Virus record (IMG/VR): IMGVR_UViG_3300035698_024877
Location: 1-64,000 of that record
Strand: one strand, 5' to 3'
From: a virus
Length of the DNA stretch: 64,000 nt
Part shown: positions 1 to 64,000 of the stretch, piece by piece
How positions within the stretch are numbered: the first letter of the stretch is position 1
Layout: each line of letters begins with the position of its first letter
Position numbers and translations under genes: made by a program
Notes under the pieces: generated by a model
Databases searched by the model: none
What the model was told of the DNA's origin: nothing
The model's input: the letters and a program-made list of their open reading frames with translations, nothing else

Positions 1-674
1 ATGTGTTTCTTGAATGTGATTTTTCTGGTGCAGAAGTACGAACAATGGCTTGGTATTCACAAGACAAAACCTTGATAAAATATCTTAATGAAAAATATGA
101 TATGCATAAGGATTTTGCGGCAAAACTCTATAAGATACCTATTGATAAAGTAACGAAGAAGCAAAGGGATGATGCTAAAGGTAGTTTTGTATTTCCTGAA
201 TTTTATGGTTCTTATTATGGAACGATAGCTGAAAATTTAGAATTAAATGCTAATCATGTTAAAAAGATAGAAGACTATTTATGGGAAACTTTTCCTGGTA
301 TAAAGAAGTGGCAGGAAGATCAGATAGAGTTTTATAGGAAACATTCTTATATAGAAACTCCTTTGGGCTTCAGAAGACATGCCCCACTTTCTATAAATGA
401 AATTATCAATTTTCCTGTTCAATCTTTGGCTTTCCATGCCCTTTTAGTTGGTATTACCAATGCCTATAAGGAATTAAAAATAAGAAATTTATCTAGTAAT
501 ATATCAACACAGGTACATGACAGCGTTTTGATTGATACAGTTGAAGAAGAAATGGAAGAAATAATAGATATTTTTGATAAATATTTAACAAGAAAATGGT
601 GGGATTTTCAAACTGTGCCTATGGAATTGTCGTGGTCTATTGGAATAAACCTATATGAAATGGAGGATTTGTAA
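1..674 (+). CDS. polA: Family A DNA polymerase, C-terminal palm/fingers part (cut by window start)
   Basis: This is the replicative or repair DNA polymerase of the phage; only the last 224 or so residues are in the window. Motif A (DFSGAEVR, visible residues 6-13), motif B (R-x3-K...FYG, residues 55-69) and motif C (VHDS, residues 171-174) appear in the order expected for Pol I-like enzymes. Motif C has Ser where many have Glu, as in several phage polymerases. The 5' end is missing, so the true start and any exonuclease domain are unseen. The 3' end overlaps an HNH endonuclease gene. A second, diverged copy of the last 25 codons lies downstream of that gene, so the present C-terminus may have been exchanged during endonuclease insertion. 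Confidence 0.93.
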   Translation, partial: VFLECDFSGAEVRTMAWYSQDKTLIKYLNEKYDMHKDFAAKLYKIPIDKVTKKQRDDAKGSFVFPEFYGSYYGTIAENLELNANHVKKIEDYLWETFPGIKKWQEDQIEFYRKHSYIETPLGFRRHAPLSINEIINFPVQSLAFHALLVGITNAYKELKIRNLSSNISTQVHDSVLIDTVEEEMEEIIDIFDKYLTRKWWDFQTVPMELSWSIGINLYEMEDL

Positions 675-1467
675 TATAGGAGGTTCAAAAGGATTCAAAC
701 ATTCAGAAGAAACCAAAAAGAAAATAAGTGAAGCCTTAAAAGGTAAACTTAAAGGTAAAAGATCTGGGAAAAATAATCCTATGTATGGAAGACACCATAC
801 TGATGAGACTAAAGAGAAAATGAGATTAAAAAGTTTTGGATTTAAGCATTCTGAAGAGTCAAAAAGAAAGATGAGTGAAAGGCAAAAGGGAGAAAAAGCT
901 TATTGGTATGGTAAGAAACATACTGAGGAACAGAAACAAAAAATAAGTGAGTCTACTAAAGGTGAAAAGGCTTATTGGTATGGTAAAAAGCATTCTAAAG
1001 AAACTAATGATAAAATAGGTAAAGCAAATAGCGGAGAAAATAATTATTGGTATGGAAAATCTCTTCCTGAAGAAATGAGAAGAAAGATTAGTGATAGTCA
1101 AAAAGGAGAGAAAAGTTATTGGTATGGAAAAATTGGAAAAGCCAACCCAAATTGGAAAGATAGTAAAACAGATAGGGAAAGGTTGTTGGGCAGATTGTTT
1201 CATAATTATTCTTTATGGAGAAAAGCTGTTTTTGAAAGAGATGATTACACCTGTCAAAATTGTGGTAAAGCGGGGGTTAAATTGAATGCCCATCATATCT
1301 ATTCTTATTATATTTATAAGATTTTGAGAATAGCATTATCTAATGGTATTGCTTTATGCGAAGATTGTCATTATTCTTTTCATGAGAAATATGGAAAACT
1401 AAAAAATAATAGAAAACAATTAGATGAATTTTTGGTGGATAGAAGTTTTTTGGGGAAACATAAATAA
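655..1467 (+). CDS. HNH homing endonuclease with NUMOD3 repeats
   Basis: A 270-residue free-standing homing endonuclease. Residues 13-160 are a chain of five or six NUMOD3-type DNA-binding repeats of the K-H-[ST]-x-E-x2-K-x-K-[IM]-[SG] type, several followed by a YWYGK sequence. Residues 200-243 form the nuclease: a CxxC pair, the HH of the HNH core at 213-214, then CxxC and H. The ATG at 655 lies inside the polymerase gene and overlaps its last 20 bases, so translation is probably coupled. An invader of the polymerase gene: see the polymerase-tail remnant at 1525-1602. Confidence 0.9.
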   Translation: MKWRICNIGGSKGFKHSEETKKKISEALKGKLKGKRSGKNNPMYGRHHTDETKEKMRLKSFGFKHSEESKRKMSERQKGEKAYWYGKKHTEEQKQKISESTKGEKAYWYGKKHSKETNDKIGKANSGENNYWYGKSLPEEMRRKISDSQKGEKSYWYGKIGKANPNWKDSKTDRERLLGRLFHNYSLWRKAVFERDDYTCQNCGKAGVKLNAHHIYSYYIYKILRIALSNGIALCEDCHYSFHEKYGKLKNNRKQLDEFLVDRSFLGKHK

Positions 1468-1486
1468 AATAATTTCTAATACCTAA

Positions 1487-1507
1487 TTTTTAAAATATAA
1501 TAAAATA
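1487..1507 (+). promoter_or_regulatory. Promoter-like box, TTTTAAAATATAAT family
   Basis: One of ten intergenic copies of a T4-5/A4/TATAAT box. It lies between the HNH gene and the polymerase-tail remnant. This copy ends AAAATA instead of AAAGTA. No -35 hexamer is evident. Confidence 0.5.
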
Positions 1508-1524
1508 TAGGAAAGGATAAAATA

Positions 1525-1602
1525 CATTGGGATTGGCAGGTTGTTAAAATGACTCTTGGTTGGGAAATTGGTGAAAATCTTTTAGATATGCAAGAAATAT
1601 AA
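1525..1602 (+). pseudogene. Displaced second copy of the DNA polymerase C-terminal tail
   Basis: Reading from base 1525 gives 25 codons and a stop with no usable start codon. The peptide (HWDWQVVKMTLGWEIGEN and onward) aligns without gaps to the last 25 residues of the intact polymerase upstream (WWDFQTVPMELSWSIGIN and onward), with about half the positions identical, including W, D, Q, V, M, L, W, I, G, N and L. It looks like the original 3' end of the polymerase gene, stranded when the HNH element and a replacement tail were inserted. Confidence 0.8.
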
Positions 1603-1638
1603 AATGAATACTGATAAATTATTTATAAAACCTTGGGA

Positions 1639-2283
1639 ATGAATAAAATGATACCTTTCCCTGATAAAAAATATGACATTATTTATGCTGACCCGCCGTG
1701 GCACTATAAAAACTATGCTGATAATACAGCGAGTAGGTGGGTTGGCAATAAGTATCCAGTAATGTCAAAAGAAGATATTTGCAATTTGCCAGTTGCTGAG
1801 ATTGCAAGTGATAACTGCATATTGTTTTTGTGGGTAACTCCCCCGTGCTTAATAGAGGGAATAGAGACTTTAAAAGCGTGGGGCTTTGAATATAAAACAA
1901 AGGGATTTTGTTGGGTAAAGAAAAACAAGATAGCTGACAGTTTTTTTTGGGGAATGGGTTACTGGACACGTAGTAATACCGAGGATTGTTTAATCGGGGT
2001 TAAGGGCGAGGATTGTGAGGATTGTTTAATCGGGGTTAAGGGGCGCCCCAAAAGAATAAGTGCTGGCATACATCAAGTTATATATGAAAGTCGTGGTGAG
2101 CATAGCAAAAAACCAGACAGTGTTAGAGATAAAATTGTTGAGCTTGTCGGAGATTTACCACGCATAGAATTATTTGCAAGACAAAAAACCGAAGGCTGGG
2201 ATGTTTGGGGAAATGAAATTGATGGGGTAGATTGTGATGGTGGAGTTGTTAAAAAAGAAAAAATAAAAACAGGGTTCTTTTAG
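1639..2283 (+). CDS. MT-A70-family adenine-N6 DNA methyltransferase
   Basis: Transfers a methyl group from SAM to adenine N6, probably in DNA. The catalytic DPPW motif is near residue 18, followed by the family features FLWV, WVKKNK and HSKKPDSVRDKI. An in-frame duplication has added about 12 residues around EDCLIGVKG (bases 1981-2042), just after the conserved NTED segment. The ATG at 1639 overlaps the stop of a possible 12-codon leader (1604-1642); the ATG at 1648 is also possible. The enzyme may protect phage DNA from host restriction. Methylation of the phage genome is inference. Confidence 0.87.
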   Translation: MNKMIPFPDKKYDIIYADPPWHYKNYADNTASRWVGNKYPVMSKEDICNLPVAEIASDNCILFLWVTPPCLIEGIETLKAWGFEYKTKGFCWVKKNKIADSFFWGMGYWTRSNTEDCLIGVKGEDCEDCLIGVKGRPKRISAGIHQVIYESRGEHSKKPDSVRDKIVELVGDLPRIELFARQKTEGWDVWGNEIDGVDCDGGVVKKEKIKTGFF

Positions 2284-2297
2284 TTTTTGTAACCAAT

Positions 2298-2319
2298 TTT
2301 TTAAAATATAATAGTAGTA
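2298..2319 (+). promoter_or_regulatory. Promoter-like box, variant ending AGTAGTA
   Basis: TTTTTAAAATATAAT followed by AGTAGTATAG, about 30 bases upstream of the clamp-loader start. The same variant tail occurs at 57766-57787. Confidence 0.55.
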
Positions 2320-2347
2320 TAGATAATATTTTTAAAGGACAAACAAA

Positions 2348-3295
2348 ATGACTCTTTACCGAGAAGTAAGACCCAAAACTCTTGCTGAAGTTGTTGGGAA
2401 TGATGAAATTAAATCAGCGTTAAAAGGTATAATCAAATCTGAGTCTAAAGATAGACCACATGCGTTTATTTTTCATGGTCCTACTGGGTCTGGAAAGACG
2501 ACTTTTGCACGTATCCTTGCTAATGAGTTTGGGTGCACTCAAGAGGATATTGAAGAATACGATGCTGCTGATACAAGGGGCATTGATACAATTCGCAAGA
2601 TTAAAGAAAATTCTTCTTTTGCACCTTTTGGTGGTAAAGCAAGAGTTGCAATTTTGGATGAGTCTCATCAATTAACCCCTGTTGCTATGGAGGGGCTTTT
2701 AAAGCTTCTTGAAGACCCCCCAGAACATTTTTATATAATTCTTTGTACTACTAATCTTTCAAAAATAATTGACACAATTAAAAAGGGACGAACAACCATA
2801 TTTCAAGTTGAGCGATTACGTCCAAATGAACTTACTAATTTATTGAATTCTATTATAGCTTTAAAAGAATGGGAAGTTGATAAAGAAGTTTTAGATTGTA
2901 TAATAGAGGAAGCAGAAGGGGTACCAAGACAAGCACTAACTTTACTTGAAAAAGTTGTATATTTAACTAAAGAAGAAGCATTAACCCTTATTGAAAAGTC
3001 AAGTGAAAGCTCAAAAGAGATAATTGATTTATGTAGGGAAATTATTAAAACACCAAAGAATAAACAAAAGAAATGGATTAAAGTAAGAGAACTTTATAAA
3101 AGGATAGAAGCAGACCCAGAACAAATTAGAAGGGGGTTATTGGGCTATTTGGGAAAGGTTCTTTTGAATGAAAATAATGAATATGAACAGTTACGGCTTT
3201 TTGAGATGGTGATGGTATTTGAACCAGCATTATTTTATTCTGGAAAAGCTGGCTTAGTAAAAATGTTATATCAGGCAATAATAATTAATGAGTAA
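2348..3295 (+). CDS. Clamp-loader AAA+ ATPase (DnaX / T4 gp44-like)
   Basis: Loads the sliding clamp at the replication fork. Walker A (GPTGSGKT) is at residues 44-51, Walker B (ILDES) near 101, and the sensor 1 region (LCTTN) near 132. The arginine-finger region reads KGRTT rather than the classic SRC. The length of 315 residues fits a phage clamp-loader large subunit. No partner subunit or clamp gene lies in this window. It is preceded by a promoter-like box and an AAAGGAC ribosome site. Confidence 0.9.
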   Translation: MTLYREVRPKTLAEVVGNDEIKSALKGIIKSESKDRPHAFIFHGPTGSGKTTFARILANEFGCTQEDIEEYDAADTRGIDTIRKIKENSSFAPFGGKARVAILDESHQLTPVAMEGLLKLLEDPPEHFYIILCTTNLSKIIDTIKKGRTTIFQVERLRPNELTNLLNSIIALKEWEVDKEVLDCIIEEAEGVPRQALTLLEKVVYLTKEEALTLIEKSSESSKEIIDLCREIIKTPKNKQKKWIKVRELYKRIEADPEQIRRGLLGYLGKVLLNENNEYEQLRLFEMVMVFEPALFYSGKAGLVKMLYQAIIINE

Positions 3296-3354
3296 TATAG
3301 AGCACACAGCCAATTTAGGCAAAGAGCTCAAAAATAGAAAAGGAGAACAAGAAA

Positions 3355-4404
3355 ATGGTGAAACGTGGTTATGATCGAGAAGCTGCTAAAAGGGAAATGG
3401 AGCAGGAAGTTAAGAACAAAGAATCAGGAGGTAAAATATTCTATGTGAATAAGGATGTTCTTGAAGATTGTGGTATTGATACCTATGATATACAACCGAA
3501 AAATTATATTAGATTTGTCCCACAAGAAGGCACAGGGAAGTTTTGGTATAAGATCCCATTTCATTGGGTTAGTGGTGTGGGATATTATTTGTGTCCAAAG
3601 CCACATAGGAATATTGAATGGAAAGGGATTGGTACTGGTGAGTGTCCTTTATGTGAGGAACATGAGGAACTTAGAAAGAAAAGGAATGAAGAAGAGGATT
3701 ATGATAATGAAAAACTTAAGAAGTATATGTCTTCACTTAGATATACTATTAGGGTTCTTTTCTTTGGTAGAAATGTTGATGATAAGCAAAGTATAAAAGA
3801 GGGTACGAAGTTGTTTATTCTACCTAAATCTGTTCATGATGGGATGGTAGATATTAGTAGTGATGACCGTACAGGAAAACCTATCCTTTTTGCTGACCCA
3901 GATGAGGGGTATACTTTCTTCTTTAAGAAAACGGGTGAAGGATTAAAGACTGAATATGTGGGTTTTAAATCTGTAGATGAGTATGCAACAATACCAGATG
4001 AGTGGATAGAAGATATTCCAGCTTTCGAAGAAATCTTATTACTTAGAAAACCCGAAGAAATTAAGGCTATATTAGAAGGGAATGGGATTATAACTATTGA
4101 GGATGAAGAAGAACCACCTCGTAGAGGTAGGGAACGATATGAAGAAGATGAAGAAGAACCACCTCGTAGAGGTAGGGAACGATATGAAGAAGAAGATGAT
4201 ATTGATGATGAAAAAATAATAAAGCAAAAAGAGAAAGAAGAAGAAGATGATGATGATGATATTGATGATGAAAAAATAATAAAGCAAAAAGAGAAAGAAG
4301 AAGAAGATACGGATGATAGAGAAACCCCTGTTCGCAGTAGAGAGAGGAAAGTAGATGATATTAGGAAAAAGCTTGCGGATAAGAAAAATTCTGGAGGAAG
4401 ATAG
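3355..4404 (+). CDS. gp32-like single-stranded DNA-binding protein
   Basis: Coats ssDNA during replication and recombination. A core of about 240 residues includes a zinc-type cluster (CPKPH near residue 82 and CPLC near 97, followed by H). A long acidic, low-complexity tail carries two tandem duplications: a 14-residue unit around EEEPPRRGRERYEE and an 18-residue unit around DDIDDEKIIKQKEKEEED. Acidic tails of such proteins recruit replication partners. A mediator-like gene and the recombinase follow directly. Start chosen behind AAAAGGAG. Confidence 0.82.
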   Translation: MVKRGYDREAAKREMEQEVKNKESGGKIFYVNKDVLEDCGIDTYDIQPKNYIRFVPQEGTGKFWYKIPFHWVSGVGYYLCPKPHRNIEWKGIGTGECPLCEEHEELRKKRNEEEDYDNEKLKKYMSSLRYTIRVLFFGRNVDDKQSIKEGTKLFILPKSVHDGMVDISSDDRTGKPILFADPDEGYTFFFKKTGEGLKTEYVGFKSVDEYATIPDEWIEDIPAFEEILLLRKPEEIKAILEGNGIITIEDEEEPPRRGRERYEEDEEEPPRRGRERYEEEDDIDDEKIIKQKEKEEEDDDDDIDDEKIIKQKEKEEEDTDDRETPVRSRERKVDDIRKKLADKKNSGGR

Positions 4405-4406
4405 TA

Positions 4407-4904
4407 ATGAACTTTAAAGATCTCAAATATTTTAAAGGTGAGTTAGACATTGATATTGATTTGTTGCATAAGTGTTGTGCCAATCAAGCAATGCTATACC
4501 AGGAAATTGGGGAGATTGTTGCTACTCTTAGATTTAAGTTTAAATCTGCAAAGTTGAATTTTGAAGGGAAACAAGCAACTCTTGATCTTAATATTAGATT
4601 TAAACCGGAAGATTATAATATTACAAAAATAACAGAAAACACAATAAAATCTGTTATTGATACTGATGCCGAGATAAAAGGAGAAAAAACACACCTTTTG
4701 GTTCTTGAAAAAGAGCTTGAACTCTGGACTAATCTTCTCACCGCTTATGACCAGAGAAGGTCTATGTTGAAGGCAGAGGTTGCATTGTATCAAGCTAATT
4801 ATTGGGGTGATGTTTCTGCTAATGAGGATAAAAAGTTGAGTAGGAAGCACAACGAAAAAGTTATTGAAGAAGAAATGGGAGCAAAAAAACATGGAAAGAA
4901 GTAA
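4407..4904 (+). CDS. Possible UvsY-like recombination mediator
   Basis: 165 residues, mostly helical and charged, with a Lys-rich end. It sits three bases after the ssDNA-binding gene and just before the recombinase, the position where T4-like phages encode a loader of recombinase onto ssDNA. The segment around VIDTDAEI and the Arg-Arg-containing helix near residue 117 loosely recall UvsY. The assignment rests mainly on context. Confidence 0.45.
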   Translation: MNFKDLKYFKGELDIDIDLLHKCCANQAMLYQEIGEIVATLRFKFKSAKLNFEGKQATLDLNIRFKPEDYNITKITENTIKSVIDTDAEIKGEKTHLLVLEKELELWTNLLTAYDQRRSMLKAEVALYQANYWGDVSANEDKKLSRKHNEKVIEEEMGAKKHGKK

Positions 4905-4989
4905 TGCTATAAATAACATTAGTAGGAAGGACTTTACTATTTCGAGGATGTGCCAAGAATATCAAGATTCTACATTTGGTGGGGATTAG
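4891..4989 (+). CDS. Small ORF between mediator-like gene and recombinase
   Basis: 32 codons starting inside the end of the previous gene and ending three bases before the recombinase ATG. The peptide contains SRMCQEYQ. No known family. The tight fit suggests translational coupling to the recombinase, but it could be chance. Confidence 0.35.
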   Translation: MERSNAINNISRKDFTISRMCQEYQDSTFGGD

Positions 4990-4992
4990 ATT

Positions 4993-6048
4993 ATGGCAAA
5001 AGCAAAGAAGAATGAGAAGGTAGATTTAATTGATATGCAGAGGATATCTGTTGATAAGGAACCAGTTAAGTATTGGTTAGATACGGGCTGTACTTTGCTT
5101 AATATTGCTATTTCTGGGAGAATTGATGGGGGTTTTCCAGCAGGAAAAATTTCTCATATAGTTGGGTTAGAATCTTCTGGAAAATCTGTTTTTGCTCAAG
5201 CTGTTATTGCTTCAGCACAACAGCAAGGCGGGATTGGGATGTTTGTTGATAGTGAAGGCACCCTTGACTTTATTAGAGCAGAAGAGCTTTTTAAAGTAGA
5301 AACAGACCAAGAAAAAGGGAACTTCATCTATGTTGCTCCAGAGGTTTTAACTGTAGAATCTATGTATGACAGCTATATTGATGCTATGATTAATAGGGAT
5401 AGATCTGTTTTTAAGGGTCCAAGTGTTGTGTCAGTTGATAGTTATACAGGGATTCCATCTAAAGTAGAAACAGAAACTAATCTAGATGAAGGGACTTATG
5501 GTACAAGTAGAGCAAAACAATCAGGAGCAGGAATGAGAAAAATTTTAGCTCCTCTTCATCATTCAGATTTGTCTCTTGTATTTGTTGATCAGTATAGAAT
5601 GAATGTCGGGGGGTATGGAGCAACTTATACTGTTAGTGGTGGAAAAGCTTTAGATTTTTATGCTTCTATTCAGGTTGAATTAAAAAAGAAATCCACTATT
5701 AAAAACAAACATGATAGAGCTATTGGTGCTGTATTTGGTTTTAAACTTAAGAAGAACAAAGTTGGTATTCCTTACACAGAAGGCAATTTCTATCTTTACT
5801 TCAATTATGGTATTGATAATACAGAAACTAATATTCAATTTCTTCTTGATAATCAAGTTGGAGAGGCACCCTTTGTTAAAAAAGCAGGAACTTGGATTTA
5901 TGTTGAGGAAGAAAAAGCCCAAGGTGTGGATAAAGTTTGTAGTATAGTAGAAGAAAAAGGATTACAAGAGCGAGTAGAACAAGAAGTTTTAAAGGTTTGG
6001 GGGACTATTCATGAAGATGTTAGACACAATAGAATTTCTATAGTTTAA
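4993..6048 (+). CDS. RecA/UvsX-type recombinase
   Basis: ATP-dependent strand-exchange protein of 351 residues. Walker A (GLESSGKS) is at residues 58-65, the Walker B strand (VVSVDS) near 145, and a FVDQ strand near 197 lies in the core. It is grouped with the ssDNA-binding protein and a mediator-like gene, a recombination-dependent replication set as in T4. The GG-rich segment near 204 probably corresponds to the DNA-binding loop. Confidence 0.92.
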   Translation: MAKAKKNEKVDLIDMQRISVDKEPVKYWLDTGCTLLNIAISGRIDGGFPAGKISHIVGLESSGKSVFAQAVIASAQQQGGIGMFVDSEGTLDFIRAEELFKVETDQEKGNFIYVAPEVLTVESMYDSYIDAMINRDRSVFKGPSVVSVDSYTGIPSKVETETNLDEGTYGTSRAKQSGAGMRKILAPLHHSDLSLVFVDQYRMNVGGYGATYTVSGGKALDFYASIQVELKKKSTIKNKHDRAIGAVFGFKLKKNKVGIPYTEGNFYLYFNYGIDNTETNIQFLLDNQVGEAPFVKKAGTWIYVEEEKAQGVDKVCSIVEEKGLQERVEQEVLKVWGTIHEDVRHNRISIV

Positions 6049-6064
6049 GATAAGATAGGAGATA

Positions 6065-6340
6065 ATGAAAATGAATAAACATTATTTTTTTGACAGGTAT
6101 TCAGACGATTTTCAGAATGGAAGAAGAGATGCAGAGAATGGTAGGCGAGATTATACTAGGGATAAATATGTAGATAGAAACAATGATTACTTTGCTGGAC
6201 GAGAAGACTATGAGGAAGAGTGTTGGGAGAGAAAAAGGCTTAAAGAAGAAAGGCTTGAAGAAGAGTATCAATTAGAACAGCTACACGAGCAAGAAGAATA
6301 TGAACGTTATCTAGAAGAACAAGACTTACAAGAGGAGTAG
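6065..6340 (+). CDS. Small highly charged protein
   Basis: 91 residues. The N-terminal half is rich in Asp, Arg, Asn and Tyr with repeated NGRRD units; the C-terminal half is a Glu/Leu-rich probable coiled coil. No recognised family. AGGAG precedes the ATG at good spacing. Placed between the recombinase and primase genes. Confidence 0.7.
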   Translation: MKMNKHYFFDRYSDDFQNGRRDAENGRRDYTRDKYVDRNNDYFAGREDYEEECWERKRLKEERLEEEYQLEQLHEQEEYERYLEEQDLQEE

Positions 6341-6346
6341 ACAAAA

Positions 6347-6622
6347 ATGAAAAAGACTGAAAAAGTAGTATTAGTACATTGTGATCACCCTAATTGTGAT
6401 GTGGTAACTGGTAAATATGGAGCTATTGGAGGCCATGTATGTGCTGTATGTAGGAAGGAGTTTTGTGCTTTTCACGTATACACATATAAACAAGAGCCGG
6501 GGCAAGTAACTGTGTTACCTTACGCGTATGAGATGGTAGCTATGTGTGATCAATGTGTAACTGATGTTGGTTTTCAAGAAGGTAGTAAAAGCGAACTGGA
6601 AAAAAACAATGGTGGCTGGTAA
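6347..6622 (+). CDS. B-box-like zinc protein
   Basis: 91 residues with Cys/His spacing typical of a two-zinc treble-clef or B-box-like fold: a first Cys pair near residue 12, a CxxC-x4-C-x2-H unit near 31-41, and a closing CDQC near 66. One of at least four proteins with this pattern in the window (also 27877, 28662 and 33052). Function unknown; a nucleic-acid or protein adaptor role is inference. Confidence 0.72.
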   Translation: MKKTEKVVLVHCDHPNCDVVTGKYGAIGGHVCAVCRKEFCAFHVYTYKQEPGQVTVLPYAYEMVAMCDQCVTDVGFQEGSKSELEKNNGGW

Positions 6623-6627
6623 AAAAG

Positions 6628-7563
6628 ATGAATGAAGCTTCTATCATAAGGGTTCTAGAGTACTTTGGTATTGACTATCGGACTTATGGAAAGAACATAT
6701 CTATAGATGTTGTTGGTGTTTGTTGCCCTTATTGTGAAGATAGTGGCTTTCATCTTGGTATTTTTAAAGAATCTGGTATTTTTAGTTGTTGGAAATGCAC
6801 AACTAAGGGGGATTTCTTTAAGCTTCTTTACACTATTAATCATAGTTCAAAAGATGAGGTAGAGCAAATTCTTCTCCTTGGGGGGCTGGAGAGGTCTATA
6901 GAGAAGAATGGTAGAAAACAAAAACAAAAGATTGTCAGACCAAAACTCCCCGATGATCTTATCCCTTTGAATAAGGATTTCTTTGTAGAATGTCAATACT
7001 CTTTAATTAAACAACTCATAAAAAGGTTTTTAAGTAGACGTAACTACACTATTGAGGATTGTTTTTTTTGGTTATCATCAGTTTGTATGGAAGAGCCATA
7101 TAATAATAGATTGATTTTACCTATTTTTAATACCAAAAAGTTTGTTTCTTTTCAAGCATACGATTTGACAGGAACTAATAGTATGAAGTATAAAAACTTT
7201 CCGGGTTTTAGTATTAAAGATTATTTTTATGGTATCGACCAACTAAAGAATATGAAGCGTATCATTCTTGTTGAGGGTGTTTTTGATGTGTGGCGATTAA
7301 GAGGAGAAGCTATAGGAACATTTGGGGTTAATTTATCTAAAATTCAAAAAGCCCGGATTGTAGAATTACTATCTTACTGTGGGTATAGTGAATTGGTAAT
7401 GGCATTTGATAATGATGCTTATGATTTGGCTTCTAATATAGGAAGGTATTTTTCACCGTTTACTAAAGTAAAAGTTCTTCGTTTCCCTAAAGGGGAAGAT
7501 CCTGATAGTTTTGGGGTAGATAGGACATTACAACTTATTGAAGATACGAGGTGTAGTAATTAG
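6628..7563 (+). CDS. DnaG-like primase
   Basis: Makes RNA primers for replication. The N-terminal CHC2-type zinc ribbon has CPYC at 33-36 and CWKC at 54-57. The TOPRIM domain shows LVEGVFD near 215 (metal-binding Glu) and FDND near 265. 311 residues is shorter than bacterial DnaG but usual for phage primases. No helicase is seen nearby. Confidence 0.9.
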   Translation: MNEASIIRVLEYFGIDYRTYGKNISIDVVGVCCPYCEDSGFHLGIFKESGIFSCWKCTTKGDFFKLLYTINHSSKDEVEQILLLGGLERSIEKNGRKQKQKIVRPKLPDDLIPLNKDFFVECQYSLIKQLIKRFLSRRNYTIEDCFFWLSSVCMEEPYNNRLILPIFNTKKFVSFQAYDLTGTNSMKYKNFPGFSIKDYFYGIDQLKNMKRIILVEGVFDVWRLRGEAIGTFGVNLSKIQKARIVELLSYCGYSELVMAFDNDAYDLASNIGRYFSPFTKVKVLRFPKGEDPDSFGVDRTLQLIEDTRCSN

Positions 7564-7614
7564 GGATAATGATGGTGATAAAAAAGAATCGTTTATTATA
7601 AAGGAGACTTAGCA

Positions 7615-8133
7615 ATGAAAGTTTTTCATGAAATGTGGCATAAAACGCAAAATTTGTGGTATAATTGCGTTAATTCAGTTAAATATGAATCAGAAGATGG
7701 TGGTGGTGTTTGGACTGCTAGAAGGAGGAACGTTAAGAAAACTATTTCTTATTTTATTTTTTGGTGTTGGAAATGGATAAAGATAGGCTATGCTTATTTT
7801 ATAGATTTGGTAAAAGAAATCTATAAAAGAGTACATGAATCTAATGCTGAAACTTGCAAAAGAATCGGGCACTTTCCTTATAATCATTATAGGATTATAG
7901 ATAGGGAAGTAGAGAAGTTAAAGAAAGGGCAAAAAGAATATGATAAAATTGTAGTAGAAAGGGTAGTGCAGGTTTGTAAAGAATGTATTAGGTGTTATGC
8001 TAAGTTAGATAACTGGAAGACCGTTAAGAATTTGGATTATGAAGGATACTCCTTTGTTTTTGAATCTTATAGAGAAACTTTAAAAGAATATGGTTTTGTT
8101 ATAATTAAAGATTGGTTTGAGAGAATAAAATAG
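7615..8133 (+). CDS. Hypothetical protein with hydrophobic segment and CxxC
   Basis: 172 residues. Residues 43-66 are aromatic and hydrophobic and may span or touch the membrane. Near residue 122 there is a VCKECIRCY cluster. AAGGAG lies upstream of the ATG. No family recognised. Confidence 0.65.
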   Translation: MKVFHEMWHKTQNLWYNCVNSVKYESEDGGGVWTARRRNVKKTISYFIFWCWKWIKIGYAYFIDLVKEIYKRVHESNAETCKRIGHFPYNHYRIIDREVEKLKKGQKEYDKIVVERVVQVCKECIRCYAKLDNWKTVKNLDYEGYSFVFESYRETLKEYGFVIIKDWFERIK

Positions 8134-8135
8134 CT

Positions 8136-8399
8136 ATGAAAAAATCCTATGAGAAATTACAAAGAGAAAATTGGATTGAGGATACAGCTTATAAATTGAC
8201 TGCTTGTTGTGCCAGTTGTTATTTTTCTAATATTTCTTTTGTTGGGAAATCGCTTGATCAATTATTTATTAGGATATGCAGGCGTGAAGTTAATTGGTTT
8301 GGTAATTGGGTTGTAAAAGATTGTGGGCTTTGTAGTTATTTTGAGGCTTCTGAGTTTCTTGAAGAAACAGTTTTTGAGGAGGATAAAACAAATAAATGA
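8136..8399 (+). CDS. Small Cys-rich protein
   Basis: 87 residues with CCASC near 24, CRR near 48 and CGLC near 64. The spacing resembles other small CxxC...C...C proteins scattered through the accessory region (34833, 38213, 38946, 40508, 46343, 52710). Probably metal-binding. Confidence 0.65.
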   Translation: MKKSYEKLQRENWIEDTAYKLTACCASCYFSNISFVGKSLDQLFIRICRREVNWFGNWVVKDCGLCSYFEASEFLEETVFEEDKTNK

Positions 8400-8533
8400 A
8401 ACATTTAATAATCTTTATAGTTTTTGTAGCTGGGTGTATAGTATTACCAGTAATATTTACAGGTGAATTTGATTGGTTTGCTACTACTTGTATGTTATGG
8501 GTAACTTCCTTTTTTCTGTTTAGGGGTGCTTGA
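8396..8533 (+). CDS. Small membrane protein
   Basis: 45 residues with two hydrophobic helices separated by a short GEFDW loop. The ATG overlaps the stop of the previous gene (ATGA), supporting coupled translation. Confidence 0.55.
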   Translation: MKHLIIFIVFVAGCIVLPVIFTGEFDWFATTCMLWVTSFFLFRGA

Positions 8534-8537
8534 TAGT

Positions 8538-8867
8538 ATGAACATAAAAGAAATAAAAAAACAGAAAAGAAAGAAGCACCATATACCTAAAATAAGAACA
8601 GTAGACAAGTATATGATGGCTACAAAAGCAACTCACGTATTAGGTGATATTAGTAGTGATCAACCAGATATATGCCGTATTCATGGGGAGAGAGAAGATT
8701 ATTGGTTGGGTGAGTGGGTAACTGGTTATGGTTTTATGTGTGTAAAATTTCCAAAAGAAACAACAAGAGAATTGACAGAAGAAGAAACTATACATTATAA
8801 TTCTATTTCTTTTGCTCACTCGAATGGTATAGTTCAAAAATTAAATATTGTAGTAGAAGGGGGGTAG
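8538..8867 (+). CDS. Hypothetical basic-N-terminus protein
   Basis: 109 residues from the ATG at 8538; a GTG at 8526 in frame would overlap the preceding gene. The N-terminus is Lys-rich, followed by a CRIHGEREDYW segment. Unrecognised. Confidence 0.62.
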   Translation: MNIKEIKKQKRKKHHIPKIRTVDKYMMATKATHVLGDISSDQPDICRIHGEREDYWLGEWVTGYGFMCVKFPKETTRELTEEETIHYNSISFAHSNGIVQKLNIVVEGG

Positions 8868-8873
8868 TTTTAT

Positions 8874-10106
8874 ATGAAATATTATATCGATGATAAAAAC
8901 AATATAAGACAATATTCAGATAATATTGTTGATCTTTTTCAGTATTTACCAAATAAAAAACCAGAAGTTAATATAGATGCGCTAAGAGAGTATATTTTCT
9001 ATCAATTTTATTCTTCTTCTGAGACATTATTTAAAAATATTTATCGTCAACGCCCACCGTTATTAGAGAATTTTCAATTTAATTATGATGATGGTTTAAA
9101 AGAAGAAAAAGCAATTGAAATTTTAACTTTTCTTATAAAGAAAGCAGTTAAAGATTCTCTTTTTGGTAAAAGTGCTGATACGATAGGCTTTTCTCTTTCT
9201 GGAGGGATAGATTCTTCTTTAGTTACTGGAGTCGCCGCTTCATTTACTGGTTGTCCATTTGAGGCTTTTTCAGGTATATTTCTTTATGAAAATTATAATG
9301 AATGGGAATATATAAAAGAAGTAAAAAAGAAATATCCAAATATTGTTGTGCACCCTGTTATTATTACTGAAGATGATTTTGTAGAGAATATAAAAGATGT
9401 TATTAAGTGGCTTGAAGAACCATGTGGTGGTCCTGGCTCTTTCTCACAATTTATGGTATATGAAGAAGCTTGGGCATGTGGTAAAAGTACATTATTTACT
9501 GGAGAAGGTGGTGATGAGTTGTGGTTAGGCTATGATAGATATTTGGATTTGTCTCGTTATTTTGAATCTATTACACGTTGTAAATTTCCTCTTATTTATA
9601 ATAAAGATATTTTTGATATAGATTGCTATTCTCCACAAATATTTAATAGTATTGACGATGTAATGGTGGGAGAAATACAATATAATCTACCAACTTTATT
9701 AGCTATCGATGAAAAGCTGGCAAAAGCTTTTAATATTGAAACACATTCTCCTCTTTTGAGTCCTGACATTATAAATTTTGCTCAAGAGGTACCACAAAAA
9801 TTAAGATTTAAAAACAATGAATTAAAGTATTTATTAAAGAAAGCTGGGGAAGCCTATTTGCCAAAAAAGATTTTAGATAGAACAGACAAGCAAGGCTTCC
9901 CAACCCCTTTTGTTAAATTTTTACAAACAAAAAACTCTGTAGTGAGAGACTTTTTCTTTGATATTTTTTCTTCTCAGAAAACAAAAAATAGGGGGCTTTT
10001 CAATTGTGATGAGGTTTTGAAAGTTGTTGATTTAGAAACAGAATACGGAAGAACACTATGGGGCGCCCTATCTATAGAGTTGTGGTTTCGCTGCTTTATT
10101 GATTAA
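8874..10106 (+). CDS. Asparagine-synthetase-like ATP pyrophosphatase without glutaminase domain
   Basis: 410 residues with the AsnB-type synthetase fold. The PP-loop SGGIDSS is at 109-115, an EGGDE motif near 213, and the closing helices (THSPLLSPDII, then Lys-rich FKNNELKYLLKKA) match AsnB and beta-lactam-synthetase relatives. The N-terminal glutamine-hydrolysing domain is absent, so it probably activates a carboxylate and transfers a different amine donor. First gene of the sugar-modification cassette, preceded by GAAGGGGGG. Substrate unknown. Confidence 0.85.
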   Translation: MKYYIDDKNNIRQYSDNIVDLFQYLPNKKPEVNIDALREYIFYQFYSSSETLFKNIYRQRPPLLENFQFNYDDGLKEEKAIEILTFLIKKAVKDSLFGKSADTIGFSLSGGIDSSLVTGVAASFTGCPFEAFSGIFLYENYNEWEYIKEVKKKYPNIVVHPVIITEDDFVENIKDVIKWLEEPCGGPGSFSQFMVYEEAWACGKSTLFTGEGGDELWLGYDRYLDLSRYFESITRCKFPLIYNKDIFDIDCYSPQIFNSIDDVMVGEIQYNLPTLLAIDEKLAKAFNIETHSPLLSPDIINFAQEVPQKLRFKNNELKYLLKKAGEAYLPKKILDRTDKQGFPTPFVKFLQTKNSVVRDFFFDIFSSQKTKNRGLFNCDEVLKVVDLETEYGRTLWGALSIELWFRCFID

Positions 10107-10133
10107 AATAGCTTTTTTGTTTAAGGAGACACT

Positions 10134-10523
10134 ATGATAATTTTAACAGTATCTGAAAAAGTATATAAGGCTGGTACTAATTGGAGGGTTGCTCAGAGAA
10201 GGGTAGATAAGTGTTTGATAGCTTCTCGTGATTTGGAAGATGTAGATATACCAATAGCTTTAATTGATAAAGAAAAGGAACCAGTATTTACAAAGGATTT
10301 TAAGTTACGCTTTTATTCTGTAAGGAGTAGTGGGTCAAAGAACGATCATGCTGTTATGGAGGTTTTAGGGGGTTGGTGCGAAGATGAAGATGAATTGCGG
10401 TATTGGTTTGAAGGTGCTTTAGTTGGTAAATACATATTAGAAACTTCATGGTCAGAACCCGATTGTGATGGAGAGACTTTTTTGGAGTTTGAAAGCTTAC
10501 ACTTATTAAAAGGAGAAAAATAA
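10134..10523 (+). CDS. Hypothetical protein
   Basis: 129 residues, acidic, soluble, beta-rich in appearance. Preceded by AAGGAG. No family recognised. The gene is followed by a second ribosome site and a stub start codon at 10524 that appears to belong to the interrupted epimerase gene. Confidence 0.65.
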   Translation: MIILTVSEKVYKAGTNWRVAQRRVDKCLIASRDLEDVDIPIALIDKEKEPVFTKDFKLRFYSVRSSGSKNDHAVMEVLGGWCEDEDELRYWFEGALVGKYILETSWSEPDCDGETFLEFESLHLLKGEK

Positions 10524-10530
10524 ATGAGAG
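10507..10530 (+). repeat. Left copy of the epimerase ribosome-site/start region
   Basis: AAAAGGAG, an A-rich spacer and ATGAGA. It matches the right copy at 11317-11342, directly before the epimerase, apart from small indels. The reading frame from this ATG closes after seven codons. Confidence 0.5.
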
Positions 10531-10533
10531 AGA

Positions 10534-11334
10534 ATGCTTATGGATGAAGTTAAGAAATATTGTAAACAATGTGGAAAAGAGATACTTGTTGAATTTAATT
10601 GGCAAAAGAGAAAAATGTTTTGTGGTAAATCATGTTCTTCGAAATGGGGTAGTATTAATAATCCAAATTTTGGGACAAAAGGATTTAAGCACACAGAAGA
10701 AACAAAAAGAAAAATAGGGGAAGCAGCTAAAAGAGAAAATCTTTCTGAAGGGGCATTACGAAAGAGAAGCAAATCATTGGAGGGTAGAATATTTTCAGAA
10801 GAAACAAGAAAAAAAATGAGTAAATCGCGGATGGGTATAGTTTTAGCAGAAGAAACAAAAGAAAAACTTAGGCAAGCAAATCTTGGGAAAAAGCATACAG
10901 AAGAAACAAAAAAGAAAATGAGCGATATACATAGAAGAGAAAATCTTTCTGAAAAGACATTACAAAAGATGCGTGAGGCTAGCAAAGGTAGAAAGCATAC
11001 TGAAGAAACAAAAAGAAAAATAGGGGAAGCGCATAGGAGAGAAAAGCATTCAAATTGGAAGGGCGAATTGACTGAAAATAATGGATATATGTTTATTTAT
11101 GCTAAAGGAGATAAAAAAAGACGTTTGCATCGTTCTATTTGGGAAAAGGAGAATGGTGAAATACTTAAAGGACATGTAATTCATCATATTGATGGGAATA
11201 AAAAAAATAATGATTTGTTAAATTTGGAAATGCTGACTAGGGGCGAGCATAATAGTCATCACAAACCCGCAAAGAAAAAGATACTATTGTTGAAAAAGAA
11301 GAAATTCATCATATTAAAGAAAAGGAGTAAATAA
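10534..11334 (+). CDS. HNH homing endonuclease with NUMOD3 repeats
   Basis: 266 residues. The N-terminus has a CxxC...C...C zinc unit (residues 10-32). The middle holds five or so NUMOD3 repeats (KHTEETKRKIGEA type). The C-terminus carries an HNH_3-type nuclease with HHIDGNKKNND and a final HNSHH. A start at 10540 is also possible. It lies between duplicated copies of the epimerase translation-start region, which points to insertion at the very start of that gene. Confidence 0.88.
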   Translation: MLMDEVKKYCKQCGKEILVEFNWQKRKMFCGKSCSSKWGSINNPNFGTKGFKHTEETKRKIGEAAKRENLSEGALRKRSKSLEGRIFSEETRKKMSKSRMGIVLAEETKEKLRQANLGKKHTEETKKKMSDIHRRENLSEKTLQKMREASKGRKHTEETKRKIGEAHRREKHSNWKGELTENNGYMFIYAKGDKKRRLHRSIWEKENGEILKGHVIHHIDGNKKNNDLLNLEMLTRGEHNSHHKPAKKKILLLKKKKFIILKKRSK

Positions 11335-11342
11335 AATTGAGA
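11317..11342 (+). repeat. Right copy of the epimerase ribosome-site/start region
   Basis: AAAAGGAG, an A-rich spacer and TTGAGA, directly serving the epimerase. It is the partner of 10507-10530, and the two copies flank the HNH gene. Confidence 0.5.
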
Positions 11343-12281
11343 ATTCTTATAACTGGATGTGCTGGTTTCATAGGCTCACATCTTGCAAATAAGCTTATTG
11401 ATCAAGGTCATTCCACTTTTGGTATAGATTCATTAGTAACGGGATTAGGTAAAAATGTTGATCCAGAATTGATGTACTTCTCTAGAAGGTCAATAGCAAA
11501 TAAAGAAGATGTACTTGAACTTTTTGAAATTGCAAAACCAGATATGGTTGTGCATACAGCCGCTTCTTATAAAGACCCAGAGAATTGGCAAGGAGATGTT
11601 AATACTAATGTGTTGGGGGCTGTCAATATAGTTGAAGCTGCTAAACAATTTAAAGTAAAAAGGATAATATACCTACAGACTTCTCTTTGTTATGGTTGGC
11701 CAGAAGTAATACCAATTCCTATTACGCATAGAATAGCACCAACTAATAGTTATGCTATTTCAAAAACGGCTGCTGAAAATTATATAGCTGCAAGTGGTAT
11801 TGATTTTGTTTCTTTTAGATTAGCAAATTGTTATGGGGAAAGAAATCTTAGTGGGCCAATCCCCACTTTTTATAAGTTCCTTACTGAATGTAAAGATTGC
11901 ACTGTAGTGACAGGCGTAGAACGAGATTTTGTATTTATAAATGATTTATTGTTTTACTTGTTAAAAGCAATTAATAGAGGAATTGGATATGGATATTATC
12001 ATATATCTTCTGGTAGAACATATAAAATAATTGATTTATATAACACAATGAGTATGAGTTTAGGCATCTATGGTAAAAGCCCTATTTTTAAAGAATGTGG
12101 TGAAGATGATATTCCTCGTCTTCTCCTTGATAATAACCTTACGTTAGAAGAATTTGGGCAACCAGATAAATTTACGACTCTTCACGATGGTATAGATTCG
12201 GCTGTTAAATGGTACAAAAAAAATAAAATTAAAACTACATATACACATTTAAAAGGATTTAAAAATGAAGAAAATAAGTAA
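11337..12281 (+). CDS. NAD-dependent sugar epimerase/dehydratase (extended SDR)
   Basis: 314 residues. Residues 1-15 give a Rossmann NAD-binding site with the GxxGxxG pattern (TGCAGFIGS). The catalytic YxxxK (YAISK) is near 137, with Ser in SLCYG near 119. It probably interconverts nucleotide sugars, as UDP-glucose 4-epimerase relatives do. The start is TTG behind AAAGGAG; an HNH gene sits immediately upstream and seems to have displaced the original ATG. It supplies the glycosyltransferases downstream (inference). Confidence 0.88.
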   Translation: MRILITGCAGFIGSHLANKLIDQGHSTFGIDSLVTGLGKNVDPELMYFSRRSIANKEDVLELFEIAKPDMVVHTAASYKDPENWQGDVNTNVLGAVNIVEAAKQFKVKRIIYLQTSLCYGWPEVIPIPITHRIAPTNSYAISKTAAENYIAASGIDFVSFRLANCYGERNLSGPIPTFYKFLTECKDCTVVTGVERDFVFINDLLFYLLKAINRGIGYGYYHISSGRTYKIIDLYNTMSMSLGIYGKSPIFKECGEDDIPRLLLDNNLTLEEFGQPDKFTTLHDGIDSAVKWYKKNKIKTTYTHLKGFKNEENK

Positions 12282-12432
12282 AATAAAAAAGTGGTTTAGT
12301 GGATTACGTAATATGAGTATATCAGAATTATTCGCTTATGTTATTATTGTTCTTTCTATAGCATGGATAGCTTTTTGCATTATTGTATGTATAGCAATAG
12401 CTAAGCTCGCGCTAAGGTATATTGGTGGGTAG
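12265..12432 (+). CDS. Small single-span membrane protein
   Basis: 55 residues with a basic N-terminus and one long hydrophobic helix (about 22-50). The ATG lies inside the end of the epimerase gene. Unknown role. Confidence 0.5.
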   Translation: MKKISKIKKWFSGLRNMSISELFAYVIIVLSIAWIAFCIIVCIAIAKLALRYIGG

Positions 12433-12438
12433 TTATTA

Positions 12439-13083
12439 ATGAAAAAGATTATGTTCTTTGGTGATTCTGTTGTGGATGGCCAACATGTATCTTTATCTAA
12501 TAAATGGATATATCGCGTAGCTAAAGATTTAGAAGATAAATTTTCAATAGAGGTATCTGCAAGAAATGGTGAGACAACAAGGCAAGCTCTTGAAAGAATG
12601 CCTTATGATATTCAAAATAAAGATATTGATTATTTGTATGTTCAATATGGCTTGAATGATTGTAATAAATGGGAAACTGATAGGGGATTGCCACGAGTTA
12701 ATTTGCTTGCTTTTGAAGCCAATATTAGAGAACTTTTAATTAGGGCATTTAAGTTTCATATAAAAGTTGTGTTTTTAGCTACTAATCATATAGTCTATAA
12801 AACTAACATGTTTTTTTTAAATCATTATAATAGTATAATAAGAGGAATTGCTAATAAACCTGTAGATGATAGAGATACTAAAGATGGGTTTTATCCTATT
12901 ATTTCTCCAGTTAATGTTATTCTTGTAGACCATGAAGATGAATGGCGGAAATTTATCCATTCAAAGCTAAATCCACCAAAAGATTATTTACTTGAAGATG
13001 GTGTGCATCTAAATGAAAAAGGACATCTTCTTTATTACAAAACTTTTATGGGGGTATTTAATGATTTTAAAAAATTACGATAA
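12439..13083 (+). CDS. SGNH/GDSL-family hydrolase
   Basis: 214 residues. Block I is FFGDSVVDG (nucleophile Ser 10), block III contains YGLNDCN near 75, and block V is DGVHLN near 196 with the catalytic Asp and His. Such enzymes remove acyl groups from sugars, lipids or polysaccharides. The gene lies between an epimerase and an acetyltransferase-like gene in a sugar cassette, so a carbohydrate esterase is most likely. Confidence 0.85.
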   Translation: MKKIMFFGDSVVDGQHVSLSNKWIYRVAKDLEDKFSIEVSARNGETTRQALERMPYDIQNKDIDYLYVQYGLNDCNKWETDRGLPRVNLLAFEANIRELLIRAFKFHIKVVFLATNHIVYKTNMFFLNHYNSIIRGIANKPVDDRDTKDGFYPIISPVNVILVDHEDEWRKFIHSKLNPPKDYLLEDGVHLNEKGHLLYYKTFMGVFNDFKKLR

Positions 13084-13660
13084 AGTTATTGTAGATAAGA
13101 TTATTGCTTTACACTTAAATAGTTATGACGATGCTGAAATGTCTGTTATTCTTGGTAAAACGTACTTAGAAGATTATTATAAAGAAATTTTGTATTTTAG
13201 AAATGGTTTTATTTCTTATCGTATTTATTGTAATAAGCTTGTTTGTTTTGCTTTGATTTTTTATGATTATGTAAAGTTTCAAAATAGGTTTAGAAAAAAA
13301 TATAAATGGAAAATTGCCTGGTCTCTTTTAGTTAAAGGTTATAGCATTAGAAATATTGTAAAAAATTTATTTATTAGTCCTCATATAAGAAAAATTAAAA
13401 GTGTTTATTATCCAGAAAGCCATTTAGGTCATTTAGCTCTTGATCCTATTTACCAAGGAACAAAAGAAGGAAAGAATATTTTATATACTGTTTTTGATGA
13501 TGCTTTTTATGTAGCCAAAACTATTTCAAAAGCTAAAGGTATTTGGGGTTGTTGGAATGTTAAAAATGTAAAGCTTCAAAAAGTGCTTGAAAAGTATGGT
13601 ATGAAAGAAGTTGAAACTATTAATGACATTGTTATTTATGAGGTTTTGTTTAAGGAATAA
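13061..13660 (+). CDS. GNAT-like N-acetyltransferase
   Basis: 199 residues from the ATG at 13061, overlapping the end of the hydrolase gene. The C-terminal half (HLGHLALDPIYQGTKEGKN, then NVKLQKVLEKYGMKEV) follows the GNAT pattern of acetyl-CoA loop, helix and 'same-position' motif. Substrate unknown; amino-sugar or amine acetylation would fit the cassette. Confidence 0.6.
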   Translation: MILKNYDKVIVDKIIALHLNSYDDAEMSVILGKTYLEDYYKEILYFRNGFISYRIYCNKLVCFALIFYDYVKFQNRFRKKYKWKIAWSLLVKGYSIRNIVKNLFISPHIRKIKSVYYPESHLGHLALDPIYQGTKEGKNILYTVFDDAFYVAKTISKAKGIWGCWNVKNVKLQKVLEKYGMKEVETINDIVIYEVLFKE

Positions 13661-13673
13661 AATAGAGGATAAA

Positions 13674-16022
13674 ATGAATAGTGATTTTAATATGTTTAGG
13701 CGCTTTAGAAATATTGATACAGGGAAAGTATCTAATAATTTTATGGATGTTTGTTTAAGTAGCAAAAAATTGACATTAGATCCTAATTTTGTATCTAAGC
13801 ATTCTGATGATTTTGAAACCCCGTTTTTAGAAATTGAAAATGTTCCTTATGAAGAATGTTTTTCTAAAATATATAAAAAGCTACTCTCTTTTTCTGTCAA
13901 AGATAAAGAAAAAGTATCTTTAGAGTATAGCATTGATATACAATACACATTGCTTAAAGATTATGTGTTTACTAAATGGGATAGTTCTAAATTTAATATT
14001 ATTTTTCATTCTTCAGGCTACGATTCAAGAATTCTTTCTCTTATTATTAGAGAATTGTATGAAGAGCATGGAAAAGAATGGCTTGGGAAAATGGTGTTTT
14101 TATGCCATGATCCAGAAGGCAGTCTTTTTAATCATATTATGGTTAATGAAGGATGGGAGTATGCAGCTCATTCCATAGTAAACTATGATAAAGAATGTTT
14201 GGGCTGGAGAAATAGAGAAGTGTTCAAGTTTAATAGAATGCATGAATTTTTAAATGGACCTTCAGATTTTCCAGCTAGTCCAGATGCAGTATTTTTTGAT
14301 AGGCTTTATAAAGGTAATTGGTTTAATACTAATGTAGATGACTGTAGGTTTTGGTTTGGGTCTTTTGGTAATGAGGTATTTAATTTTTTTGTTTTACAAA
14401 ATAAAACATTTAAAGACTTATGTGATACTTTTTATTATAGTAGGTATGCTAGATTTGTTTCTTATTTTAACGTTAAGCATATTATAACGCCGTTTTTAGA
14501 TCCAAAAAGAATTGAGCATTTTTCATCAATAGATTTGATTAATCCTCCTACAGATCAGAATGTTTTTAAGCAGCTTCTTATTAATAAAAGTAGATTCGGA
14601 GATGTTTTAGATTCAGTTCCAGTATTTCCTCCAGAAAAATTAAAAGATTCGTGGTGTTGTCCAGAAATGATATTTAAAAAATTAGTTAAAGATTATAAAA
14701 ATTCTTTTTTCTATGAAAAGTTTGGAGATGTTTTTAGGGGCGATAAATATGAAAATAGATTTTTTGGTCTTTCAGAAGAGCAGAATATTTGGTGGAGTTC
14801 TTGCACTTTGGCTTCTTTTTGCAACGAGCTTTTTAAGCGTGGTATTAAATTAGAAGTAGAAAGTAAAAAAAAAATTAAAAGTAAAAGCATAGATAAAAAA
14901 CAAAGAACACAAAAAATTGACACATCTCTTTTTTATAATACGGTGGGTGTTAATTCATTTTTTAATAAACTCGAAAAGAGAATGGGTAAAAAGTGGGTTG
15001 AAAGTAATAAAAAAATCTTGGGTATTATAGAAATAGCTTTTGAGGAGCTTTCTTTTATTAAAAGTTCTGATACAGTAACGCTAAGCGCGATTAATTATTC
15101 TATTAAAGATGAGGCACCTAAAAGTAGAACAACTGTCGATTTATTTTGGGATGATTATACAGTATTATCAGAAAAAAAAGTTTTGAGTTCAAAAGAATTG
15201 CTTTTAGATTATATGGTATGGAGACTTTCATATTATCCCTATTGCATGGAATTTTTAGATTTGTATGGAAGCCACACTAAAGACACTGTTTTAGATTATG
15301 GTTGTGGTCCAGGATTTGACACTCTTGGTTTTTTATTAGCAGGGAAGGCTAAAAAAGTGATTGCAATGGATGTATCTTCAAAAGCTCTTAAACAGTTGCA
15401 GGAATATTTAAGTCTTTGTAATATTGACACAAATAAAATAGAATTAATTAAAATAGGGAATGCAAGTAATAATCTTCCTTTAGAAGATAATAGTATAGAT
15501 AGAATTCATTGTGGTGGTGTTATCCATCATGTAGATGATCCAATTTTTGTTTTAAAAGAATTTAATAGGGTCTTAAAGAGAAATAAATTCGCTACAATTA
15601 TGGTATATAATAAAAATAGTTTATTTTATCATTTATATGTAGCTTATTTAATAAAAACTAAGAACAAAGATGGCTATCCTGGATTAGATTTTATTTATGA
15701 TGACTTTACAACAGATAATGTTTTTTCGAAATCAACTGATGGTGTTTCTTGTCCTATTTCTCGTTGTTATTCTTTAGATGAGTTTACATTATTATGTAAA
15801 GATGCTGGGTTTGAATATATTGACTTTAAAGGTGGGCATTTGTCTACTTTTGATACTAAATATTTTTATCAACAGCATTTTATTGAAGCTCTAAACTCTC
15901 CTACTTTAGAGACATGCCATAAGGAGTTTTTGAGAGAAATAACTTTTGATGAGGAAGATTCCCCTGTGTATAGAGGAAAGGTTTGTGGTATTGGTGGTTC
16001 TTATAAACTTTGGAAGGTTTAA
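13674..16022 (+). CDS. Fusion of asparagine-synthetase-like domain and SAM methyltransferase
   Basis: 782 residues. The N-terminal 450 or so contain a modified PP-loop (SSGYDSR, residues 113-119), typical of diverged AsnB-like pyrophosphatases. The C-terminal 290 are a class I methyltransferase: motif I VLDYGCGPG near 538, the acidic end of strand 2 (IAMDVS) near 562, and GGVIHHVDDP near 615. The next gene is a separate paralogue of the methyltransferase half. The ATG at 13674 follows AGAGGA. The fusion suggests a two-step modification of one small molecule or sugar. Confidence 0.8.
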   Translation: MNSDFNMFRRFRNIDTGKVSNNFMDVCLSSKKLTLDPNFVSKHSDDFETPFLEIENVPYEECFSKIYKKLLSFSVKDKEKVSLEYSIDIQYTLLKDYVFTKWDSSKFNIIFHSSGYDSRILSLIIRELYEEHGKEWLGKMVFLCHDPEGSLFNHIMVNEGWEYAAHSIVNYDKECLGWRNREVFKFNRMHEFLNGPSDFPASPDAVFFDRLYKGNWFNTNVDDCRFWFGSFGNEVFNFFVLQNKTFKDLCDTFYYSRYARFVSYFNVKHIITPFLDPKRIEHFSSIDLINPPTDQNVFKQLLINKSRFGDVLDSVPVFPPEKLKDSWCCPEMIFKKLVKDYKNSFFYEKFGDVFRGDKYENRFFGLSEEQNIWWSSCTLASFCNELFKRGIKLEVESKKKIKSKSIDKKQRTQKIDTSLFYNTVGVNSFFNKLEKRMGKKWVESNKKILGIIEIAFEELSFIKSSDTVTLSAINYSIKDEAPKSRTTVDLFWDDYTVLSEKKVLSSKELLLDYMVWRLSYYPYCMEFLDLYGSHTKDTVLDYGCGPGFDTLGFLLAGKAKKVIAMDVSSKALKQLQEYLSLCNIDTNKIELIKIGNASNNLPLEDNSIDRIHCGGVIHHVDDPIFVLKEFNRVLKRNKFATIMVYNKNSLFYHLYVAYLIKTKNKDGYPGLDFIYDDFTTDNVFSKSTDGVSCPISRCYSLDEFTLLCKDAGFEYIDFKGGHLSTFDTKYFYQQHFIEALNSPTLETCHKEFLREITFDEEDSPVYRGKVCGIGGSYKLWKV

Positions 16023-16027
16023 AAAAA

Positions 16028-16963
16028 ATGATAACTATTAATAATTTAACTCCAAAAGGAGCTATTCCTGATATAGTAGATGAATTTTGGAATTTTCATC
16101 TTGTTACTAATAATTTTTTTAATACCAAAGAAGAACTAAATAAATTTATAGAAATAAGAAGTTCTATGTATCCTTATTATAATGATTTTATGGAACTTGG
16201 TAGATGCCATAAAGGGGAACTTGTTTTAGATTTTGGGTGTGGGCAAGGATATGATATCGTATCTCGATTAACCACGGGCGAAGCTAAAATGGTTATTGGA
16301 TTAGATGTTTCTACAAAGTCCCTTGAATTAGCTAGAAATAATCTATCTTTATGTGATATTAATCCTAATAATGTTTTTATTGGTTCAACATTAAATACTA
16401 TGGATACTTTTCATTTTATAGAAGACGAAACGGTTGATTTCGTGCATAGTGGTGGAACAATTCATCATACTACATTACCAGAAATAGTTTTTCTTAAAGA
16501 ATTTTATAGGGTTTTAAAAAATGGTGGAGAAGCTTTAATAGAAGTCCATAATAAAAATAGCCTATACTTTCATCTTTATGTGGCATATGAAGTAATGATT
16601 CTTAATAAAAAAGGCCCTCTTGGGCAAGGATTAGATAACATATTTGACGGTTATAGTGATGAAAAAGCATTCGCAAGAGTTACTGATGGTATTTTTTGTC
16701 CTGTTTCTCGCGCTTATTATCCACAGGAGTTTATTGATCTTTGCAAAAACGCAGGATTTAAAGATGTAGAATTTAAAGGTGGTTATTTATCTGATGTGGA
16801 TACAATTTTTAAGTTGCAAGACTTTAAAGATAATGCTATTAATAGCGATAAACTTAGGAATGATCATAAAGAGTTTTTGCAAGAAATAGAAATAGTAAAT
16901 GGAAAGCCCTATTATAATGAGAAGTTAGCTGGAATAGGGGCTGTTTTTAAAATAAGAAAATAG
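16028..16963 (+). CDS. SAM-dependent methyltransferase, paralogue of preceding fusion domain
   Basis: 311 residues, alignable end to end with the C-terminal part of the preceding gene (VLDFGCGQGYD, GLDVSTKSLELA, GGTIHHT, then a shared C-terminus with RAYYPQEF and a GIGAVFK end). Probably a C- or O-methyltransferase acting on a small molecule or sugar. Start ATG six bases after the previous stop. Confidence 0.82.
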   Translation: MITINNLTPKGAIPDIVDEFWNFHLVTNNFFNTKEELNKFIEIRSSMYPYYNDFMELGRCHKGELVLDFGCGQGYDIVSRLTTGEAKMVIGLDVSTKSLELARNNLSLCDINPNNVFIGSTLNTMDTFHFIEDETVDFVHSGGTIHHTTLPEIVFLKEFYRVLKNGGEALIEVHNKNSLYFHLYVAYEVMILNKKGPLGQGLDNIFDGYSDEKAFARVTDGIFCPVSRAYYPQEFIDLCKNAGFKDVEFKGGYLSDVDTIFKLQDFKDNAINSDKLRNDHKEFLQEIEIVNGKPYYNEKLAGIGAVFKIRK

Positions 16964-16974
16964 GAGAAGTTACG

Positions 16975-17757
16975 TTGGATATTAGTAAAATTAAAAAAGT
17001 TAGTGTTGTTTTCGCTGTTAGAGATAGATTTTGGGCGCTTGAAAATGCCTTATATTCTATGAATTTGCAAAAAACAGATCTTCCAGTAGAGTTTTGTATT
17101 TTTGATGATAATTCAAAAGAGAGTGCAGAACCTACCATAAAGAAATTTTTAACAAATTTTGAATATAAGTTTGGAAGATCAAAAAAACAACTCGATGTTT
17201 ATCAAGCTGTGCCATCTGCTTTGGCTTTATCTGATCCAGAATCAAATGTAATTATTTTAACTTGTTCAGATGTAATATGGACAGATACTGATACAATAGA
17301 CACCCTTTGTAAACACGTTGATGATAAACACGTGGCGTTTGCTAATGTTATTAACACACCAATATTTCCTGATTTTTGGCAAGAATATGATATAAATATT
17401 GGGGATATACTATCGCATTGGGAAGATTATATTAATCATAACTGGACTATTAGAATACAAGGAAAAGTTTTTCCTAATGTTTGGAATTTAAAATCTGGCC
17501 CAGCAAGAGATAGCTGGATTTATTATCTTGGAGCAATGCTTAAAAAAGATATTCTTTCTACTGGGATTCAGCATCATTGGTGTGATGCTATACTCGATCA
17601 AAAAACAAGGAAAGTTAGAGCCACAGAAGGCTGGGATGCTACTTATACAGGATTGAGAGCAATTCATCAACAACATAATAAAAGTTTCCATTACTGTTCT
17701 AAAGTAAAAACCTGTCCTTATGATTGTGTAAAAAAACAAGAAAATTGGGAGGAGTAA
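16975..17757 (+). CDS. Family 2 glycosyltransferase, paralogue 1 with C-terminal His/Cys motif
   Basis: 260 residues with a GT-A fold. The nucleotide-binding DD is in CIFDDNS (near 46), the SDV acceptor-metal site near 98, and a conserved CDA near 203. The C-terminus has H-x2-H-x6-C-x5-C-x3-C (H231, H234, C241, C247, C251), shared with the three paralogues at 17757, 18550 and 21800. Start is TTG behind AGGAG. It transfers a sugar to an unknown acceptor; the motif may bind metal. Confidence 0.8.
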   Translation: MDISKIKKVSVVFAVRDRFWALENALYSMNLQKTDLPVEFCIFDDNSKESAEPTIKKFLTNFEYKFGRSKKQLDVYQAVPSALALSDPESNVIILTCSDVIWTDTDTIDTLCKHVDDKHVAFANVINTPIFPDFWQEYDINIGDILSHWEDYINHNWTIRIQGKVFPNVWNLKSGPARDSWIYYLGAMLKKDILSTGIQHHWCDAILDQKTRKVRATEGWDATYTGLRAIHQQHNKSFHYCSKVKTCPYDCVKKQENWEE

Positions 17758-18557
17758 TGAAGTATTTATCGTATTACCATGACGGCGAATTTTTACCTTA
17801 TAAAATTGAAGCTGCTAATGATATTGAAAAAAGGAAATCTCCTATAAAAAAGGCATCAATATTTTTTGGTATTTATAATAAACAAGATGTGTTAGCCAAT
17901 ACTCTTTATTCTATAACAAGGCAAAAAACATCAACTTGCCATGAGCTTTGTATTGTTGATGATTGCTCTGATATCGATCCTATGCCTATAGTAAAGGAAT
18001 ATGCACCAGAAGCCAAATATTTTAGATATAATACAAGACAAGGATTCGATATAGTTTATTGGAATAGTATTTTTAATCTTATTTCTACAGATAGCGAAGT
18101 TGTTATTATACAGTCGGCTGATGTAGTATGGTCTTCAAATAATTTATTTGATAGCATGGTTGATTATGTTGATTATGGAAGGCCAGTAGTAGTTACCACG
18201 TATAATGTAGAGAGAACTTTAAAAGATCCTAATGAAAATAGCTTTCGTTCTTATGTCACTGATTGCAGCAAGGATTGGCTAAAAAAAGAAAATACACTTG
18301 TAATCAGGGCAAATGAAGAAAGGCCAATGTATCCTTTTTTAATGGCTATTATGCGAACAGATCTTGAAAAGGTTATTACAGGAAAACCTATGTGCGATGT
18401 TATATTTCATTTTGCTTTAGTTGAGCAAGGAATTACCCCTTTATTTATTTCTAGCCCACTGGCGCTACATCAGCCACATGAAGCTACTTGGATTCCATGT
18501 TTACAATTAGGCACTTGCCCAATAGATTGCAAATTAAAAAGGCATTTTAATGAATAA
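17757..18557 (+). CDS. Family 2 glycosyltransferase, paralogue 2
   Basis: 266 residues, with an extra N-terminal stretch of about 35 residues relative to its paralogues. GT-A features: CIVDDCS, QSADVVW and MCDVI. The C-terminal motif H-x2-H-x6-C-x5-C-x3-C is intact (HQPH...C...C...C). The ATG overlaps the preceding stop (TAATG). Confidence 0.8.
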   Translation: MKYLSYYHDGEFLPYKIEAANDIEKRKSPIKKASIFFGIYNKQDVLANTLYSITRQKTSTCHELCIVDDCSDIDPMPIVKEYAPEAKYFRYNTRQGFDIVYWNSIFNLISTDSEVVIIQSADVVWSSNNLFDSMVDYVDYGRPVVVTTYNVERTLKDPNENSFRSYVTDCSKDWLKKENTLVIRANEERPMYPFLMAIMRTDLEKVITGKPMCDVIFHFALVEQGITPLFISSPLALHQPHEATWIPCLQLGTCPIDCKLKRHFNE

Positions 18558-19296
18558 AAAAGTCTCTATTCTAACAGCAACATGGAATAAAGAAGAGCAG
18601 CTTAGAAATTATTTATATGGCATAAAAAGACAAAAAACTGATTTTGCTTTTGAGCTTTGTATTATTGATGACCATTCTGATGTAAGCCCTTTATCTATTA
18701 TTAAAGAAGTTGTTCCTTTTGGTGATATAAAATATAAAAGGTTGGCTAAACATTCTGCATTTAATAAAACTCAAGGTTTAGGATTAGATTTAGTTTCTAA
18801 AGATTCCGATGTTATAGTTTTAATTGGTGCAGATATTATCCTTACAAGAGATAATGATTTGCAAAAATTAGTTGATGGAGTAGGTGATAAAACATTTACT
18901 CTTGCTGAAGTTGTAGATATACCAATTTTTTGTGATTTTTATAATGACTTTGCTATAAGTACAGAATTGATTTTAGACAATTGGGAAAATTATATTAAAA
19001 CAATAGATTTGCCTATTGGTGAAAGAATATATGGAAATCAAAGAACACTTTATACAGGTAAAAAATGGGATAGTTGGCTTTTATTTTGTGGGGCAATTAG
19101 AAAAGAAGATTTATTAAGTATTGGTTTTTTAGAAAATAGTTGCGATGCCGTATTAAAGTATAAAATGCAAGAGCAAAAGCTGACTGGAGTATTGCTTTCT
19201 GAGGTTAAAGCTATTCATCAAAGACATATTAAAAAAACATATGTTTGTCCTGATATCGAAACATGTAAATACCATTGTATAAGGAAATTAAAATGA
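18550..19296 (+). CDS. Family 2 glycosyltransferase, paralogue 3
   Basis: 248 residues: CIIDDHS, IGADII and SCDAV, followed by the shared C-terminal H-x2-H-x6-C-x5-C-x3-C (HQRH...C...C...C). It overlaps the previous gene by eight bases. Part of a three-gene tandem run. Confidence 0.8.
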   Translation: MNKKVSILTATWNKEEQLRNYLYGIKRQKTDFAFELCIIDDHSDVSPLSIIKEVVPFGDIKYKRLAKHSAFNKTQGLGLDLVSKDSDVIVLIGADIILTRDNDLQKLVDGVGDKTFTLAEVVDIPIFCDFYNDFAISTELILDNWENYIKTIDLPIGERIYGNQRTLYTGKKWDSWLLFCGAIRKEDLLSIGFLENSCDAVLKYKMQEQKLTGVLLSEVKAIHQRHIKKTYVCPDIETCKYHCIRKLK

Positions 19297-19862
19297 ATAA
19301 TTTTGAAAAGCAAAAGCAGGAATTTATTAATAAAGTAAAAGAAGAAGACGAAATAAGTTATTTTGATAACTGTGCCCATTTATTTGAACCAGGAAAAGTT
19401 TGGACTACAGATACTGAGGGTAATAATATACTACAAACAAAAGCAGAGCATGAAAGTACAAGAATGGACAGCCCTTCTCCTGGAGAGAAAATAAAAATAT
19501 TGCTGGAATTAAAAGATCGCTGGTTGTTACCAACACGAGCAGAGGTTTTTGGAAGTAGGTGTTCTGTATGCAAATATTTTAGAGATGAGTATGATTGGCT
19601 TGGGTTAAACCCATTAATTCATAGGTGTAAATGTAACATGTGTATGAACGAAATTTTACATCTTCTTGGACCTATTCACTATTCCTATAATGAGCCTTGT
19701 AACAGAGGGGCATGTAATGCATTAGTTTTTAATGGGATGTCTTGTGGAACTGTTCGTAAAAAACGATTTTTTGTTACTAGTGTTTTTGAGCCATTTAGAG
19801 AAGGTTTGCTTAAAAGAATTGATGATGTTATTAAATTTGATATAATTAATAAGGGAGATTAA
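19293..19862 (+). CDS. Cys-rich hypothetical protein
   Basis: 189 residues from the ATG at 19293, overlapping the glycosyltransferase stop. A central cluster, CSVCKYF then CKCNMCMNE, and later C-x4-C suggest metal binding. No family recognised. It ends the first glycosyltransferase run. Confidence 0.65.
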   Translation: MNNFEKQKQEFINKVKEEDEISYFDNCAHLFEPGKVWTTDTEGNNILQTKAEHESTRMDSPSPGEKIKILLELKDRWLLPTRAEVFGSRCSVCKYFRDEYDWLGLNPLIHRCKCNMCMNEILHLLGPIHYSYNEPCNRGACNALVFNGMSCGTVRKKRFFVTSVFEPFREGLLKRIDDVIKFDIINKGD

Positions 19863-19882
19863 AAATGAAACAGAAAATGAAA

Positions 19883-19922
19883 ATTTTATTCTATAGATGG
19901 CATTTTAAAATATAATAAAGTA
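19883..19922 (+). promoter_or_regulatory. Extended promoter-like element upstream of thyX
   Basis: A 40-base element made of an upstream part, ATTTTATTCTATAGATGG, and the common box TTTTAAAATATAATAAAGTA. Almost the same 40 bases occur at 42705-42744 and 47717-47756. It lies about 40 bases before the thyX ATG. Confidence 0.6.
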
Positions 19923-19959
19923 TGAAGAATTTATTAAGCAATATTTAGATGAGGAAAAA

Positions 19960-21420
19960 ATGAAACTAATTAGACCATATTTTGAAATTCAAACTGATTT
20001 TGATGGTGTAGATGTTTTGCGAACCATTGAAAAGTATGGCAGAGTTTGCTATAAGACAGAAGAAAAAGTAACAGATACATCATATATTCCTTTTATTAAA
20101 AACATTATGAAACGGGGGCATTTATCAGTTATAGAGCATTCTTTGGTTACAGTTAGGTTTATAATTGATAGAGGTGTATCCCATGAACTGGTTAGGCATC
20201 GTTTAGCATCTCTATCCCAGGAAAGCACCCGCTATGTAGGATATTCTGATAGAGTCTATAAAAATAATAAAATGACAGAAGATGAAGTATGTGAATTATA
20301 TGAATTAGGAAACTCAATGAAGAGGGTATCAGAAATTTCTGATGAAAAATATACTGAATGGGATATATACAAGATTCTTAATAAAAATAGTATAAAAAGA
20401 AGAAATCTAGGAAACACTGGCGTCATTTCTGAAAATTTCTTTGATATAATAGACACTCCAGAAAAAGCGTACTTATTGGGGTTTATTCAAGCAGACGGAA
20501 ATTTACGTAAAGATTCATGTCAGATAACAATAACACAAAAGGATGGTTGGTTTATAGAAAGAATGTTAAGAGATTTTATAAAACCTAATTTATCGTCATG
20601 TAATGATGGAAATTGTAAATCATATTCTTTCTCAAACAAAAAATTATATAGCAATTTGTTAAAAGTTGGAATTGTACCAAACAAGACATATAGTATGACA
20701 GATTTTAATGCAACCGCATTATGGAAAAGTGTTTCCAGTGATCTTAAGTGGGATTTTTTAAGAGGTTTACTTGATGGAGATGGCAGTTTAAGGTTTTTTA
20801 AACAGAATAATAAAGGGAAAACAGATTCTTGTAATATTAATTGGACTGGAAACAAATTTTTGTTAGAGCATATATCTTTATATTTAAAAGAAAAATTTAT
20901 GTATGAACCAACTGTACGTAAAGTACATGGTTCTAAAATTTTATATAGAATAATAATCTCTTCTCCAAAAGTTGGAGAAGAGGTATGTAAAAAAATGTAC
21001 TCAAATTTTGTTTTTCCTTATGGGCACCCTGTAAAAACAAGCAGAGCATTTGAAAGAATAAATTTTGATTATAATATAGCACAATGGGGATGTGAAAAAT
21101 TTCAAGCAATAATACCAATTTGGTGCAATAAATTAACTCCAGAATTTTGGATATGGGCAGAAGCTATGGACAAATCAGAAGATGCATATTCCGATTTAAT
21201 AGGTTTAGGTTGGGCACCTGAACAAGCAAGGAGCGTATTACCTAACTCACTTAAAACAGAAGTAATTATGTCAGCTAATTTAAGAGAGTGGTTACACATA
21301 TTTAAAGTGCGGACAGATAAAGCCGCACACCCACAGATGAGAGAAATTATGATTCCACTTTGCGAAGAATTTAAAAGAAGAATTCCTATAATTTTTGATA
21401 ACATAGTTTTGGAGAAGTAA
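19960..21420 (+). CDS. thyX: FAD-dependent thymidylate synthase ThyX with in-frame LAGLIDADG insertion
   Basis: Makes dTMP from dUMP using FAD and folate. The N-terminal part (1-98) includes the ThyX signature RHRLASLSQESTRY (79-92). The remaining ThyX sequence resumes near residue 377 (WAPEQARSVLPNSLKTEVIM, NLREWLH, then an R...AHPQMRE end). Between them about 278 residues encode a helix-turn-helix-like region (105-150) and a LAGLIDADG endonuclease with motifs LLGFIQADG (172-180) and FLRGLLDGDG (266-275). The reading frame is open throughout. I see no intein splice-junction residues and little room for a group I intron core. Without the insert, ThyX would be about 208 residues, a normal size. 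Confidence 0.9.
   Translation: MKLIRPYFEIQTDFDGVDVLRTIEKYGRVCYKTEEKVTDTSYIPFIKNIMKRGHLSVIEHSLVTVRFIIDRGVSHELVRHRLASLSQESTRYVGYSDRVYKNNKMTEDEVCELYELGNSMKRVSEISDEKYTEWDIYKILNKNSIKRRNLGNTGVISENFFDIIDTPEKAYLLGFIQADGNLRKDSCQITITQKDGWFIERMLRDFIKPNLSSCNDGNCKSYSFSNKKLYSNLLKVGIVPNKTYSMTDFNATALWKSVSSDLKWDFLRGLLDGDGSLRFFKQNNKGKTDSCNINWTGNKFLLEHISLYLKEKFMYEPTVRKVHGSKILYRIIISSPKVGEEVCKKMYSNFVFPYGHPVKTSRAFERINFDYNIAQWGCEKFQAIIPIWCNKLTPEFWIWAEAMDKSEDAYSDLIGLGWAPEQARSVLPNSLKTEVIMSANLREWLHIFKVRTDKAAHPQMREIMIPLCEEFKRRIPIIFDNIVLEK
20254..21087 (+). mobile_element. LAGLIDADG endonuclease insertion inside thyX
   Basis: Approximate bounds of the insertion, judged from where ThyX similarity stops and resumes. It contains an HTH-like segment and a two-motif LAGLIDADG domain, in frame with both thyX halves. 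Confidence 0.75.
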
Positions 21421-21422
21421 GG

Positions 21423-21803
21423 ATGGTAGTTTTTAATATGAATCCAAGCGTAGCTTTAAAAAGCTCGGCGTTGATTAAACAACTGCATTTGAAGTGTGCA
21501 GAATTAGATTGGAAAGAGTCTATAGAAAAGGAAAATTCTTTTTCGTTTAGCATAGCAGATTATACTATTCAAATTAACAGGCATATCCCATCCCAACATT
21601 CTTCAGAATCAATTTATTACACAATAGAGATTTATGATTGGAATGCTACTATTATTGAGCAATTAAATGTTAGAGATTTCCAAGGTGAAATGCCAAATAA
21701 TTGGGCGATGTTTAAGAGAATTTTTATTGTAGCAAGAAGAATAGCTATGGATGTAAATAAAGCTTATGATGTAATTTTATCTGATTTAGAGGAATGCGAA
21801 TGA
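21423..21803 (+). CDS. Hypothetical protein
   Basis: 126 residues, alpha/beta, no motif recognised. It starts two bases after thyX and ends overlapping the fourth glycosyltransferase. Confidence 0.62.
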   Translation: MVVFNMNPSVALKSSALIKQLHLKCAELDWKESIEKENSFSFSIADYTIQINRHIPSQHSSESIYYTIEIYDWNATIIEQLNVRDFQGEMPNNWAMFKRIFIVARRIAMDVNKAYDVILSDLEECE

Positions 21804-22522
21804 AAGTTTCAATTTTTATGCCTGTGTATAAGAAGAACTATGCTTTGCCAGCAGTTCTTTATTCTTTAAGCCTTCAAAAAGTTGATTTTGAGTATCAGCT
21901 TTGTGTAATTGATGATTGTTGCCCAGAAATGCCTTGGGCAATAATTAAAACATATTTTCCTAATGCTAAATATAAACGTCTTGACCAACACCATTCATTT
22001 GATATGGTAATGGGGTTTTGTTTTGATTTTGTTCCTAAAGAAACAGAAATAATAATTATGATGAGCGCAGACGTTGTTTGTAGTAATGAAAAGGTTTTGC
22101 AAACACTTTATGATAATTGCCTTCCTAATCAAGCAGCTTTTGCTACTGTAGCTAATGCATCTAAACAATTAACAGAAACTTGTAATGATATGAAAGAATT
22201 TTATAATTGGCTATCATTAGTAAATGAAGATTGGAAAATAACTCCGCCACAAATAAGATCTGGAAAGACAGCTTATCAGGATTACTTCTTTCTTGGAGCT
22301 ATTAGAAAGGAAGATATGGAGATGTTTGATAATATTAAAAAGCCGTTTTGTGATGTGATGTTACATTACAATATTGCTAATTATGGGATTAAATGCTTTT
22401 ATCCTGAAAACACTTTTGGTATTCATTTGTGGCATGAGCCAACTTTGTTAAAGTGTGCAAACATGGACATATGTAATTATATTTGCAAACTCAAAAAACA
22501 TTTTACAGGGGAATGGAGATGA
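21800..22522 (+). CDS. Family 2 glycosyltransferase, paralogue 4
   Basis: 240 residues: CVIDDCC, MSADVV and FCDVM, with the C-terminal H-x2-H-x6-C-x5-C-x3-C (HLWH...C...C...C) as in paralogues 1-3. It is separated from them by thyX. GAGGAA lies upstream; an ATG at 21794 is also possible. Confidence 0.8.
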   Translation: MKVSIFMPVYKKNYALPAVLYSLSLQKVDFEYQLCVIDDCCPEMPWAIIKTYFPNAKYKRLDQHHSFDMVMGFCFDFVPKETEIIIMMSADVVCSNEKVLQTLYDNCLPNQAAFATVANASKQLTETCNDMKEFYNWLSLVNEDWKITPPQIRSGKTAYQDYFFLGAIRKEDMEMFDNIKKPFCDVMLHYNIANYGIKCFYPENTFGIHLWHEPTLLKCANMDICNYICKLKKHFTGEWR

Positions 22523-22758
22523 GTACACCCCTAACATTTAGTGAATTTGAAAAAATGTGGAAGTATAATAATGCTATGATTGAGAAAATAGAGAAACAAC
22601 AAAATGATAGATTAGGGAATTATGTAAAGTATTTAAAAAGTATTGGCTGTGGTAAGATTCAGATAAGAAGATTACTTGAAGATTTGCTTACATATGAAAA
22701 CACATGGGCAATAGTTCCTAATTTTAATATAGAAAAGTTTATAGGGAATATAGTATGA
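22519..22758 (+). CDS. Small helical protein
   Basis: 79 residues, mostly helical, overlapping both neighbours by four bases. Unrecognised. The tight coupling suggests it is co-expressed with the glycosyltransferase and the UDP-GlcNAc epimerase. Confidence 0.6.
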   Translation: MSTPLTFSEFEKMWKYNNAMIEKIEKQQNDRLGNYVKYLKSIGCGKIQIRRLLEDLLTYENTWAIVPNFNIEKFIGNIV

Positions 22759-23816
22759 TAGTTTTTTGTATTGGTGGCAGGCCTAATATTGTTAAGCTCT
22801 ATCCATTTATAGAGCATTTTAAAAAAATTAATTATAAACATTATAAAGTTATTTTTACAGAACAACATTATTCTAAATCTATGAGCCAAGTTTTTTTTGA
22901 TGAGTTTGGTTTCCAACCAGATTATAGGCTTGATAGGGCAGGGAAAGGGCACGCTTCTCAAACAGGATCTATCCTTCTTGAGTTAGACAAACTATTTTAT
23001 AATACACCCATTCTTGCACATGGCACTGATTTATTTGTGGTTTTTGGGGATATGAACTCCTCTCTTGCAGGAGCTTTATTTGCCCAGAAAAAAGGTTTTC
23101 CTATTGCTCATATAGAAGGTGGTTTAAGAGTTGGCAGATATGATATAGCAGAGGAGATAAATAGAAAGCTAATCGATCATATGAGCGAATATAATTTTGT
23201 AACTGAAGAGTCTGGAATGCTAAACTTACGTAAAGAAGGGCTGTATAATGGGGTTCTTGTTGGAAATGTTTTAGCCGATGCTATTAGATTAAAACGTGAA
23301 AGATTATTTGTTAATACTAAAAACCAAAAGTATTGTTTATGTACATTTCATAGACCAGAAAATGTCGATAATAATTTTAAAACTATAGTCTCTATTTTGA
23401 ATTCTATAGCTGATAAAATTCCAGTATTATTATCTGTGCATCCAAGAACAGAAAAAATGATTATGAAAAATCATACATATCTTTCATCAAATATAACGAC
23501 AATTAATCCGTTAAACTATACTGATTTTCTTAACACATTAAATAATGCTGCTTTTATTTTTACAGATAGTGGTGGTATACAGTGTGAGGCTCATATCTTA
23601 CATAAGCCATGTATAACATATAATAAACACACGCCACATAAATGTACTTTGTATCCTAATAGGATTAATTTTTTAATGCAAGATAGTAAAGATATCCTTG
23701 CTATTGTTGAAGACATATTAAACAATAATGTTATTTTTAGAGAGAACAGAGAACAATTTTGTTGGGATGGGTATGCCACTAAAAGAATAATAAATGTTTT
23801 AGCAAAATATTTGTAG
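22755..23816 (+). CDS. wecB: UDP-N-acetylglucosamine 2-epimerase-like protein
   Basis: 353 residues. Family landmarks: an N-terminal GGRPN loop, HIEGGLR near 117, EEINRKLIDH near 133, TFHRPENVD near 197 and DSGGIQCEA near 274. Converts UDP-GlcNAc to UDP-ManNAc (or a related hydrolysis), supplying a sugar for surface or virion glycans. It closes the sugar cassette. The symbol is by family only. Confidence 0.88.
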   Translation: MIVFCIGGRPNIVKLYPFIEHFKKINYKHYKVIFTEQHYSKSMSQVFFDEFGFQPDYRLDRAGKGHASQTGSILLELDKLFYNTPILAHGTDLFVVFGDMNSSLAGALFAQKKGFPIAHIEGGLRVGRYDIAEEINRKLIDHMSEYNFVTEESGMLNLRKEGLYNGVLVGNVLADAIRLKRERLFVNTKNQKYCLCTFHRPENVDNNFKTIVSILNSIADKIPVLLSVHPRTEKMIMKNHTYLSSNITTINPLNYTDFLNTLNNAAFIFTDSGGIQCEAHILHKPCITYNKHTPHKCTLYPNRINFLMQDSKDILAIVEDILNNNVIFRENREQFCWDGYATKRIINVLAKYL

Positions 23817-23823
23817 AAACCTA

Positions 23824-23844
23824 TTTTTAAAATATAATAAAGTA
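23824..23844 (+). promoter_or_regulatory. Promoter-like box before the SbcD module
   Basis: TTTTAAAATATAATAAAGTA with one extra leading T, 13 bases before the ATG at 23857. Confidence 0.6.
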
Positions 23845-23856
23845 AGGGGAAATTAA

Positions 23857-24069
23857 ATGAAAAATCATTATAATTACAAATTCAATTTAGCAACAAAGTT
23901 TGGGAGGGAGTCGAATAAAACAATTACTTTTCCAAAAGAAGCTTTTCAACATTTTATTCAAGAAGAGGTATGTAAGTCAACATTATTTGGGGCCACTCTT
24001 TTACTTTTAATAGATACGAAAAGTGATAGGCGCTGGAGAGTTATAGCCGAATCTAAAGAGGAAGTTTAA
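23857..24069 (+). CDS. Hypothetical protein upstream of sbcD
   Basis: 70 residues, alpha/beta with a basic DRRWR segment. Directly abuts sbcD. No family recognised. First gene after a promoter-like box. Confidence 0.65.
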   Translation: MKNHYNYKFNLATKFGRESNKTITFPKEAFQHFIQEEVCKSTLFGATLLLLIDTKSDRRWRVIAESKEEV

Positions 24070-25122
24070 ATGAAAAAACCGTTTGCAGTTATAATTTGTG
24101 ATCCACATTTTGATATTTATTCAAAGTTTAATAAGCAACTTGATGGTGGGAAAAATTCAAGGGCTAAATTACTTATTGATGAAGTAACTAGAATTTTTGA
24201 TTATGCTGTAGAAAATAATATCAAAAATGTATTTATTTTGGGGGATGTCTTTAATTCTGCTGAAGTTATTAAAACAGCATTATTTAATGATATTGTAGAT
24301 TTATTTTCTTATGGGAGACAACTCGATTTAGCTATTAAAGTTATTGCTGGAAATCATGATTATTTTTCTTATCATGAGCATAGCGCATTACATTCTCTAA
24401 AGAATATTATACATATTATTGATGGAAGAAATTATATAACAAAGATTTGTAATTTTAAGATAACTTTTGCTCCCTATACTTCAAATGGAGAAAGCCTTTC
24501 TAATATTGATAATGATGGTGATATTCTTTTTTGCCATCAATCTGTAGATGGGGTTCAGATTGGTTCATATGAATTAGTAAAGCAGAAAGACGCTATTGAT
24601 GCTAAAAAGCTTTTTAAAAAATTTAGTGTTATTATTTCTGGGCACATTCATAAAAAACAAATTTGTGATGGGGTTATTTTTCCTGGGTCTATTGCACAAA
24701 AAGATTTTGGTGATGAAGGAATAAAAAAGTATTTCTCTGTTTTGTATGATGATTTGTCTATTGAGTATGTGCCAACACAACACCCCAACTTTTTTGTTAT
24801 TGACTATCTTGAAGGTGATGATAGAAAGGCTATTAGGAATGATAAAAGTGTTATTTATGAAGATGTAGAAAAAGATTTTATTAAAGTCAAAGCCTCTAAA
24901 GCTTTATGGGGAAGATTAAGCCAAACAACTTATAAGGATAGAAATGTAATCGTTGAATTAAAACCAGAGAAAAGTATTACTGCCGTTCGTATTAAAATAG
25001 ATGATCTTTCTGATAATAAAAAAGCACTTACTAACTATTTATCTTTTGTGTGTAAGAATGATGAATGGGTTTTAAAGCATAAAAAAGAACTTTTAGAAAA
25101 AGGATTGGAGTACTTAAAATAA
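24070..25122 (+). CDS. sbcD: SbcD/Mre11-type nuclease (T4 gp47-like)
   Basis: 350 residues. The metallophosphoesterase motifs occur in order: CDPHFD (11-16), GDVFN near 61, GNHD near 98, CHQS near 156 and GHIHK near 195. Works with the SbcC/gp46 ATPase, encoded about 0.85 kb downstream, to process DNA ends for recombination-dependent replication. Confidence 0.92.
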   Translation: MKKPFAVIICDPHFDIYSKFNKQLDGGKNSRAKLLIDEVTRIFDYAVENNIKNVFILGDVFNSAEVIKTALFNDIVDLFSYGRQLDLAIKVIAGNHDYFSYHEHSALHSLKNIIHIIDGRNYITKICNFKITFAPYTSNGESLSNIDNDGDILFCHQSVDGVQIGSYELVKQKDAIDAKKLFKKFSVIISGHIHKKQICDGVIFPGSIAQKDFGDEGIKKYFSVLYDDLSIEYVPTQHPNFFVIDYLEGDDRKAIRNDKSVIYEDVEKDFIKVKASKALWGRLSQTTYKDRNVIVELKPEKSITAVRIKIDDLSDNKKALTNYLSFVCKNDEWVLKHKKELLEKGLEYLK

Positions 25123-25143
25123 ATAATTATATGGTGAGTTAAA

Positions 25144-25383
25144 ATGATGAATGAGCCTTCCTTTTGCGTGTGGGATGAAAAGATACCTTTTTGTGTATGG
25201 TGTAAAGTTAAGCCTGTTTCTTGGAATTTAATAACATCTCGCTATACTGATTTTTGTAATGAAATACAATATAGTAAGATATTAATTGCAAGTGAGCTTG
25301 AAGAAGATTCTTGTTTTAAACAATATTTGGCTGCTCTTATTTGTGGGGATAAAAGAGCAGTGGCTATATATAATGGGGGTTAA
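25144..25383 (+). CDS. Hypothetical protein
   Basis: 79 residues with two CVW motifs in the first 20 residues. Unrecognised; part of a three-gene insert between sbcD and sbcC. Confidence 0.55.
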   Translation: MMNEPSFCVWDEKIPFCVWCKVKPVSWNLITSRYTDFCNEIQYSKILIASELEEDSCFKQYLAALICGDKRAVAIYNGG

Positions 25384-25384
25384 A

Positions 25385-25594
25385 ATGCCAGAAATGAATA
25401 ATTTTAGATTAGTTGTAGTTGATAAATTTCCTGATTGTTGTTTTGTTTGCAAAAGTGCCGAAATGGAATATGAATGGGAAGTTAATTGTTCTAATAAAAT
25501 AAGGGGTTATATTGGTGGATTGGATTATCCAAAGATTTGGACTGTTTGTGATAAATTTGAAAGATGTGATAAAAATATTTTTGAAAAGCAATAA
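25385..25594 (+). CDS. Small Cys-containing hypothetical protein
   Basis: 69 residues with CCFVC near 19 and later single Cys at 34, 54 and 60; possibly metal-binding. The ATG follows the previous stop almost directly. Confidence 0.5.
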   Translation: MPEMNNFRLVVVDKFPDCCFVCKSAEMEYEWEVNCSNKIRGYIGGLDYPKIWTVCDKFERCDKNIFEKQ

Positions 25595-25611
25595 AAATTT
25601 GGGGGATAAAA

Positions 25612-25980
25612 ATGGAATTAAAAGATTTTGGGTATAGTAATAATGAAAAAATTTGTTATCATTGTGTATATTGTAACTACTATCATGATTTTTCTTATCC
25701 ATTGGCTTCTTTAGGAGCAGCACAGCAAATTCCCCCAACCGACTGTTGGTATTGTGTAAAGATTGATACAAGTGCTATTGGTGAACCACCTTCTGTAGGG
25801 GCGCGGGTTGATAAGAATGGGTCTTGTGATTATCATGAAATGAAGGCTTATGATACTACGATAAGTTGTTCTCCAGCAGCTACTACTGATTCAACTTTTT
25901 GTGATTTAAAAACAATAGATGAGAAGAAGGTAAATACTAAAATTATATCTTGGATAGATAGGTTAAAAAATGTTTTCTAA
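25612..25980 (+). CDS. Cys-rich hypothetical protein
   Basis: 122 residues with CYHCVYC at 15-21 and CWYC near 45, followed by isolated Cys. A zinc-binding role is likely. Overlaps sbcC by 11 bases. Confidence 0.6.
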   Translation: MELKDFGYSNNEKICYHCVYCNYYHDFSYPLASLGAAQQIPPTDCWYCVKIDTSAIGEPPSVGARVDKNGSCDYHEMKAYDTTISCSPAATTDSTFCDLKTIDEKKVNTKIISWIDRLKNVF

Positions 25981-27817
25981 AGTAATAGCTCAAAATTTTA
26001 TGTGTTTCCAAAATTTTGAAGTAGATTTAAAAAATAAAGGACTTACTCAGATTGTTGGCGAATCTGAAGATAGGTCTTTTACTTCTAATGGGGTAGGAAA
26101 AACTTCTATTACTGAAGCTATTATTTTTTGTTTGTTTGGGTCCACAACAAAAGGGGTTTCAGGTGATAACGTAGTTAATAAGCAAATCGATAAAGATTGT
26201 TTTGTTTCTGTTGAATTTGATGATGGTTTAATTGTTGAACGCTACAGAAAGCATTCTAAGTTTGGGAATACCCTTATTCTACGTAAAAATGGAAAAGAGT
26301 TTCAAAAGAAAACGGTTAGAGAAACCGAAAAAGTTCTTTTGGAGAGGTTAAATTTATCACAAGACATCTTTCAAATTCTTTCTTACGTTTCTCAAGAAAA
26401 TGCCAGCTTCTTTATTGATTCTACAGATGTAAACCAAAAAACTGTGCTTGATAAAATTTTAAATCTTACAAAGTTTAAAAATGCACATGAAAATGTAGTT
26501 TTAGATATAGATAATATCAACATTCTTCTAAATGAATCAGAACATATGATCAAAGAGTTTAATATTAAATTGGGGGCTTTAGTAGACAATCTTGAAGTTT
26601 TAGAAAGAAATAAAAAAGAATATGAAGAAATTCAGGATAAAAAAAGATGGGAGTTGAAAGGAGAAAAAGATAAAATAAAGGAGGGTTTAAAGCCCTTATA
26701 TTCTGAACTTGAGAAATTTGAATTTACTCTCTCTAATTTAGACTACGATGAAAATATAGATGATATAATTGAAGGTAAGAAAATTGAAATTGGTAAAGTG
26801 CGAGTTCGGTTTCTTACTGTTGAAAAAGAAAAGATTAGGCTCGATGGTGAATGCAGATTCCATACAAAAAAAATAGAAACTATAGAAAATGGAGAATGTC
26901 CAACTTGTGGATCTAAATTTGAAGGTTCTAATAAAGATGATTTAATAAATTCATTTAAAGACATACTAATACCTTTAAATGAAAGTTTAAATGAGAACGA
27001 TATAAAACAATCTGAATTTAAAGATAGCCTTAACACTTTAAATAAAGAGATAGAAGATTTGGAAAGACAATCAAAAGAGTCTTTTAGAGAACAAGAAAAA
27101 TTAAAAAATAATGTTAAGTTAAAGGGCAGAGAAATAGAAAATTTAGTTTCTAAATTAGCTGAGATAGAAGAAAGAATTGATGAGAAAGATACGACTATAG
27201 ATAATTTAGTAAAAGATGTGGAGAAAGTTAAAGTTAGTGTTATTAAATTAGCAGACAACATTGAAGAAGAAGAAAAAATAGAAATCGGGTATATAGCAGA
27301 AAAGAAGTTGCTTTCTTTTTGGGAAAAGTCTTTTAGTAAAAAAGGAATTAGGAGCTTTATTTTAGATAATGTGATTGATAGCTTTAATGAGCAAATTAAT
27401 CATTACCTTTCTGAAATTGGTTATAATAATATTCAAGTTATGTTTTCTAATAAATCAATTCTTAAATCTGGAGAAGAGCGGGAAAGGATTTCTTTTACTA
27501 TTACTATTGATTCCTTAGAATATGATTATCAATCACTTTCAGGAGGTGAAAAGACAAGGCTTAACATAGCAGTTTTATTTGCTTTGAGAGATTTAGTAAC
27601 TACAAACAAAAGTAATATCCTTGTTTTAGATGAAACATTTTCGTTTCTTGATTTGGCTGGATGTGAGGCTGTTATTTCCTTACTTAAAAATAAGTTATCA
27701 GAGAAGAGTGGCTTAGACAGCATTTTTATTGTTAATCATAACGCGTTATTAGATACTTTTGTTTCAGATAAGCTTGTGGTTCGAAGAGATGGCCAATTTA
27801 GTAATGTTTTAAGTTAA
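25970..27817 (+). CDS. sbcC: SbcC/Rad50-type ATPase (T4 gp46-like)
   Basis: 615 residues. Walker A lies in SNGVGKTS (near 40-48), a long coiled coil runs from about 190 to 430 with a zinc-hook CPTC near 310, the ABC signature is LSGGEK near 524, and Walker B ILVLDE near 551. Partner of the SbcD nuclease. The short coiled coil is normal for phage gp46. Confidence 0.93.
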   Translation: MFSKVIAQNFMCFQNFEVDLKNKGLTQIVGESEDRSFTSNGVGKTSITEAIIFCLFGSTTKGVSGDNVVNKQIDKDCFVSVEFDDGLIVERYRKHSKFGNTLILRKNGKEFQKKTVRETEKVLLERLNLSQDIFQILSYVSQENASFFIDSTDVNQKTVLDKILNLTKFKNAHENVVLDIDNINILLNESEHMIKEFNIKLGALVDNLEVLERNKKEYEEIQDKKRWELKGEKDKIKEGLKPLYSELEKFEFTLSNLDYDENIDDIIEGKKIEIGKVRVRFLTVEKEKIRLDGECRFHTKKIETIENGECPTCGSKFEGSNKDDLINSFKDILIPLNESLNENDIKQSEFKDSLNTLNKEIEDLERQSKESFREQEKLKNNVKLKGREIENLVSKLAEIEERIDEKDTTIDNLVKDVEKVKVSVIKLADNIEEEEKIEIGYIAEKKLLSFWEKSFSKKGIRSFILDNVIDSFNEQINHYLSEIGYNNIQVMFSNKSILKSGEERERISFTITIDSLEYDYQSLSGGEKTRLNIAVLFALRDLVTTNKSNILVLDETFSFLDLAGCEAVISLLKNKLSEKSGLDSIFIVNHNALLDTFVSDKLVVRRDGQFSNVLS

Positions 27818-27876
27818 AAAGAGCTTGAATTTTATGGGTATTAATTGGTGTTCACGATTTGAGAGAAAATTATCAA

Positions 27877-28263
27877 ATGAGCGATAATAAGGAAAAATAT
27901 TTTTGTTATGTCTGTAAAGCAATAGGAGCAACGTTTTCAAGTGATATAGATACCCAACCTTGTTATATATGTAATAGATATGTTTGCAAAAAGCATTCAT
28001 TTATTAAAGGAAAAAGAAGTACACATTGTTTATGTCCAGAGCATTCTCCTGTAGGAATGTTTTGGTATGAGAAGTCCTTTGATGGGGTTTTTATAGTATA
28101 TAGGTGGCATTGTAAATGTTGTGGTGGGAATGATTTACATTCATATCAGAAATCAAATACAATATTAATTTATGAATGTTTGGATTGCATGTATACATGG
28201 AAAGAGGAGTTTGTAGAAGTATATGGAAAAAGAGTAACTTTTAGTAAAGGAGGTAAAATTTAA
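27877..28263 (+). CDS. B-box-like zinc protein with extra ribbon
   Basis: 128 residues from the ATG; a TTG at 27859 is possible. Cys/His order: CYVC, then CYIC-x4-C-x2-H, CLCPEH, and a second half with CKCC and CLDC. The first half matches the pattern of 6347, 28662 and 33052. Confidence 0.68.
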   Translation: MSDNKEKYFCYVCKAIGATFSSDIDTQPCYICNRYVCKKHSFIKGKRSTHCLCPEHSPVGMFWYEKSFDGVFIVYRWHCKCCGGNDLHSYQKSNTILIYECLDCMYTWKEEFVEVYGKRVTFSKGGKI

Positions 28264-28312
28264 TTGACTGAAAAAGATTATATTGAAATTGATATTGAGG
28301 AGAAGATTAAAA

Positions 28313-28489
28313 ATGATTGATGAAATAGGGTGTAAACCAGAATGTAAACATGTAAAGGCTAGATTACAATTAGTACAAGACCAATTCGCTTATCTTCTTC
28401 AAGAATTTAAGCGAAGCGTTTCTGCTGATGCATATCAAAATGCTTTAAAAAGACTTGATGAGATAGTTATAACAGAAGTAGAAGCATGA
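28313..28489 (+). CDS. Small helical protein
   Basis: 58 residues beginning with CKPECKHVK followed by a long amphipathic helix. GAGGAGAAG lies upstream. Unknown role. Confidence 0.55.
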   Translation: MIDEIGCKPECKHVKARLQLVQDQFAYLLQEFKRSVSADAYQNALKRLDEIVITEVEA

Positions 28490-28498
28490 GGAAAAAAA

Positions 28499-28669
28499 AT
28501 GATGGGAAGAACTTTTTATGAAGTGATGTCTGATTGTGAATATAAAGCAAGAAAAATTCTTTGTAATACTAATAGTAAAATTTATTGGGAAGGTTATATA
28601 ACTGCTATTCAAAATATGAAAGAAGAATATAAAACTCTTATGAAGAAAAAAGAAGGGGAAAATGAGTAG
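28499..28669 (+). CDS. Small hypothetical protein
   Basis: 56 residues, charged, ending in a Lys/Glu-rich helix. It overlaps the next gene by eight bases. Confidence 0.5.
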   Translation: MMGRTFYEVMSDCEYKARKILCNTNSKIYWEGYITAIQNMKEEYKTLMKKKEGENE

Positions 28670-28943
28670 AGAAGAAGTTTTTATAAGTAAACCAATAATT
28701 AAATGTGATATCTGTAGAGAGATTATTGAAGAAAATGATAGCCTTGGAATATGTATGATATGTGGAAATGATTGTTGTGCTATACATCATTTGATGTATT
28801 CACTTAAAGAAAAACAACATAGCGACATCTTAAATGGGGGAAAAAGAATGCATGACGCTATTAATAAAAAAATAAGCAAAGGGACGCAAAAAATTAGAGT
28901 TTATTTATCCTATTGTTCTAATTGCGCCCCTATACAGAAATAA
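28662..28943 (+). CDS. B-box-like zinc protein
   Basis: 93 residues: CDIC, then CMIC-x4-C-x2-H near 31-42, and CSNC near the end. Same Cys/His spacing as 6347 and 33052, so a paralogue by pattern. Confidence 0.68.
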   Translation: MSREEVFISKPIIKCDICREIIEENDSLGICMICGNDCCAIHHLMYSLKEKQHSDILNGGKRMHDAINKKISKGTQKIRVYLSYCSNCAPIQK

Positions 28944-28990
28944 TTATAAATACAAAGGATTAAATAGATAAAAGGAAGAACAATAAAAAT

Positions 28991-29407
28991 ATGACAAAAA
29001 AAGAAAGTGTTTTATTTGGAATAACTAAAAAGATAAAAACAGGTTGTGGGCAATCATATGTTACAGTTAATTATCAAGATGGTGAGCCGATTCAAGTGTT
29101 TATGAATTTAGGGAAAGCTGGTAGTTGCACAAAAGCAATGTGTGAAGCTCTTGGAAAGCTCGTTACTGTAGCTTTAGAAAGTAAAGTAGATCTTTTAAAG
29201 ATTTGTAAAATATTAAAAGGTATACAATGTCCTAACCCAATATGGCAAGAAGGAAAACAAAATACATCTTGCATTGATGCTTTAGGAAAAGCTCTTGAAA
29301 TTGCAGCGCAAGAAAAAATAAAAACAAAAATAATTAAAGCAACTGATAGTAAGCCTAAGCTTACCGAGAATAAAAAAGAGCAGAAAAGCAAAGAAAAAAA
29401 AGTATAG
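28991..29407 (+). CDS. Stand-alone TSCPD domain protein
   Basis: 138 residues. The sequence CGQSYVTVNYQDGEP...VFMNLGKAGSC...ALGKL, with CPNP and TSCIDALGKAL, matches the TSCPD domain normally found at the C-terminus of adenosylcobalamin-dependent (class II) ribonucleotide reductases. The C-terminal 30 residues are a Lys/Glu tail. No reductase catalytic domain is present in the window; the partner could be encoded elsewhere or by the host. Confidence 0.8.
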   Translation: MTKKESVLFGITKKIKTGCGQSYVTVNYQDGEPIQVFMNLGKAGSCTKAMCEALGKLVTVALESKVDLLKICKILKGIQCPNPIWQEGKQNTSCIDALGKALEIAAQEKIKTKIIKATDSKPKLTENKKEQKSKEKKV

Positions 29408-29438
29408 TTTTTAAGAGAATTGAAAAAGGAGAGAAACA

Positions 29439-29867
29439 ATGAAAAAAATAGTAGCAATTGATTTTGATGGCGTTATACATTCTTATAGTAGTCGTTGGGT
29501 TGATTATGACGTTATTCCAGACCCACCCGTTCCTGGAGCAATTGATTTTTTGAGAAATCTTATAAAGTCAGATAAGTTTACTGTTTGTATTTTTTCAAGT
29601 AGAAACGTTCCTACAGTAGATGCAGGTAGAAAAAGAAATATGAATTATCCTCTATTTTGTGGGCAAGTAGCAATGGCTAGATACTTAGTTGAGAATGGTC
29701 TTGAACATGAATATGAAAATGAGATTGTTTATCCAATGCATAAGCCACCTGCTCATCTAACTATTGATGATAGGGCTTTTTGTTTTATAGGCGAATTTCC
29801 AGATATAGAATTTATAGAGCGCTTTATGCCTTGGAATAGTAAGGACGATGCATATGAAGAAAAATGA
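29439..29867 (+). CDS. HAD-like phosphatase
   Basis: 142 residues with the HAD nucleophile motif DFDGVIHS at 8-15, FSSRN near 53 (motif II Ser) and a DDRAF motif IV region near 110. A nucleotide or sugar phosphatase; many phages carry such small enzymes. AAAGGAG precedes the start. Confidence 0.8.
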   Translation: MKKIVAIDFDGVIHSYSSRWVDYDVIPDPPVPGAIDFLRNLIKSDKFTVCIFSSRNVPTVDAGRKRNMNYPLFCGQVAMARYLVENGLEHEYENEIVYPMHKPPAHLTIDDRAFCFIGEFPDIEFIERFMPWNSKDDAYEEK

Positions 29868-30201
29868 TACTCATATGCCTGAGCGTTGGTTAAGTGATGG
29901 TGTAAACCCTCCTAATATATGTGCCAAGAAGATTGCCGGGGAAATATGTCTTAACTTGTATAACAAATATGATCTTATTCCAGACAGAATTGCTCCCTCA
30001 ATAGAGGAAGGTATATTTATTTACTATAAGAATCCAGATAACTACCGAGCTCTAATAATTGAGGTTTATAATAACTTTGAGATAGCAGCGCTTGTTACCG
30101 ATGAATCGAGTAAGGGAAATTTCTATTCCGAAAATATTAAAAACCAAAGTTTTGAGACTATTATTAAAAAATTAAAGGAGAAGGACAATGGGATTAGATG
30201 A
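29854..30201 (+). CDS. Conserved-looking hypothetical protein
   Basis: 115 residues. The central section (IAPSIEEGIFIYYKNPDNYRALIIEVYNN, described by its pattern) resembles a widespread uncharacterised bacterial family that reads P-S-x-E-G-G. No function known. Overlaps the HAD gene. Confidence 0.6.
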   Translation: MKKNDTHMPERWLSDGVNPPNICAKKIAGEICLNLYNKYDLIPDRIAPSIEEGIFIYYKNPDNYRALIIEVYNNFEIAALVTDESSKGNFYSENIKNQSFETIIKKLKEKDNGIR

Positions 30202-30421
30202 AGAAGTTTACAATAAAATTATGCAAATGAGTGAAAGAATAGAATACCTTTTTCTTAGGGAAAAGGAAGTAGATGAGTATAGCAAAACACGATTTGAAGA
30301 ATGCCCAGAATGTGGTCAATTAAGTTTTACCTTTTTTGGTAGCCATAAATGGCATAGTAATGATTGTAAGTACAAAAATAGTGACTTATCTTATACTCCA
30401 ATAAACCCAATGGAGGAATAA
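30188..30421 (+). CDS. Small protein with C-terminal zinc ribbon
   Basis: 77 residues: an N-terminal helix, then CPEC near 39, with H and C near 55-60. Probably zinc-binding. Unrecognised. Confidence 0.6.
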   Translation: MGLDEEVYNKIMQMSERIEYLFLREKEVDEYSKTRFEECPECGQLSFTFFGSHKWHSNDCKYKNSDLSYTPINPMEE

Positions 30422-30425
30422 TAAA

Positions 30426-30770
30426 ATGTCTGAAAAAAGTGAAATAAGGAAGTTGCAAAAAAAAGTGCGTGACATTACAGGTCAAATGCGTATTATTCAT
30501 AACTATATCAATCGAAAAAGGCTACCATTTTCTGTAGCTAATGAGACGTCACAAGGAATACTTGAGTGCGCTTTTGCACGTGACGATGGAATAGTTTATT
30601 ATAGTGCTCTTCAAAAGTGTGCTATTAAGGCAACAAGAGATCATCATGGTGATATACATATAAGCATACACGAAACAACTACGCCAAAAATGAAATACAA
30701 AGAGATAGTGATTGAAGCTGAAGATGCTTGTGCATTGGGTGAGGAACTACGAAAAGTCTTTAACTTTTAA
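30426..30770 (+). CDS. Hypothetical protein
   Basis: 114 residues with a basic coiled N-terminus followed by a beta-rich domain. No family recognised. Confidence 0.6.
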   Translation: MSEKSEIRKLQKKVRDITGQMRIIHNYINRKRLPFSVANETSQGILECAFARDDGIVYYSALQKCAIKATRDHHGDIHISIHETTTPKMKYKEIVIEAEDACALGEELRKVFNF

Positions 30771-30792
30771 TGTATAAATATAAGGAATAGTT

Positions 30793-31017
30793 ATGGTTGG
30801 GAATGATAAACAAGAAAATAGAACTCTTTGGCCTGAAGAGGATCCCGGACTGGTAATTTTAAATACGTTTTTTAGACTACCATTGGATAGCTGGAAATTA
30901 TTTGATTTATATCATTTAGGATTTTTTGAGCATTTCTTTAAAGAATTAAGTATACCTAAACAGCAATTGTCATGGATGCTTGATCTTAATAATGAAGAGG
31001 AAATTAATTATGGATAG
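30793..31017 (+). CDS. Hypothetical protein
   Basis: 74 residues, acidic with many aromatic residues. Unrecognised. AAGGAA lies near the start. Confidence 0.55.
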   Translation: MVGNDKQENRTLWPEEDPGLVILNTFFRLPLDSWKLFDLYHLGFFEHFFKELSIPKQQLSWMLDLNNEEEINYG

Positions 31018-31354
31018 AGAAAAAGACAGAGAAGAAATTACCGATGAGATTAAAAGATTTGGTTTTGCTATTTTAAATAGAATGTTTGATATGCTTCTGT
31101 ATGAGGATAAGCAAGGATGGCAAGAATATCCTGAAGCGTTAGAAAAAGCAGAAAAAAATCTACACACCTGTATAACTAATGAAGCTATTTTGAAGTATTA
31201 TAATTATGACTTGAATGAAGAAGACGTTGCTGTTTTACAAGAAGAATTAGAAACTTCTTTAGTTGATGTAGCTGCTTATTGTATGATGAAATGGTCAGAA
31301 AGTTTTAAGAAACGTACTGCATGGGAAGAGGAAAATAAAGAAGTAAATAGATAA
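31010..31354 (+). CDS. Helical hypothetical protein
   Basis: 114 residues, all-helical, overlapping the preceding gene by eight bases. The end (ETSLVDVAAYCMMKW) loosely recalls MazG-like all-alpha pyrophosphohydrolases, but the EExxE motif is not clear. Confidence 0.58.
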   Translation: MDREKDREEITDEIKRFGFAILNRMFDMLLYEDKQGWQEYPEALEKAEKNLHTCITNEAILKYYNYDLNEEDVAVLQEELETSLVDVAAYCMMKWSESFKKRTAWEEENKEVNR

Positions 31355-31467
31355 TGAGTAAAATTCTTGAAATAGGAGATTAAAATGCGGTTGTAGAATA
31401 AAAGAAAATTATATAAATTGCCCCCATTGTGGAGCTGGGTACTAAGAAAATAAATGGTGAGGATCTG

Positions 31468-31704
31468 ATGGATGACAAAGATAAAAGATTTATTAGTTGT
31501 GAAAAAGCAAAAAGATTATTTGGTATACGTAATGTTGAGTGTTGTTATAGTTGCCATAGAGACCAAGATGATTTAGATTGGACAGGTGTAGGGTATGCCA
31601 TGATTGAAATTTACACAGATAAATATGAAATTGTGGTTTGTTGTAGTGTAAGAAACGCATTAACAGAAAAGGTATTTCCAGAATTAAATATTGAGTGGAG
31701 CTAA
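31468..31704 (+). CDS. Small Cys-containing hypothetical protein
   Basis: 78 residues with ECCYSCH near 24-30 and CC near 59. The bases just upstream (31388-31440) read as a short zinc-ribbon stub (CGCRIK...CPHCGAGY) without a start codon, possibly a gene remnant. Confidence 0.55.
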   Translation: MDDKDKRFISCEKAKRLFGIRNVECCYSCHRDQDDLDWTGVGYAMIEIYTDKYEIVVCCSVRNALTEKVFPELNIEWS

Positions 31705-31747
31705 AATAATGATAATAATGACAAAAGAATCATAGGAGTTTAGTATT

Positions 31748-32050
31748 ATGGGTGACATGGCTGATATGGCAAATGCTTGTTTTTGCCTGCATGAAATGGT
31801 AGATAATTATCATAACGTAGACGATGAGTATTCACATGAAGAAAATAGTTGGAGATATGAACCACATACTGAAGAGAATGTAAAAATAGTTTGTGTTACA
31901 AAAAGAGCTATATTGTATGAAGATATTCTTGGAGATAGGTATTGGGTTGCAAAGTCCGTACTTTTTGAATTTAGTAAGTGTGTGACTGGAGAGAGAATAA
32001 ATCTTATATTTCCCTATTGGGTAGTGCTTAGTAGGAGGGCAATTATATAA
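31748..32050 (+). CDS. Hypothetical protein
   Basis: 100 residues. The N-terminus MGDMADMAN and the last part, alternating beta strands with YWVAKS and LIFPYWVV, resemble small phage proteins of the type at 41641. Function unknown. Confidence 0.6.
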   Translation: MGDMADMANACFCLHEMVDNYHNVDDEYSHEENSWRYEPHTEENVKIVCVTKRAILYEDILGDRYWVAKSVLFEFSKCVTGERINLIFPYWVVLSRRAII

Positions 32051-32175
32051 TGATAATAATGACAAAAGAAGATCATATAGAGTTAGATAAGTTAGCATGG
32101 GTTCATACCGACTCACCCAATTTAACACTTCTTGAGGTAGTAAAAAATAGGAAATGTATATGTTTGGGCTGGTAA
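32050..32175 (+). CDS. Small ORF
   Basis: 41 residues, overlapping the previous stop. Its first 20 bases (ATGATAATAATGACAAAAGA) also occur at 31709, where they open a stub of only eight codons, so one may be a duplicate of the other's start. Confidence 0.42.
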   Translation: MIIMTKEDHIELDKLAWVHTDSPNLTLLEVVKNRKCICLGW

Positions 32176-32191
32176 GTATGATAACGCAATA

Positions 32192-32341
32192 ATGTGGTAT
32201 GGAAAGATTTTACATGATCTTTATGGAGCTCTTATAAAGTTAATATTATACAATATAGAGCAGATGGATATAATAGAGAAAATGAACGCACCATCTGTTC
32301 TTGATTGGGAAGAGTTAAAGGTGTTTTTTAGAAGACGATAA
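32192..32341 (+). CDS. Small helical ORF
   Basis: 49 residues with a hydrophobic middle and basic end (FFRRR). No clear ribosome site. Last gene before a sigma70-like promoter. Confidence 0.4.
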   Translation: MWYGKILHDLYGALIKLILYNIEQMDIIEKMNAPSVLDWEELKVFFRRR

Positions 32342-32368
32342 CATTAGAAAATTTTAATAATTTTTTTG

Positions 32369-32396
32369 TTTACATTTTTATTATATATAATATAAT
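32369..32396 (+). promoter_or_regulatory. Sigma70-like promoter
   Basis: -35 TTTACA (32369-32374), 16 bases, -10 TATAAT (32391-32396), with a T-rich stretch upstream. Nearly the same sequence is at 44506-44533. It precedes a small membrane gene with a strong AGGAGGT site. Confidence 0.6.
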
Positions 32397-32448
32397 ATGT
32401 CTAAAGTAAGAGTGTGGAAAGTTATTAAATTAAAATAGGAGGTGTAAA

Positions 32449-32607
32449 ATGAACATGGAATTTGTGGCTGGGATAATATTATTTATTATTGTATGTGGTT
32501 ACATTTTTAGTGTAATTACAGAGAAACGAGCAAAAAAGAAAAGGATAAAAGTATTTAAAAAAGCAAATGAGCAACTACAAAGATTAAAAGAAAGACTAAT
32601 ACCTTGA
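32449..32607 (+). CDS. Small membrane protein with coiled-coil tail
   Basis: 52 residues: one membrane helix (5-24), then a basic tail KKANEQLQRLKERL. This tail is repeated, at DNA level too, in the following gene (32915-32950). AGGAGGTG ribosome site. Confidence 0.6.
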   Translation: MNMEFVAGIILFIIVCGYIFSVITEKRAKKKRIKVFKKANEQLQRLKERLIP

Positions 32608-32651
32608 AGGAGGGGCAAATTAGTGATAAAAATGAGCTTACGCAAAATGAC

Positions 32652-33083
32652 ATGATGGATTTTTCAGAAACTGATAAGGCGATTTTTGAGTTTTTAGAAA
32701 GAAAACCTGTCTCTCTATATGCAGAGTATGGGGGCGACTGGACTCTCGTTTTTAAAACAGTTAGGAACGACACAGGGTCGTTAGAATATGGTGTCTACGT
32801 AACAAAGAACAATAAGGAAGGGGATGCTTTGTATGACGAGTTAATGGTTTTTGACAATCTCAAGGATGCGTGCGACAACTTTGAGAAAAGGAAATCTCAA
32901 AAAAGAAAAACACTTAAAAAAGCAAATGAGCACTTACAAAGATTAAAAGACGATTTGTTAGTGGGAGAAATAGCTGATATAATGATAAGAATGGAAAGAT
33001 TAGCTATGGAAAGATTAGCTACTGGAGTAAATGAAAATAAGGAGAAACAAAATGAAAATAGAGACAGTAGAAAAAGTAATTAA
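32652..33083 (+). CDS. Hypothetical protein
   Basis: 143 residues from the ATG at 32652; an in-frame TTG at 32604 lies within AAGGAGG and is unlikely. Contains KKANEHLQRLKDDLL, the duplicate of the previous gene's tail. Charged C-terminus. Unknown. Confidence 0.55.
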   Translation: MMDFSETDKAIFEFLERKPVSLYAEYGGDWTLVFKTVRNDTGSLEYGVYVTKNNKEGDALYDELMVFDNLKDACDNFEKRKSQKRKTLKKANEHLQRLKDDLLVGEIADIMIRMERLAMERLATGVNENKEKQNENRDSRKSN

Positions 33084-33399
33084 AGCAACGTACAAATGTG
33101 ATATATGTGGAGAAGTAGCTGATCATAAATGTAGTATGTGTAAGATAGATATATGTTATGATCATTACACCTATAGAGAATGCGACGATTATGGTGATGA
33201 CTATGGTGATGACTATGGTGATTATGCACCAACTATTTGTACTGATTGTAATAAAGTATATTTCGAGACCAACCCTAAATTTAAAGAAGTTATGGAAAAA
33301 CATTACGATTTATTGTTAATAGAGATAGATATACTAAAAAAGGAGAGACAAGTGGCTTTTGAAAGGATGTGGAAGGCGAGAACGTTAAAAAGTGAGTAA
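33052..33399 (+). CDS. B-box-like zinc protein
   Basis: 115 residues: CDIC, CSMC-x4-C-x2-H and CTDC, with a DDYGDDYGDDYGDY run (tandem 12-base repeats) between the last two. GGAGAAAC lies upstream. Paralogue by pattern of 6347 and 28662. Confidence 0.68.
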   Translation: MKIETVEKVIKATYKCDICGEVADHKCSMCKIDICYDHYTYRECDDYGDDYGDDYGDYAPTICTDCNKVYFETNPKFKEVMEKHYDLLLIEIDILKKERQVAFERMWKARTLKSE

Positions 33400-33497
33400 T
33401 AGTGGTAAAGTAAATAAAGAGTGTTTATAACCTTGTTTTTAATTATAAAGAAATAGGTTTAATTACTTTAGATTTTAGGAGGTTTTTAAAATAAAAA

Positions 33498-34319
33498 ATG
33501 GCGAGAAAGAAAATATTTGAATCAGATGTTCATAAAAAAGCTTACTTTGAATATAGAAAGTATCAAAAGGTATTTTCTAAAACAAAGAAGAATAACAAAG
33601 ATTTCCCTAGTGTAACTACACTTATTCTTTGGTCAGGAGACAAATTTCAATGTAGCTGTCCTTGGCATAATTACAAAAGGCTTGATAATTTACTTCAAAA
33701 AACACAAAAAGATATCGAAAACTATGTGACTTTAACTCCTGTTGGTAGAAAGAAAATATTTAAGCAAATAACAGGAGCATCTACTATTCTTGATGATGTA
33801 GACCCCATAGAACTTGCAGTTCTTGGTAATTTAGATCATGAAGTTGAACTTGATCATATTATAGAACCAGAACAAAGAAAATTAAAAAAGAAACGAAAGA
33901 AACTTGATAAAACTTATTTTACTCAATTAGTAGTTAATGATACACAGAAATTAGCAGATTGGCATGCTATTAGAACTTATGTTTTGTCTCATATTTTTAA
34001 TGCTAAATTTCCAGAGATAGAAAAGTATTTAGTAGCTAAAGAAAATAAATGGAGTACTAATTTGAACTTTAACTCTTTGGGCGATGCGATTAAAGCATTA
34101 GCTGAGGTAGATAAACAAATCAGCCTGCTTACTGGAGAACACCCCACAGAAATTACTGATGTAAGGGGTGATGCTATATTTGATTATGACGCAAGTAAAG
34201 CATATCTTGAATCCATAAGGGCTGCTGGGGAGCAAATAAATCAAGAAGCATTGACAGAGAAAATAGTTACAATGATACAATATAAGAAGGATAAAGAGAA
34301 TAAAGAGGAGAAGGAATGA
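33498..34319 (+). CDS. Hypothetical protein, possibly terminase-small-subunit-like
   Basis: 273 residues with a basic N-terminus, CSCPWH near 51 and a helical end with ALAEVDKQISLLTGEHPTEI. The last element recalls the C-terminus of some small terminase subunits, but no large subunit is nearby, so this is a weak idea. TAGGAGG precedes the ATG. Confidence 0.6.
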   Translation: MARKKIFESDVHKKAYFEYRKYQKVFSKTKKNNKDFPSVTTLILWSGDKFQCSCPWHNYKRLDNLLQKTQKDIENYVTLTPVGRKKIFKQITGASTILDDVDPIELAVLGNLDHEVELDHIIEPEQRKLKKKRKKLDKTYFTQLVVNDTQKLADWHAIRTYVLSHIFNAKFPEIEKYLVAKENKWSTNLNFNSLGDAIKALAEVDKQISLLTGEHPTEITDVRGDAIFDYDASKAYLESIRAAGEQINQEALTEKIVTMIQYKKDKENKEEKE

Positions 34320-34603
34320 TAAAAGATAATATGAATCAGATATATAGAAAATGGCCAGAACAAAGAAAAGATGTAATAGATGAAAAAAGTAAGGACTTTA
34401 TAGATGAATCTCTATCTAAATTAGTAAAGGAATGTCATGCTCAAGCTATGGCAATAAGGTGGGTTAAACAACGATTAGCATTAAATAAAAAAGATCAACC
34501 CCTTTATTATCTTCTTGGTATGGCGAATATAGGCTTACACTATAAAGGAATACCATCTATTTCTAAAGAGGATGTTTTTAGAAAAGAAGATAGTGAAATA
34601 TAA
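34316..34603 (+). CDS. Helical hypothetical protein
   Basis: 95 residues, overlapping the previous gene by four bases, probably translated with it. Mostly helical, no motif. Confidence 0.58.
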   Translation: MIKDNMNQIYRKWPEQRKDVIDEKSKDFIDESLSKLVKECHAQAMAIRWVKQRLALNKKDQPLYYLLGMANIGLHYKGIPSISKEDVFRKEDSEI

Positions 34604-34682
34604 AAGGATAAAGAGGGGGAGTAGTTATATTTTTAATTTAATTTTTAAACATATTTGTATGCTAGAGTACTGGTTAAAGGGG

Positions 34683-34731
34683 TGTGTGTGCCCTCTCAGT
34701 GCCTCTCAGTGCCTCTCAGTGTACACACACA
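34683..34731 (+). repeat. Three 10-base repeats inside a GT/AC hairpin
   Basis: Three tandem copies of [CG]CCTCTCAGT (34691-34720) lie in the loop between TGTGTGTG (34683-34690) and CACACACA (34724-34731). The block is much richer in G and C than its surroundings. It sits in a 230-base stretch (34604-34832) where I find no convincing gene. Confidence 0.6.
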
Positions 34732-34832
34732 AGAAGCTTGTTAAGGAGATGTATAATTACCTTTATAAATTAAGTGTAATCCTTTATAGATTAAATGAGG
34801 AAAGAAGAGAATGATGATAATAAGAACAGAAA

Positions 34833-35084
34833 ATGATCCCCCCAGGTAATTCTGGAAATAGAGCAAAACCAAGACGAACAGTTGAACGAAATTGTTTAAG
34901 CTGTATAAGTTGGGTTTTAAAAATTACAAAACCGAAATATGGATTATGTGGTAATTGTTATAAATATGGAAAGCATCGTTTTACTACTGGTTTTTATCGT
35001 TGTGATAATTTTAAAGTAAGTCCTTTAGCTATACAATTACTTCAAAAAGCATATTATGATACAACTAATTTACTTCCTGAATAA
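34833..35084 (+). CDS. Small Cys-rich protein
   Basis: 83 residues: CLSC near 21, CGNC near 37 and YRCDNF near 55, the CxxC...C...C pattern seen in other small proteins here. Probably zinc-binding. Confidence 0.58.
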   Translation: MIPPGNSGNRAKPRRTVERNCLSCISWVLKITKPKYGLCGNCYKYGKHRFTTGFYRCDNFKVSPLAIQLLQKAYYDTTNLLPE

Positions 35085-35154
35085 GGAAGAACGACATTAA
35101 AAGAATAAGAAGATTAATTGAAAACTTTTAACTTTATAAAAAGGAGAAATAGCT

Positions 35155-35799
35155 ATGGTTATGCTAGGTAGCTGGTGCCCACAAGAGTATATAATATTAA
35201 GTGAGGAAGAAGAGAAGATAGCAAAAAAGCTTGGCTTTGAGCATGAGCAGTCAATGTCTCCTCCTTTTAAAGATGATCCTTGGTGGTTCTATAATATTTA
35301 TGATGAAGAAAGTAGTATTATAGAACCACCTTCTTATCACTCTATTGAAGTTAGAAAGCGCATAAGAGAAGCTAAATTAATAGCTGAGAGATTAAAAGAT
35401 TCCAGTTGCGAGATTTTGAGAAATGATTCAGATAAATTAAAGCTTGTAGCAAAAGCATTAGGATTTGAAGGCATTAGAAATTGCTATGTTTTGAAAGGGC
35501 AATCATTTTGGGTCCAAAAAGATAAGTTTAAAGATTATCTTCTTACTAATGAAGGTGAAACGGCTATGAGAGATTGGTTTTTAAAACAAGGATTTAATGC
35601 TTTTGGTGCATCTTTTATAATTCATGAAGAGTTATGGGTATATAATTTCAATATGCATAAAGCAAATGCAATAATAGAAAAATATATCGCGGGTGTTGGT
35701 ACAACTTTTGCAAAAGCTTTACTTGATTGCTTTATTAAATTTTTGGAAGAAGGTGCACGTACTCCTTTATTACCGTTTGGTTTGAAAAATAATAATTAA
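35155..35799 (+). CDS. ABA-sandwich-like phage protein with N-terminal extension
   Basis: 214 residues. The C-terminal 120 match a domain found again at 38524, 39301, 52887 and 53384: a start like KLxLVAKALGF, a middle YLL[TS]xEG, and an end GTTxxxALLDxxIKFLE. The layout resembles the Phage ABA sandwich (BC1872-like) family. The N-terminal 90 residues are unique. Function unknown. AAAAGGAG lies upstream. Confidence 0.65.
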   Translation: MVMLGSWCPQEYIILSEEEEKIAKKLGFEHEQSMSPPFKDDPWWFYNIYDEESSIIEPPSYHSIEVRKRIREAKLIAERLKDSSCEILRNDSDKLKLVAKALGFEGIRNCYVLKGQSFWVQKDKFKDYLLTNEGETAMRDWFLKQGFNAFGASFIIHEELWVYNFNMHKANAIIEKYIAGVGTTFAKALLDCFIKFLEEGARTPLLPFGLKNNN

Positions 35800-35815
35800 T
35801 TATTTCATAAAACTA

Positions 35816-35836
35816 TTTTTAAAATATAATAAAGTA
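35816..35836 (+). promoter_or_regulatory. Promoter-like box overlapped by an inverted repeat
   Basis: TTTTAAAATATAATAAAGTA with one extra leading T. An 11-base inverted repeat, AATAAAGTATA (35828-35838) and TATACTTTATT (35845-35855), overlaps its downstream end. Confidence 0.6.
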
Positions 35837-35867
35837 TAGAGTAATATACTTTATTGAGGTGAATAAA

Positions 35868-36077
35868 ATGAATAAGATTAGAACGTGGTGGTGGCGATTT
35901 GAGGTAAAAAAATACTTTAGTTGGGGATGGTGGGCACAAGAAATAGCATGGGTTTTGCCAGAGCTGATACTATATGAGGTGATGGTAAGAGTGTCGTCAA
36001 TGGCTATGGACGATGGATATTTTAATGTTACCTATGAAGAGCTGTTGCGTGGATTGAGAAAACATTTTGACAAATAA
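35868..36077 (+). CDS. Small Trp-rich protein
   Basis: 69 residues with WWWRFE and WGWWAQEIAW near the start. First gene after the promoter-like box; TGAGGTG site. Unrecognised. Confidence 0.6.
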   Translation: MNKIRTWWWRFEVKKYFSWGWWAQEIAWVLPELILYEVMVRVSSMAMDDGYFNVTYEELLRGLRKHFDK

Positions 36078-36095
36078 AATAGAGTAGAAAGTGAG

Positions 36096-36170
36096 ACCTA
36101 AATAGTTTATATGGTAAAATGCCCGTGTCGAAAAATGAGGGAGTTGTTGGTTCGAACCCAACTTTAGGTC
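36096..36170 (+). tRNA. tRNA-like gene with irregular anticodon arm
   Basis: Acceptor ACCTAAA (36096-36102) pairs with TTTAGGT (36163-36169). The D arm is GTTT/AAAT with an ATATGGTA loop. The T arm GTTGG-TTCGAAC-CCAAC is perfect. The anticodon arm is abnormal: only CCC/GGG pair cleanly around GTGTCGAAAAATGA, so the anticodon (GTC for Asp, or TCG) is uncertain. The acceptor helix can extend outward to 12 base pairs (36091-36102 with 36163-36174). CCA is not encoded at the usual place. It may be a decaying tRNA or a tRNA mimic. Confidence 0.6.
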
Positions 36171-36198
36171 TCACCATTGATTTAATTAGAGGTATTAA

Positions 36199-36576
36199 AT
36201 GAAATATCAAACTTATTGGGAATTCATAGAAAGACCAAAGAGAAAAGCAGCTTTTTTTTTCAGGAAAATGTTGGGCATAGAATTCTCTAATGCAAAGTCA
36301 ATTCAAAAGTTTGTTGATAAGCATAGGGGAGAATTATTGTGGCAAACACCGACTACGATTGTAAAATTGTTAGGTTGGACAGATCAGCACGAAGATGATT
36401 ATTACTGGGTTGTGGCATCTCTCAATGAGGTTTATTTGTCATCATGCGTTGGTAGTTTTTATCCATTAAAAAAAATGGGTTGGCCTTATAAGTTAGCCGA
36501 ACAACAATTTGATATGAGTGTGCTCCAAGAGTGGATAGATAAAACAGTAAAAAAAATGGGGGTAATTATAAAATGA
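36199..36576 (+). CDS. Hypothetical protein
   Basis: 125 residues with a basic N-terminus containing an FFFRK segment and a beta-rich centre (DDYYWVVASLNEVYLSSCVG). No family recognised. Confidence 0.6.
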   Translation: MKYQTYWEFIERPKRKAAFFFRKMLGIEFSNAKSIQKFVDKHRGELLWQTPTTIVKLLGWTDQHEDDYYWVVASLNEVYLSSCVGSFYPLKKMGWPYKLAEQQFDMSVLQEWIDKTVKKMGVIIK

Positions 36577-36625
36577 AGGCTGATATTAAAGAAATTAAAA
36601 TTAATTATTTAGAAGGGATGTAGTT

Positions 36626-36859
36626 ATGGATAAATATGAATATGAACCATTAAGAAAGTATTATAAAAAAATCCCCCTTACAGAAGAAGAAATGGATACT
36701 GTAAATGATTACTATCATATTTGTAGAGATAATCTTGGAGTAGAACTTAGAACTTACCGTTATTTAAATCATACTGATATGTGGACAAGAATTTGCAAGA
36801 CTATACATAATTATTTTTCCTACTTAGGCTATCTTTATGGTTCTTGGGAAACTAAATAA
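36626..36859 (+). CDS. Hypothetical protein
   Basis: 77 residues, Tyr-rich and helical. AGAAGGGATG ribosome region. Unrecognised. Confidence 0.58.
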   Translation: MDKYEYEPLRKYYKKIPLTEEEMDTVNDYYHICRDNLGVELRTYRYLNHTDMWTRICKTIHNYFSYLGYLYGSWETK

Positions 36860-36871
36860 AAGGAATTAAAA

Positions 36872-37270
36872 ATGAAAAAGTCTGTTGAGAAATCCATGGA
36901 AAGATTTGAAGAAATGAGTAGAGAGGCTAAAAGGTGGGATAAGTATAAGACGTGGGCTTTGTTTGGAATTATGATAGCGATAATTTTGGGGGTCTTGGTC
37001 TTAGCTTTATTTGTTTTATCACCATCAGTCGCAAAAGCTGAAGAGTGCGTATGTAAATTGTATGAATATCAACAAGTATATTATTATTCTCCGGCGTATC
37101 ATAGAAATGGTGAAAGGAAAAACATGGATGAAAGTATAAATGAAGTGGTAAGAACTGGTTGGAAAGTACACACAATATTTATCTTTAGCGATAGACGAGT
37201 AGGAGGGAGTCATCCAAGTGTATGTGGTTTTGTTATGTATCGAAAATGCATTAAATGGCATTGCAAATAA
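36872..37270 (+). CDS. Single-span membrane protein with outward Cys-containing domain
   Basis: 132 residues: a charged N-terminal helix (1-28), a membrane segment (about 30-52), then a segment beginning VAKAEECVCK and a domain with paired Cys near the C-terminus. The topology suggests an anchored extracytoplasmic domain. Confidence 0.62.
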   Translation: MKKSVEKSMERFEEMSREAKRWDKYKTWALFGIMIAIILGVLVLALFVLSPSVAKAEECVCKLYEYQQVYYYSPAYHRNGERKNMDESINEVVRTGWKVHTIFIFSDRRVGGSHPSVCGFVMYRKCIKWHCK

Positions 37271-37282
37271 AAGGAATTAAAA

Positions 37283-37462
37283 ATGAAAACTACAGAAGAA
37301 ATAATTTCAGCTATGGAAAATAGTATTGCATGGTATTACAAGGAGGCTTTTAAGCCCGAAAATATGACTGAAATTGATTTTCTAAACTTGTCATGCGTTC
37401 ACCCTGAATATCGTGGCAGGATTCTTGAATTAGAAGAGTTTTTAGAATGGATAAAAGAATGA
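37283..37462 (+). CDS. Small acidic protein
   Basis: 59 residues, helical, acidic. AAAGGAATT lies upstream; it overlaps the next small ORF. Unrecognised. Confidence 0.52.
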   Translation: MKTTEEIISAMENSIAWYYKEAFKPENMTEIDFLNLSCVHPEYRGRILELEEFLEWIKE

Positions 37463-37536
37463 ATAATGAACATATATTTGATGATTTGAGTGAAATGAAG
37501 AGTGCCTTAAAAGAAAAGAATATAAATAACATTTAA
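37459..37536 (+). CDS. Very small ORF
   Basis: 25 residues (MNNEHIFDDLSEMK and onward), start overlapping the preceding stop. Possible coupled micropeptide; weak evidence. Confidence 0.3.
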   Translation: MNNEHIFDDLSEMKSALKEKNINNI

Positions 37537-37544
37537 AAGGAAAT

Positions 37545-37805
37545 TTGACAAAGATGATAGACTATTTTCTTGAGAAAAGAGAAAGGCGAGAGATGGTGGT
37601 TAAGGACTTAGTAGAACAGGGGATAAGCAAGGCGCTACAACAAATTACTACGCTGAATGGAAATGGGTCAACTATCATTATACAAAAATTAGTAGTCAAT
37701 TTAGGGTATGCAGATTCTACTGGGGGGAGTTCAGTTATAGTTGGCGAAAATACAGTAGAGCATGGTGGGGTTGTTACTGATTGTCAAAATTATGGGGATA
37801 AATAA
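37545..37805 (+). CDS. Hypothetical protein with beta-rich C-terminus
   Basis: 86 residues from a TTG at good distance from AAAAGG; the ATG at 37554 is the alternative. The second half is Gly/Val-rich (GNGSTIIIQKLVVNLGYADS), perhaps a beta-helix-like strand repeat. Confidence 0.55.
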   Translation: MTKMIDYFLEKRERREMVVKDLVEQGISKALQQITTLNGNGSTIIIQKLVVNLGYADSTGGSSVIVGENTVEHGGVVTDCQNYGDK

Positions 37806-37806
37806 A

Positions 37807-38058
37807 ATGGAAAAAGCAAACATTGAGGGATTTCTTAAAAACTACGAAAGCGTAATAACCGCACTAAATGGGTCGAAAGCAAACGGTGATTTAGAAGCTG
37901 TGGCATTGGCTGGAGCTTGTATTTATACAATTGCACAAATGAACTATCAAGCCTCCGATGAATTTATCGATGGGGTTAGAAAAATGGTCAAGGAGATGTT
38001 AGGAGACGAGCTTGGCCACCTTAAAGGAATAGTTGATTTAATGCTTTTAAAAATGTAA
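37807..38058 (+). CDS. Helical hypothetical protein
   Basis: 83 residues, helical, one base after the previous stop. Unrecognised. Confidence 0.58.
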   Translation: MEKANIEGFLKNYESVITALNGSKANGDLEAVALAGACIYTIAQMNYQASDEFIDGVRKMVKEMLGDELGHLKGIVDLMLLKM

Positions 38059-38071
38059 ATAGGATAAAAGA

Positions 38072-38211
38072 ATGAATAAAAGATTAACGTTATTGATAAT
38101 TGTTTTGGGGTTCGTATTGTATAGCTGGGGGTTTTTCTTGGGGGAGTAATTGCTGGATGCCTTTACGTCTATATTGCTTTGACATTATTACAAATAGTAA
38201 CATGTGGTTAA
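38072..38211 (+). pseudogene. Two-helix membrane protein split by a frameshift in a G5 run
   Basis: The first frame gives MNKRLTLLIIVLGFVLYSWG and stops at 38147-38149. Shifting frame by -1 at GGGGG (about 38140-38145) continues to GVIAGCLYVYIALTLLQIVT and stops at 38209-38211. Together they form a plausible 46-residue protein with two membrane helices. One missing G would explain it. Confidence 0.5.
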
Positions 38212-38212
38212 A

Positions 38213-38524
38213 ATGAAAAAATCTTCTTGTGAAACTTGTATACATGCTTATAACGTTGAAGGAAAAGCACATTCCAAGTTTTGTAGAATACAAGGGAAAA
38301 CTTATTGGTCAAGTACGGAAAGAACTACGTGCTATAAATATGAAGCGCAAAGTATCCCTATTTACCAAAAAACAGCAGAAGAAATAGTTAAAAAAATAGA
38401 GGAGTGCATTACACTTCTTGAGCATAAAAAATTAGAGGATGGTAATAGTCTTTTAATAGCTGAACCTTTGAAATGGTTTAATGATTTATTAGAATGGGTA
38501 AAAATAAATGAAGAGGTAAACTAA
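38213..38524 (+). CDS. Small Cys-rich protein with helical tail
   Basis: 103 residues: CETC near 6, FCRI near 24 and CYKY near 40, the CxxC...C...C pattern, then a helical C-terminal half. Overlaps the next gene by one base. Confidence 0.6.
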   Translation: MKKSSCETCIHAYNVEGKAHSKFCRIQGKTYWSSTERTTCYKYEAQSIPIYQKTAEEIVKKIEECITLLEHKKLEDGNSLLIAEPLKWFNDLLEWVKINEEVN

Positions 38525-38946
38525 TGGAAGCTACTAAAATAGAAATTGATAAGTTGACTAAATGGCTGAATATTGATTATTGGGGTAATTATTATTATAT
38601 CCCTATAGGTGGATTTAAAGCTGATGGAGTTAAAAAATGGCTACATACAAGAGAGGGATCCATGCATATATTAGAAGCTTTTTGGAGAGATAATGTGGAT
38701 TTTATTTCCATTATCAGAACTGGGTGGGTAGGGAAACCAGAAAAAGAGCTTATTCATGTAGGAGTTGATGTCTTATATGGATCAAGTAGAACATCTACTT
38801 TTGTTAAAAAAATGAGAGATGTATGGCAGGCATTAGGTGGAGGGCAATGGAATTGGCTACCAGTGGCGCAAGCAGAGGCAAAAACACTTTCAAGTGCTAT
38901 ATATAAAGCAGCTATAAATTATTTAGAAGAGGGAGATGAGATATAA
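38524..38946 (+). CDS. ABA-sandwich-like phage protein
   Basis: 140 residues. The order of elements (short N-terminal helix, strands with aromatic residues, HTREGSMHILEAF, then EAKTLSSAIYKAAINYLEEGD) parallels 35155, 39301, 52887 and 53384. Function unknown. Confidence 0.62.
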   Translation: MEATKIEIDKLTKWLNIDYWGNYYYIPIGGFKADGVKKWLHTREGSMHILEAFWRDNVDFISIIRTGWVGKPEKELIHVGVDVLYGSSRTSTFVKKMRDVWQALGGGQWNWLPVAQAEAKTLSSAIYKAAINYLEEGDEI

Positions 38947-38951
38947 TGAGT
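38927..38951 (+). repeat. 25-base direct repeat, left copy
   Basis: AAGAGGGAGATGAGATATAA plus TGAGT, spanning the junction of two genes. An identical copy lies at 39248-39272, after the intervening gene. Confidence 0.65.
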
Positions 38952-39236
38952 AGCTTACCACCAGTACGATGCGGAAATTGTTTTTATTGGAGACGGAGGC
39001 ATGGGTACCTAACCTGTGGTGGCATAGACAATGTTGGCATTTGTTTTTACCCTGCTTATACTTGTAAGTTATATCGAGGGAGCACTAATAAAGATGTAAA
39101 GTGGTTTTGGTTTTCTGAGTTAGGGCATTATGATACAGGCTGTGATCATTTCTTATTTGAGCCTTGGGTATTAGGTAGGTGGGGTTGGATAACTAAATTT
39201 AGAGCATGGTTTGCCTGGCAATTAAATGGGAAATAA
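38946..39236 (+). CDS. Small Cys/Trp-rich protein
   Basis: 96 residues: CGNC near 9, CGG near 23 and CFYPAYTC near 32, with many Trp. Member of the CxxC...C...C small-protein group. Bounded by the 25-base direct repeats. Confidence 0.6.
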   Translation: MSSLPPVRCGNCFYWRRRHGYLTCGGIDNVGICFYPAYTCKLYRGSTNKDVKWFWFSELGHYDTGCDHFLFEPWVLGRWGWITKFRAWFAWQLNGK

Positions 39237-39247
39237 AGATTGCTTAT

Positions 39248-39272
39248 AAGAGGGAGATGAGATATAATGAGT
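39248..39272 (+). repeat. 25-base direct repeat, right copy
   Basis: Identical to 38927-38951. It ends in an ATGAGT that opens only a 13-codon stub (39267-39308), suggesting a past tandem duplication of the 39-kb gene followed by deletion. Confidence 0.65.
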
Positions 39273-39300
39273 TTTGTAGAATTACGAAAAGAGGTAATCA

Positions 39301-39657
39301 ATGGTTAAACCTACAGAGAAGCAATTAAAGGCAGTGGCTAAGGCGTTGGATGTAAAAATAAGAGAACCCCTTCCCTACATTTATCTTCCAAAAAGAAACC
39401 AATTTTGGAAGAAGAAAAAGGAGTTTTCGGATTGGCTTCTATCCCCCGAAGGTGAGCGAGAGATAAAGGATTATTTGGTAGGTGATCGCCACGGCCTTCT
39501 CTCGGTTTATTATAATAAGGCGTTTTACGCTGATTGGGGAGTAAAAATAAAGATTCACGAGATTCCTACTTTAATTGAAATAACAGGTAGTGGCACGACA
39601 ATGCAAGAGGCTCTATTAGATGCCATGATCAAACATTTGGAGACAACCAATGGCTGA
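39301..39657 (+). CDS. ABA-sandwich-like phage protein
   Basis: 118 residues: KQLKAVAKALDV, DWLLSPEGE and GSGTTMQEALLDAMIKHLE. Close in pattern to 52887. Overlaps the next gene by eight bases. Confidence 0.65.
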   Translation: MVKPTEKQLKAVAKALDVKIREPLPYIYLPKRNQFWKKKKEFSDWLLSPEGEREIKDYLVGDRHGLLSVYYNKAFYADWGVKIKIHEIPTLIEITGSGTTMQEALLDAMIKHLETTNG

Positions 39658-40000
39658 CAAAGAAGTGATAGATGCTATTATTGAGAAGTTTGAGAAGGCG
39701 GATTGTAGGGAGAAGTTTAATGGCAACCTTAATGCTTGGCCCCCATGTTTAGAAATGGGACACAAGATTGATGATAGCTACTCTGTTGCTTTGGAGATAT
39801 GCACAAGGTGTGTAGGTAGATTTAGCACCTTATTGGGAATAAAAAATATTAAAGAGAATTGGAACACTAATTATTGCCTTGACATTAAGGCCGGAGGTCT
39901 TGCCTTTAGAGAGGCGTTAATAAGCGATGACGATAACAAATGGGTAATATTCAGAAAAGCCTATCTCAAAAAACTCAAAGCTAAAAGAGCGAAGATGTAA
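39650..40000 (+). CDS. Hypothetical protein, paralogue of 52352 gene
   Basis: 116 residues. Shares with 52352-52708 the frame PxCLxxG..., EICTRCV/EYCTKCV, CLxIKxxG, and a FRxAYLKxLKAKRA end. Both follow the same gene order next to ABA-sandwich-like genes, so a gene pair was probably duplicated as a block. Confidence 0.62.
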   Translation: MADKEVIDAIIEKFEKADCREKFNGNLNAWPPCLEMGHKIDDSYSVALEICTRCVGRFSTLLGIKNIKENWNTNYCLDIKAGGLAFREALISDDDNKWVIFRKAYLKKLKAKRAKM

Positions 40001-40515
40001 TGCCAGATTTAAGAGAAAAGGACATCCAAAGTTTTATCATGATGTGGAAACGCGGCCGTGGTTTAATCGTCCCTAATATTTATTTAAAATATGGAGAGGC
40101 TGACATTCTTTTTGTAACCAACGCTGGAATTGCCACAGAGTTTGAGATTAAAACATCCTTAAGAGATTTCAAGAATGATAAAAAGAAAACAGTAAAACAT
40201 GGGATGTATGAACACGCATTTGAGAAAAAGGCAGTAAAGCCAGAAGAGCTAATCCCTAATTATTTTGTCTATGTTTTCCCGTCTGATGTTGAAATTCCCA
40301 AAGAAGATATGCCTAAATATTCAGGTGCTTTTAAGGTTACAGATAAGGCTGGGTTGGGTTATTATAATTTCTTTTCCTTTAAAAAAAGCGTTCATATTCA
40401 TAAAACAAAATGTAATTGGGATAAGCTTATCGCCAGAAGTTGTGCTTTTAGAATGGCGGAAATACACCTAAAAAACTTTTATAAGACAAAAGAGGTGGGT
40501 ATGTGTAATGCATGA
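40000..40515 (+). CDS. PD-(D/E)XK-fold nuclease-like protein
   Basis: 171 residues. The sequence EADILFVTNAGIATEFEIK matches the core D-x(n)-E-x-K site of restriction-like nucleases, followed by TSLRDFKNDKKK and an HG. It resembles small repair or restriction-like nucleases. DNA or RNA substrate unknown. Overlaps both neighbours. Confidence 0.68.
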   Translation: MPDLREKDIQSFIMMWKRGRGLIVPNIYLKYGEADILFVTNAGIATEFEIKTSLRDFKNDKKKTVKHGMYEHAFEKKAVKPEELIPNYFVYVFPSDVEIPKEDMPKYSGAFKVTDKAGLGYYNFFSFKKSVHIHKTKCNWDKLIARSCAFRMAEIHLKNFYKTKEVGMCNA

Positions 40516-40735
40516 AGATAAATTTAAAGAAACTCATTTTTTTGTAAATGAGGGATACGCTGAAATCTGTAGGTATTGTGATCACCTTGACACGTCTGAC
40601 GGAGTTTGCGTCCATCCTGACTTAGGTGAGGGCTGTTGTATGGGGATAGAAGAAGGCTTTGGAACTTGTGATGCATTTGATAGTAATGTTAAACGGGCAA
40701 TAAAAGAAAATACAAAAAAATTGGGATGGAAATAA
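40508..40735 (+). CDS. Small Cys-rich protein
   Basis: 75 residues: CRYC near 21, VCVHP, CCMG and TCDAF. CxxC...C...C group, probably metal-binding. Confidence 0.58.
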   Translation: MHEDKFKETHFFVNEGYAEICRYCDHLDTSDGVCVHPDLGEGCCMGIEEGFGTCDAFDSNVKRAIKENTKKLGWK

Positions 40736-41161
40736 ATGAAAATAACAAAAGAGATAATTGAGGAGGCCGAGAAGATACAACACTTGATTGAGATTGAGGA
40801 CGGAGAATATCCACCCATTGGCATGCTTTTGTACAATAAACTCACTGGAGCATTGGGGGCTGCTGGGGCTTTAGGCACAGTAGAGTTTAATGACGGAACG
40901 ATGTTATACGGATTTGAAACTATTTCGGGGGTTAGACTACTTGGAGAATATCTTCGCATTCCCACCCTTGAATGGCTTTTAGGTGAAGTTCGGGGGTTGA
41001 CTGAAGAATATTGTCTGCAAATAAACAAGGAGAATGCCGGGTGTTATGGACAGGTAAATGGCAACACCTTGGATAACCCCGATTTTGAGGAATGGGATTA
41101 CATCCCGTGGATTGCCACCGCCAAGGCTTTAATAGAAATGAGGAGGGAAAAAAATGTATAA
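40736..41161 (+). CDS. Hypothetical protein, paralogue of 44786 gene
   Basis: 141 residues. The MKIT start, the middle PTLEWLL and the ending AKALIEMRREKN are shared with 44786-45181. Function unknown. Confidence 0.6.
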   Translation: MKITKEIIEEAEKIQHLIEIEDGEYPPIGMLLYNKLTGALGAAGALGTVEFNDGTMLYGFETISGVRLLGEYLRIPTLEWLLGEVRGLTEEYCLQINKENAGCYGQVNGNTLDNPDFEEWDYIPWIATAKALIEMRREKNV

Positions 41162-41399
41162 GTTGTATACGATAAAACAGACAAAGGGTAACACAATCGG
41201 CGATAGATCAATGCAGGCACGAAAATTATTAGATGACATGGGGATAGAATATGAACTGGTTGAGACTGACCCCGAAAATGGATGGGAAGATGGTGTTGTT
41301 GTTATGGTCGCAGCTGGGGTTGGTGATACGCCCTGTCTTGTTGACGGCGATTTAAGAATTGAGGGGTATTATGAAATTGAGGCTTATTTTGAGGATTAA
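41154..41399 (+). CDS. Glutaredoxin-like protein
   Basis: 81 residues with a thioredoxin fold by pattern: LYTIKQT, a helix, DDMGIEYELVETDP, a cis-Pro site VGDTPCLV, and a final helix. The active-site CxxC is replaced by QTKG, so redox activity in the usual way is unlikely; a Cys follows the cis-Pro. Confidence 0.68.
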   Translation: MYKLYTIKQTKGNTIGDRSMQARKLLDDMGIEYELVETDPENGWEDGVVVMVAAGVGDTPCLVDGDLRIEGYYEIEAYFED

Positions 41400-41402
41400 A
41401 AA

Positions 41403-41591
41403 ATGAAAGAAGCTGACAAGCAAGAAAAAATGGTGAGTGATTTGGTTGATTACTTTTCCGAGCGTGACAAGCAAATTATTGTAATCATAGAGACAGACAG
41501 AGGATCTATGATTCACGGTAAGGGGTTTGATGAGTGGATTGTTTTTTGGTGTACAAAGATGGCCAACTCGGTTATCAACAAAACAAATTAA
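41403..41591 (+). CDS. Small hypothetical protein
   Basis: 62 residues. A DKQIIVIIETDRGS strand with HGKGF suggests a small alpha/beta fold. Unrecognised. Confidence 0.52.
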   Translation: MKEADKQEKMVSDLVDYFSERDKQIIVIIETDRGSMIHGKGFDEWIVFWCTKMANSVINKTN

Positions 41592-41640
41592 CCTTCGATT
41601 CAGAAAAAAACGGGTGTATAACTTTTGCATAGGAGCAGAT

Positions 41641-41904
41641 ATGGCTAAATTTGAAAAACAATGGGATAGTTTCGATGAGCATATCATAAAAGACGTTAAG
41701 CTTATTGCAATGTCCAGAAATGGAAAGTCCATACTGGTAGAATGGGATGGTAAACAGCATTGGATTCCAAAATCTAAAATATGTGAGGACACAAGAATAG
41801 GTGAACATAAAGATAGAATTGATATTATTTCAAGCGTTGGGGATGTGGGAGATCTTGCTATTCTAACGTATCTTTATAAAGAAAAAGAGGCTGAAAATAA
41901 ATGA
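41641..41904 (+). CDS. Small beta-rich phage protein
   Basis: 87 residues. The section SILVEWDGKQHWIPKSKI follows a pattern common in small phage proteins thought to be SH3-like. TAGGAG lies upstream. The end overlaps the next gene by four bases. Confidence 0.6.
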   Translation: MAKFEKQWDSFDEHIIKDVKLIAMSRNGKSILVEWDGKQHWIPKSKICEDTRIGEHKDRIDIISSVGDVGDLAILTYLYKEKEAENK

Positions 41905-42155
41905 TGTATCCAATAATTTATGGTATAGCTAATTCTGATCATCCTATAGCTGCAGCTATCGGAATACTCACTCTTTGTAGCATAGCTTATTTTTTTATTC
42001 GTTTTGATGATATTAAAAATAGTATTAGAGATAGTGCTATGCAAAAACCAAAGGTAACTAATGAGATGAGTACAAAAGAGTTTTTATTGGTTTTATTTGG
42101 TTTTGTTTTGCTTGGTTCAATAATGGGTTATATTTGTTTGTTTTTTTATTTTTAA
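41901..42155 (+). CDS. Two-span membrane protein
   Basis: 84 residues with hydrophobic helices at about 18-35 and 61-82 and a charged loop between. Unknown. Confidence 0.6.
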   Translation: MMYPIIYGIANSDHPIAAAIGILTLCSIAYFFIRFDDIKNSIRDSAMQKPKVTNEMSTKEFLLVLFGFVLLGSIMGYICLFFYF

Positions 42156-42189
42156 AGAAGTATTTACATTAACGTTTTTAGGAGGATAT

Positions 42190-42696
42190 ATGAAAAACAT
42201 GCTTATTGATATTGATTCAAAGAAATTATCAAGGTGGATTAGGGATAAGAAAAAAGAGAGAAGGGGGAGAAGTGGGGTCGGATATAATTGTTGTCCAAGC
42301 GATTTTCAATCTGGAGTGGTGACTGGGTTTGATCTGGGGATAGACATATTTGTAGAACACATTGCTGATTTAATTATAGACAAGCGAATAGAAGAAGATA
42401 CAGAGGAAAATAAAAATAGAGTGCGGATACATTATGTAAGAGAAAATGGGGAAGTGAAGAAAAGCACCTTTCTCCATTTAGTAATTGTTTATGGGATAGG
42501 ATTAAAGCCTGGAAATAGCGCTTACATTGACGAAGTTAAAAATTTTGCTATAGTTTTTGATGTAGGTGAAATTGTTTTATATAAAATTTTTAAGGCAACT
42601 GATGAGGAGAGTAGGAAGTCTCAAGTGTTATGGTGGAAGAAAATAGATGAGGAAAGCCTCGCTTATTATGGTTGGAAGATAAGGGGGTTTAGATGA
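42190..42696 (+). CDS. Hypothetical protein
   Basis: 168 residues. Basic N-terminal region (RRGRSG), CC near 34, then a mixed alpha/beta body. AGGAGG site. No family recognised. Confidence 0.6.
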   Translation: MKNMLIDIDSKKLSRWIRDKKKERRGRSGVGYNCCPSDFQSGVVTGFDLGIDIFVEHIADLIIDKRIEEDTEENKNRVRIHYVRENGEVKKSTFLHLVIVYGIGLKPGNSAYIDEVKNFAIVFDVGEIVLYKIFKATDEESRKSQVLWWKKIDEESLAYYGWKIRGFR

Positions 42697-42704
42697 AATT
42701 TAAA

Positions 42705-42744
42705 ATTTTATTCTGTATATGGTATTTTAAAATATAATAAAGTA
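42705..42744 (+). promoter_or_regulatory. Extended promoter-like element
   Basis: Same 40-base element as 19883-19922 with three or so changes: ATTTTATTCTGTATATGGTA then TTTTAAAATATAATAAAGTA. The next ATG is 15 bases on. Confidence 0.62.
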
Positions 42745-42759
42745 AGAGGAATTTTATAA

Positions 42760-42966
42760 ATGAAAAAATTTTTAAAGAGTGAGGAAAATGAAAAGAGGGC
42801 TTGGTTAAATGAAAAAATCCAAGATATTAATAGTAGAATTCGAAATAAAGAAAATAGCATAGCTCTTTTTAATGATTCTTTTAAAAGCAGTGAAAAAATG
42901 GCAATTGCTTATCTTTGTATTCAAAGAGAGATATTTATTGAAGTATTAGATAAATTTTTTGCGTAA
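42760..42966 (+). CDS. Small coiled-coil protein
   Basis: 68 residues, Lys/Glu-rich helices. First gene after the promoter-like element. Unrecognised. Confidence 0.58.
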   Translation: MKKFLKSEENEKRAWLNEKIQDINSRIRNKENSIALFNDSFKSSEKMAIAYLCIQREIFIEVLDKFFA

Positions 42967-42989
42967 AAATATTACGATAGGTAAAATAA

Positions 42990-43214
42990 ATGGGTAATAG
43001 AATGAAAGATGTCCAACTAGAAGAGAGGGTGCAAAGAGACTTATTTAGAATACAAGAACGAAAGAGGATTATTAAAAAAATAAATAATTTAAGTTTGCTA
43101 CTTGATAAGCACATAGAAAAAGAAAGTAGGGTAAATTGGATTATAGGTAGTTTTCTGTTTTTCTGTTTTATTGGCTTTGGTTTTATTGTGTTTTTACTTT
43201 TATTTACTTATTAG
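42990..43214 (+). CDS. Tail-anchored membrane protein
   Basis: 74 residues: a charged coiled N-terminal part and one hydrophobic helix at 50-73 ending the protein. Possible inner-membrane protein. Confidence 0.6.
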   Translation: MGNRMKDVQLEERVQRDLFRIQERKRIIKKINNLSLLLDKHIEKESRVNWIIGSFLFFCFIGFGFIVFLLLFTY

Positions 43215-43229
43215 TTTTATGGAGAAATT

Positions 43230-43604
43230 ATGAAATTTTTTAGATCAAAGACAAAAAAAGAAGAGCCTTTCGTTCCACAAATCAGAGATGATTATAAGGT
43301 TTTTACCAAAGAAGGGCGATGGGGAAATAATATCAGTTTGATTGGTGAGGCGGGGGTAATAAAAAAACGGGGTAACTATGAATATGTAGCTGTATCTGGT
43401 CATACAACCCCTTTACCTGAGAATGGAGATGTATTTATAATGACGATACCAAAGACAGGTGTAAAGTTATTATTGGTTCTTTTAGATATTCAACTATGTA
43501 GAGACCCTGAAGATATGTGGTTTGGGAACGCATTTGGTATTAAACAAATTCGCTCACAAGAAGAGTTTGGTGAATATCTAGATAGAAAAACAAACTTATT
43601 TTAA
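43230..43604 (+). CDS. Hypothetical protein
   Basis: 124 residues with a basic start, then beta strands (YEYVAVSGHTTPLPENGDV). No family recognised. Confidence 0.58.
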   Translation: MKFFRSKTKKEEPFVPQIRDDYKVFTKEGRWGNNISLIGEAGVIKKRGNYEYVAVSGHTTPLPENGDVFIMTIPKTGVKLLLVLLDIQLCRDPEDMWFGNAFGIKQIRSQEEFGEYLDRKTNLF

Positions 43605-43620
43605 TAGAAGAGAAATAGTT

Positions 43621-43890
43621 ATGCATACAAATCGTATAATATATAAAGTAAGAGATTTATTATTAACAAGACCATTGCACATAGAAGTATCACGTATAAA
43701 TAATCTTTGGATATTAACGAATACAGAACTGGATATCATATCCTATGGCAAAACATACGATATAGCATTAGATAGTTTTAAAGAAGACTTTGTGTGTATT
43801 TGGGAAATTATTGGTAAAGAAGAAGATAGTAATCTTGATAATAAGGCAATCGAAATTAAAAATATTTTGAATTCTCTTGTATTTAAATAA
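43621..43890 (+). CDS. Hypothetical protein
   Basis: 89 residues. Strand-strand-helix arrangement with YGKTYDIALDSFKEDF recalls HicB-like partner proteins, but no HicA or other toxin is next to it. Unproven. Confidence 0.55.
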   Translation: MHTNRIIYKVRDLLLTRPLHIEVSRINNLWILTNTELDIISYGKTYDIALDSFKEDFVCIWEIIGKEEDSNLDNKAIEIKNILNSLVFK

Positions 43891-43905
43891 TTTGGAGGAA
43901 TAACA

Positions 43906-44289
43906 ATGAAAAATCTTTCGTTTCCTATAATAATTGTAGTGGCGCTCATAACATTTTTTGTAACAATAAAAGTACCGAGTTATTTAGGAGGTACTTATAA
44001 TGATGAAGCCTATCTATATGCACGGCATGATTTGTCAAATGCAGTTGAGGAGTTAGGCAATCGTTATAGCAGTTATAGTTGTAATTCTTTTAGAAAAATA
44101 AAGAATTATAATGATAACATTTTTGTGGTTGAGTCATCTATTAAAATTTATAATTGGGAAAAAAAGACAGACATTTTTAATGCTGTGAAGGGGGGCTGGA
44201 TTGATATGGATTATATTTATGTAGGTAGAAGATCTGATACTGGTCATTTTGAAACGCTTTATTTTAAATTGATTAGTATTGAAGAATGA
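43906..44289 (+). CDS. Membrane-anchored or exported protein
   Basis: 127 residues with an N-terminal hydrophobic segment (6-24), then a soluble domain with a KKTDIFNAVKGGW...YFKLISIEE end that loosely matches the C-terminal half of the lipoprotein at 45784. TTGGAGGA site. Confidence 0.6.
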   Translation: MKNLSFPIIIVVALITFFVTIKVPSYLGGTYNDEAYLYARHDLSNAVEELGNRYSSYSCNSFRKIKNYNDNIFVVESSIKIYNWEKKTDIFNAVKGGWIDMDYIYVGRRSDTGHFETLYFKLISIEE

Positions 44290-44493
44290 AAACAAAAGAA
44301 GAAACAGAAGAAAGAGCAAAGTTTATATTAGAATTACATACGATTAATTTTAGATATAGCATCATATTATGAAGGAGAAGGTGACTATGAACGAACTAGC
44401 GCTCTTGAGAAAGAGGCACGAAAAAATATAGTTGAATATGATACATTAATGTGGGTTTTAGACATTAAGAAAGATAAGATTAAAAAACTTTAA
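44286..44493 (+). pseudogene. Small gene with a frameshift
   Basis: The first frame gives 28 codons (MKTKEETEERAKFILELHTI and onward) and stops at 44370-44372. Skipping one base at AATTTT (about 44345) continues in frame to ILDIASYYEGEGDYERTSAL, then KEARKNIVEYDTLMWVLD and a stop at 44493. The combined protein of about 66 residues looks coherent, so one extra base (real or a consensus error) is likely. Confidence 0.45.
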
Positions 44494-44505
44494 TAATTTT
44501 TTTTG

Positions 44506-44533
44506 TTTACATTTTTGTTATATATAGTAAAAT
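44506..44533 (+). promoter_or_regulatory. Sigma70-like promoter, sibling of 32369
   Basis: -35 TTTACA (44506-44511), 16 bases, -10 TAAAAT (44528-44533). About 40 surrounding bases match the 32.37-kb promoter, including the T run upstream. Confidence 0.55.
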
Positions 44534-44553
44534 AAAAAGAAAAGGAGCGGTAA

Positions 44554-44811
44554 ATGACTAAAATAGAGAAAACAAAAATTGCGTTTTATATGATTTTTTG
44601 TTTTTTAACAGCTATTTTTTTAGTGTGCTTTTCCCCTAAAGAATATCATTTTAGTATGGGATTTACATTGGGGATTTTGTATATGTGCCTTCTATATGAA
44701 GTTTTTAAGCAGCAGGTTTTAAGGAAATTGGTTATTTTGGATAAAGGAATAACTTTTATAGAGAAAAGAATTTGTGGGGATGAAAATGAAGATAACAGAA
44801 AAAATAGTTGA
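44554..44811 (+). CDS. Two-span membrane protein
   Basis: 85 residues with hydrophobic helices at about 8-26 and 34-52. AAAGGAGCGG site. First gene after a sigma70-like promoter. Confidence 0.62.
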   Translation: MTKIEKTKIAFYMIFCFLTAIFLVCFSPKEYHFSMGFTLGILYMCLLYEVFKQQVLRKLVILDKGITFIEKRICGDENEDNRKNS

Positions 44812-45181
44812 CCTGTCAATAGAAATTGGGGCGGAGCCAGAGGAAGGCTTGTTGTGGATATGGCGCGATGAGAAAGACAGGCACCAACAAATGCAAAATT
44901 TCCCTGAAATGCTACCTTTGAACACCATGTCAGAGAAAGATAGAAATCGAATTATTATTGTCCCCACCCTTGATTGGCTACTTAATGAAATAATAACAAA
45001 TTTAGGTGATAAGGAAGATGATGTTATTTTATTTTTTGAGGGTTGTATAGAAACATGGCACTGTAAAATTGTTTCTTATTTAAATAATCTAAAATTTGTT
45101 GACGCAGATGAAACAAAATGGGGTGTGTGTGCAAAAATTCTTTTAGAAATGAGGAGGGAAAAAAATGAGGAGAATAAATAA
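44786..45181 (+). CDS. Hypothetical protein, paralogue of 40736 gene
   Basis: 131 residues from the ATG that gives the same MKIT start as its paralogue. Shared PTLDWLL and LLEMRREKN. It overlaps both the membrane gene before and the one after. Confidence 0.58.
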   Translation: MKITEKIVDLSIEIGAEPEEGLLWIWRDEKDRHQQMQNFPEMLPLNTMSEKDRNRIIIVPTLDWLLNEIITNLGDKEDDVILFFEGCIETWHCKIVSYLNNLKFVDADETKWGVCAKILLEMRREKNEENK

Positions 45182-45362
45182 AGCAATAGCAGTAGATATT
45201 TTAATGCTATGCGTTGGGTTTGCGATGTTTGCTTTTTGCTCTATGGTGCTGGTAGCAGAAATGGATAAAAACTTTATTGGGCTTATGCTTGTTTTTGCTG
45301 TTTTTATACTTCTGGGCGTATTCTTTTTATTTGATGATATAAGGGAAAGGGATATAAAATGA
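45165..45362 (+). CDS. Two-span membrane protein
   Basis: 65 residues, hydrophobic helices at 10-30 and 37-55, charged C-terminus. Overlaps both neighbours. Confidence 0.58.
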   Translation: MRRINKAIAVDILMLCVGFAMFAFCSMVLVAEMDKNFIGLMLVFAVFILLGVFFLFDDIRERDIK

Positions 45363-45523
45363 TAAAAACAAAAACGTTGTCGATATTAGCTATATGGGCT
45401 ATAGTAGGTGTACTTGCATTTCTTTTACACTTTAACAATGGAGAAGAAACACTAACATTGATTACGATAGCAATAGTAGCTGTATTTGGGTGTGTGTTTT
45501 CGCTTTTAATAGTGGATATTTAA
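45359..45523 (+). CDS. Two-span small membrane protein
   Basis: 54 residues, helices at 8-23 and 33-53. ATGA overlap with the previous gene. Confidence 0.5.
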   Translation: MIKTKTLSILAIWAIVGVLAFLLHFNNGEETLTLITIAIVAVFGCVFSLLIVDI

Positions 45524-45588
45524 AACTTCAAATAGTAAAGAGAATGCTTATGAAGAGCTAATTAAAGAAATAATATAGGGGGTATGTA

Positions 45589-45774
45589 ATGAAAAAGTGG
45601 TTAATAAAAAAAAGGTATCATAAATATTGTTTAGGCGCTCCAGATGAATACCCTGAAGGGGTATATCAAAGATGGGCTGAAGAAGATATGGTTATTTTTT
45701 TTAAAATTGGAAGAGCCTTAATTGAATTGGGATTTATTATAGCTTTTTTAACATTGCTATACTTTATGCTTTAA
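45589..45774 (+). CDS. Tail-anchored membrane protein
   Basis: 61 residues, basic start, one hydrophobic helix at 43-61. AGGGGGT site. Confidence 0.55.
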   Translation: MKKWLIKKRYHKYCLGAPDEYPEGVYQRWAEEDMVIFFKIGRALIELGFIIAFLTLLYFML

Positions 45775-45783
45775 GGAGATTAG

Positions 45784-46023
45784 ATGAAAAAGTTAGTATT
45801 GCTAATTATAATAATTTTGAGTGTTTCAGGTTGTATTGTAGAAAGATCAGTTTATGGTAAAGCTAAAGATTGTGTCCTCGAAAAATATCCGACTACTATT
45901 TCTTTTGATAAGTGCGAATGGGATATGCAGTGTTGTCCTTGCGTAAAAAAATATCTTACAGTAGATACTATATATCTGCGGAAGCTACCTACATTGATGA
46001 AGAAGGGAAAATTAAAAGATTAA
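45784..46023 (+). CDS. Lipoprotein, N-terminal frame of a frameshifted gene
   Basis: 79 residues. A lipoprotein signal peptide with lipobox LSVSGC (Cys 17), then a domain with C30, C43 and CCPC near 49-52. In the codons GTA AAA AAA the bases read A-AAA-AAA, a classic -1 slippery heptamer (about 45945-45951). After a -1 shift the frame runs on to 46112. The protein was probably about 110 residues, made either by programmed frameshifting or with one A missing from the sequence. Confidence 0.62.
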   Translation: MKKLVLLIIIILSVSGCIVERSVYGKAKDCVLEKYPTTISFDKCEWDMQCCPCVKKYLTVDTIYLRKLPTLMKKGKLKD

Positions 46024-46112
46024 AATATTCTGGCATTTTTGACTATGTAAATGGCAACAGTATTAAAGTGATTTATTTTAAAGTTAAAAAAGTGGGGGAC
46101 AACTCATATTAA
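45945..46112 (+). pseudogene. C-terminal continuation of the lipoprotein in the -1 frame
   Basis: Codes KKISYSRYYISAEATYIDEE and on to a stop at 46110-46112. The content (KIKRLKYSGIFDYVNG, YFKVKK) looks like a folded domain and resembles the C-terminus of the gene at 43906. It has no good start of its own. Confidence 0.5.
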
Positions 46113-46157
46113 ATGGTTGTGGTTTCATTTTGAAATAACTGGTCCTTGGGGGATAGA

Positions 46158-46346
46158 ATGAATTTTAAAAGTGACACTGAAAGACTTCGGATTATATTTG
46201 AGATTATAGAAGAAGAGAGAGAGGAGGCCATCAACAAGATGATTGAAAATGACGAAGACATGGAGGCTAACGAGGTTTTACGTTTGTCGAGGACTGTTAT
46301 TCTATTAAACAATATAATCGAAAAATATAAAGGACGATTAAAATGA
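46158..46346 (+). CDS. Small helical hairpin protein, weakly Spo0E-like
   Basis: 62 residues forming two helices, with the second ending LRLSRTVILLNNIIEKYKG. Size and layout recall Spo0E-type phosphatases (S-x2-L-D near the end), but the key SQELD residues are not preserved, so this is only a hint. Confidence 0.52.
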   Translation: MNFKSDTERLRIIFEIIEEEREEAINKMIENDEDMEANEVLRLSRTVILLNNIIEKYKGRLK

Positions 46347-46633
46347 AAATTACTTTGTTGTTGCTTTTAGCTATTATTACTGGTACATGTTTATTTGTAG
46401 CGATATTAGTTAGTATAATTGCTTTTACCGTTATAAAAATTCTCAAAAGAAGAGAAAAGTATTACAAAGATTATACACGCAATAATTGTTGTAAGAATTG
46501 TAAATGGTGGGTTAAATCTATAGATAACTACTTAATTGGAAGGTGTATGTATTATCCAGAAATTGTAATAGAAGTTACTGCTGATAAGTATTGCTCTTTT
46601 TTTATAAAGACAAAAGAAAGCCAAGGAGGCTAA
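46343..46633 (+). CDS. Membrane-anchored Cys-rich protein
   Basis: 96 residues: a membrane helix at 4-33, then CCKNCKWW near 50, CMYYPE near 70 and YCSFF near 84. The soluble part follows the CxxC...C...C pattern of the other small Cys proteins, here tethered to the membrane. Confidence 0.62.
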   Translation: MKITLLLLLAIITGTCLFVAILVSIIAFTVIKILKRREKYYKDYTRNNCCKNCKWWVKSIDNYLIGRCMYYPEIVIEVTADKYCSFFIKTKESQGG

Positions 46634-46634
46634 A

Positions 46635-46931
46635 ATGAAAAATATTATAGTTATTATTATTACAATGGCTTTTTTAACTGGATGCGCAGGTGTTTTTAAA
46701 AAAGAAAAGATTGTAGATATGTCTCGTACTCTTGATAAAAAGAGGTATATGGCATCAGAAGTGATTGTTGATTTTGAACAGGATTATCATTATATCATTC
46801 TTATAAGACCAGATGGGAAAACAGTGTCTTATTATATAAATACCTCTTTTTTAATAAGGTGGTATGGTGGCTCTTATGTCCCCGAAATTGATGTTTTTAT
46901 TCTTGATCTTAAAGAGAGGAGGGTTAAATGA
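46635..46931 (+). CDS. Lipoprotein
   Basis: 98 residues with a signal peptide and lipobox FLTGC (Cys 17), then a small beta-rich domain. Second lipoprotein in the cluster. CAAGGAGG site. Confidence 0.68.
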   Translation: MKNIIVIIITMAFLTGCAGVFKKEKIVDMSRTLDKKRYMASEVIVDFEQDYHYIILIRPDGKTVSYYINTSFLIRWYGGSYVPEIDVFILDLKERRVK

Positions 46932-47335
46932 GTATAATGATGCTTAAAAAGGCTTTTTGCCCTTATTGTGGTGAACCCGCCACACATGAAGGAAAATGTT
47001 TTAGTTGTTATAGTTGGTTTCGTGAAAGATATGGTGAAGATAACAAAGAGATAGATTGTAAAATTGATAATAAGGATGATCTATCAAATAAACAAGTGTA
47101 CTTAGTTTTTTACGATATAGATGAAAATAAAAACTTTGAAGAGGATACTGGAGACCCAATAAAAGATTTTAAGAATGATAAGTGTATGGGGCCATTTCAA
47201 ACAGTAAGTGATGCCGAGGAAGCGATACGAATTAGGCCATATAAAGATATGGGAGTACACATAATAGTTCTTGTTGAAGAAAAGACACTTCAATATTATA
47301 AAGGATTTAAAAATGCGAAAGAAAGCACTGTGTAA
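46928..47335 (+). CDS. Protein with N-terminal zinc ribbon
   Basis: 135 residues: CPYC near 11-14 and C-x2-C near 24-27 form a ribbon, followed by an acidic alpha/beta domain. Overlaps both neighbours. Confidence 0.6.
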   Translation: MSIMMLKKAFCPYCGEPATHEGKCFSCYSWFRERYGEDNKEIDCKIDNKDDLSNKQVYLVFYDIDENKNFEEDTGDPIKDFKNDKCMGPFQTVSDAEEAIRIRPYKDMGVHIIVLVEEKTLQYYKGFKNAKESTV

Positions 47336-47699
47336 GCAGTCAATTAGCCTGCTTTTACGAGATGTCAACTTTAGGGAGGAAGTACCACATATTACAGAAG
47401 AAATAATACCATTAGTTTGCTTGTGGACACGTGTTTTATGTAAGGCTATAGAAGATGCATTTGGTCCAGAGACTATAAGAGTAAAAAATAGATCTGTAAA
47501 AGGATATGAAGATAGGAAAAATCCTAATTATGTCCCAATTTCTTATTTTTTTACTCCAGAAGCAAGAATACTTATAAATTTAGTAAGATATTATAAAATA
47601 ATGCATTTTGTTTATCAATTTGGTAGTAAGACAGCTAAAATGTCGAATCAAAGGCAACGATTTAAAAAAATTATGGAAATAATTGAGGGTGAGAAGTGA
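47313..47699 (+). CDS. Helical hypothetical protein
   Basis: 128 residues from the ATG at 47313; helical throughout, basic. Unrecognised. Confidence 0.58.
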   Translation: MRKKALCKQSISLLLRDVNFREEVPHITEEIIPLVCLWTRVLCKAIEDAFGPETIRVKNRSVKGYEDRKNPNYVPISYFFTPEARILINLVRYYKIMHFVYQFGSKTAKMSNQRQRFKKIMEIIEGEK

Positions 47700-47716
47700 A
47701 AACAAATGTATGGTAT

Positions 47717-47756
47717 TATTTATTCTATAGATGGTATTTTAAAATATAATAAAGTA
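47717..47756 (+). promoter_or_regulatory. Extended promoter-like element
   Basis: Third copy of the 40-base element: TATTTATTCTATAGATGG then TATTTTAAAATATAATAAAG and TA. It lies 40 bases before the ATG at 47796 and about 0.85 kb before the tandem RNA array. Confidence 0.62.
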
Positions 47757-47795
47757 GTAGTAAAATTATTTTAGTAATTTAAAAGGAATATAAAA

Positions 47796-48569
47796 ATGGA
47801 AGTCATTGGTATTATAATTGTTGTTGCTTTGGTTTATTGGGGTATTAAAGCTCTTGAGTCTCCTAGTAGCTCTATGCAAGAGTATGAGTATGCATACGAT
47901 AGAATGATAGCTAAAGAAAATACTGGGGAATATGTTAAAGATAGAATGACTCGAAGTACTCGATTTAGTAAAGAAAATACAAAAAAATATATTAAACTTT
48001 TATTGAAGAAGAGAAGTAGAAACAGTTCTAAAGGCCTTGGTTATGAAGTAACAAATGAGCTTATAGAAATAGAGTTGAATAGAGCATTTTTGGCAAAATA
48101 TACAGAATTTAGTTATGTTTGCGATGATAACCTATATAAGTTAGTAGCAATTGATGTTTGTGAAGAGCTGAAGCGTTTAGGGAAATATATAGATGATTAC
48201 GAGATCAGACATAGCGATGTTAAGCATCTTATAATAAGTAGCCGTGCTTTTTATGAAAGTTTGCAAAATTGTTCAGAAGATGCATATGCTGCATGGGTTG
48301 CTGATTGGGAAGAATCAGGAGGTGAAGTTAGAGAGAGAGAGGCTAATTTTAATAGTAGTCATATGCAAGTAGCTGTTGACATTGATAATGTTCATATACC
48401 CCCATTGTTTGGTGCAGAAAGTATAGACGTTCTTATACCAAAAGGAATTGATTTTACTTTTGATGACTCTCATAATAATCTATATTATTGGGACAAAAAT
48501 GGAAAAGCAACTTCCTCATCATTTCATAATAACATAATAAAAACTCCTGATAAATTTATTGGTGAATAG
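47796..48569 (+). CDS. Membrane-anchored hypothetical protein
   Basis: 257 residues: one N-terminal membrane helix (2-17), then a large soluble part with a Lys/Arg-rich region and an acidic, Trp-containing centre. No family recognised. Confidence 0.62.
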   Translation: MEVIGIIIVVALVYWGIKALESPSSSMQEYEYAYDRMIAKENTGEYVKDRMTRSTRFSKENTKKYIKLLLKKRSRNSSKGLGYEVTNELIEIELNRAFLAKYTEFSYVCDDNLYKLVAIDVCEELKRLGKYIDDYEIRHSDVKHLIISSRAFYESLQNCSEDAYAAWVADWEESGGEVREREANFNSSHMQVAVDIDNVHIPPLFGAESIDVLIPKGIDFTFDDSHNNLYYWDKNGKATSSSFHNNIIKTPDKFIGE

Positions 48570-48590
48570 ATGGCAGAATATAAGGGCACA

Positions 48591-48877
48591 AGAGGTTCCT
48601 ATAAAATTTAATGGTAAGTAAACTACCTCTCGCTCTTTAAAATAATTATAGAGGCATAAGAAGTTCCTATTTTTTTCGGGGAAACCCGAACCTTTTAACT
48701 ACTTCTCGCCTTTAAAACTAAAAAAGGAAAAAAGACAAATGAGGTTCCTTAATAATCCAATGTAGGTTTAGAGGATTAGATTTATTCTAATTACTCACTG
48801 CATATTACCTCACGTCTTAATTTGAGGCATAAGAAGTTCCTATTTTTTGGGGAAACCCAAGCTGGTTAATTACTTCT
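48591..48877 (+). ncRNA. Tandem array of four covarying stem-loop RNA motifs
   Basis: Four copies at 48591-48630, 48659-48706, 48740-48812 and 48832-48877. Each has a 6-bp stem, a TCCT loop start and a CGC or CGTC exit. The stems covary: AGAGGT/ACCTCT, AGAAGT/ACTTCT, TGAGGT/ACCTCA, AGAAGT/ACTTCT. Copies 2 and 4 hold inner hairpins TCGGG-GAAA-CCCGA and TTGGG-GAAA-CCCAA, again covarying; copy 3 has ATTAGA/TCTAAT. The loop TCCT could pair with AGGA downstream; for copy 4 that is the ribosome site (AAAGGAG) of the gene at 48907. Probably a cis-regulatory RNA; ligand or partner unknown. Confidence 0.72.
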
Positions 48878-48906
48878 CGCTTCTTAAACTAAAAGGAGTC
48901 AAAAAA

Positions 48907-49779
48907 ATGAAATCTTTACTTAGGTTATTTAAAGCTGTTGAGATTGCAGAAAAAGAAAAAGTGTCAATGCCAATATCAAAGTCGGGCGCTATTTTTGAAA
49001 AAACGATTAAGTGTGGTTTCGTTTTTTCCCCAAGGGTTATTTACGATTATTCTGAAGCAGTATTGTTAGAACTAGTAGATGTTGTTAAAGTAGAATTAGG
49101 GCTTTCTGCAGAGCAAATGAATAGTTCTTTTCATAAGTCTTGGAAGAAAGTTAAAGATGCGAGTATAGAACAATTGGTTCTTGAACAATTAACTCATTAT
49201 TTTACAACCTATGGTTTTGAGTGTTTTGGTATTTATGACAAAGACTCTGTTTATATCCCCAATGAAAAATTAGAAATTCCAGAAATTGATAATGATGGTT
49301 TTAAATTTATTGTTATCAAAGGATATACTAAAGTTGAAATTAAAGAAAAAATAATTGAATTATTAAAATCTGGTATTGCTTTAAAAGAAGACACAATAAA
49401 AGATGTAGTTGAAGTTTGTAAATATGTAGCTATTGATAATGTTGATGAAATTAAAAACAAAGAAGTTAAAGTAATCTTATGTGATCATCTCAATCTATTT
49501 CCAAAAGACCCAGTTGAATTTTTGAGGTATGTCGTATATGTAGCTACAAATGATACAATTTTGATTAAGAGTATGGAGTTAATAGGAAAAATAAAAGGGA
49601 CACAGAAGGGTAGCGAAGTAAATAAGTTATTTAGGGATTATAAAAAACAATATGGGCTTGAAAGATTGGCAGAGATATTTTATAGATTTCGTCCGATCTT
49701 TTTAGCATTTCGTCATATTGAGGGAGATGGATGCCAACAGGAATTTATAAAAGAACACAAGAACATAAGGAAGCATTAA
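48907..49779 (+). CDS. N-terminal half of a split conserved phage protein
   Basis: 290 residues. The body to about residue 273 (SFHKSWKKVKDASIEQLVLE, HYFTTYGFE, ...RFRPIFLAFRH) looks like a conserved globular protein. The last 20 residues read into the overlapping endonuclease gene and are probably not native. The remaining half is encoded at 50633-51715, after the endonuclease. Translation starts behind AAAGGAG, which may be controlled by the RNA array just upstream. Confidence 0.7.
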   Translation: MKSLLRLFKAVEIAEKEKVSMPISKSGAIFEKTIKCGFVFSPRVIYDYSEAVLLELVDVVKVELGLSAEQMNSSFHKSWKKVKDASIEQLVLEQLTHYFTTYGFECFGIYDKDSVYIPNEKLEIPEIDNDGFKFIVIKGYTKVEIKEKIIELLKSGIALKEDTIKDVVEVCKYVAIDNVDEIKNKEVKVILCDHLNLFPKDPVEFLRYVVYVATNDTILIKSMELIGKIKGTQKGSEVNKLFRDYKKQYGLERLAEIFYRFRPIFLAFRHIEGDGCQQEFIKEHKNIRKH

Positions 49780-50636
49780 GTGTATCACATAAAGGAGAAA
49801 AAAGTCATTTTTATAAAGATGGAAGAACCCTTAAAAGGTATTATTGTATAGATTGTAAAAAAGAACTTAAGTGTTATCGTTCTAAAAGATGTAAAAAGTG
49901 TTCTGCTAAAGAAAAGTGGAATAGATTAGAATATAAAGAAAAAATAAGTGGGGAAAAATCCAATTTTTATATAGATGGGAGAACTTCTAATAAATATTAT
50001 TGTGTAGATTGTGATGATGAAATTAAAATGAGAAGTATTAGGTGTAGATCTTGTGCTGCTAAAATGAAATGGACTAATCCCAATCTTATAAAGAGAATGA
50101 GTGGAGAAACCCACCCTAATTGGCGGGGTGGGAAGACTAAAAAATATTGTGTTGGTTGTAAAAAAGAAATTTCACAACAAGCTATTGAAAGGTGCAATTC
50201 ATGTAGTACTAAGATGAAATGGCAAGATTCTAAATATAGAAGGAAAAATAAAGCAAATTTGGGGAATAAGCATACAGAAGAGACTAAAAAGAAAATGGGG
50301 GTAAGAACAAGACTTAATTGGGCAAATGGTTGTTATGATAAGGTATTTAAAAGCCCAACTAATCCAGAAAAGAAAATTATGGTAATGTTGAAAGAATTGG
50401 GTATAGACTATATTTTTCAATATAGACCAAAAGATTTTTCAAGAATTTATGATTTTTATACTCCTATCATGAATCTTTTAATTGAATTTGATGGTATCTA
50501 TTGGCACAGTCTTCCAGGAGCGAAAGAAAAAGACACAGAAAAAACTAATTATGCTAAAAATAATAACTATACTTTATTAAGATTTAATGAAAATAATATA
50601 GATAGTTTTACTAAAGTAATTGGAGGAAGAATATGA
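49731..50636 (+). CDS. EDxHD (Vsr-like) homing endonuclease with NUMOD3-like and zinc repeats
   Basis: 301 residues. Residues 15-180 hold three repeats of a YYCxxCKKE...RCxxC zinc unit with NUMOD3-like pieces. The C-terminal 95 are a Vsr/EDxHD nuclease: an EKKIMVMLKELGIDY helix, FQYRPKDF, then LLIEFDGIYWHS and LLRFNE, as in I-Bth0305I-type enzymes. It overlaps the upstream half-gene by 49 bases and the downstream half by four, so all three are translated in relay. Confidence 0.85.
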   Translation: MPTGIYKRTQEHKEALSVSHKGEKSHFYKDGRTLKRYYCIDCKKELKCYRSKRCKKCSAKEKWNRLEYKEKISGEKSNFYIDGRTSNKYYCVDCDDEIKMRSIRCRSCAAKMKWTNPNLIKRMSGETHPNWRGGKTKKYCVGCKKEISQQAIERCNSCSTKMKWQDSKYRRKNKANLGNKHTEETKKKMGVRTRLNWANGCYDKVFKSPTNPEKKIMVMLKELGIDYIFQYRPKDFSRIYDFYTPIMNLLIEFDGIYWHSLPGAKEKDTEKTNYAKNNNYTLLRFNENNIDSFTKVIGGRI

Positions 50637-51715
50637 AGGAATTGAAATCTACTATTAATAAGATAAGGAAACTAGCAATAAAATATCATGAGCCTATGAA
50701 GGAAGATTATCTTAATGAGATAACATCTATAATAAAAAACAGTAAGATAGATGATGAAAAATTAAAAACTTGTTTAGATAAAGCAAGCACATTCAGAAAA
50801 ATCCGTCTCGCTTATGCTTTGCAGTATAGAACTATTGAAGCTGATTCTATTTTGTATAAGATTAGAAATGGCAAGGGTTTTGCCAAAGACTTTTGTTTTG
50901 GTAATCAAGTAGAAGCCAAAAGAATTTTAAATATAGTTTTAAGTTCTTTAGTAGATAGTGTACAAAATAATATTGGGGGTAAGAAAGTGTTTATTCCATC
51001 TAATATTAAATATGCATTACCAGCTACAGAAAAACAATTTACGGGCTACTTTCCATCTGGAACTTGTGTTACAGTATCTAAAGATATGGTTGCAGGTATC
51101 CATTGGGATAATGTTGATGACCATCGTATTGATTTAGATTTATCTTTAATTAGCACTCAAGATGGTAAAATAGGGTGGGATGCTAATTATCGAACTGAAG
51201 GTAAATCAGTATTGTTTTCTGGGGATATAACAGATGCTCCAAATGGAGCTGCTGAATTATTTTATATAAAGAGGCAATTAAAACAAGCATTTATTATGGT
51301 TGTAAACTATTATAATTACAATAAAGAGATTGAAGTGCCATTTGATATTATTATAGCTCAGGAACAAGTAAGCAATCTTAAAGAAAATTACATGGTAAAT
51401 CCTGATAATGTTAAAGCAATTTCGAAAACAAAAATACGCGAAAAACAAAAGGTTTTGGGATTATTAATTACAACAAAAGATACATGTAGATTTTATTTTT
51501 CTGAGGTAAGTATTGGTAGACAAATAACATCTTCTGATACTGAGTATATGAAAAATGTAAGAAATTATTTAGTTCAGTTTTATAGTAACACTATTAGTTT
51601 TAATGATATTTTAATTAGAGCAGGAGCAGAAATAATAGACTCTGCTGAAGATGCTGATATTGATCTATCACCAGAAAACATAGAAAAGGACACATTTATT
51701 AAGTTGTTGAGTTAA
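50633..51715 (+). CDS. C-terminal half of the split protein, TerD-like domain
   Basis: 360 residues. After a helical start (STINKIRKLAIKYHEP), residues 130-250 form a beta-sandwich region with VDDHRIDLDLSLI, GKIGWDANY, VLFSGDITDAPNGAAELFYI and EVPFDIIIA, which resembles TerD-type calcium-binding domains (D-L-D and SGD landmarks). This suggests a role in a ter-like stress or phage-defence function, but that is inference. Start ATGA-coupled to the endonuclease. Confidence 0.68.
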   Translation: MKELKSTINKIRKLAIKYHEPMKEDYLNEITSIIKNSKIDDEKLKTCLDKASTFRKIRLAYALQYRTIEADSILYKIRNGKGFAKDFCFGNQVEAKRILNIVLSSLVDSVQNNIGGKKVFIPSNIKYALPATEKQFTGYFPSGTCVTVSKDMVAGIHWDNVDDHRIDLDLSLISTQDGKIGWDANYRTEGKSVLFSGDITDAPNGAAELFYIKRQLKQAFIMVVNYYNYNKEIEVPFDIIIAQEQVSNLKENYMVNPDNVKAISKTKIREKQKVLGLLITTKDTCRFYFSEVSIGRQITSSDTEYMKNVRNYLVQFYSNTISFNDILIRAGAEIIDSAEDADIDLSPENIEKDTFIKLLS

Positions 51716-51760
51716 TAAACTGGTAGATATTTGATGGAAATTATAATAGGAATTAAATAA

Positions 51761-52084
51761 TTGGGTAAAAGATTTGGAGACACAGCCGTAGCAACAGTTA
51801 AGTTCTTCTCTTGGCAATTTAATCATTACATGGATAACATATTAGAACCTTTTATGTCAATGGCTATGTTTGCGGAAGATGATACTGATTTCTACTCTCC
51901 TTTTCCAAAGATACTTTTTTGTCTATTTAGGTTTTTTCTTTTTATGCTGTTTTTTATGGGTGTGGTTTTAATGCTGACAATTATTTTAGCGCCCATCCCC
52001 TTTGGCATTATGGCTATTTTTCTTGTGGTAACTTATGTACCGCATTTTATATGGGGCTTGTTTAACTTTAGGATGTCAAAATGA
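51761..52084 (+). CDS. Membrane protein
   Basis: 107 residues from a TTG start behind ATAGGAA; two hydrophobic helices at about 50-72 and 74-98. Unknown. Confidence 0.58.
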   Translation: MGKRFGDTAVATVKFFSWQFNHYMDNILEPFMSMAMFAEDDTDFYSPFPKILFCLFRFFLFMLFFMGVVLMLTIILAPIPFGIMAIFLVVTYVPHFIWGLFNFRMSK

Positions 52085-52266
52085 GATGCAAAAAAATAAA
52101 AATTGAGTTCGAGTGGGGGAGAAAACTACCTTATTATTTACCCAGTTTCTACCGCTTCCGAGATAAATCCATAACATGGTGGATAGTTGGAGCGGAGTGG
52201 CGTTGCTTTGAGTTATCTATAGAAAAAGAAGGTAGTCGTTTTAAAGAGGAGTGTGAAAATGACTAA
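52081..52266 (+). CDS. Small basic protein
   Basis: 61 residues, Trp and Arg-rich, overlapping its neighbours. Unrecognised. Confidence 0.5.
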   Translation: MRCKKIKIEFEWGRKLPYYLPSFYRFRDKSITWWIVGAEWRCFELSIEKEGSRFKEECEND

Positions 52267-52348
52267 TCTATATCACGCAGAAGACATACAAGAGGCGATA
52301 GAGAAAAATGACAGAATGGTCGCTGAGTGTTTAAAAAACTGGGGGTGA
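52259..52348 (+). CDS. Very small ORF
   Basis: 29 residues (MTNLYHAEDIQEAIEKNDRM and onward), overlapping the preceding gene and three bases before the next. Its helical, charged make-up is plausible for a real micropeptide. Confidence 0.35.
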   Translation: MTNLYHAEDIQEAIEKNDRMVAECLKNWG

Positions 52349-52351
52349 AAA

Positions 52352-52708
52352 ATGAAAACTGATTTAAAAGTTCTCGATGCCATGATTAAAATGTATGAAG
52401 ACGCAGAGAGACTTGGTGCTTTTGATAACAATATGCACTCTATACCTCTTTGCGTATCTTTGGGAATAGTATCGAAGGATGGCTATGTTGATTATGAACA
52501 TTGTTTAGAATATTGTACAAAGTGCGTAGATAAATATGGTGAGGTTTATGGAATACCCGGCACTGATGTACAGCCACAACAATGCCTTAGCATTAAAATG
52601 GATGGAATAGAATTAGGAGATGCAATCCGTTGCACCATGAAATGGGCAATCTTCAGACCAGCCTACCTAAAATATCTAAAAGCCAAAAGGGCGGAGGTGG
52701 AAAAATAA
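52352..52708 (+). CDS. Hypothetical protein, paralogue of 39650 gene
   Basis: 118 residues: IPLCVSLG, EYCTKCV, CLSIKMDG and FRPAYLKYLKAKRA align with 39650-40000. Conserved paired Cys suggest metal binding. Confidence 0.62.
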   Translation: MKTDLKVLDAMIKMYEDAERLGAFDNNMHSIPLCVSLGIVSKDGYVDYEHCLEYCTKCVDKYGEVYGIPGTDVQPQQCLSIKMDGIELGDAIRCTMKWAIFRPAYLKYLKAKRAEVEK

Positions 52709-52709
52709 A

Positions 52710-52880
52710 ATGCAATTTGTAAAAAAATATAATCTTAGGGAAGTAGAATGCTGTAAGAATTGTAAATATAGTTATGGTGGTATGTCTTGTGGCGATATAG
52801 ATTGTACAAAGGATGCGAGATTGGGTTTAAGTTGTACTGATATTTGCGATTTATATGAAAAAGAGGTATGGGGAGAATAA
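52710..52880 (+). CDS. Small Cys-rich protein
   Basis: 56 residues: CCKNC at 14-18, CGDIDC near 27, then CTDIC near 42. CxxC...C...C group. GGAGGTGG site. Confidence 0.55.
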   Translation: MQFVKKYNLREVECCKNCKYSYGGMSCGDIDCTKDARLGLSCTDICDLYEKEVWGE

Positions 52881-52886
52881 AATAAT

Positions 52887-53390
52887 ATGGTGACAGAAAA
52901 GCAATTGCAATTGGTAGCGGAAGCGTTAGGGTTTTACATAACATATGATGGGACAAAAGAAGATTACCCAATTATACCCCACTGTGAATCTTGTAAATAT
53001 GAGAGTATATATGATATGGATGAAGAGATACTTTACAAATATCTTCTTACTCCTGAAGGTTCTCGCGCTATTCAGGAGTGGCTTGAAAATAATCATGTGT
53101 GGGGTTTTAAATATTTACGACTTCCAACAGGTGGCTGGAAATTAGAAATACAGATTTTGGGAAAGGGTATTTTAGAAGCAGGGGCAAGAAAAACTATGCA
53201 AGAGGCTCTTCTCCAAATGATGATTAGATATCTGGAGAAGCGTAATGTTGACGAAAACAATAAAAACATATGCCAAGACTGTAAGCATTTTGTTGAGCAG
53301 TCTCCAAGAGAAGCCTCACCAATGACAAATTGCAAATTAAAATATTTGGGAACTATGCACTTAAAAAAGCAAATAAAAAGGGGGTGTTAA
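52887..53390 (+). CDS. ABA-sandwich-like protein fused to a Cys-rich tail
   Basis: 167 residues. The first 118 follow the ABA-sandwich-like pattern (EKQLQLVAEALGF, YLLTPEGS, KTMQEALLQMMIRYLEKRN). The last 45 are a CQDCKHF...C...C unit like the separate small Cys proteins. A fusion of two families that elsewhere here are neighbouring genes. Confidence 0.65.
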   Translation: MVTEKQLQLVAEALGFYITYDGTKEDYPIIPHCESCKYESIYDMDEEILYKYLLTPEGSRAIQEWLENNHVWGFKYLRLPTGGWKLEIQILGKGILEAGARKTMQEALLQMMIRYLEKRNVDENNKNICQDCKHFVEQSPREASPMTNCKLKYLGTMHLKKQIKRGC

Positions 53391-53881
53391 ATAAATGGGA
53401 GCAGTGTTTTTGGTTATTTAAGCACAGGGAAGTTATAAAAAAAATGGATAATTTTTGTAAATATTGTAAAGTGTCTCGTTGGGATCATAAATATTGGCAT
53501 AAACCAGAAATGGAATGTCCATATACTATTGAGCAACTTATGTTGGTTTCAAAAGCTCTGAATACATATGTTGTATGCATGGGTTTGGTGTATAAAGACA
53601 AGGAAGTAGATGTGTTTTTTGAAATGTCAACTATTTTAAAGGAATACCCGTTGCTGCAAAATTATGGGTATTTGCTTTCTCCTGAAGGTTCTGATATTGT
53701 TAAGGATTTTTTAATAGCTGAGGGATTTTATCAATTTCTGTTTTTCTATAGCCTTGCTAATTGTTGGGTACTTAGACTTGAACATGATGATATTATTTCT
53801 AAGCGGTATGAAGGGGAAACATTTTCAGAAGTTTTTTTGGCTGCTTGCATAGATTATTTAGAACAGAAGGATAAAAGATGA
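53384..53881 (+). CDS. ABA-sandwich-like protein with N-terminal CxxC
   Basis: 165 residues from a GTG behind AAAAAGGGG, overlapping the previous gene by seven bases; the ATG at 53444 is the alternative. CKYCK near 24 to 28 is followed by the domain EQLMLVSKALNT, YLLSPEGS and FSEVFLAACIDYLEQ. Confidence 0.6.
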   Translation: MLNKWEQCFWLFKHREVIKKMDNFCKYCKVSRWDHKYWHKPEMECPYTIEQLMLVSKALNTYVVCMGLVYKDKEVDVFFEMSTILKEYPLLQNYGYLLSPEGSDIVKDFLIAEGFYQFLFFYSLANCWVLRLEHDDIISKRYEGETFSEVFLAACIDYLEQKDKR

Positions 53882-53997
53882 TTACCAAATTAAAATACCC
53901 AAAAATTAGTAATGCATTTGCATGCTACAACCGCTTATGCAATTGGCGTAGGAGAAGGTGTAGCCTAAGGGGCTTTTTTATTTGGAGGCAAAAATGA
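53878..53997 (+). CDS. Small basic ORF, doubtful
   Basis: 39 residues, Arg-rich (NWRRRRCSLRG). Its coding sequence covers a short AGCC-TAAGG-GGCT hairpin followed by six T, so it may instead be noncoding terminator sequence. Confidence 0.25.
   Translation: MITKLKYPKISNAFACYNRLCNWRRRRCSLRGFFIWRQK
53961..53979 (+). terminator. Possible weak intrinsic terminator
   Basis: AGCC (stem), TAAGG (loop), GGCT (stem), then TTTTTT. The stem is only four pairs, so the call is weak. Confidence 0.3.
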
Positions 53998-54218
53998 AAA
54001 AATGTGATTTATGTGGGAATGTAGATATAGACCATTTATATGAACTCACAGAATTTTCACAAACACATAGTGTGAAAGAAGTGTGTGAAGAATGTATAGA
54101 TGAATTAAATGAGTACTATGCTAAAATTGATTCTTTAGTAGTATCTGTTATGCTTGATAGTAGAAAGAAAATTAAGTTTCGTGTTATGGATGCTATTAAA
54201 AAAAGGCGAAAAATTTAG
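53994..54218 (+). CDS. Small zinc-binding protein
   Basis: 74 residues: CDLC at 4-7 and CEEC near 31, a four-Cys knuckle, then a basic helical tail ending KKRRKI. TTTGGAGG site. Confidence 0.62.
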   Translation: MKKCDLCGNVDIDHLYELTEFSQTHSVKEVCEECIDELNEYYAKIDSLVVSVMLDSRKKIKFRVMDAIKKRRKI

Positions 54219-54253
54219 ATTGTGGGCATAAAAGTAATTAATTTATAAACTTA

Positions 54254-54274
54254 TTTTTAAAATATAATAAAGTA
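54254..54274 (+). promoter_or_regulatory. Promoter-like box
   Basis: TTTTAAAATATAATAAAGTA with one extra leading T, followed by AGAGG. 16 bases before the ATG at 54290. Confidence 0.6.
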
Positions 54275-54289
54275 AGAGGTAAAAATTAA

Positions 54290-54496
54290 ATGTATTTTAA
54301 AGAATTTACTGTGTTTGGGTGTATGGAAGCTGTATTTCCTCTTGACAAATCATTAATTACTATGCAGTTGCATGATAATTTTGTGTGGTTTCCACACTTC
54401 AGCACTCTTATAGTATGTGAGCAAAAATGCCGTAATGAATACGGTGTTAAGTGGTTATGGTTTTATTTAGGTGTATCTAATATAGGGGAGTATTAA
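54290..54496 (+). CDS. Hypothetical protein, tandem paralogue a
   Basis: 68 residues. The last 20 (GVKWLWFYLGVSN) match those of the next gene (GIGWLWFYLAISR), with aromatic strands before. A tandem duplicate pair. Confidence 0.58.
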   Translation: MYFKEFTVFGCMEAVFPLDKSLITMQLHDNFVWFPHFSTLIVCEQKCRNEYGVKWLWFYLGVSNIGEY

Positions 54497-54715
54497 ATGA
54501 AGTATATTGGTGAAGTTCAGTTACAATTAAAGTGGGATTGTGAATTTGTATGGAAACCTTTTTTCTTTAATGGAGTACCTTATCCCACATTAGTACACGG
54601 ATTGAGTTGGGAAATTTATGGTATAGGGTGGCTATGGTTTTACTTAGCTATCTCTAGAGCATATAAAAATAATAAAGACAAACAAACATCTAAAATTTAT
54701 GGATGTGAGGAGTAA
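54497..54715 (+). CDS. Hypothetical protein, tandem paralogue b
   Basis: 72 residues, abutting its paralogue; same Phe/Trp-rich layout (VWKPFFFNGVPYPTLVHG versus VWFPHFSTLIV). Unknown role. Confidence 0.58.
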   Translation: MKYIGEVQLQLKWDCEFVWKPFFFNGVPYPTLVHGLSWEIYGIGWLWFYLAISRAYKNNKDKQTSKIYGCEE

Positions 54716-54717
54716 AA

Positions 54718-54891
54718 ATGACAACAATAAATAGGGCTATGCCCACAATGATACGAAGAGCTATTAGAAAAGGTTTGATTGTAATCGGGCCTGATGGCGA
54801 TTGGTATGAACATGTAGAAGGCAGTACTTATTACAATCATGCAACTGAAACTTATATAGACTACATAGGAGTTGAATTTAAAGCAGCATAG
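54718..54891 (+). CDS. Small hypothetical protein
   Basis: 57 residues with a basic N-terminal half and an acidic, Tyr-rich C-terminal half. GTGAGGAG site. Unrecognised. Confidence 0.52.
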   Translation: MTTINRAMPTMIRRAIRKGLIVIGPDGDWYEHVEGSTYYNHATETYIDYIGVEFKAA

Positions 54892-54903
54892 TAGGAGAGG
54901 CTA

Positions 54904-55071
54904 ATGCTTAATATAGAAATAACAGTGCTTTGTGAGTGCGGAGAAGAACTGGATGGTGTAAGTGAAGTACGGGGACACAGACTTTTTATTATTGTGCAAC
55001 ATTGTATAAGCTGTGGGGAAAGGAATAAAGAGATAGGGTTCGAAGAGGGATATGATGCAAATGAGATGTAG
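54904..55071 (+). CDS. Small zinc-ribbon protein
   Basis: 55 residues: LCECGEEL near 9 and HCISCGERN near 33, a two-knuckle zinc ribbon. AGGAGAGG site. Confidence 0.58.
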   Translation: MLNIEITVLCECGEELDGVSEVRGHRLFIIVQHCISCGERNKEIGFEEGYDANEM

Positions 55072-55124
55072 GGCTAGCTAAAAGAGAGATGGATATGAAA
55101 AGTTCAAATTTTAGAGGAGTAAAA

Positions 55125-55390
55125 ATGAAGGAAGTAATTTATAAGTACCCACTTAAAGTTGAAGATGTCCAATCTTTAAACTTATCTGAGAAGTGCACAC
55201 ATTTATGTGTAGATGCTATAAATAACAAAATATTTTTTGGTGTAAAGAAGATCTAACTTCACGCACCAAAACATATAAAATTTATATGTATGGAACAGGA
55301 GAGAGACAGGAAGAAATTAAAGGAGATTATTTAGGAGCAGTTCAACTGTCTGGGGGTTTACAAGTTTACCATATATTTATATCTGATTAA
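55125..55390 (+). pseudogene. DUF7352-like small phage protein with a frameshift in a T6 run
   Basis: The first frame (MKEVIYKYPLKVEDVQSLNL and onward) stops at 55255-55257. Adding one T to TTTTTT (about 55230) gives a continuous reading through KEDLTSRTKTYKIYMYGTGE and GDYLGAVQLSGGLQVYHIF to the stop at 55388. The full product of about 88 residues matches, from memory, the DUF7352 pattern (KYPL at the start, GTG in the middle, ...GGLxVxHxF at the end). Confidence 0.58.
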
Positions 55391-55462
55391 GTCTATTATA
55401 GGCGGTTTATTTTTTGTTTATGCTGTTTGGCTTGAGTTTAATTTTAAATAAAGAGGTATGTA

Positions 55463-55819
55463 ATGGGAGTAAGCACTGACGGTATTTTATTCTATGGGAT
55501 TCCATATGGTGAAGGTTACGACGATGGGCTTGAAGCTCCATGGTGGGATGGTTGTGGTGACGAAGAACAAAATCCTGAATTGCGTTGTGACGGCCCTGAA
55601 GAGTACTATGCTATAAAAATGGGTGTAATACCCCCGGTAGAAGAGTATTCAGAAGAGCTTTCTATTAGAGAAGAGTTTTCTAAATATTGGAAGGCACAGA
55701 GTGCTATATATGAAAAATCAGGTTGTGGTATTATTTATTACTGCTCTGACCCATGTACTATGTTGGCGGAAACCATTTTATTGAGATTCAAAAAGACAAA
55801 GAAGATAACGTTTGGATAA
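55463..55819 (+). CDS. MGVST-type phage protein, frameshifted near its end
   Basis: 118 residues. The N-terminus MGVSTDGILFYGIPYGEGY and the section GCGIIYYCSD match a common uncharacterised phage family whose C-terminal region usually reads CSxxxPMYxVA. Here the frame is lost at GACCC (about 55748). With one more C the reading continues CSDPMYYV and joins directly to the RtcB fragment that follows. The last 20 residues as written are therefore probably not native. Confidence 0.62.
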   Translation: MGVSTDGILFYGIPYGEGYDDGLEAPWWDGCGDEEQNPELRCDGPEEYYAIKMGVIPPVEEYSEELSIREEFSKYWKAQSAIYEKSGCGIIYYCSDPCTMLAETILLRFKKTKKITFG

Positions 55820-56490
55820 TGTTGCATTCTGGTAGTAGAAATTTTGGGTATAAGATTGCAAATCGTTATAATAATATAGCAAAAGAATTAAATAAGAGAT
55901 GGTTCTCACAAGTATTAAAGGAATGTGATTTGGCTTTTTTACCTTTAGATACAATAGCAGGTATTAATTATTTAGAGGCTATGAGATTTGCAGTAGACTT
56001 CGCACTTGCAAATAGAAGGCGTATGCTAAAAAGAATAGAAGAGATTCTATATAATGTTGATAAAATATCCCTCAATGAACCAATAAACATTGCTCACAAT
56101 TATGCTGCTATGGAAAATCATTTTGGGAAGAATGTAATGGTGCATAGAAAAGGAGCAACAAGAGCTCGTGAAGGAGAAGTGGGCATAATTCCAGGATCTC
56201 AAGGAACGGCCTCGTATATTGTAGAGGGGCTGGGAAATAAGGAAAGTTTTATGTCTTGCTCTCATGGAGCTGGCAGGAAAATGGGGCGAAAGCAGGCAAA
56301 AAAAGAATTGGATTTAGCGGTAGAAAAAGGCAGATTAGACGATTTAGGTATTATTCATAGTGTACGAAGTATAGATAACTTAGATGAAGCTTCGGGGGCA
56401 TACAAGGATATAGAGACTGTTATGGGAAACCAAAAAGATTTAGTAAAGATAGTAACAAAATTAAAACCAATAGCTGTAATTAAGGGGTAA
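55753..56490 (+). CDS. rtcB: RtcB RNA ligase, C-terminal fragment
   Basis: 245 residues beginning at GGNHFIEIQ. RtcB landmarks follow: MLHSGSRNFG near 23, NIAHNYA near 112, VHRKGATRA near 128, IPGSQGTASY near 145, and SCSHGAGRK near 168, whose His accepts GMP. The N-terminal 150 or so residues, with the metal-binding D and C (GxDxxCG region), are missing, replaced by the MGVST-type sequence. Full RtcB is near 400 residues or more. Ligase activity is doubtful; this is likely a recombination chimera. Confidence 0.85.
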   Translation: MYYVGGNHFIEIQKDKEDNVWIMLHSGSRNFGYKIANRYNNIAKELNKRWFSQVLKECDLAFLPLDTIAGINYLEAMRFAVDFALANRRRMLKRIEEILYNVDKISLNEPINIAHNYAAMENHFGKNVMVHRKGATRAREGEVGIIPGSQGTASYIVEGLGNKESFMSCSHGAGRKMGRKQAKKELDLAVEKGRLDDLGIIHSVRSIDNLDEASGAYKDIETVMGNQKDLVKIVTKLKPIAVIKG

Positions 56491-56492
56491 AA

Positions 56493-56729
56493 ATGTTAAA
56501 TGATATAGGCACCAATAAAAAAGAAATAACTTTTGATGAGCTTGATGATGAAAGAAAAGCATATGCATCAGAAGCTTTACGATGCAAGCTAAAGCTTGTT
56601 TATGCTGGTGGGCATCATGTTGTCGGTTGTAATGGTACACATCATTTTGTTTTTCGTGGGCATCGTGACAGATATGATGGTAGGTGTTGGTGTAAAAAAC
56701 TAAAACCATTAGCTGCAATAAAAGGATGA
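56493..56729 (+). CDS. Hypothetical protein ending in an RtcB-like tail
   Basis: 78 residues with GGHHVVGC, THHFVF and CWCKK. The last ten (KLKPLAAIKG) nearly repeat the end of the RtcB fragment just upstream (KLKPIAVIKG), at DNA level as well. The His/Cys-rich middle may bind metal. Confidence 0.58.
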   Translation: MLNDIGTNKKEITFDELDDERKAYASEALRCKLKLVYAGGHHVVGCNGTHHFVFRGHRDRYDGRCWCKKLKPLAAIKG

Positions 56730-56767
56730 TGTAATGAATATGTTTGATCGATATTTAAGAGGGAAAT

Positions 56768-56866
56768 ATGGATAAAAGATTTAGGTGCTCAGTTTGCGGA
56801 TACATCTCTTATTTTAGACAAGATGATTGTTCGAGGTGTGGTAGTAGAGCTATGAAGGAAATTTAA
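56768..56866 (+). CDS. Very small rubredoxin-like zinc ribbon
   Basis: 32 residues: CSVCGY at 7-12 and CSRCGS at 21-26. A compact two-knuckle ribbon. It starts at an ATG within the stop of a 13-codon stub (56734). Confidence 0.5.
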   Translation: MDKRFRCSVCGYISYFRQDDCSRCGSRAMKEI

Positions 56867-56890
56867 AATGAAAATAAATGGGGAAAAGAA

Positions 56891-57127
56891 ATGATGAATA
56901 AGCCTATCATGAAGGGTGTTTCTGTAAATATACGATCTATTATAGTCGAAACTATAAATGGGAAAGTTGAAGAATATTTTAATATAATTATCTATGGCTA
57001 TGTGTGCGAACAGTTAATTTATAGTATTCAGTGTTATGATTCTGATGGCATGAGAATGCGTATTAACTATTCGGTAGCAAACATCGTTTCTGCTAGAATA
57101 ATGTATTATGGGAATGAGCAAAGTTAA
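56891..57127 (+). CDS. Beta-rich hypothetical protein
   Basis: 78 residues of alternating strands. Unrecognised. Confidence 0.55.
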   Translation: MMNKPIMKGVSVNIRSIIVETINGKVEEYFNIIIYGYVCEQLIYSIQCYDSDGMRMRINYSVANIVSARIMYYGNEQS

Positions 57128-57180
57128 ATAAAAAAACGATATTGTAGTATAGCTATTAAATTAGCTAAGGGGTAAAAATT

Positions 57181-57441
57181 ATGAAACGATTAATTTCTTA
57201 TAATGTTTATGAAACATATCATTATGGTGATTATTATGAGTATAGCAAAGCTAGCATTATTGGTTCTTTTCCCAATATAAAAGATGCAATACTGTTTAGA
57301 AAGAAGAAAGAAGAAGAAAGGAATGTGTCGTGGAGAAGCGAAAGAAAAGCAACTAATTATTCTATTTTGTCTTCAAATATAGAGATGAAATTAAAAACTA
57401 TAGATAGTGATTTTTCTAAAATAGAAGAAAGTGGGGAATGA
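57181..57441 (+). CDS. Hypothetical protein
   Basis: 86 residues, Tyr-rich N-terminus, charged helical centre. AAGGGG site. Unrecognised. Confidence 0.56.
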   Translation: MKRLISYNVYETYHYGDYYEYSKASIIGSFPNIKDAILFRKKKEEERNVSWRSERKATNYSILSSNIEMKLKTIDSDFSKIEESGE

Positions 57442-57453
57442 AAGGAGGTCGAA

Positions 57454-57765
57454 GTGTCTCTGTATACAGTATTTAGTCCAGAATTTGAAGTCGCTTGTGA
57501 CTGTGTTGGGGGTTATTGCCGATATGAACAAGAAAGCTGGGTGGTGTATGTTGAAGCAGAAAATAGAAACATAGCAAAAGCTAAAGCTTTAAAGGAATTT
57601 AGAAGGCAGGGGTTTGATTTTGATACAGCAGAAAACCCATTTTCTGGTATGGAAATAAAATCAATAGATGATTGGACAGAGGAAGCTAAATTACGGATAA
57701 GAAATGGCCCCACAGAACCATGTAGTGATTATATAAATTATTGGAAAAATTATTATATAAAGTAA
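57454..57765 (+). CDS. Hypothetical protein
   Basis: 103 residues, GTG start behind a perfect AAAGGAGGT. C-x-C-x4-C near 15-22 then an alpha/beta layout with AENRNIAKAKALKEFRRQG. Unrecognised. Confidence 0.6.
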   Translation: MSLYTVFSPEFEVACDCVGGYCRYEQESWVVYVEAENRNIAKAKALKEFRRQGFDFDTAENPFSGMEIKSIDDWTEEAKLRIRNGPTEPCSDYINYWKNYYIK

Positions 57766-57787
57766 ATTTTAAAATATAATAGTAGTA
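57766..57787 (+). promoter_or_regulatory. Promoter-like box, AGTAGTA variant
   Basis: ATTTTAAAATATAAT followed by AGTAGTA, the same variant as 2298-2319. It lies in the leader of the coiled-coil gene at 57834. Confidence 0.55.
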
Positions 57788-57833
57788 TAGGTATAGTAAA
57801 TTGAAAGTTAGTTATAATTAAGGGAGTAATAAG

Positions 57834-58043
57834 ATGAGCAAAAAAGTAGCGCTACTTGAAAATAATTTAGGAAAGCTTTCTGAAAATATGGGTGGGCTTA
57901 TTGATAGTGTAACAGAACTTACTACACTTATTACAGAACTTGCTACTCAAGTTAAAGAAATTGCTACTCAAGTTAAAGATATTACTAATAGAGTTGAAGA
58001 GCTAGAAAGAACTACAATGAAGGACGTAATTGATATAAATTGA
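57834..58043 (+). CDS. Coiled-coil protein with internal heptad repeats
   Basis: 69 residues. Nearly the whole length is a heptad coiled coil with repeated ELTTLITELATQVKE and IATQVKD units; ATTGCTACTCAAGTTAAAGA is tandemly repeated in the DNA. Probably self-assembles. Confidence 0.66.
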   Translation: MSKKVALLENNLGKLSENMGGLIDSVTELTTLITELATQVKEIATQVKDITNRVEELERTTMKDVIDIN

Positions 58044-58075
58044 AAGTGAGTTGTTTTTAAATTTTAAAGAGGTGT

Positions 58076-60007
58076 ATGATGAGTTTCTTTTTTCAGGCAA
58101 TTTTGTTTGGTGTGTTTTGTGGTATTAACCCTGCTTTTAGTCAACTTAAGCATAATCTAGCAGGTTATCTTGTAGGTTGGTTGTGGAGGGCAATTGTAAT
58201 TTTTATTATAGCTTGGCTTTCATTGTTTCTTATTATGCCGTATTATGCTGGGCCTTTTATGGGGCTTACAGGTTTAATCTTGATTTTTGCTGGATTAAAT
58301 ATGGCAGTTTCAGTTATTATTTCATTGGAAAGTGGGGCTGAAGAAGATATTCCTTATGGGATTGTCGTCTATATTTTGTTTTTACTGCTTGCTATTGGCA
58401 CGGCTTTTTATGGTGCAGAAATATTTAACGCTGAAGAGTATAGAGATCTTATTGGTAAAGTAGAAGTCAAAGAGTTTAAAGAAGATGTAAGACCAGTAGA
58501 TGTTAAACACATCCGAGAAGTTTCTAAAGAGCAAGCAGAGGTTCTTGGTGGACGTGTTTTGGGTGAGGTGGAAGGAGCAATAGGAAGTAGATACGCTCCA
58601 GGAGAATACCATGTTCAAAGAATTAATGGAGAACTTTATTGGGTTGCTCCTTTAGAATATCAGGGATTTTTTAAATGGCTAAATTATGAGTATACAATAG
58701 GGTATATTGAAGTATCAGCAGAAAGTAACTCAAGAAAGCCAGAATTTGTAACTAAAGATAAAGATGGCAACCCTTACAAGTTTAGATTTCTTGAATCAGG
58801 TTTTTTTGGGGATAATTTAAAAAGACACATTTATACTCATGGATATATGGATGTGGCGCTTACGGAGTTTACTCTTGAGATTGATGATCAATTAAAACCG
58901 TGGCATGTTGTCTCTATTGTAGAGCCTTCTATTACTTACTGGGGATGGATCGTTAAAGGTGTTGTAATAGTAGACCCCCAAACTGGAGAAATAACTGAAT
59001 ATAAAATTGGAGAAATACCAGAATGGGTGGACAGAGTTTTTCCTGAAAAAATTGTGGAAAAACGAATTAGTGATTGGGGAGCTTATGTTCATGGGTTTTG
59101 GAATTCAATATTCAAGGAAGAAGATGTAATTAAACCAGTTACTTTAAGTGAGATAGTAGCTAGTAGCGATGGTGGGACATATGAACGTAGCGTATCGTCA
59201 GATGTTTTTCTTACTTGGAGTAGCAATGACAAACCATGTTGGTTTGTTGGTTTAACCTCATCGAAGAATACAGATCAATCTATGGTTGGTTTTATTATGA
59301 TTAATTCAAGAACAGGAAAAGCTACTAAGTATACAACAAGCGGTGTTAGTGAAGATGGGGCTGTTGATTCTGTTGTTAGCGCTCTTGGAGCAGAGGCAGC
59401 ACGATGGAAACCAGTGCAACCAATTCTATATAGTGTTTATGGAAAGCCAACATGGATTATGCCTATTATTGATATTGATAAATGCCTATTTCAAGAAATT
59501 GCTTTTGTAGATGTCAGCAATTCTAAAGTTGTTAGAGGAAAGACTAAAAAAGAAACACTTAGATTATATAGTGATTTAATCACGGCAGGAGGAAAAGAAG
59601 AAGTTCCTGGAATGGAAAATATGCTTAAATCTATAACAGGAATTGTAGAAAGATTTGCTCTTGTCCATAATGGGATGTATTATTTTACGCTCTTTTCAGT
59701 AAAAGATAAGATATTTTCTGGAGATTGGAAAGTATCTGACGAACTTCCATTAACAAATAAAAGAGACAAAGTAAGAGTTAAGTACCTTGACACTGACGAA
59801 GGGGTTGTGCAGATTAGGAGTTTTGATAACCTGCATATAGCTATAACTAAATCTCCTGTATCAATAGAATTTGAAGAGCAAAGAGATAAAACTAAAAAAA
59901 GGATTAAAGCTTCTGGAGATTTAGACGATATTAGAGAAACGATTAACAAAATGACTCCTGAAGAACTTGAGAAATTAAAAAAAGGGATTAAAACTTTTGA
60001 AAAATAA
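58076..60007 (+). CDS. Large multi-span membrane protein
   Basis: 643 residues. Four hydrophobic helices in the first 125 residues, then a 500-residue soluble part with repeated PepSY-like strands (ELYWVAPLEY, KPWHVVSIVEP, GVVIVDPQTGEITEY, KPTWIMPIID) and a final helical tail with MTPEELEKLKKG. The largest accessory protein here. Similar large membrane proteins occur in big phages of Gram-positive hosts, as far as I recall; function unknown. AAAGAGGTG site. Confidence 0.68.
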   Translation: MMSFFFQAILFGVFCGINPAFSQLKHNLAGYLVGWLWRAIVIFIIAWLSLFLIMPYYAGPFMGLTGLILIFAGLNMAVSVIISLESGAEEDIPYGIVVYILFLLLAIGTAFYGAEIFNAEEYRDLIGKVEVKEFKEDVRPVDVKHIREVSKEQAEVLGGRVLGEVEGAIGSRYAPGEYHVQRINGELYWVAPLEYQGFFKWLNYEYTIGYIEVSAESNSRKPEFVTKDKDGNPYKFRFLESGFFGDNLKRHIYTHGYMDVALTEFTLEIDDQLKPWHVVSIVEPSITYWGWIVKGVVIVDPQTGEITEYKIGEIPEWVDRVFPEKIVEKRISDWGAYVHGFWNSIFKEEDVIKPVTLSEIVASSDGGTYERSVSSDVFLTWSSNDKPCWFVGLTSSKNTDQSMVGFIMINSRTGKATKYTTSGVSEDGAVDSVVSALGAEAARWKPVQPILYSVYGKPTWIMPIIDIDKCLFQEIAFVDVSNSKVVRGKTKKETLRLYSDLITAGGKEEVPGMENMLKSITGIVERFALVHNGMYYFTLFSVKDKIFSGDWKVSDELPLTNKRDKVRVKYLDTDEGVVQIRSFDNLHIAITKSPVSIEFEEQRDKTKKRIKASGDLDDIRETINKMTPEELEKLKKGIKTFEK

Positions 60008-60045
60008 TCTTATATCAAGACTTGATGAAAATGAGTTGGAAAAAG

Positions 60046-60342
60046 ATGGGTAATGTAATAGATTTAGATGAAAAGAGAAGAGAAAGAGATCCCCATGTAG
60101 CAGGATTAGCTTTTTGTATTAGTTGTGAGTATGAGTGGACAGCCGTTGCTCCACAAGATGTTGTTTGGTTAGAATGTCCAAATTGTAAAGTTATTAAGGG
60201 ACTATTTAAGCATCATCATGGTCCAAATGACGATGAGTATCTATATGTGTGTTCTTGTGAAAATACGTTATTTATTATAACACCATATCATTTTCTTTGC
60301 CCAAATTGTGGCATTAGAAAACCAAGAGAAGATATAGCTTAA
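60046..60342 (+). CDS. Multi-zinc-ribbon phage protein
   Basis: 98 residues: CISCEYEW, CPNCK, CSCEN and CPNCG along the chain, giving two ribbons. The start MGNVIDLDEKRRERDPHV fits a recurrent phage family of nucleic-acid-associated appearance. ATGs at 60025 and 60031 are alternatives. Confidence 0.65.
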   Translation: MGNVIDLDEKRRERDPHVAGLAFCISCEYEWTAVAPQDVVWLECPNCKVIKGLFKHHHGPNDDEYLYVCSCENTLFIITPYHFLCPNCGIRKPREDIA

Positions 60343-60352
60343 GAGGGAAACA

Positions 60353-60439
60353 ATGGCTAAAAATCATGGCACTATTGAATTATTAAAAGTCGCAAAGGAA
60401 ATGACAGTAGCAGAAAAAATTGAACAAGAGGAGAAATGA
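60353..60439 (+). CDS. Very small ORF
   Basis: 28 residues (MAKNHGTIELLKVAKEMTVA and onward), helical, with AAGAGGG upstream. Directly precedes the structured RNA at 60448. Confidence 0.4.
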   Translation: MAKNHGTIELLKVAKEMTVAEKIEQEEK

Positions 60440-60447
60440 TTAAATTA

Positions 60448-60524
60448 GCCCCATTGCAATGATGCAAACTACCCATCACTCACGAGGATTTCGCTCCGGC
60501 GAATAGTAGGGTGGGTAGTGGGGC
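60448..60524 (+). ncRNA. Compact structured RNA candidate
   Basis: Outer stem GCCCCA (60448-60453) with TGGGGC (60519-60524). Then hairpin TTGCA-ATGA-TGCAA (60454-60467). Next, stem CTACCCA (60469-60475) with TGGGTAG (60512-60518), stacked directly on the outer stem. Inside it is hairpin TTCGC-TCCG-GCGAA (60490-60503) with a UNCG-type loop. All pairs are perfect in an otherwise AT-rich region. No T run follows, so it is not a simple terminator. It lies in the 197-base gap between genes. Confidence 0.62.
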
Positions 60525-60636
60525 ATTATATGGAAATAACACAAAATAATTAACTCTTTGCTACCAGAAGAGATTGCTAAAGAGTGGTATGGAAAATAGT
60601 TTTAAAAATGTTAGAAAAATTAAAGGTGGATATTAA

Positions 60637-61059
60637 ATGACTCTTGATGTTACTATAGGTAAAATAGAAATATTTCGAGAATATAAAGAAGACGATGATT
60701 ATGAAAAGTATGATAGATATTTGGTTGTCAATACTATAGTAGTAGAATGTCCAGATCTTGATTATGATTTATGCAGTTCAAATCATACAATGTGGCCAAG
60801 GAAGTCTTGGAGATCTGGAAACACCTCATTTTTTATTGGTTTTTTTGAAAGCTACTTGCCTGAAACATATCAAAGGTTTGTATATAAAGATAAATGGGAA
60901 TCAGTTTCAGTTGCTTTTTTACAGCCAGTTATTGAGGAGATAAAGGCATTAAAAATACCACTTCCACCTATTCAGGCAGATAGAATGAAGTGGTTTAAAT
61001 TTTGGTGCGAAAGAGCTGTAGATTTATATGGAGAAAATGCTGGAATAATGTTTTGTTAA
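60637..61059 (+). CDS. Hypothetical protein
   Basis: 140 residues. Strand-rich N-terminal half, then helical with Trp (KWFKFWCERAV). No family recognised. Confidence 0.6.
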   Translation: MTLDVTIGKIEIFREYKEDDDYEKYDRYLVVNTIVVECPDLDYDLCSSNHTMWPRKSWRSGNTSFFIGFFESYLPETYQRFVYKDKWESVSVAFLQPVIEEIKALKIPLPPIQADRMKWFKFWCERAVDLYGENAGIMFC

Positions 61060-61086
61060 ATAAAGAAGGATATTACATAGAAAAAT

Positions 61087-61380
61087 ATGATAAAGACTAA
61101 ATTAATTGTTCTTTTATTAAAAATAATTACTTTTTTAAATAAAAAGCAGAGCAATGCTTTTTTATCTGTGTTTACTGTAGATAATAAAAAAGGCTCTTTT
61201 ATATGCTCAGTTGTTGGTAAACGGTCTGATATTGCTAATATGCTTTGTCAACTTTTACAAATGGAACCAGATCTAATAGATGCAATTGTTCAACATGGGC
61301 AAGCGTCTAGCTTTGATAAAGAAACGTTTAAGAATCTTTTAAATAATCTACACACTTTTGAGCAAAAATATTTAATGTAA
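61087..61380 (+). CDS. Hypothetical protein
   Basis: 97 residues. Hydrophobic start (residues 4-17) that may be a strand or membrane contact, then a helical domain. Unrecognised. Confidence 0.57.
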   Translation: MIKTKLIVLLLKIITFLNKKQSNAFLSVFTVDNKKGSFICSVVGKRSDIANMLCQLLQMEPDLIDAIVQHGQASSFDKETFKNLLNNLHTFEQKYLM

Positions 61381-61399
61381 TAATATTTCTAAGATTAAA

Positions 61400-61420
61400 T
61401 TTTTAAAATATAATAAAGTA
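61400..61420 (+). promoter_or_regulatory. Promoter-like box
   Basis: TTTTAAAATATAATAAAGTA with one extra leading T, then TAAAGG. 13 bases before the ATG at 61434. Confidence 0.6.
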
Positions 61421-61433
61421 TAAAGGATATAAT

Positions 61434-61631
61434 ATGAAAAGTGAAGTTGAGAAAAATCAAATAGCCACAAGAGCAAGAATAAGCCCTAAACTATTTAAAG
61501 AATGGGAGGCAGCAAGTGGTGAAGGACAGATTTTACGAGATTATGTTTTGCTAATGCTTGAATTGCAATATACTGATAACGAGCTTAGAGATGTTATAAG
61601 TCAATACATTAAAGGTATGAGGAGGAATTAA
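61434..61631 (+). CDS. Small helical protein
   Basis: 65 residues: a strand-like RARISPKLFKEWEAAS followed by helices; the size fits a ribbon-helix-helix-like regulator, but this is uncertain. Confidence 0.57.
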   Translation: MKSEVEKNQIATRARISPKLFKEWEAASGEGQILRDYVLLMLELQYTDNELRDVISQYIKGMRRN

Positions 61632-61681
61632 GATTGCGTACAAGAGAAAAATACTGTATGTATTTTAGATGAGAAAATAAA

Positions 61682-61861
61682 ATGGAATTGGAATTTATTT
61701 TTTTTATGTTTTTGATTATTTTAGCTGCATCTGATTCAATGATATTAGCTGTAGTTACAAATTCAAGTTTTAAATTTGTAACAGCATTACTAATTAAATT
61801 GGTAATATATGCTTTTTGTTTACTTTTTACTTTACTTTATGCAATTAATATGCTATATTAA
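61682..61861 (+). CDS. Two-span small membrane protein
   Basis: 59 residues, two hydrophobic helices (4-26 and 32-58). No good ribosome site. Confidence 0.5.
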   Translation: MELEFIFFMFLIILAASDSMILAVVTNSSFKFVTALLIKLVIYAFCLLFTLLYAINMLY

Positions 61862-61885
61862 TTTAACATTTAAAAGGGGTACGTG

Positions 61886-62071
61886 ATGCTATCAAAGTAT
61901 GATATTATGAGAGATTGGTTTTATTCAGAAATAAATAAAACAGAAGCTGAACAGAAAGAACATGCACCAACATTAGAAACTCAGGCAAATCGTTATTATG
62001 AAGGTTTTATAGATGGACTTAAAACTTCTAGAGAAAAATATATTGATACTCATAGAAAGAAAGTAAAATGA
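61886..62071 (+). CDS. Small helical protein
   Basis: 61 residues; centre reads ETQANRYYEGFIDGLKTSREKY. AAAAGGGG upstream. Overlaps the next gene by four bases. Confidence 0.57.
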   Translation: MLSKYDIMRDWFYSEINKTEAEQKEHAPTLETQANRYYEGFIDGLKTSREKYIDTHRKKVK

Positions 62072-62331
62072 AGCATATTAAATTTAAAGAATGTAACATA
62101 ATATTTGGCAAAGATCAATCAGAATATTTGCCTTTATTTGCACATAAGGCAGCAGATGGAGAAGTAACTTCTTGTTGGAAATTATCTTTTTTGGAAAGAT
62201 TAAAGATATTGTTTTTTGGTCGTGTGTATGTAAAGGTTTTGACATTTAATACGGTGCTACAACCAATTAAAATATCAGTTAATAAGTTAGTTAAAAAGCG
62301 AAAGCGCTATACTAAAGAATGGTGGAATTAA
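62068..62331 (+). CDS. Basic hypothetical protein
   Basis: 87 residues, beta-rich with Lys/Arg-rich C-terminus (KKRKRYTKEWW). Unrecognised. Confidence 0.55.
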   Translation: MKHIKFKECNIIFGKDQSEYLPLFAHKAADGEVTSCWKLSFLERLKILFFGRVYVKVLTFNTVLQPIKISVNKLVKKRKRYTKEWWN

Positions 62332-62640
62332 ATGAAAATTAAAAAACTTACTTTATACTTTTCTGGTATAGAAAATTATTACAAGAGAAAAGATATTGAA
62401 AAATGTTTAGAAGGTTTAGAGTACAATACAGAAGTATGGGTAACAATAGAAGCTAGCAAACGCAAACCTTCATGGTATTGTTCTAGAGCGTATATTACCC
62501 CTACTTTAGTTGTTAGGTGGTTTGGACTTATTGTGTGGGTTTATGAAGGGAAATATGATGTTTGGTTATATGGGCATAAAAAGAAAAAGAGAAATAAAGC
62601 TTGGAATAAAGCAAAAAAACTTTTTATAACAAGGAAATAA
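62332..62640 (+). CDS. Basic hypothetical protein
   Basis: 102 residues, Trp/Tyr-rich strands and a very basic tail. Abuts both neighbours. Unrecognised. Confidence 0.55.
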   Translation: MKIKKLTLYFSGIENYYKRKDIEKCLEGLEYNTEVWVTIEASKRKPSWYCSRAYITPTLVVRWFGLIVWVYEGKYDVWLYGHKKKKRNKAWNKAKKLFITRK

Positions 62641-62641
62641 A

Positions 62642-62986
62642 ATGAGTTGGAGTATTTATTTAGAAAGGAAAAAAGGATTAAGAAGAAAAAAGTATGTTAT
62701 TTGTAATGTTCCTCGCTTTTGTGAAGGTGGAACATATTGTCTTGGTGGGGAAGAAGTAGCTAATCTTAACGTTACTTATAATTACGGTGAGTTTTTTTCT
62801 TTTGGTGATCTCCATAATAAAAAAGCTAAACACACTATTAAAATTCTTCAAAAGGTAGTAAAAGAACTTGGAACTAATACAGACAAAGATTATTGGGCAA
62901 GGACTCCAGGTAATGTTGGGCATGCTTGTAATATTCTTTTAAATTGGGCAAAACAACATCCAAAAGCTGTTTGGAGAGTTTCTTGA
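62642..62986 (+). CDS. Conserved phage protein (MSWxIYLE type)
   Basis: 114 residues. Landmarks: MSWSIYLE at the start, GGTYCLGG near 30, LNVTYNYGEFF near 43, DYWARTPGNVGHA near 82, and a WAKQHP end. I recognise this as a widespread uncharacterised phage family; function unknown. Confidence 0.7.
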   Translation: MSWSIYLERKKGLRRKKYVICNVPRFCEGGTYCLGGEEVANLNVTYNYGEFFSFGDLHNKKAKHTIKILQKVVKELGTNTDKDYWARTPGNVGHACNILLNWAKQHPKAVWRVS

Positions 62987-63006
62987 AAATAAAGCACACA
63001 TGTGTT

Positions 63007-63063
63007 ATGAAAAAGACTGTTGATAAAGAGACACAGAAAAATAATTATTATAGTGAGCATTAA
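63007..63063 (+). CDS. Very small ORF
   Basis: 18 residues (MKKTVDKETQKNNYYSEH), filling the gap between two genes. Weak. Confidence 0.25.
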   Translation: MKKTVDKETQKNNYYSEH

Positions 63064-63066
63064 ATA

Positions 63067-63456
63067 ATGGTAGATGAAACAAAAATAGCCTTTCCAGATG
63101 ATATTATTGTGGCCATATTAAGCTATCTTCCTAAAGATTTTAGGTTTAAAATGGACAGAGAAATAGTCCATAAAACGTTTTTTCAGTTTAAGAAAAAGTA
63201 CCCTAAAATATTTAATGGTTTTGCTTTTGATAAAGATGGGCTTTTTCCTGCTAGCACTGTTATAGATCAAGCATTTAATAACTTGGAGATGTCAAAACAC
63301 TTAAGAATGTTTGATATTGATGAGCATATGTATATTGTAAATAATTCTTTAAAAGAATATTATATAAGAAGTATAAAAGAAAATGTTTTAGAATATGAAG
63401 AGGACATTAAAAAAATGGCAAAAGAAATTAAAAAGAAATGGAGTGACACGGCATGA
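63067..63456 (+). CDS. Hypothetical protein
   Basis: 129 residues, winged-helix-like start (DIIVAILSYLPKDFRFKMDR) then helices. Might bind DNA or a partner. Unrecognised. Confidence 0.58.
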   Translation: MVDETKIAFPDDIIVAILSYLPKDFRFKMDREIVHKTFFQFKKKYPKIFNGFAFDKDGLFPASTVIDQAFNNLEMSKHLRMFDIDEHMYIVNNSLKEYYIRSIKENVLEYEEDIKKMAKEIKKKWSDTA

Positions 63457-63635
63457 GCATAATAACATTTACTGTGTTCTGGTTTGCTATGTTTATAGGC
63501 TATTATTTAGCGCTTAGATTAGCAGTAAAAGTAACGGTTATGCAAGCTATTATAACTAGCGTAGTTTTTGCTGCTTTAACATATTTTATAGCTTTTATAG
63601 TGGAGGTACTTAAAAAATATGTGGAAGTTATTTAA
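63453..63635 (+). CDS. Two-span membrane protein
   Basis: 60 residues, helices at 4-22 and 29-52. Overlaps both neighbours. Confidence 0.58.
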   Translation: MSIITFTVFWFAMFIGYYLALRLAVKVTVMQAIITSVVFAALTYFIAFIVEVLKKYVEVI

Positions 63636-63906
63636 AAAATATAATAATTTCATATTATTTGATTTAAGCTTAACGTTCTTTGACCATAAAGTAAATCCAC
63701 TTTATTTTGCAATTACACAGTATCCTGGATCGGTTTATTTTGAATTTGGTTTATTAAGAATAGGTTATCCTCCATCAAGAGATTTGTTTTATCTTGAGTA
63801 TCAACTTTGGGGTGAGAGCTGTAGCGCTGATAACTTATCGATATCAGGTTTGTTTTGTTGGGAAAAATTTCGTAAAAGCTGGTTTTTTGACCATAACAAA
63901 AAATAA
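63619..63906 (+). CDS. Beta-rich hypothetical protein
   Basis: 95 residues, Phe/Tyr/Trp-rich strands; distant resemblance in composition to 54290 and 54497. Overlaps the membrane gene. Confidence 0.56.
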   Translation: MWKLFKKYNNFILFDLSLTFFDHKVNPLYFAITQYPGSVYFEFGLLRIGYPPSRDLFYLEYQLWGESCSADNLSISGLFCWEKFRKSWFFDHNKK

Positions 63907-63920
63907 GGATGGTTTGTTTT

Positions 63921-64000
63921 ATGCCTATCTATGAATTTTGTTGTTCTAAATGCAATTGTAAAAAAGAGAAATTTTTTAGGTCAAATTTAGATTATGCAGA
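63921..64000 (+). CDS. FmdB-like zinc-ribbon protein (cut by window end)
   Basis: Begins MPIYEFCCSKCNCKKEKFF, the hallmark start of FmdB-type zinc-ribbon proteins (MPIYEYxCxxC). Only the first 26 codons are in the window. Confidence 0.7.
   Translation, partial: MPIYEFCCSKCNCKKEKFFRSNLDYA

What the first reader, a model, noticed from the sequence alone, without database searches (positions are those of the whole stretch)
600..1602. DNA polymerase tail present twice, flanking an HNH endonuclease
The intact polymerase ends with a tail that has a diverged second copy (1525-1602, about half identical over 25 codons, no start codon) just beyond the HNH gene. The element seems to have inserted near the 3' end while supplying a replacement tail, leaving the original stranded. 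This resembles the way some integrases rebuild the tRNA they enter, but at a protein-coding target.
Basis: seen in the sequence. Interest (0 to 1): 0.75.

Follow-up and report, generated by a model that had tools for sequence, protein, structure and literature searches.

The report
Selfish nuclease replaced a polymerase tail
In this bacterial virus a selfish DNA-cutting gene sits between two different versions of the last 25 codons of the DNA polymerase gene, one in use and one stranded; the best reading is that the cutting gene arrived together with a substitute gene ending, a trick described in fungal mitochondria and seen here in two further viruses.

Summary
Family-A DNA polymerase (3-674) ends in tail T1. 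An HNH/NUMOD3 endonuclease (655-1467) overlaps its stop. A second, start-less polymerase tail T2 (1525-1602; 12/25 residues identical) lies beyond it. T2 scores 65 against T1; the next best of all six frames of the window scores 25. None of about 70 relatives carries a second tail, including L171, whose polymerase is 49% identical and abuts the clamp loader. T2 is not a decaying local duplicate: it kept coding constraint (P about 2.5e-5 under neutral decay), so it was a working tail until recently. No intron was found. A phage-type promoter and leader lacking its start codon ends exactly at T2, marking the right-hand breakpoint. The tail in use, T1, is the one whose kinship disagrees with the gene body. 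Two more cases turned up: L194 (HNH_3), where the stranded tail matches the HNH-free relative L216 and the tail in use does not, and L265 (GIY-YIG). Best reading: intronless homing brought endonuclease plus replacement tail, stranding the native one, as in fungal mitochondrial atp6. The direction of replacement in the window itself is supported, not proven.

The parts
3..674 (+). last 223 codons of a family-A DNA polymerase, ending in tail T1; the record begins inside the gene
   Evidence: PF00476 E 2.7e-34, profile positions 154-380 of 381; no other PF00476 match in the record
597..674 (+). T1, polymerase tail in use, proposed to be the incoming (foreign) tail
   Evidence: in frame with polymerase; tail identity to L101 60% against 32% for the body, the largest such mismatch among 62 sequences
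655..1467 (+). free-standing HNH endonuclease with five NUMOD3 motifs, start overlapping the polymerase stop by 20 nt
   Evidence: PF07460 E 6.6e-49, PF01844 E 5e-5; absent from the same place in nearly all relatives
1487..1502 (+). phage promoter-like motif TTTTTAAAATATAATA
   Evidence: 13 copies with at most one mismatch in the record, all + strand and most followed within about 20-60 nt by an SD-like run and ATG
1503..1524 (+). gene-leader-like sequence with SD-like GGAAAGGA (1510-1517) but no start codon (ATA at 1522-1524); right-hand breakpoint
   Evidence: compare the motif copies at 61400, 23824 and 54254, each followed by SD and ATG
1525..1602 (+). T2, stranded second polymerase tail, proposed native
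   Evidence: neutral decay rejected
1633..2283 (+). MT-A70 family DNA methyltransferase (likely start 1639 or 1651); also absent from the fetched relatives at this place
   Evidence: PF05063 E 1.8e-32
2298..2313 (+). second copy of the promoter motif, upstream of the clamp loader
2348..3295 (+). clamp loader gene, which directly follows the polymerase in uninterrupted relatives
   Evidence: PHROG 5846 E 4.3e-62; synteny in L100, L101, L171 and others

Best explanation
The block T1 + HNH gene (+ promoter/leader) came from a related phage in which a free-standing HNH gene follows the polymerase stop. It entered a phage whose polymerase ended in T2. Proposed steps: (1) the HNH enzyme cuts or nicks the HNH-free polymerase gene about 25 codons before its stop (inferred); (2) the left, polymerase side of the break is repaired from the donor through homology in the gene body, copying T1, the HNH gene and the leader (inferred); (3) the right side is rejoined without homology exactly where the recipient's last 25 codons begin, leaving T2 stranded (breakpoint at 1522-1525 seen, mechanism inferred). 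The polymerase stays functional because it received a complete substitute tail, and the interrupted recipient tail no longer holds an uninterrupted target. T2 is then a recent fossil without its own start.
For: T2 is a genuine polymerase tail. Relatives have one tail, then the clamp loader, with no HNH of this kind. T2 evolved under coding constraint: 36 of 78 nt differ from T1 (10, 9 and 17 by codon position), yet 12/25 residues are kept with no stop; 2.5e-5 of neutral simulations do that. T1, not T2, disagrees with the gene body: +0.28 tail-minus-body identity with L101, above all 61 relatives, T2 at most +0.10. A promoter + SD leader without start codon ends at T2. No intron by Rfam, and only 57 nt lie between HNH and T2. 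Independent parallels: in L194 an HNH_3 gene follows a tail that diverges from relative L216 (51% nt), while the stub fused to the HNH's end matches L216 (70% nt, 16/21 residues) like the gene body. In L265-L270 a GT6 gene, a GIY-YIG gene and a stub lie in a row, identical in six contigs; the relative L273 has gene + HEG without stub, the expected donor form.
Against: No relative close enough to show the empty site or the donor (best 49%). T1 and T2 share a derived NW-to-NL change, suggesting both come from near this lineage, which weakens an L101-like origin of T1. The L101 incongruence rests on 25 residues (about 1 in 62). HNH cleavage is not shown. The leader between HNH and T2 is not explained by a minimal tail + HEG cassette.
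Confidence: 0.63

Rival explanations
1. Two related phages recombined illegitimately at 1522-1525 without any role of the HNH enzyme: left part (polymerase-T1-HNH-leader) from one, right part (T2-MT-A70-clamp loader) from the other. The HNH gene is a bystander.
For: The junction is a leader fused to T2 with no shared repeat; an MT-A70 gene foreign to the fetched relatives lies right of it.
Against: The same gene-HEG-stub order recurs at three unrelated genes with three unrelated endonuclease types, and in fungal mitochondria (PMC3630166), which makes a bystander role unlikely.
Confidence: 0.2
2. Assembly chimera of two related phages in the metagenome.
For: Single contig; near records may be left out of the searches; reads were not available.
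Against: 18-mers sampled every 4 nt around the junction are unique in the record, apart from the promoter motif; the parallel in L265-L270 is identical in six contigs.
Confidence: 0.07
3. Local tandem duplication of the tail, HNH inserted between, T2 decaying.
For: T1 and T2 share the derived NL.
Against: Neutral decay rejected, P about 2.5e-5; the two tails are as different as tails of relatives with 35-60% body identity (48% against a mean of 42%).
Confidence: 0.06
4. T2 is an alternative 3' exon joined by splicing of a group I or II intron that holds the HNH gene, T1 being the unspliced ending.
For: HNH genes in phage polymerase introns are known (PMC3428280), and ICP1 splices genes around HEGs (PMC10448857).
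Against: No intron match even at E 10 with lax filters; outside coding sequence only about 57 nt are free, and these are a promoter/leader of a type found elsewhere in the record.
Confidence: 0.03

Closest known systems
Endonuclease-carried C-termini of fungal mitochondria (Allomyces macrogynus atp6; Glomus sp. atp6, atp9, cox2, nad3; Rhizopus atp9; Mortierella cox2), PMC3630166
   Same: Gene core joined in frame to a foreign C-terminus, then an endonuclease ORF, then the stranded native C-terminus; the two tails diverge.
   Different: There LAGLIDADG or GIY-YIG in mitochondria; here HNH/NUMOD3 in a phage polymerase, and a promoter/leader precedes the stub. There the native tail is shown by close relatives; here that holds only for L194.
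Free-standing homing endonucleases of T4-like phages (seg and mob genes; intronless homing, co-conversion, marker exclusion), PMC2988022
   Same: Promoter-less HEG overlapping an essential gene's stop, optional among relatives, expected co-conversion of flanking gene sequence.
   Different: In the passages read here no stranded duplicate tail is described; the first 50 kb of T4, which hold several HEGs, showed none in the scan.
mobA/gene 60-39 of T4 and mobE/nrdA of Aeh1 (PMC2988022, PMC5009743)
   Same: HEG insertion into a coding gene with the gene function kept.
   Different: There the gene is split into separately expressed parts (with bypassing in gene 60); here a duplicate tail substitutes.
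Integrases that restore the 3' end of their target gene (tRNA genes; icd in E. coli), own knowledge
   Same: Incoming element supplies a substitute 3' end and leaves the old one displaced.
   Different: No integrase, no exact repeated core, tails only 48% identical in protein.

Membership tests
Free-standing homing endonuclease | Recognisable homing-endonuclease nuclease domain and DNA-binding motifs | tested here: met
   HNH PF01844 above cut-off plus five NUMOD3
Free-standing homing endonuclease | Not inside an intron or intein | tested here: met
   no Rfam intron; polymerase frame closes at 674, before most of the HNH gene
Free-standing homing endonuclease | Optional presence at one site next to a conserved gene among relatives | tested here: met
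   absent in most of about 70 relatives; a different NUMOD3 endonuclease at the same gap in L211/L222
Free-standing homing endonuclease | Cleaves the endonuclease-free allele and is inherited preferentially | not testable with these tools
   needs a cleavage assay and mixed infection
Tail-supplying endonuclease ORF (fungal mitochondrial type) | Duplicate C-terminus before and after the endonuclease ORF | tested here: met
Tail-supplying endonuclease ORF (fungal mitochondrial type) | Upstream tail in frame with the gene core | tested here: met
Tail-supplying endonuclease ORF (fungal mitochondrial type) | Stranded tail is the native one, inserted tail foreign | tested here: inconclusive
   suggestive for the window (rank 1 of 62); supported in the parallel L194/L216
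Tail-supplying endonuclease ORF (fungal mitochondrial type) | Mitochondrial location, LAGLIDADG or GIY-YIG nuclease | tested here: not met
   phage record, HNH; so it works like one but is not filed as a member
Group I intron with HNH ORF in polymerase | Catalytic intron RNA and exon junctions | tested here: not met
Integrase-type element restoring its target's 3' end | Integrase gene and identical att core in both copies | tested here: not met
   no exact repeat of the tails; the genes between polymerase and clamp loader are HNH and MT-A70 only

The most novel reading that the evidence does not exclude
Phage free-standing endonucleases of several families repeatedly travel as cassettes with a replacement 3' end of the gene they target, leaving readable native stubs; the three cases here (polymerase, a 339-residue gene of unknown function, a glycosyltransferase) would be the first seen outside organelles.
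Probability: 0.4. Interest if true: 0.72.

Novelty: new variant of a known kind. Interest (0 to 1): 0.55.

Why it matters
Stranded tails would mark the right-hand breakpoint of a homing event in nature, so they predict where each uncharacterised endonuclease cuts and let tail replacement be scanned for in any genome collection. They also show that the ends of essential replication genes can be exchanged between phages by selfish endonucleases, which can mislead polymerase phylogenies that include the C-terminus.

Tried and rejected
Group I/II intron or alternative exon: Rfam with strict and lax thresholds, and space budget. Near DNA matches in phage records: only the methyltransferase. Exact degenerate DNA pattern for the shared tail motif in viral contigs: no hit. 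Clamp loader as bait for relatives: no hit. Genome contigs: five distant relatives. The annotated phage homologues of the HNH gene that were inspected sit beside other genes (PhoH-like, terminase, helicase, UDP-glucose dehydrogenase), not beside polymerases. Similarity of the sequences around the two breakpoints is no more than chance. T4 1-50,000, which holds several HEGs, shows no stranded tail. Many tail-repeat hits elsewhere are tandem MT-A70 or other paralogues.

Full report
What is there. The window is the first 64 kb of a 95,337-base linear virus record. It opens inside a family-A DNA polymerase gene whose visible part (3-674) covers profile positions 154-380 of PF00476. The polymerase ends in WWDFQTVPMELSWSIGINLYEMEDL (T1). 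An ORF of 270 residues with five NUMOD3 motifs and an HNH domain (655-1467) overlaps the polymerase stop by 20 nt. After 57 nt comes HWDWQVVKMTLGWEIGENLLDMQEI-stop (T2, 1525-1602), then an MT-A70 methyltransferase and the clamp loader.

Is it more than chance? The last 30 residues of the polymerase score 170 against themselves, 65 against T2 and at most 25 anywhere else in six frames. The same search downstream of about 70 related polymerases gave at most 46, against 74 for the window. In an in-register-stop scan of 110,195 pairs, shuffled ends never exceeded 41.

Relatives. A profile built from the window and two viral contigs brought in 68 relatives, the nearest (L171) 49% identical. Most keep polymerase followed by clamp loader: 10 bp apart in L171, overlapping in L100, 65 bp apart in L101; none has T2. 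The gap takes inserts often: a different NUMOD3 endonuclease in L211/L222, without a stub, and what read as methyltransferase-like genes in L196 and L217. So the HNH gene, T2 and the MT-A70 gene are all extra in the window.

What kind of copy is T2? T1 and T2 differ at 36 of 78 nt (10, 9 and 17 at codon positions 1, 2 and 3). Mutating T1 at random by the same amount gives 12 or more identical residues and no stop in 2.5e-5 of trials. T2 therefore diverged while coding for a working polymerase end and was stranded recently. Either T2 or T1 is a tail from another lineage.

Which tail is native? Direct evidence is limited because no close relative is held. T1 is unusually like the tail of L101 (60%) given a body identity of 32%; this excess (+0.28) is larger than the largest excess of any of 61 relatives (mean 0.16, sd 0.05), whereas T2 reaches only +0.10. 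This points to T1 as the incomer, at about 1 in 62. Against it, both tails share NL where nearly all relatives have NW or SW.

The right-hand breakpoint. TTTTTAAAATATAATA occurs 13 times in the record with at most one mismatch, always on the + strand, and most copies are followed within about 20-60 nt by an SD-like run and ATG. The copy at 1487-1502 is followed by AAATATAGGAAAGGATAAAATA and then directly by T2, where an ATG is expected. So a gene leader has been joined to the start of T2. Sampled 18-mers around the junction are unique, apart from the motif, so there is no repeat that would easily mislead an assembler.

Independent parallels. In L194 a 339-residue gene ends DPRRYKTIGNVMNEEMKRKKGVLF; an HNH_3 gene starts at its stop, and the HNH ORF itself ends KKRRYRTLGDVMAEELKPKGQLL. 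L216 has the same gene (68% identical) without the HNH and ends RRYRTLGEVAHEELNPKGRLL. The stub is 70% identical to L216 in DNA and 16/21 in protein, like the gene body (about 65% DNA), while the tail in use is 51% in DNA; blastn aligns L194 1535-1584 to L216 1783-1832. In L265-L270, six contigs identical here, a GT6 glycosyltransferase is followed by a GIY-YIG/NUMOD3 gene and a stub that repeats 69 nt at 96%. The related L273 has gene and GIY-YIG gene but no stub, which is what a donor would look like. About 44 distinct HEG-like places lie in all loci held, so stubs are a minority.

Mechanism. Free-standing endonucleases cut the allele that lacks them and are inherited with flanking sequence (PMC2988022). 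If the right flank is rejoined without homology, the recipient's last codons stay behind. That gives gene - foreign tail - endonuclease - native stub. This order, with the foreign tail transcribed together with the gene core, is described for atp6, atp9, cox2 and nad3 of Glomus and atp6 of Allomyces (PMC3630166). Seen here: anatomy, constraint, breakpoint, parallels. Inferred: cutting, the repair route and, for the window, the direction.

Alternatives. Splicing is disfavoured. Local duplication is disfavoured by constraint. Recombination without a role for the HNH gene and an assembly chimera remain possible. The integrase comparison is only an analogy.

Novelty. The searched open-access papers show the arrangement in fungal mitochondria but gave no phage case; subscription papers were not searchable, so priority is not claimed. 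I file it as a new variant of a known kind.

Noticed in passing
L194 3-1597 against L216 829-1845: A second gene - HNH_3 - stranded tail arrangement, with the stub fused in frame to the end of the HNH ORF; the HNH-free relative L216 matches the stub.
   Followed up: yes
L265 2934-4549 (identical in L266-L270); L273: Glycosyltransferase family 6 gene, GIY-YIG/NUMOD3 gene and a stranded tail repeated at 96% over 69 nt; the relative L273 lacks the stub.
   Followed up: partly
window 1487, 2298, 19902, 23824, 35816, 42724, 47736, 54254, 57766, 61400 and three more beyond 64 kb: Phage-wide promoter-like motif TTTTTAAAATATAATA, all on the + strand.
   Followed up: partly
window 19960-21417: ThyX thymidylate synthase interrupted by a LAGLIDADG-type endonuclease region, likely an intein.
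   Followed up: no
window 10534-11331 and 49731-50633: Two more endonuclease-like genes with NUMOD3 (HNH_3; DUF559); no stranded tail found beside them.
   Followed up: partly
window about 1978-2043: Short in-frame tandem repeat (EDCLIGVKG twice) inside the MT-A70 methyltransferase.
   Followed up: no
record 83731-84804, minus strand (L006 3731-4804): TnpB-like protein gene directly next to a large-terminase-like gene (by reading of the translations, not searched).
   Followed up: no
L101 against L102/L199: Near-identical contigs differ by an in-frame gap near the polymerase end and a shortened clamp loader start; deletion or assembly error.
   Followed up: no
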